Source of the DNA: Enterospora canceri
Lineage: Eukaryota > Microsporidia > Enterocytozoonidae
Assembly: GCA_002087915.1 (NCBI GenBank)
Contig: LWDP01000048.1
Location: 1-13,642, forward strand
Direction: 5' to 3'
Length of the DNA stretch: 13,642 bases
Shown here in pieces: positions 1 to 13,642 of this stretch. The notes beneath the pieces were generated by a model. It was not told where the DNA came from. It worked only from the letters and a program-made list of their open reading frames with translations, and made no database searches. Both the position numbers and the translations under genes were made by a program. Each line of letters opens with the position of its first letter. Positions within the stretch are counted from its first letter, which is position 1.

Positions 1-1116
1 CATGCAGCTGCATAGCTCCCTTCTCTTCCACATTGGCCCCTCTGTGAAGACTATTCCGTTGTTACGGTATTCCATCACCTTCGTGTCAACTCGTGGGCTT
101 CTCAGTTTCACAGGAGTGAAGTTTCCAATGGCCATCACCTCGGCCTCAGTGGGCCTTCTTTCAGCCTTCTCCTTTGGCTTCTGACTCATTGCTTCCTTGT
201 TCTTCTTGTACTCTGAGTCCGTGTACCTGTGCTCATTCTTCCCAGAATAAACATTGCCCTTGTTCTTCGCATTCTTGTGCTCATCCAGGCACTCCTTGCT
301 CCCCTTCGTTTCACCCTTGTTCTTCTTTATTGCCTTGTTTGCCTCGTCTATTTTGGTTTCATCTCCGCCTATTTTACCCTGCTCTGGCTCAGCAACCCTT
401 TCAGCATCGTTCACCTTCTTGGTCTCATTTGCCTCCTCTATTTTACCCTGGTCTCCACCAATCATCCCCTGGTTCATGTCAACTGGTTCATCGGCATTGT
501 TCACCCTCTTTGCCTCATTCGCCTCAGCTATCCTATTCTCATCTCCTCCTATCATGTTGTCGTCTCTTTCATCCTTGAATAACAACTTCTTCTCAGACAT
601 GGCCCCATTTGAATCATTCTTTTTTATACTCCCAACTCCTTTATTAATGCAATATTCTCCTGTAATATTATTAATATTTTGATCAATTTTGTAACTGCTT
701 TTCTGTCCATTTTCAGTAGGCTTGTCCGTATCTATCTCACTGGGATGATCATTTTTCTCTGATATTACACTTTGATCAACCTCCTTTTTCTCCAATAACT
801 TGATTGCCAATAAACAAATCACCTGTACCACAAACATCATCACACTTATCAGCAGTATCATCACCAAATCAATGAAGCCATACTCAACTTGCTTAGGGCC
901 ATTATCATCAACCAGAATACGCTTCTTACACTGCCTCTTCTTGGTATCCTTCTCCTTGTTTCTATCCTGGTTAAGCAAGTCTGTGCTAAACAACATATCA
1001 CCGTTAGTTAGTGTGTAAATTCTGTTCTCTTTTTCTCCAATCACAGCCGTGTCCTGGATTGCACTCGTTTCGAGATGCGATTCCTGGGTGACAGTTGTGC
1101 TACTACGCTCTACCAT
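1..1116 (-). CDS. Partial single-pass membrane protein with 30-residue tandem repeats (unknown function)
   Basis: The frame is open from the ATG at 1116 to the window edge (372 codons, C-terminus missing). An in-frame TGA shortly upstream with no ATG in between supports this start. I do not recognise the family. Residues 1-80 are polar, with a basic patch at 59-66 (KKRQCKKR). Residues about 84-106 form one strongly hydrophobic segment, a likely transmembrane helix, and there is no N-terminal signal peptide. A low-complexity Lys/Asp/Glu/Asn tail follows. In it a 30-residue unit beginning IGGD and containing a KIxEAN-like core recurs at residues 189, 219 and 249. The region after residue 320 (EAEVMAIGNFTPVKLRSP) is less repetitive and could start a folded domain. 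It may sit in the plasma or an internal membrane; topology is unclear because both flanks are basic. No CCC tract precedes the start, unlike most neighbours. Confidence 0.75.
   Translation of the reverse strand, partial: MVERSSTTVTQESHLETSAIQDTAVIGEKENRIYTLTNGDMLFSTDLLNQDRNKEKDTKKRQCKKRILVDDNGPKQVEYGFIDLVMILLISVMMFVVQVICLLAIKLLEKKEVDQSVISEKNDHPSEIDTDKPTENGQKSSYKIDQNINNITGEYCINKGVGSIKKNDSNGAMSEKKLLFKDERDDNMIGGDENRIAEANEAKRVNNADEPVDMNQGMIGGDQGKIEEANETKKVNDAERVAEPEQGKIGGDETKIDEANKAIKKNKGETKGSKECLDEHKNAKNKGNVYSGKNEHRYTDSEYKKNKEAMSQKPKEKAERRPTEAEVMAIGNFTPVKLRSPRVDTKVMEYRNNGIVFTEGPMWKRRELCSCM
307..552 (-). repeat. 90-bp in-frame tandem repeat, about 2.7 copies
   Basis: Within the partial membrane protein, three units start with Ile-Gly-Gly-Asp at residues 189, 219 and 249, exactly 30 residues (90 bp) apart. 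Each continues with a basic/acidic core of the form [NGT][RK]I.EAN..[KI][KR].N. The third copy decays after about 20 residues. The spacing is exact, so copies probably arose by in-register duplication. Confidence 0.8.
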
Positions 1117-1184
1117 GCACTTGTTAGCAAACTGAATTAAAATGATTTGGTATCAAACGTGTATCAAATACCAGTATTAATAGT
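1117..1184. promoter_or_regulatory. Upstream region of the partial membrane-protein gene with repeated GTATCAAA
   Basis: GTATCAAA occurs twice as a direct repeat, at 1150-1157 and 1161-1168, 11 bp apart. TGGTAT (1148-1153) and ATACCA (1168-1173) form a flanking inverted repeat. The segment lies between the tail of the 513-aa gene and the start of the membrane-protein gene, so it is the only obvious place for the latter's promoter. Function is inferred from position only. Confidence 0.3.
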
Positions 1185-2726
1185 TTAGGATGGCGTATTC
1201 TTTGATTGGTTGATTCTATCTTTGAATACCCCTGATACATCGGCCTGGATGGTGTATTTCTCTGCTACTTCATCAAGTAGGGCATCAAGGCGGCTATTTT
1301 CCAATTTGACCAATTTGTTGATTTCCAGGTGTGTTACGTAGATCTTCTCTAAAATGGGAAGAGTCCTTGAATCAAGTATCAGTCCAGCACCAAAGTACTT
1401 TGTGATGAAGTAGTCTTCAATGTGTTTGATCAATATCACAAAATACTCCAGAAATGGGTGACGGTAGTGTGGATACTCATCCAAAATGGAGAGAGTCAGA
1501 ACGTAGAATATTCTGATCACACTTTGGATGGAGAAGTCACTCGATTTGATGATCAGTTTCAGGTCTTTCTGGAAGTACTTGCACAGTTTCTCAGTTGATA
1601 CCCTGATCAATACTATTGAATCAATTGCCTCTGCTATTCTGATTTCAGCATTGATTGGTTGTGTGGTTTCAGTGAGTCCAATGGCACCTATTCTCATTTT
1701 GAAAGATGGCTCCTTTCTTATTCTATACATTTCCAGCATCCTACTCAGTATCTCGTAGTACCACGGTGCTGTATATTTCCCAGCATCAATTGTGTTACAG
1801 AAGTTGATGTAGACTTCCCTGTCTACTTCAATTCCCAATTTGGTGTAGTAAACCAATTTGCCGTAAAACAAGGCGTGATTTGTCTGGGAATATCGTAACA
1901 GAATCCTGTTGACCATTTCTGGTAGTGAAGTATCCTCATCCAATACAGTTGCCAATATTCTGTAGAGAACTAGTGAGTGGCTATCAGCAGTCTGCTTCTT
2001 GATTCCATTGACTACCTTTGTGAATACTTCTTTCAGGTCTCCTCTAGTTTCTGATAAGTTGATTTTGTGATGTATCATTTGGATAATTTGTGATGATAAT
2101 ATGCATGAATTAATGTGACCTAATAAAAATAGACCAATTCTATGCTTGATGAATTTGGAGTCATTCAGCAACAATTCTGGTACAAATATCATCCTAGAGT
2201 AGTGTACGAATCTCTCTGATCCTATTTCACTATTCTTATTCTCCCTCTCGTAGTATATTTGCCTATACGTCTTATGTAACTCACTATTTGTTATTTCATT
2301 TGTTTCTATGCTCTCATCCACTCTTCTGCTTACTGCTTCCCTTGTATAGCACTTTATTACTCCACTATCATTCCTAAGTCCACTCAAATCCACTCTAACT
2401 CTATCTACCACACTCTTCTTACAACCCAACCTATTCTGATCCACCAGCTGTATCAGTGTCTCTTTCTCGTCTACAAAAGTCAGTTTCTGCCTATTCAATT
2501 CCAAATATCCCATAAATCCCCTTTTCTGTACGTCATTGGCATCTAAATGAACACTTCTTCCCAATTCATTTCTGTTCTCCCATAAATCAACCTCAATCCA
2601 CGATGTACCTGTTCTACTGGGGTTTATTTCCTCATATACGTTGTACTCGTGCCCGTATTCTTCATTTTCTTCTACCTTTATCTGGTGTATTTTCCTGAAG
2701 TTTTCTGTGTATTCCCTAAATAACAT
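1185..2726 (-). CDS. Unrecognised 513-aa protein, C-terminal two-thirds predicted helical
   Basis: A complete frame starts at ATG 2726 with a CCC tract 14 bases upstream. I cannot assign it to a family. The first ~170 residues are charged and polar, contain many Glu, Asn and Arg, and look partly disordered. From about residue 175 to the end the sequence alternates Leu/Ile-rich and charged stretches with the spacing of amphipathic helices (for example FIKHRIGLFLLGHINSC and MLEMYRIRKEPSF), suggesting a helical repeat or scaffold fold. I see no signal peptide, convincing transmembrane segment, zinc motif or nucleotide-binding loop. It diverges from the PTPA-hexokinase gene with only 45 bp between the two ATGs, so the two probably share promoter elements. 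It may be a lineage-specific protein or a homologue too diverged to recognise by eye. Confidence 0.8.
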   Translation of the reverse strand: MLFREYTENFRKIHQIKVEENEEYGHEYNVYEEINPSRTGTSWIEVDLWENRNELGRSVHLDANDVQKRGFMGYLELNRQKLTFVDEKETLIQLVDQNRLGCKKSVVDRVRVDLSGLRNDSGVIKCYTREAVSRRVDESIETNEITNSELHKTYRQIYYERENKNSEIGSERFVHYSRMIFVPELLLNDSKFIKHRIGLFLLGHINSCILSSQIIQMIHHKINLSETRGDLKEVFTKVVNGIKKQTADSHSLVLYRILATVLDEDTSLPEMVNRILLRYSQTNHALFYGKLVYYTKLGIEVDREVYINFCNTIDAGKYTAPWYYEILSRMLEMYRIRKEPSFKMRIGAIGLTETTQPINAEIRIAEAIDSIVLIRVSTEKLCKYFQKDLKLIIKSSDFSIQSVIRIFYVLTLSILDEYPHYRHPFLEYFVILIKHIEDYFITKYFGAGLILDSRTLPILEKIYVTHLEINKLVKLENSRLDALLDEVAEKYTIQADVSGVFKDRINQSKNTPS

Positions 2727-2739
2727 TTTGGTAGAAATT

Positions 2740-2748
2740 GGGTAAAAT
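2740..2748 (+). promoter_or_regulatory. GGGTAAAAT promoter element of the PTPA-hexokinase gene (CCC signal for the opposite gene)
   Basis: GGGTAAAAT starts 32 bases before the hexokinase-fusion ATG. The same nine bases start 30 bases before the eS30 ATG. In both genes the sequence directly before the start is CCCATCA followed by ATG. Read on the other strand, the same site supplies the CCC 14 bases before the start of the 513-aa gene, so one element may serve both directions. Confidence 0.5.
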
Positions 2749-2771
2749 ATTCCAGTAAAGATTGCCCATCA

Positions 2772-4535
2772 ATGACTGACTGCAAAATTGGATACAAAAA
2801 CAGTAAGGCCCAATTCACCAGAACCAAGGCGTACACCGCAATTCAGAAGTTCATTGCTGAAATTGACCAGGGAATAAAGTCCACAACTGATGCAAGTGAT
2901 GCTGATCAGATACTGCCTGAACTGAAGGCAGCAGCCGATATCATTGAGAAGACTGAGCTGTCAGATGAGCCAACTCGCTTCGCAAACAGGGCAATGGTCG
3001 ACGTAATCAGAAAAATGGAGCAAATCAAACCAGATAACCTCTATTTCATGGAGTCATTTGGAAACAGGGTGCGAATGGACTATGGAACAGGACACGAGTT
3101 GAACTTCCTCTGCTACCTCTTTGTTCTACGCGACTACGACTTCACCAGAAATGAGGACGTTGATTTTGTGGTAGAAAACATGAAGTTCTACATGGAATCA
3201 GTGAGGAAGTTCATCACCAAATTCAACCTGGAGCCGGCTGGCTCTCGTGGATGCTGGTCCATCGATGACTTCAGTCTCCTTGGATGCGTGTTTGGAAGCA
3301 GTCTTCTGGTGAAACAGGATGAGATGAGCCCGTTCTACAGGAAGCACATTGACATGTGGCAGATGGCAGTATCAAATCCAAATCCACTGCTACGTAGAAT
3401 TCTGATTCAGGAACCAATCAAAATTAATAAGGGGATGTTACGGATGTACTACGAGAGTGTTTTAGAGAGGTTTGTGGTGACACAGCACTTTATATACAGC
3501 AGTAAGCTGAGTGATGAATTGATTGATTATTTGTTTATAATGTTCTGCCTTGTTTCTAACCCAGGTATGATGGGACTGATTACTTTGATCGTACAGGTGT
3601 GGGCTAGTAGCACAATAATGAAGGGTGATAAATTAGATATGGATTTGGATGACAACGTTGAAAAGGTTAAAGGGGGAGTATTCCACAAATTCATAGAGAA
3701 GCATATTGAGAAGGAGTATGATGAGACACATAGGCGTGAGATACCAGGACCAGTAGCAACCAAGAGGGATGCAGTGGCAATTGATCTGGGTGGAAGCACC
3801 CTACGGATCTCTCTATTCGAGTACAACAAGAAGGAAGAGATTCACCACCAAAAGGGCCTATTGGAACATAAAATTGAGAATAAGGTGGAAGAAAGAGTTG
3901 AAAAGTATATTCAGAGGCATTTAGACCTGTTTATGGCGACCAACTCTATCAAGGAGAGTGAGGTAGACATCTTTCTTACGTTTAGCTACGATTTCACTAT
4001 GATATCTCCCAATAGAATCAGACTTCTTGATTTCAGCAAAATATGGCAGTTTCCAAGGGTGAATGAGGCTGAATTTGAGTTTACGCCCTACTGTATTGTA
4101 AATGATTCAGTAGCAGTCGTTCTATCGAAATACGACCCAGAAATGTTCAATATCGCATTTGTCTGTGGAACTGGATTCAACTGCTGCTACGCTGAAGATG
4201 GCATGGTTGTTGATACTGAAATGGGAATGTGTGAATTTGGGAATACCACCCTGGACAGCCTTCTTGCAGGTGGAAACCTGGTTAAGGTGGACGGTAGCTT
4301 TGATTTGACTGATCCACTGACAAAGGAGAGATTGGAGAAGAAGCTGCTTCTGCTGAAGGAGACCATTCTGGTAGTTGTTAGGAAGAAGTGGAATAGGAGC
4401 AAGAAGTTGAATTTGATACTGAATGGATCGGTATTCAAGTCAGGACAGAAGATCATAGATGAAATTGCAGATGAATTGGAGTGTGTGATCACACTCAGTC
4501 AAAATGCTACACTTGAATTCGTAATGAACATGTGA
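2772..4535 (+). CDS. PTPA (PP2A activator)-hexokinase fusion protein
   Basis: One uninterrupted 587-codon frame joins two families. Residues 1-245 are a phosphotyrosyl phosphatase activator (PTPA/Rrd) domain, a PP2A-activating prolyl isomerase: FGN at 96-98 with DYGTGHE at 103-109, EPAGSRGCWSIDDF at 154-167, and a C-terminal NKGMLRMY...VTQHF. Residues about 246-330 are a hydrophobic then acidic linker. Residues about 333-587 resemble hexokinase: phosphate-1 loop DLGGSTLR (338-345), LTFSYDF (402-408), VND with the catalytic Asp445 (443-445), phosphate-2 loop CGTGFN (465-470) and DTEMG (481-485), whose Glu483 matches the sugar-binding Glu. The kinase half is only about 255 residues against the usual 440-480. 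The block after DTEMG, normally containing PGKQxFEKMxSGxYLGE, is missing. The GVDGS adenosine motif has become LNGS, and the final SEDGSGKGAA motif is lost. PTPA activity is likely intact; sugar phosphorylation is doubtful. Start chosen at the first ATG, preceded by CCCATCA. Confidence 0.9.
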   Translation: MTDCKIGYKNSKAQFTRTKAYTAIQKFIAEIDQGIKSTTDASDADQILPELKAAADIIEKTELSDEPTRFANRAMVDVIRKMEQIKPDNLYFMESFGNRVRMDYGTGHELNFLCYLFVLRDYDFTRNEDVDFVVENMKFYMESVRKFITKFNLEPAGSRGCWSIDDFSLLGCVFGSSLLVKQDEMSPFYRKHIDMWQMAVSNPNPLLRRILIQEPIKINKGMLRMYYESVLERFVVTQHFIYSSKLSDELIDYLFIMFCLVSNPGMMGLITLIVQVWASSTIMKGDKLDMDLDDNVEKVKGGVFHKFIEKHIEKEYDETHRREIPGPVATKRDAVAIDLGGSTLRISLFEYNKKEEIHHQKGLLEHKIENKVEERVEKYIQRHLDLFMATNSIKESEVDIFLTFSYDFTMISPNRIRLLDFSKIWQFPRVNEAEFEFTPYCIVNDSVAVVLSKYDPEMFNIAFVCGTGFNCCYAEDGMVVDTEMGMCEFGNTTLDSLLAGGNLVKVDGSFDLTDPLTKERLEKKLLLLKETILVVVRKKWNRSKKLNLILNGSVFKSGQKIIDEIADELECVITLSQNATLEFVMNM

Positions 4536-4600
4536 TAAATTGATCAATATGGAAATATGTTTAATCAAATTGGATGATAACGAGTTATTAGGTCATTTAG

Positions 4601-5656
4601 TTAGAATTCCTCGTCCAACTTAAATTCGAAGTTGTTTTCAATTCCAACGTATCCTTTCTGGTAGTTTGCCTCTCGCTTATCGAAGAAGTTCGTCTTTCCC
4701 TGGAGACTCAGGTTGTCCATGAAATCAAATGGATTCTCAGCATTGAACACCTTTGACTCCCCCAATGCGTAGAGCAGCCTGTCTGCTACAAACTCAATAT
4801 ATTGGCTCATCAACTTCGAGTTCATCCCAATCAGGTCAACTGGCAATGACTCAGTCAGAAACTCCTTCTCGATCACAACGGCCTCTTTCACGATCTGAGT
4901 GATGTTCTTGCACTTTTTGTTGATGTATTTGTGAAGGAGACAGGCGAAGTCGCAATGGAGTCCCTCGTCCCTGCTAATCAGCTCATTTGAGAAGCACAAA
5001 CCAGGCATCAATCCCCTCTTCTTCATCCAGAATATGGCAGCAAATGATCCACTAAAGAAAATTCCCTCAACACAGGCAAATGCAACCATTCTCGTATCAA
5101 ATGATTCAGCAGACTCAATCCACCTCATTGCCCAATCTGCCTTCTTTCGTATTGCTGGAATATTGTCAACTGCATTAAATAGGAAGTCTTGTTCCGTTTT
5201 ATCGCAAACCAGTGTCTCAATCAGCTTGCTGTACATCTCAGAGTGGATGTTCTCAATTGCAATCTGAAACCCGTAGAAGCACTTGGCTTCAAGCACAGTC
5301 ACGTCGTTGGAGAACCTTTCGGCCAGGTTCTCATTTACAATTCCATCTGAGGCAGCAAAGAAGGCAAGAACGTGCTTGATGAAGTACTGTTCATTTGCAT
5401 TAAGGGAGTTGAAATGCTGGAGATCAAATGTCATGTCGACCTCTTCTACGGTCCAGAAGGTGGACTCGTGCTTCTTGTAGAACTCCCAGATCTCAGGATA
5501 CTGAATTGGAAACATCACGTACCTCTTTTGGTCTTCGTCAAGCAGTGGCTCGTAATCGCCCTCTTTCTTCGCTATTTTGGGCGCATTCTGCTTGTTCTCT
5601 GTCTCGTTTCTGGTAGCATCCTTCTCTTCAGACTGTGATGGCAGTGTGAATATCAT
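4601..5656 (-). CDS. RNR2: Ribonucleoside-diphosphate reductase small subunit (class I, R2)
   Basis: This 351-aa protein is a class Ia R2 subunit. It houses the diiron-tyrosyl radical cofactor that the large subunit uses to reduce ribonucleotides to deoxyribonucleotides in the cytosol. By alignment from memory to mouse R2, the iron ligands are Asp104 (in AASDGIVNE), Glu135 and His138 (ENIH), Glu197 (VEGIFF), Glu231 and His234 (DEGLH), and the radical Tyr is Tyr142 (SEMYS). All are present. The C-terminus FKLDEEF keeps the acidic-aromatic tail that docks to R1. The first ~40 residues are charged and variable, as usual. It converges with the PTPA-hexokinase gene across 65 bp. The start is supported by a TATAAATA box and a CCC tract just upstream. 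I see no loss of key residues, so it should be active. Confidence 0.97.
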
Positions 5657-5676
5657 ATTGTGGGCTGAATCAGCCG

Positions 5677-5684
5677 TATTTATA
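5677..5684 (-). promoter_or_regulatory. TATAAATA box of the R2 gene
   Basis: TATAAATA on the minus strand begins 28 bases before the R2 ATG, with AGCCCACA between it and the start. A similar TATAAAAG-CCC-ATG order precedes the calcineurin-B-like gene and the 29-codon ORF near the right end. Confidence 0.5.
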
Positions 5685-5731
5685 CTAAAAAATGGAGGGA
5701 AAATGTAAAAATATTCTTGTCAATAATTGAT

Positions 5732-6532
5732 CTATTCAAGCTTCCTGACCTGCTTCTTGAGGGCCCTTTCTGTCTCAGCCTGCTGCCTCAGTATTTGACA
5801 TATGCATCTCTCCCTATCAACAAACATCGTCTCACGGCCATTCTGCTGGGCAGAATACTTCACAACTTGGCCTGTGCATCGACAGTAGTCCTCTCGAATC
5901 ATCAGGGAGTTCGTGGCGTAGAAAGAGCGCCTTTCGTCAATCAGAAGGTGCGCCAGGTGGCTGAAGTTGTGTCTGATGATCGTCTGACGCAGCTGCCTGC
6001 GTTCTTCTATGAATATGTTATGCGCCTGTCCATTTCTTGGGGAGCTCATGGAGCGTGGATGGGCAAATGGACTTGGATTCCAGTTCCACTCTCTGCCTCT
6101 TTGCTCCGTTTTATGTCCAGTTGCCATCTTCTCGTTGTTTATTGAAACATTTTTATCAGCTGCTTTTCTTGCCTTGACTGGTCCCCTTGCTTTTTTGACT
6201 TGCCTACGTTTTTCAGTAATTTGATGCCTTTCTCGCATATTGCGAATGATTTCATTGTGCAGAATGTCTCTAGTGCTCGTGGCCTTCTGAACTGCGCTAG
6301 TGAAGTGTGTGCTGGCCTTGGTGAATGGCATTCTTCCGCCCTGGGTCTCATTTGTCCCAGTTTGCTTCGTTTTATCCTGATCCATATTTTGATTTTGAAA
6401 CAGAATTGAACTATTATTCTCACAGAGATCGCAATGTGAAACACATCCCGTCTTATGGCCCATTCTCTCCAACTTCTGGTGACATGAGATGCCTGGAATC
6501 CGCTGATTACAATTGCTCATATTGTGTTCCAT
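5732..6532 (-). CDS. Unrecognised basic Cys/His-containing 266-aa protein
   Basis: The open frame extends upstream to a TTG at 6574, but the first ATG is at 6532 (266 aa) and has CCC nine bases ahead of it. A second ATG at 6520 is possible. I do not recognise the family. Residues 17-37 hold a cluster of possible metal ligands (Cys17, His18, His26, Cys30, His33, Cys34, Cys37) that could bind zinc. Residues about 95-128 are very basic (ERHQITEKRR, QVKKARGPVK), like a nuclear localisation or nucleic-acid-binding segment. Residues 172-266 are Arg/Gln/Glu-rich and probably helical, ending in a likely coiled coil (ILRQQAETERALKKQ). A nuclear or RNA-associated role would fit but is only inference. 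Competing plus-strand frames over the same DNA have shadow-like composition. Confidence 0.65.
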   Translation of the reverse strand: MEHNMSNCNQRIPGISCHQKLERMGHKTGCVSHCDLCENNSSILFQNQNMDQDKTKQTGTNETQGGRMPFTKASTHFTSAVQKATSTRDILHNEIIRNMRERHQITEKRRQVKKARGPVKARKAADKNVSINNEKMATGHKTEQRGREWNWNPSPFAHPRSMSSPRNGQAHNIFIEERRQLRQTIIRHNFSHLAHLLIDERRSFYATNSLMIREDYCRCTGQVVKYSAQQNGRETMFVDRERCICQILRQQAETERALKKQVRKLE

Positions 6533-6563
6533 TAGTATATGGGTTTGTTTATTCCTTTTTGTG

Positions 6564-6794
6564 ATGGAAATCAAAACAAATAAAACAGATGTATTTCTAT
6601 ATTACAAAGAGGTGGATACATGTTTGAGATCGACGCGACTAGTAAATTTTAAATATCAATCAAAAAACAAAGCGTCTAAACAAAATGGTCGTTTTGATCA
6701 GAAGAATGAGTCCAGCTATTGGTGTGATACTGAGAGTGAATATGCAAGTTATTTACTGATTTCAAATTATTCTCATAACAGAGATAACGGATGA
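6564..6794 (+). CDS. Possible small 76-aa protein
   Basis: An ATG at 6564 opens a 76-codon frame in a stretch that otherwise lacks a gene; without it the gap would be about 320 bp, large for this window. The product is Lys/Asn/Ser-rich, begins MEIKTNKTDVFLYYKEVDTC and has no recognisable domain. It diverges from the basic Cys/His protein with 31 bp between start codons. No CCC or TATA-like element precedes it, unlike most accepted genes here, so it may be chance or a decayed gene. The alternative is that 6533-6855 is simply non-coding. Confidence 0.3.
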   Translation: MEIKTNKTDVFLYYKEVDTCLRSTRLVNFKYQSKNKASKQNGRFDQKNESSYWCDTESEYASYLLISNYSHNRDNG

Positions 6795-6855
6795 CAGGGT
6801 GTAGTGTTTGTTGTTTAGAAATTGAATGGTATTTGGAATTCAAATAGTCGTTTAT

Positions 6856-7326
6856 CTATAAATTAGATTGCTCCATCTTTTCCGATAGCCTGTCGAAGTC
6901 AATCTTCCGATTTGTCAGGGTAGCCAGGAAAATGGAAAAGAGTATCCCAATTTCCATTTCAACTGGCTTTTTGTTTTCCAGCAGTCTACGTGAACCACGT
7001 GTGGTCTTCTTCAAATTCATTCTGAGATTTTGGAAGTAGACTTGGACACGTCTCAGTGACAGATTTAGCAAAATTGACAGATTATAGCGTGTGTTTCTAC
7101 CAGGGTATTTGATTAATCTGAAGACAGAATTCAGTAACAGGCGCTGGAGTTCAGTCTTGTTAATGTAACAGTTCTCTGAATATGCCATTATTACTGTCTC
7201 TCGCTTCAGTTTAAGCAGACCCAGGTACGCCTCAATCTCAATATTTTGCATTAAGGTATCAAAAATTTGTTGTGATGAATGATTTGTTGATTTCAGATCA
7301 GGAAACAGATAAACTGATTTACTCAT
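6856..7326 (-). CDS. Divergent homeodomain protein
   Basis: This 156-aa protein carries a homeodomain at about residues 50-109, the fold of a sequence-specific DNA-binding transcription factor. Helix 1 is followed by YPGRNTRYNLSILLNLS (helix 2) and the recognition helix RRVQVYFQNLRMNLKK. In standard homeodomain numbering, Phe49, Gln50, Asn51 and Arg53 are kept (residues 98, 99, 100, 102). Trp48 is replaced by Tyr97 and Arg52 by Leu101. Asn51, which contacts the A of the TAAT core, is intact, so binding to TAAT sites is expected; Gln50 commonly favours TAATTA/G. Short arms flank the domain, without another recognised motif. Microsporidia carry a small family of divergent homeobox genes, and this fits. 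Its start is not preceded by CCC. A later ATG (residue 26) would still leave the whole domain. It diverges from the Tubby-like gene. Confidence 0.85.
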   Translation of the reverse strand: MSKSVYLFPDLKSTNHSSQQIFDTLMQNIEIEAYLGLLKLKRETVIMAYSENCYINKTELQRLLLNSVFRLIKYPGRNTRYNLSILLNLSLRRVQVYFQNLRMNLKKTTRGSRRLLENKKPVEMEIGILFSIFLATLTNRKIDFDRLSEKMEQSNL

Positions 7327-7386
7327 CTGTCCAATTCTGGTACCCGATTACCCACTATCCGCTGCAAATAAACAGGTAAATCATTC

Positions 7387-7408
7387 TCTAATCAACTGTC
7401 TAATTAGA
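7387..7408. promoter_or_regulatory. Paired TAAT sites, putative homeodomain binding sites
   Basis: TCTAAT occurs at 7387-7392 and 7399-7404, exactly 12 bp apart. The second copy lies in the perfect 10-bp palindrome TCTAATTAGA (7399-7408). TAATTA is a classical target for a Gln50 homeodomain, and the adjacent gene encodes one. The sites sit about 60-80 bp upstream of that gene and about 110-130 bp upstream of the Tubby-like gene. Autoregulation is an inference. Confidence 0.4.
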
Positions 7409-7442
7409 AAACATATTATTTGTTAGTTGATAGGACAGTTGA
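7392..7442. repeat. 9-bp inverted repeat TCAACTGTC / GACAGTTGA
   Basis: TCAACTGTC at 7392-7400 is the exact reverse complement of GACAGTTGA at 7434-7442, with a 33-bp spacer. Each arm contains an E-box-like CAACTG. It lies in the homeodomain/Tubby divergent promoter and overlaps the TAAT pair. Confidence 0.5.
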
Positions 7443-7468
7443 CTGAATGTTTCAAAAAGTGGTGAAAA

Positions 7469-7494
7469 CCAATTCTATTGGATAAGAATCCAAT
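7469..7494. promoter_or_regulatory. Triple CCAAT cluster upstream of the Tubby-like gene
   Basis: CCAAT is present at 7469-7473 and 7490-7494, with the inverted form ATTGG at 7477-7481. ATTGGA (7477-7482) and TCCAAT (7489-7494) form a 6-bp inverted repeat. The cluster ends 23 bases before the Tubby-like ATG. CCAAT is the core bound by NF-Y/HAP complexes in other eukaryotes; its use here is inferred. Confidence 0.35.
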
Positions 7495-7517
7495 AAAAAA
7501 GTATTCTATGAAATGAC

Positions 7518-8285
7518 ATGAATATCGAGGATGAGACGGTGGTGGTTGAAAATGTGACAGATGTGCATCAGGATGTGGTCGAGGAGATCCGGCCTATTGA
7601 TCTGGATATTTCAGATGAGATTCTGGCCAAAAACGGCATTGAAAAAATAACCAAGGCAAAAGTGGTCGTTGAATCACTGTTGCTGAACAATTACATCTAT
7701 ATCCACTCTGACGACAGGAGACTGATGTGTGCTAAGAGAACTATGCGTGGATTCAACATCTACGACCTAAGAACCAACGAGATCATATGCAAACTATCCG
7801 CCAACATCTTTGGTACGAAATATTCAGTTACGAAACTAAAGGCAAAAACAAGTGAAAACATGCAAGAGATTACGAATAGAGACGGAATGTACAGGTCAAA
7901 GAACAACTCAAGTTCGATGTTGATTAACAACCCGAATCTACTGAATACGCTTCCAGCACTATCAGTCTCATACGACGTGAAGTTTCTAAAGCGAGAAACT
8001 CCCAGGTCATTTAAGATTAAAATGGGCCAGCTTGGTCTCCAGAACAAGCAGCCAATTTACAATCCAGAAACAAACGCATACAGTTTAAATTTCAGTGGTC
8101 GAGTTACGGTAGCATCAGTGAAGAATTTCCAGATTGTTCATCCACTGGAACTCACCTTTATTACGCTTACATTTGGTAAAGAAGGAAATGAATCGTATAT
8201 ACTTGATTTCACACACCCGTGGAATGCATTACATGCATTTTGCGTGGCTTTGACTGCATTGGACCACAAATTGGGATTTGAATGA
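7518..8285 (+). CDS. Tubby-like protein
   Basis: The C-terminal part of this 255-aa protein matches the Tubby domain, a beta barrel around a central helix that binds membrane phosphoinositides, mainly PI(4,5)P2. The signature is clear: SLNFSGRVTVASVKNFQI (189-206), LTFGKEGNESYILDF, and the closing helix HPWNALHAFCVALTALDHKL (233-252). CKLSANIFGTKYSV (91-104) corresponds to the mammalian KLRSNLxGTKFTV strand; the first PI(4,5)P2-contacting Lys is kept (Lys92) but the following Arg is Ser94. The region 108-150 is shortened and Asn/Ser-rich, and the first ~40 residues are acidic and probably disordered. Tubby proteins act in membrane-linked signalling or trafficking; the role in a microsporidian is unknown. 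The WD/propeller-like gene follows 27 bp later on the same strand. No CCC precedes this start. Confidence 0.9.
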   Translation: MNIEDETVVVENVTDVHQDVVEEIRPIDLDISDEILAKNGIEKITKAKVVVESLLLNNYIYIHSDDRRLMCAKRTMRGFNIYDLRTNEIICKLSANIFGTKYSVTKLKAKTSENMQEITNRDGMYRSKNNSSSMLINNPNLLNTLPALSVSYDVKFLKRETPRSFKIKMGQLGLQNKQPIYNPETNAYSLNFSGRVTVASVKNFQIVHPLELTFITLTFGKEGNESYILDFTHPWNALHAFCVALTALDHKLGFE

Positions 8286-8312
8286 GGCCATTTGTCATAG
8301 AAATCAGCCCAC

Positions 8313-9143
8313 ATGAACAAAGAAATTTCAAAGCTAAAACCAGTTCGTTATTTTAGATACGCCACTGGTCTCCGATCATTTAAAATCTACCGTGGAATGC
8401 TCTATACGCTTTCTTATCGTGGATTTGGTCTCTCTAAAATGAATAATTCGCCTACAATTCATAAAATGGAGAAACACGTCTTTACAGACATGTTTGTGAC
8501 AGATGAATACGTATACTTCACTACATCACATTCTTGTTATAGTAGCACAATTGATTCATTCAAATTGGAGCACATTTGTGGTATTGATCAATTATCTGTT
8601 TATACTACACAAAGTAACAGATTAATATTGGGTAATAAAGATGGAATTATGGTATATAATGGAGTCAAACAGGTTCACGACTATATATTTGCAGATAAAT
8701 ATGGCATAGTAAGTGATATTAAATCACAAGAGGATGATATATTGATTGGCACTGAATCGGGTAAAATAGTAAGAGTCAGTATTGAAAACAGAAAAGAAGA
8801 TGTCATAATCAGCTGTGGGAAATCAATCATCAAATTTGTAACCTCAGGTGATCTGATTTATGTTCTCACAACTGATTTATCTGGTTACGAAATTATGAAA
8901 ATCACAGCAGATAATAAGGTTCTTGGTAGACTCAAACTATCTGAATATCCATTTGGCATTGTGGAATATAGGAGTGCCATACTGATTCAATTTGAATACT
9001 CGATTGCTTTCTTTGACGATAATTTAGAACCAATTGGGCAGAAAACCAGTCATATTCAAATCAAACAGATTTCAATAGAAAAAGATGCCTGTTTCATAGG
9101 CTATTCATGTGGCCTAATTGAACAAGTTCTCCTGAATAAATAA
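8313..9143 (+). CDS. Unknown 276-aa protein, possible beta-propeller
   Basis: A complete frame begins at ATG 8313, with CCC three bases before it (AGCCCAC). The sequence is rich in short beta-like segments separated by turns, including repeating units such as LILGNKDGIMVYNG (about 104-117), ILIGTESGKIVRVS and CFIGYSCGLIEQVL. Their spacing of about 40-50 residues resembles a divergent WD40-type propeller with perhaps five or six blades. I see no canonical GH...WD repeats, so the assignment is structural guesswork. There is no signal peptide or transmembrane segment. It lies 27 bp downstream of the Tubby-like gene and ends 29 bp from the convergent eS24 gene. A scaffold or complex subunit would be typical for such a fold. 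Confidence 0.8.
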   Translation: MNKEISKLKPVRYFRYATGLRSFKIYRGMLYTLSYRGFGLSKMNNSPTIHKMEKHVFTDMFVTDEYVYFTTSHSCYSSTIDSFKLEHICGIDQLSVYTTQSNRLILGNKDGIMVYNGVKQVHDYIFADKYGIVSDIKSQEDDILIGTESGKIVRVSIENRKEDVIISCGKSIIKFVTSGDLIYVLTTDLSGYEIMKITADNKVLGRLKLSEYPFGIVEYRSAILIQFEYSIAFFDDNLEPIGQKTSHIQIKQISIEKDACFIGYSCGLIEQVLLNK

Positions 9144-9172
9144 CCTAAATTATATCCGTAAATGTATCTTTA

Positions 9173-9571
9173 TTAGTCCTTGTTCCTCTTCTCTATCTTC
9201 TTCATGTTTCTCTTCATTGTTCCGAATATCTTTGCCTTCTTCTTTCGTGCCTCCTTCCTCTGCTTTCTGAGCACCTTCGTCTTCTCTTCACCAGTGAGCT
9301 TTCTCAAGACATAGTCAAGCACAACCTTCTTCATCAATTCAGCATTAGAATACAAGTGCGCCTTTGCTTCCGTACTATGAAGACCAAAGCCAGTTGTCAT
9401 ATCAAATACATGAATTTGTTCAACTGGTATTGAATAGTTCGTGCTCAATTCCTTCTTGATTTCATTCTTGTTTGGCGTAGCCTGCTTTGAATGCTTGATT
9501 GTTAGGTCGATCTCCTTCCTGCTGAACAGGCTGTTTGTGAATGATTTCTGGACTTTAAGTTGAATTGCCAT
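9173..9571 (-). CDS. RPS24: 40S ribosomal protein eS24
   Basis: This 132-aa protein is the eukaryote/archaeal small-subunit protein eS24. Recognisable features are the N-terminal strand with SLFSRKEIDLTIKHSKQATP, followed by the KNEIKKEL helix, the VFDMTTGFG loop, and a Lys/Arg-rich C-terminal helix (KVLRKQRKEARKKKAK). The length matches the family (about 130 aa). It belongs to the body of the 40S subunit and helps in pre-rRNA maturation in other eukaryotes. Microsporidian ribosomal-protein genes sometimes have a tiny intron near the start codon; none is needed here because the N-terminus reads through. GCCCAC directly precedes the ATG. It faces the propeller-like gene tail to tail with 29 bp between stops. 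Confidence 0.95.
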   Translation of the reverse strand: MAIQLKVQKSFTNSLFSRKEIDLTIKHSKQATPNKNEIKKELSTNYSIPVEQIHVFDMTTGFGLHSTEAKAHLYSNAELMKKVVLDYVLRKLTGEEKTKVLRKQRKEARKKKAKIFGTMKRNMKKIEKRNKD

Positions 9572-9648
9572 GTGGGCAAATTTTGTGAAAAATTATCAGG
9601 CGACACCATTTAGAAAGTTTATTGGTTGTTTTAGGAGTATTTTGTGCT

Positions 9649-9876
9649 TTAATCTACTGGTTTCTTATAATTGTGCTGTTTCATCAACCCTTGTACCTTT
9701 CTTAGGCCATTTTTTGCTTCAGAAGAATTCTTATTTGTTAGCTTGCATATTTCTAAGTCCAATGCATAATACGCGTACATCTTCTCTAGTTCTCTATTCA
9801 AATCATCTGAACCACCATTTGCTACCGTGTTCTCTATTTTATCAAGCAAATCCAAAATGTCATTTATTTTTTCCAT
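9649..9876 (-). CDS. Small unknown helical protein, 75 aa
   Basis: The frame can be read from a TTG at 9999, inside Ubc12, but that part is a shadow of Ubc12. The first ATG is at 9876 with CCC immediately in front of it, giving a 75-aa acidic then basic protein (MEKINDILDLLDKIENTVAN at its start). It is predicted to be two or three helices, without Cys clusters or membrane segments. I do not recognise it. It begins 7 bp after the Ubc12 stop, and its stop is 77 bp before the eS24 start, so it fills what would otherwise be a roughly 310-bp gap. A small subunit of a larger complex is plausible but not shown. Confidence 0.65.
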   Translation of the reverse strand: MEKINDILDLLDKIENTVANGGSDDLNRELEKMYAYYALDLEICKLTNKNSSEAKNGLRKVQGLMKQHNYKKPVD

Positions 9877-9883
9877 GGGTTTT

Positions 9884-10309
9884 CTACATTTCCTGTTTTT
9901 TTTCACATTCTTTGATTTTCTCCATAAATTTAACTGGATCAAATTGAAGCATGTTGGCTGCTTCTTCGTTAAATGGATCCTCTTCTGAGACATTCTCAAA
10001 TATTTCTATCAGGCTCAAAACAGCACTATTTATGTTGTATGATGGCATCCAGCCATCTCGTAGGATCTTTAGGCAGACTACGCCTTCATAGATGTTAGGA
10101 TGGAATGTTGGTGTCTGACAATACAGCTTTGGTCCTACAAATGGATAATCATCTGGAAAAACCAGCCGGAATGTGTATTTCTTCTTATAATACATGCTAT
10201 TGAATCTCATGGTAAATGTCAGCACATTCTCTTCCAATTTCATGTTTTCTAATTTGATTACAAGATTATTCAAGTCATCTTTGACACGCAACCTAGCAAA
10301 AATTGACAT
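9884..10309 (-). CDS. UBC12: NEDD8-conjugating E2 enzyme, Ubc12-like
   Basis: This 141-aa protein is a ubiquitin-fold conjugating enzyme (E2). It has the HPN motif at 70-72 and the catalytic Cys79 in VVCLKILRDGW. The ILR-D-W sequence after the cysteine, INS at 93-95 and EDPFNEEAA at 110-118 match Ubc12/UBE2M, which transfers NEDD8/Rub1 to cullins, better than ubiquitin E2s. The N-terminus is much shorter than in animal Ubc12: only about six residues (MSIFAR) precede the first helix, so the long E1-docking tail is largely absent. The C-terminal helices are trimmed too. This fits microsporidian protein shortening. ATG 10309 has CCC three bases upstream. It diverges from the 90-aa gene across 108 bp. 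Confidence 0.88.
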   Translation of the reverse strand: MSIFARLRVKDDLNNLVIKLENMKLEENVLTFTMRFNSMYYKKKYTFRLVFPDDYPFVGPKLYCQTPTFHPNIYEGVVCLKILRDGWMPSYNINSAVLSLIEIFENVSEEDPFNEEAANMLQFDPVKFMEKIKECEKKQEM

Positions 10310-10390
10310 CAGGGCAAATAGGTTGTTCCATTGATTCTGATTTGCATTTGCTATGAATGCATTTGAAGTGCTCCTTTCATAATTTCCAGT

Positions 10391-10397
10391 GTAAAAT
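10391..10397 (+). promoter_or_regulatory. GTAAAAT element upstream of the 90-aa gene
   Basis: GTAAAAT starts 27 bases before the ATG at 10418, and a CCC tract sits at 10411-10413. This matches the last seven bases, order and approximate spacing of the GGGTAAAAT-CCC-ATG arrangement before the PTPA-hexokinase and eS30 genes, minus the leading GG. Confidence 0.35.
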
Positions 10398-10417
10398 TGA
10401 TCACAAAAGACCCTTTA

Positions 10418-10690
10418 ATGAACAACAAGCAGCCTAAAAATGTTTTAGTAATTGCAAAAGTCATTGATTGTGACCTGGAAAACTATCCCATTGCAATTGA
10501 TACAGTGCCTAAAGACAAAGAGTACGATTTACTTGTTTATGTTGATTATAGATTTAATCTGGATATGATATATCCGTATTCAATTGCAAATGCAGAAATA
10601 TGGTACGAACGAGGGGATACTGTGGACTGTGGCGTCATGGAAAGGGCATTTGAACACTATAGGACGTGTGAAATTCGAGAAGGAAAATGA
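10418..10690 (+). CDS. Small unknown protein, 90 aa
   Basis: The open frame reaches back to a TTG at 10397; the first ATG is 10418 (90 aa), with CCC five bases ahead. I do not recognise the product. It alternates hydrophobic beta-like stretches (NVLVIAKVIDCD, YDLLVYVDYRFNLD) with acidic turns and ends in a short helix, suggesting a small alpha/beta or beta-barrel domain. It contains three Cys (positions 19, 72 and 85) in no standard metal-binding spacing. It lies 12 bp ahead of the Eaf6-like gene on the same strand, so that gene's promoter must lie within this coding sequence. It might be a shortened subunit of a nuclear complex; nothing in the sequence proves it. Confidence 0.7.
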   Translation: MNNKQPKNVLVIAKVIDCDLENYPIAIDTVPKDKEYDLLVYVDYRFNLDMIYPYSIANAEIWYERGDTVDCGVMERAFEHYRTCEIREGK

Positions 10691-10702
10691 AATTTTTACC
10701 GC

Positions 10703-10963
10703 ATGGGAAAAAGGAAGAACAAGGAAGAAATCAAAAAGTTGTTGGAATTAAACAGCAGAATCCAACAGCTCAACAGGGATGCTGCTGCACTTGATTCAGA
10801 GATATTTAAGAATGAAACAGCTTACCTGACAATGACAAAGGGGATGCCAATAACACAGGACTGTGAGTACTACATAAATGGGAAGATTGACCGTAAAACA
10901 GAAGAAATCAGTAACAAAACCAGAATATTCAATACCAGCTATCCAGGGTGTAATGATATTTAA
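10703..10963 (+). CDS. EAF6: Eaf6-like histone acetyltransferase complex subunit
   Basis: The 86-aa product resembles Eaf6/MEAF6, a small accessory subunit of NuA4-type and MYST histone acetyltransferase complexes in the nucleus. After a basic start (MGKRKNKEEIKK) comes a coiled-coil helix (residues 10-37), then the family pattern EIFKNETAYLTMT (33-45), equivalent to QIYxFExxYLexT in MEAF6. A tyrosine-containing stretch (EYYINGK) follows where the family has GxDxYL, then a terminal RIFNTSYP resembling the family's RLFSxSS. The GNII sequence of the family is replaced by GMPIT. The length is below the usual 100-200 aa because the disordered tail is absent. The gene starts 12 bp after the 90-aa gene and its stop is separated from the opposing calcineurin-B-like stop by one base. 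Confidence 0.75.
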   Translation: MGKRKNKEEIKKLLELNSRIQQLNRDAAALDSEIFKNETAYLTMTKGMPITQDCEYYINGKIDRKTEEISNKTRIFNTSYPGCNDI

Positions 10964-10964
10964 A

Positions 10965-11564
10965 CTATTCATTTGTGTTGTTCCATATGATGTCCCATAT
11001 AGTGGCCTTTCTCTCTCGCTTCGGTATGTTCTTCGTAAAGTCTATGATCATTATGTTTTCAAGTGCACCATCCTCATTATACAATCTTGTAAAATCAAGA
11101 ATGTCTAAATGCCCCTTCTGCCCTAAATCATACATCCTTAGAACGGTATTCACACTTCTTTCATCCTCATTCAGCCCCAGAAATAGCCTAATTTGCATCA
11201 ATACCCCGTGGCATAGCCTATGATCCTTGTTTAAATCAAAGATGTTGAAGAGAAAGTTGATTCGAGTTGTCTTTGGCGTCTTCTTGTGGAATATTCTCAG
11301 AAATTCCAGAAAGTAGGCGAAGTTCATCTTCTCATACTCTAGCACATTCTCCTCTATGTAGTTCATTATGAGCACTTTCAGCGGATTTGATGCAAATTCT
11401 GGTATCATTTCGAAGTCAGTGTACGAAATGATTCCCGCATTGTTTCTGTCCAAGTACACAAATCTATTGAACAGGTATTTTATCTCCTCCTTGTTAAATA
11501 CGGTGTTCTCTACCAGATATTCTATTTCACCAGTGTCCAGCTTGTCTGTGAACAGATTGTGCAT
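10965..11564 (-). CDS. Calcineurin B-like EF-hand protein with degenerate calcium loops
   Basis: The order of segments follows calcineurin B, the regulatory subunit of the calcium-dependent protein phosphatase: FNKEEIKYLFNRFVYLDRNN (23-42), a SNPL turn (59-62), a second hand, NIFDLNKDHRL (107-117) and MYDLGQKGHLDILDFTRL (144-161). Loops lie at about 39-50, 110-121 and 146-157. None has Glu at position 12 (Asp, Val, Asp), and several other ligands are lost (Ala, Gly or Lys at positions 3 or 5), so calcium binding is probably weak or absent. There is no Gly2 for myristoylation. I chose ATG 11564 (199 aa) because TATAAAAG and CCC precede it. An in-frame ATG at 11612 would add 16 residues but lacks such signals. 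Other EF-hand families, such as recoverin-like, cannot be excluded. Confidence 0.75.
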   Translation of the reverse strand: MHNLFTDKLDTGEIEYLVENTVFNKEEIKYLFNRFVYLDRNNAGIISYTDFEMIPEFASNPLKVLIMNYIEENVLEYEKMNFAYFLEFLRIFHKKTPKTTRINFLFNIFDLNKDHRLCHGVLMQIRLFLGLNEDERSVNTVLRMYDLGQKGHLDILDFTRLYNEDGALENIMIIDFTKNIPKRERKATIWDIIWNNTNE

Positions 11565-11590
11565 GCAATAAGAAGGGATATTTATTTTGC

Positions 11591-11598
11591 CTTTTATA
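11591..11598 (-). promoter_or_regulatory. TATAAAAG box of the calcineurin-B-like gene
   Basis: TATAAAAG on the minus strand begins 34 bases before the preferred ATG at 11564, with a CCC tract at 11575-11577 in between. It lies inside the upstream ATG (11612) reading frame, which argues that translation really begins at 11564. Confidence 0.45.
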
Positions 11599-11623
11599 CA
11601 CAAATTGATCATAAAATAAACAT

Positions 11624-12235
11624 TTACTCGACATAATCCATATCATCAGATATGTTGAAGTTCTTATTGAAGTCTCTTCTTTCTATAGGCAACCTACCAC
11701 AAACGTACCCTTGTATCGTGTAAATGTCATCTGTTACCTCATTTATGCTATCCTTAAACATATTGACATCATCCCTTAATTTGATGAATTCCTTCTTTGA
11801 TAGCCTATTTGCCTTCTCTTTGGTTTCTTCTAGGGCTGTTACTTGTTTCTTAAGCTTGTTATATTTCTCCAATAGCACGATTCTTTCTTCTGTCTCCTCA
11901 CGCTTTCCCTTCATCTCTTCAATCCTTATCTTATACTCCTTGTTCTGACTCTTCATCTCTGCCAGTTCATCTTGTAGCTTTTCTGTATTACATTGGATCC
12001 TGTGGTGATCCTGATACATGAATCTCCAATACAAATTGCTTGATCCTGCCTTTTCACAATTGATTTTGTTGTCATTGATTAGCTCACTCAACAGATCTTT
12101 AAGTATCATAGAAGATATCCCACAGTATTTTGGTATCTTCTTTTCTAGCTCCTTTAAAACGAATACCTCTGAAGAAGACATAAACCAGTTCACTATTTTC
12201 TGGTGTTTCTCGTCCTTGGAAACTTTTTTGACCAT
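11624..12235 (-). CDS. MND1: Meiotic nuclear division protein 1 (Mnd1)
   Basis: This 203-aa protein matches Mnd1 along its whole length. Mnd1 pairs with Hop2 to stimulate Dmc1/Rad51 strand invasion during meiotic recombination. Residues 6-72 form the winged-helix domain: KDEKHQKIVNWFMSSSEVF, LKELEKKIPK, GISSM and ELINDNKINCEKAGSSNLYW parallel the Mnd1 pattern ending in GTSNYYW. Residues about 80-165 are a heptad-like Lys/Glu/Leu coiled coil containing EETEER (113-118). The C-terminal cap DDIYTIQGYVCGR...FNISDDMDY (169-201) matches the conserved end IFxIKxW...FGIPEDFDYI. The length is as expected (about 205). The start has CCCC just upstream. It is followed after 59 bp by the calcineurin-B-like start. 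Confidence 0.95.
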   Translation of the reverse strand: MVKKVSKDEKHQKIVNWFMSSSEVFVLKELEKKIPKYCGISSMILKDLLSELINDNKINCEKAGSSNLYWRFMYQDHHRIQCNTEKLQDELAEMKSQNKEYKIRIEEMKGKREETEERIVLLEKYNKLKKQVTALEETKEKANRLSKKEFIKLRDDVNMFKDSINEVTDDIYTIQGYVCGRLPIERRDFNKNFNISDDMDYVE

Positions 12236-12267
12236 GTAGGGGCATATTATAATCGTAATAAAATGAT

Positions 12268-12468
12268 TTATTTGTTGAATTCTTTAGCTGGAATGTTGTT
12301 ATTCAGTCTGATTCTTCCTTTTCCCTCAAACCAGTTTAACTCCATTCTACGCTCATACTTTCCTCTGATAGCCGCTCTTCCTGTTTTCTTTCTTGGATGC
12401 TCTGACTTTGCAATCTGTGGAGTCTGTCCTCTCACCTTTCCTGCTCTGTTAATTGATACAGCTGCCAT
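12268..12468 (-). CDS. RPS30: 40S ribosomal protein eS30
   Basis: The 66-aa protein is eS30, a very basic small-subunit protein near the decoding region. The diagnostic block is [20 protein letters not shown] (8-27), followed by [17 protein letters not shown], as in the conserved [25 protein letters not shown]...Y.RR. The ubiquitin-like FUBI leader found in animals is absent, as in fungi. No intron is needed. The gene lies 32 bp ahead of Mnd1 on the same strand. Its upstream region has GGGTAAAAT and CCCATCA before ATG, the same arrangement as the PTPA-hexokinase gene. Confidence 0.96.
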
Positions 12469-12489
12469 TGATGGGTTGAATTTCTGCAG

Positions 12490-12498
12490 ATTTTACCC
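12490..12498 (-). promoter_or_regulatory. GGGTAAAAT promoter element of eS30
   Basis: GGGTAAAAT on the minus strand starts 30 bases before the eS30 ATG; CCCATCA adjoins the ATG (12469-12475). Both pieces are identical in sequence and order to those before the PTPA-hexokinase fusion, although the genes are unrelated and 10 kb apart. Confidence 0.55.
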
Positions 12499-12509
12499 TA
12501 AAAAATTTA

Positions 12510-13301
12510 CTAAAAAAGCAGATCCTGGTTTACGTGTCTAACTACAAACTGTAGAAACACGTTCTTCTCATTTACAATTGTTGCCTTCACCACAGTCTCA
12601 TTCTCAAATGCCTGAATGAATATAAAATCAAGCATTTTATAAACACTCTGCATGCACCTGGCCCAAGAAGTATCACAGGTGAAACTATACCTATTCGACT
12701 TCAGTATTTCTATTGGAATGCGTATCTGTTCATTTAGTACGTCATTTGTTTGAGATACCGTTAGATTTTTACCAATTGAAAACTTGCTATTGCCCCTGGG
12801 AAAATAATTCAGCATTTCTTTACGCAGGATGAATTCAGCTATGGAATCACCTGCTACTTGATAGTTGATGGCTTCATTGTGGTTACAGAATGGAATTGAG
12901 ATATAATTACTGCTCTGTTCGCATATAAACGGTCGATCTAGTTGGACTATATAGGCAGATGGATTAATTTCCATATATTTCTGTTGAAATATCTTCTCAA
13001 TTGTCTTGGGTGTAACAGTTTCCATGTTAAATGATTCGTTGATAAAGATAAGTCCATCTGCAACTACAAAATACCCGGTATCAAACATATTGAGCATTAT
13101 CATAAGATCTTTGTAGAAAATAGCAAAAGCTGTTTCAAAATTTGCAATGAAGTGGTTGTTTTGAAAGGTTGTTGTGGTGCAATTGTGTGACTGAATGGAT
13201 ATTTTTGTTTTGCTTATGTTTATGTGTATTATTGTAGAGCTGTTGTGTATTTTAAGCAATTTTTTCAACAAGAGGAGATTGTGTATGATAAAAATTTGCA
13301 T
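12510..13301 (-). CDS. Possible Rad1-like 9-1-1 checkpoint clamp subunit
   Basis: The frame extends to a TTG at 13319, but ATG 13301 is directly preceded by AATTGCCCA, so I take 263 aa. The N-terminus (HNLLLLKKLLKIHNSSTIIH, then KISIQSHNCTTTTFQNNHFI) resembles the first strand-helix-strand unit of the PCNA-like fold as seen in Rad1. The end (SNRYSFT, then NEKNVFLQFVVRHVNQDLLF) resembles the last strands of Rad1 (NRYKI..., GFLSLQYMIR). The length fits the family (about 280). The 9-1-1 clamp is loaded at damaged DNA to activate checkpoint kinases. The match is by eye, with no diagnostic motif, and Hus1 or an unrelated protein remain possible. It ends 41 bp before eS30. Confidence 0.6.
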   Translation of the reverse strand: MQIFIIHNLLLLKKLLKIHNSSTIIHINISKTKISIQSHNCTTTTFQNNHFIANFETAFAIFYKDLMIMLNMFDTGYFVVADGLIFINESFNMETVTPKTIEKIFQQKYMEINPSAYIVQLDRPFICEQSSNYISIPFCNHNEAINYQVAGDSIAEFILRKEMLNYFPRGNSKFSIGKNLTVSQTNDVLNEQIRIPIEILKSNRYSFTCDTSWARCMQSVYKMLDFIFIQAFENETVVKATIVNEKNVFLQFVVRHVNQDLLF

Positions 13302-13445
13302 TGGGCAATTTTTAAACAATAATTTCAGGTTTTTCTTGTTTATTTAAAACAAAGATACTGTGGTTGTCTAGTATGGTATACCTGTTGCTTATGTATGTTT
13401 ATAACAAAGATGCATCCTAGTAATTTAATGTAGTCTTGTGTTTCT

Positions 13446-13535
13446 CTATTTGAAAGATAGGCAAATTTTTAATGGGAATGAATGTCCTTCATAGGAGTTG
13501 TTGGATGTACTGTTTATTGAAGATTCCGGTTCCAT
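13446..13535 (-). CDS. Possible 29-aa short ORF behind promoter-like signals
   Basis: ATG 13535 opens 29 codons ending in TAG (MEPESSINSTSNNSYEGHSF at its start), with a CCCC tract five bases upstream and TATAAAAG beginning 33 bases upstream. This order and spacing match the calcineurin-B-like gene. The product is too short to classify. It could be a real micro-protein, the first exon of something else, a decayed gene, or a non-coding transcript whose ATG is incidental. Confidence 0.25.
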   Translation of the reverse strand: MEPESSINSTSNNSYEGHSFPLKICLSFK

Positions 13536-13560
13536 TCTTGGGGTTCTCAAAATGACGTTT

Positions 13561-13568
13561 CTTTTATA
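13561..13568 (-). promoter_or_regulatory. TATAAAAG box without an assigned long gene
   Basis: TATAAAAG on the minus strand, identical to the box before the calcineurin-B-like gene and with nearly the same distance to a downstream ATG (33 against 34 bases). It suggests transcription to the left from about 13540. Confidence 0.35.
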
Positions 13569-13581
13569 GTCAGTGATTGAT

Positions 13582-13640
13582 AGGAGTGACACTCTTAGTG
13601 ATCTTACGAATAGTCACTTACTCCTACCCAACAGGAGTGA
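13582..13640. repeat. AGGAGTGA repeats and ACTCCT/AGGAGT inverted repeat
   Basis: AGGAGTGA is found at 13582-13589 and 13633-13640, and a further ATAGGAGT at 13491-13498. ACTCCT at 13620-13625 pairs with AGGAGT at 13633-13638 across a 7-bp spacer as a potential hairpin. The cluster runs up to the window edge, so it may continue beyond it. Confidence 0.4.
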
Positions 13641-13642
13641 TA

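Follow-up and report, generated by a model that had tools for sequence, protein, structure and literature searches.

Secreted hexokinases have been described from several microsporidia, among them Trachipleistophora hominis (HK1-3), Nosema bombycis, Nematocida and Antonospora (PMC7017984, PMC6460350, PMC3879972). A signal peptide on hexokinase was predicted in most of the microsporidian species analysed (PMC3879972), and hexokinases 2 and 3 of T. hominis lie outside the parasite cell, within a coat (PMC6460350). For Ecytonucleospora (Enterocytozoon) hepatopenaei, one hexokinase, an incomplete glycolytic pathway and the use of a secreted hexokinase are described (PMC10706788). A CCC-like motif lies directly before gene starts in E. 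cuniculi, where 5' untranslated regions are under 7 nt, and a CCC-like start signal is also found in ribosomal-protein genes of E. bieneusi (PMC2803860). The kinase half of the locus described here resembles the secreted microsporidian hexokinases in having a signal-peptide-like leader before a hexokinase-like domain, and it has counterparts of their catalytic Asp, of the Thr at the ATP site and of the first Glu that contacts glucose. It differs from T. hominis HK2 and HK3, which are reported to keep all five of the cited active-site residues (PMC6460350), in that its large domain is shortened and its reading frame stays open upstream into a PTPA domain.

The window, meaning the whole stretch of DNA that was analysed, is one entire contig of 13,642 bases from a draft assembly of 2,242,678 bases in 75 contigs. 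On its plus strand, a frame of 587 codons runs from an ATG at 2772 to a stop at 4535 with no internal stop codon, and there are no ambiguous bases (N) between 2640 and 4680. In a search of the assembly, the PTPA and Hexokinase_1 profiles match at a single site, which is this frame; given its 587 codons, both profile matches and their restriction to one site in the genome, the frame first noticed in the initial annotation is real and above chance. Of that description, one open frame with both domains stands, while the PTPA domain, called apparently intact there, is about 21 residues short. A PTPA-hexokinase fusion in Enterocytozoonidae, mentioned in the initial annotation, is said to have been reported by Wiredu Boakye et al. 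in 2017; if so, its domains and their order would match those found here. Among the literature matches listed there is no report of such a fusion in Enterocytozoonidae, and one microsporidian paper among them (PMC12239571) contains the term "PTPA" once. That the two halves form one gene does not follow from the open frame; what appear to be a gene-start motif and leader-like sequence lie at the junction. The features of the locus are as follows.

2765-2767, plus strand: CCC-like motif 4 nt 5' of the frame's first ATG (motif scan)
2772-4535, plus strand: complete open frame of 587 aa, PTPA half and hexokinase-like half
2772-3512, plus strand: PTPA half, about residues 1-247 (Pfam match, modelled PTPA fold)
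3513-3566, plus strand: spacer-like stretch, about residues 248-265, past the point where the nearest PTPA proteins stop (comparison)
3560-3562, plus strand: internal CCC-like motif 4 nt 5' of the Met266 codon (motif scan)
3567-3611, plus strand: Met266 with the signal-peptide-like leader that it opens, MMGLITLIVQVWASS; a 322-aa hexokinase-like protein may begin here (sequence)
3567-4535, plus strand: hexokinase-like part as read from Met266 (sequence alignments)
3768-4064, plus strand: Hexokinase_1 match, residues 333-431 (Pfam)
3783-3800, plus strand: phosphate-1 loop DLGGST, residues 338-343 (sequence)
4104-4106, plus strand: catalytic Asp445, in VNDSV 443-447 (alignment)
4167-4181, plus strand: phosphate-2 loop GTGFN, residues 466-470 (sequence)
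4218-4220, plus strand: sugar-contact Glu483, in DTEMG 481-485 (alignment)
4317-4343, plus strand: LTKERLEKK, residues 516-524, possible degenerate FEKM block, ambiguous (by eye)
4422-4439, plus strand: NGSVFK, residues 551-556, degenerate adenosine motif (by eye)

In the Pfam search, the first half of the frame scored 148.8 bits with PTPA (PF03095; E 2.9e-43, curated cut-off 27), with the best stretch at residues 6-187 and a second stretch at positions 3417-3506, and sequence matches to the human and yeast PTPA structures were found at E 5e-24 and weaker. A PTPA fold was predicted for residues 11-250 in the structure model (block pLDDT 61-96); all 10 PDB structures matching that model at E <= 0.001 are PTPA. 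The shortfall relative to human PTPA lies between residues 188 and 213 (about 3333-3410), and the conserved segment at this place is also missing in P0012, P0002 and P0003; in P0012 the gap follows the FGSS motif, as it does here, and a low-complexity insert lies near it. PTPA proteins of this lineage are without one conserved internal segment. In the PTPA tree, the query (P0001) groups with P0012, a standalone 342-residue PTPA of E. hepatopenaei (99/98), and the two adjoin P0002 and P0003; an Enterocytozoonidae affinity of the query is supported by this tree, which comprises 27 rows of a single gene and in which the P0012 branch is long and its composition unusual. P0012 differs in ending 12 residues past the QHF motif, with no hexokinase part. 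A PP2A catalytic subunit is encoded in the same genome at G000:C51, its best PDB match to PP2A-C scoring 442.8 bits as against 301.6 for the best PP1, and its C-terminal end reads PDYFL; these matches support the view that the genome encodes a PP2A for the PTPA half to act on.

For the second half, Hexokinase_1 gave a weak match above its cut-off (30.5 bits, E 3.9e-7, cut-off 24.3), and Hexokinase_2, which represents the large domain, stayed under its own (11.1 bits, cut-off 24). The profile check proposed in the initial annotation thus places PTPA and Hexokinase_1 above their thresholds and Hexokinase_2 below; a Hexokinase_2 search of the genome returned no match, and the control genomes gave none in the same search either. 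Both phosphate loops, Asp445 and Glu483 were correctly described as kept, being located in the DLGGST, GTGFN, VNDSV and DTEMG motifs, and TFSYDF is present at residues 403-408. The functional residues of yeast hexokinase are given as Asp211, Thr234, Glu269, Glu302 and Ser419 (PMC6460350); by our reading of the alignment, Asp445, Thr467 and Glu483 are the counterparts of the first three, and Ser553, judged by eye, is perhaps that of Ser419. Human hexokinase I (1dgk, residues 66-247) and glucokinase (3imx, residues 62-232) align with the kinase half over the small domain and the phosphate loops, and the sequence match stops before the rest of the large domain.

The earlier estimate that the kinase half is about 200 residues short is close to what was measured: from DLGGST to the end there are 250 residues, compared with 438 in P0010, an intact homologue with both hexokinase Pfam domains that served as length reference, a difference of 188. 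Less of the earlier inventory of lost motifs can be kept. The canonical forms of GVDGS and the terminal glycine motif are gone, as had been said, but the degenerate NGSVFK remains and is followed by SQNAT (576-580), which by eye occupies the expected place of the terminal glycine motif; the MAFFT alignment does not show this pairing. Likewise, the PGKQxFEKM block had been called lacking, and in a three-row alignment the position of yeast Glu302 does pair with Leu525, but LTKERLEKK may be a degenerate remnant of it. Its Glu522 is three residues away from Leu525 and 39 after Glu483, the corresponding pair being 48 apart in both P0010 and P0011; because a glutamate is nearby at this plausible distance, loss of the second glucose contact cannot be asserted. 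The clear loss is of about 90-100 large-domain residues ahead of the adenosine-type motif: this motif follows the DTEMG/NTEM glutamate by 68-69 residues here and by about 170 in P0010, and follows Glu522 by 30 residues as against 122. Inspection by eye of both remaining plus-strand frames between 4200 and 4640 showed no frame-shifted kinase remnant. Structure prediction, also suggested in the initial annotation, folded the PTPA half as a PTPA and gave no usable model for the kinase half: a model from two distant homologues had a mean pLDDT of 29.6, and in the full-length model pLDDT was below 50 at 275-377 and 397-509 and about 50-73 at stretches such as 510-538 and 553-574. The sole hexokinase-type PDB match noted among the 50 rows listed, 1v4t, was not significant (E 3.8). 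Judged from these motifs and lengths, the kinase half probably has little or no kinase activity.

The internal CCC motif stands at the same distance from Met266, 4 nt, as the first CCC motif does from the frame's own ATG. Such a motif lies within 12 nt upstream of 63 of 98 other ORF first ATGs, whereas just 15 of 724 ATGs internal to ORFs have one; at widths from 8 to 15 nt, the counts are 51-64 of 98 ORF starts versus 11-22 of 724. The counts come from the window together with 12 further 10-kb stretches of the same genome, 13 sources in all, and take the largest ORFs (at least 120 codons, mutual overlap under 60 nt), omitting the fusion frame as well as any ORF whose start is less than 40 nt from a source end; internal ATGs are in-frame and at least 60 codons inside the ORF, and a part of the 98 ORFs may be spurious or truly start later. 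The leader after Met266 is short, about nine mostly hydrophobic residues with one Gln. Among 458 other internal Met residues none combines a CCC motif with a leader-like sequence, 12 having the motif and four the leader, where the leader threshold is Met266's own score, chosen post hoc. Met458 in the same frame is likewise preceded by CCC, 4 nt away, so that the motif by itself is not decisive, and its use as sole evidence of an internal start was dropped.

The position of Met266 relative to the end of PTPA proteins can also be compared. It is the 26th residue past QHF, and the four nearest PTPA relatives, P0012, P0002, P0003 and P0004, extend 12, 18, 16 and 14 residues beyond that motif to their C-terminal ends. 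Among the 119 other PTPA proteins listed, the QHF-type tail is at most 20 residues long in 96 and exceeds 26 in 23, 22 of the long tails measuring 30-92 residues and that of P0121 327. The excess past QHF is long enough to hold a spacer of some dozens of nucleotides; elsewhere in the window, 27 nt separate a gene end at 8285 from a gene start at 8313. The frame's two most AT-rich 60-nt windows cover 3486-3548, by the narrow margin of 72% to 70% for the next, some of which lie in other parts of the frame. An intron at the junction was set aside, the frame being open without one. Taken together, the junction looks like a gene start from which a hexokinase-like protein would be expressed separately and exported.

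Other reading frames of the window include a Tubby-family protein at 7518-8285 (plus strand; Pfam Tub, E 1.8e-31), a homeodomain protein at 6856-7326 (minus strand; E 7.9e-10) and, at 11624-12235 (minus strand), a homologue of the meiotic recombination factor Mnd1 (Pfam, 80.2 bits). Two minus-strand ORFs of 266 and 263 aa, at 5732-6532 and 12510-13301, have no Pfam matches at thresholds of E 1 and E 0.01. The minus-strand ORFs 9649-9993 and 9884-10309 overlap by 110 bases; the longer encodes a ubiquitin-conjugating enzyme, and the true start of the shorter may be later.

Besides hexokinase, six glycolytic enzyme families were probed in the assembly. Genome searches gave no match for PFK, PGK, enolase or PK, although they detected PGK, enolase and PK in 14 of 14 control genomes each and PFK in 9 of 14. 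PGI and GAPDH were found, the former at G000:C36:57056-58648 (minus strand) and the latter, apparently intact with both domains and the SCTTN motif, at G000:C2:29234-29704 (plus strand). The loss of glycolysis supposed earlier therefore agrees with the search results for four families and not with those for these two; it is likely but unproven for this genome, since it depends on how complete the assembly is. If the assembly is near complete, the retention of PGI and GAPDH without the other four represents a partial decay of the pathway. A second complete hexokinase gene, which would have weakened the functional reading first proposed, was sought, and the assembly holds no other Hexokinase_1 match. 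Chitin synthase is encoded, as are two genes of the ATP/ADP-translocase type.

The reading we favour, at a probability of a little under one half (about 0.48), is that of a locus with two starts, which would yield a long fusion and a short exported kinase-like protein. On this view, a PTPA gene in a compact microsporidian genome of the Enterocytozoonidae type would have had a hexokinase gene just downstream; the stop codon between them would have vanished, so that transcripts from 2772 continue into the kinase, while the hexokinase gene would have retained its own start, with the signal-peptide-like leader and, before Met266, the CCC-type motif. A shorter mRNA beginning at Met266 would then give a 322-residue exported hexokinase-like protein, and the long product would be a PTPA(-kinase) protein that stays in the cytosol and acts on PP2A. 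Provided the sequence is correct, any transcript begun at 2772 has to continue into the kinase, and both long and short products are therefore to be expected. The exported part would keep the hexose and phosphate loops and miss about 100 large-domain residues; because of that loss it is likelier to bind sugar or phosphate, or to act non-enzymatically, than to phosphorylate glucose well. The frame, its domains, the motif, the leader-like sequence and the shortening are observed parts of this account; two transcripts, export and loss of activity we infer. More tentatively, and with the odds somewhat against it, the nested starts might provide two proteins, a PTPA-hexokinase chimera kept in the cytosol and controlled through PP2A, and an exported hexokinase-like pseudoenzyme with a sugar pocket, no longer glycolytic, the locus being then a snapshot of compaction-driven fusion in a lineage that is losing glycolysis.

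The model of the initial annotation was a single fusion protein only, in which a hydrophobic stretch, either linker or membrane anchor, follows PTPA, and the degenerate hexokinase serves as the sensor or docking part for PP2A control. This seems less likely than the two-start reading, even though the frame is open from a CCC-marked ATG through to 4535, PTPA and Hexokinase_1 are matched nowhere else in the assembly, two helices, 253-262 and 264-283, are predicted with low confidence for the linker (block pLDDT 64, 55 and 47) and the initial annotation mentions such a fusion in Enterocytozoonidae: the junction bears the CCC motif and leader-like sequence, and the nearest protein in the PTPA tree, that of E. 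hepatopenaei, stands alone. A protein search found 405 of 449 candidates, and among the 120 listed, an incomplete set from which P0002 and P0003, found by another search, are absent, the query alone has a hexokinase domain, the Pfam column being without one for all 119 others. P0121 (650 aa, PF03095 and PF04176, jgi) is a PTPA with an extra C-terminal domain, but this is TIP41 and not a sugar kinase; the protein carries two PP2A-linked domains in one chain. Two further protein searches gave no fused relatives among 9 and 3 proteins, the query included in each, and none of the three proteins of the kinase-half search is by name a hexokinase of another Enterocytozoonidae. Viral and prokaryote contig scans gave no relatives, and the protein, viral and prokaryote searches yielded no kinase-half relative close enough to test conservation of the junction. 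A sugar sensor or pseudo-enzyme tethered to a phosphatase is possible, and it accords with the shortened kinase half and the encoded PP2A catalytic subunit, but it presumes one protein where the junction resembles a separate start.

The CCC motif at Met266 could be a relic. It could also, along with the spacing, the AT-richness and the leader, mark an ordinary gene boundary between two ordinary neighbours, if a PTPA stop soon after residue 250 were masked, either by a minor variant or by an assembly error at the level of single bases; the assembly is a draft, but the spacer is open throughout and the region around the frame is free of N, and this we consider quite improbable. Whether the kinase half is active is a separate question, compatible with the two-start reading and with its alternatives. 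A minimised but active hexokinase, feeding PGI and chitin synthesis, would be in keeping with the retained active-site loops, Asp445 and Glu483, with Glu522 as a possible replacement for the second glucose-contact Glu and with the presence of PGI and chitin synthase genes in the genome; with 188 residues fewer than P0010, only 30 residues rather than 122 from Glu522 to the adenosine-type motif, degeneration of that motif and of the C-terminal one, and a Hexokinase_2 score less than half its cut-off, it appears unlikely.

We claim newness solely for the internal-start reading of this locus and for the description of the shortening. The two-start reading bears on the question of why Enterocytozoonidae, having lost much of glycolysis, still keep a hexokinase. 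Should the kinase half be separately started, exported and shortened, as that reading has it, then the retained trait may be an export function and not the enzyme; and, if this is true, any reported PTPA-hexokinase "fusion" may need to be re-read as two overlapping genes.
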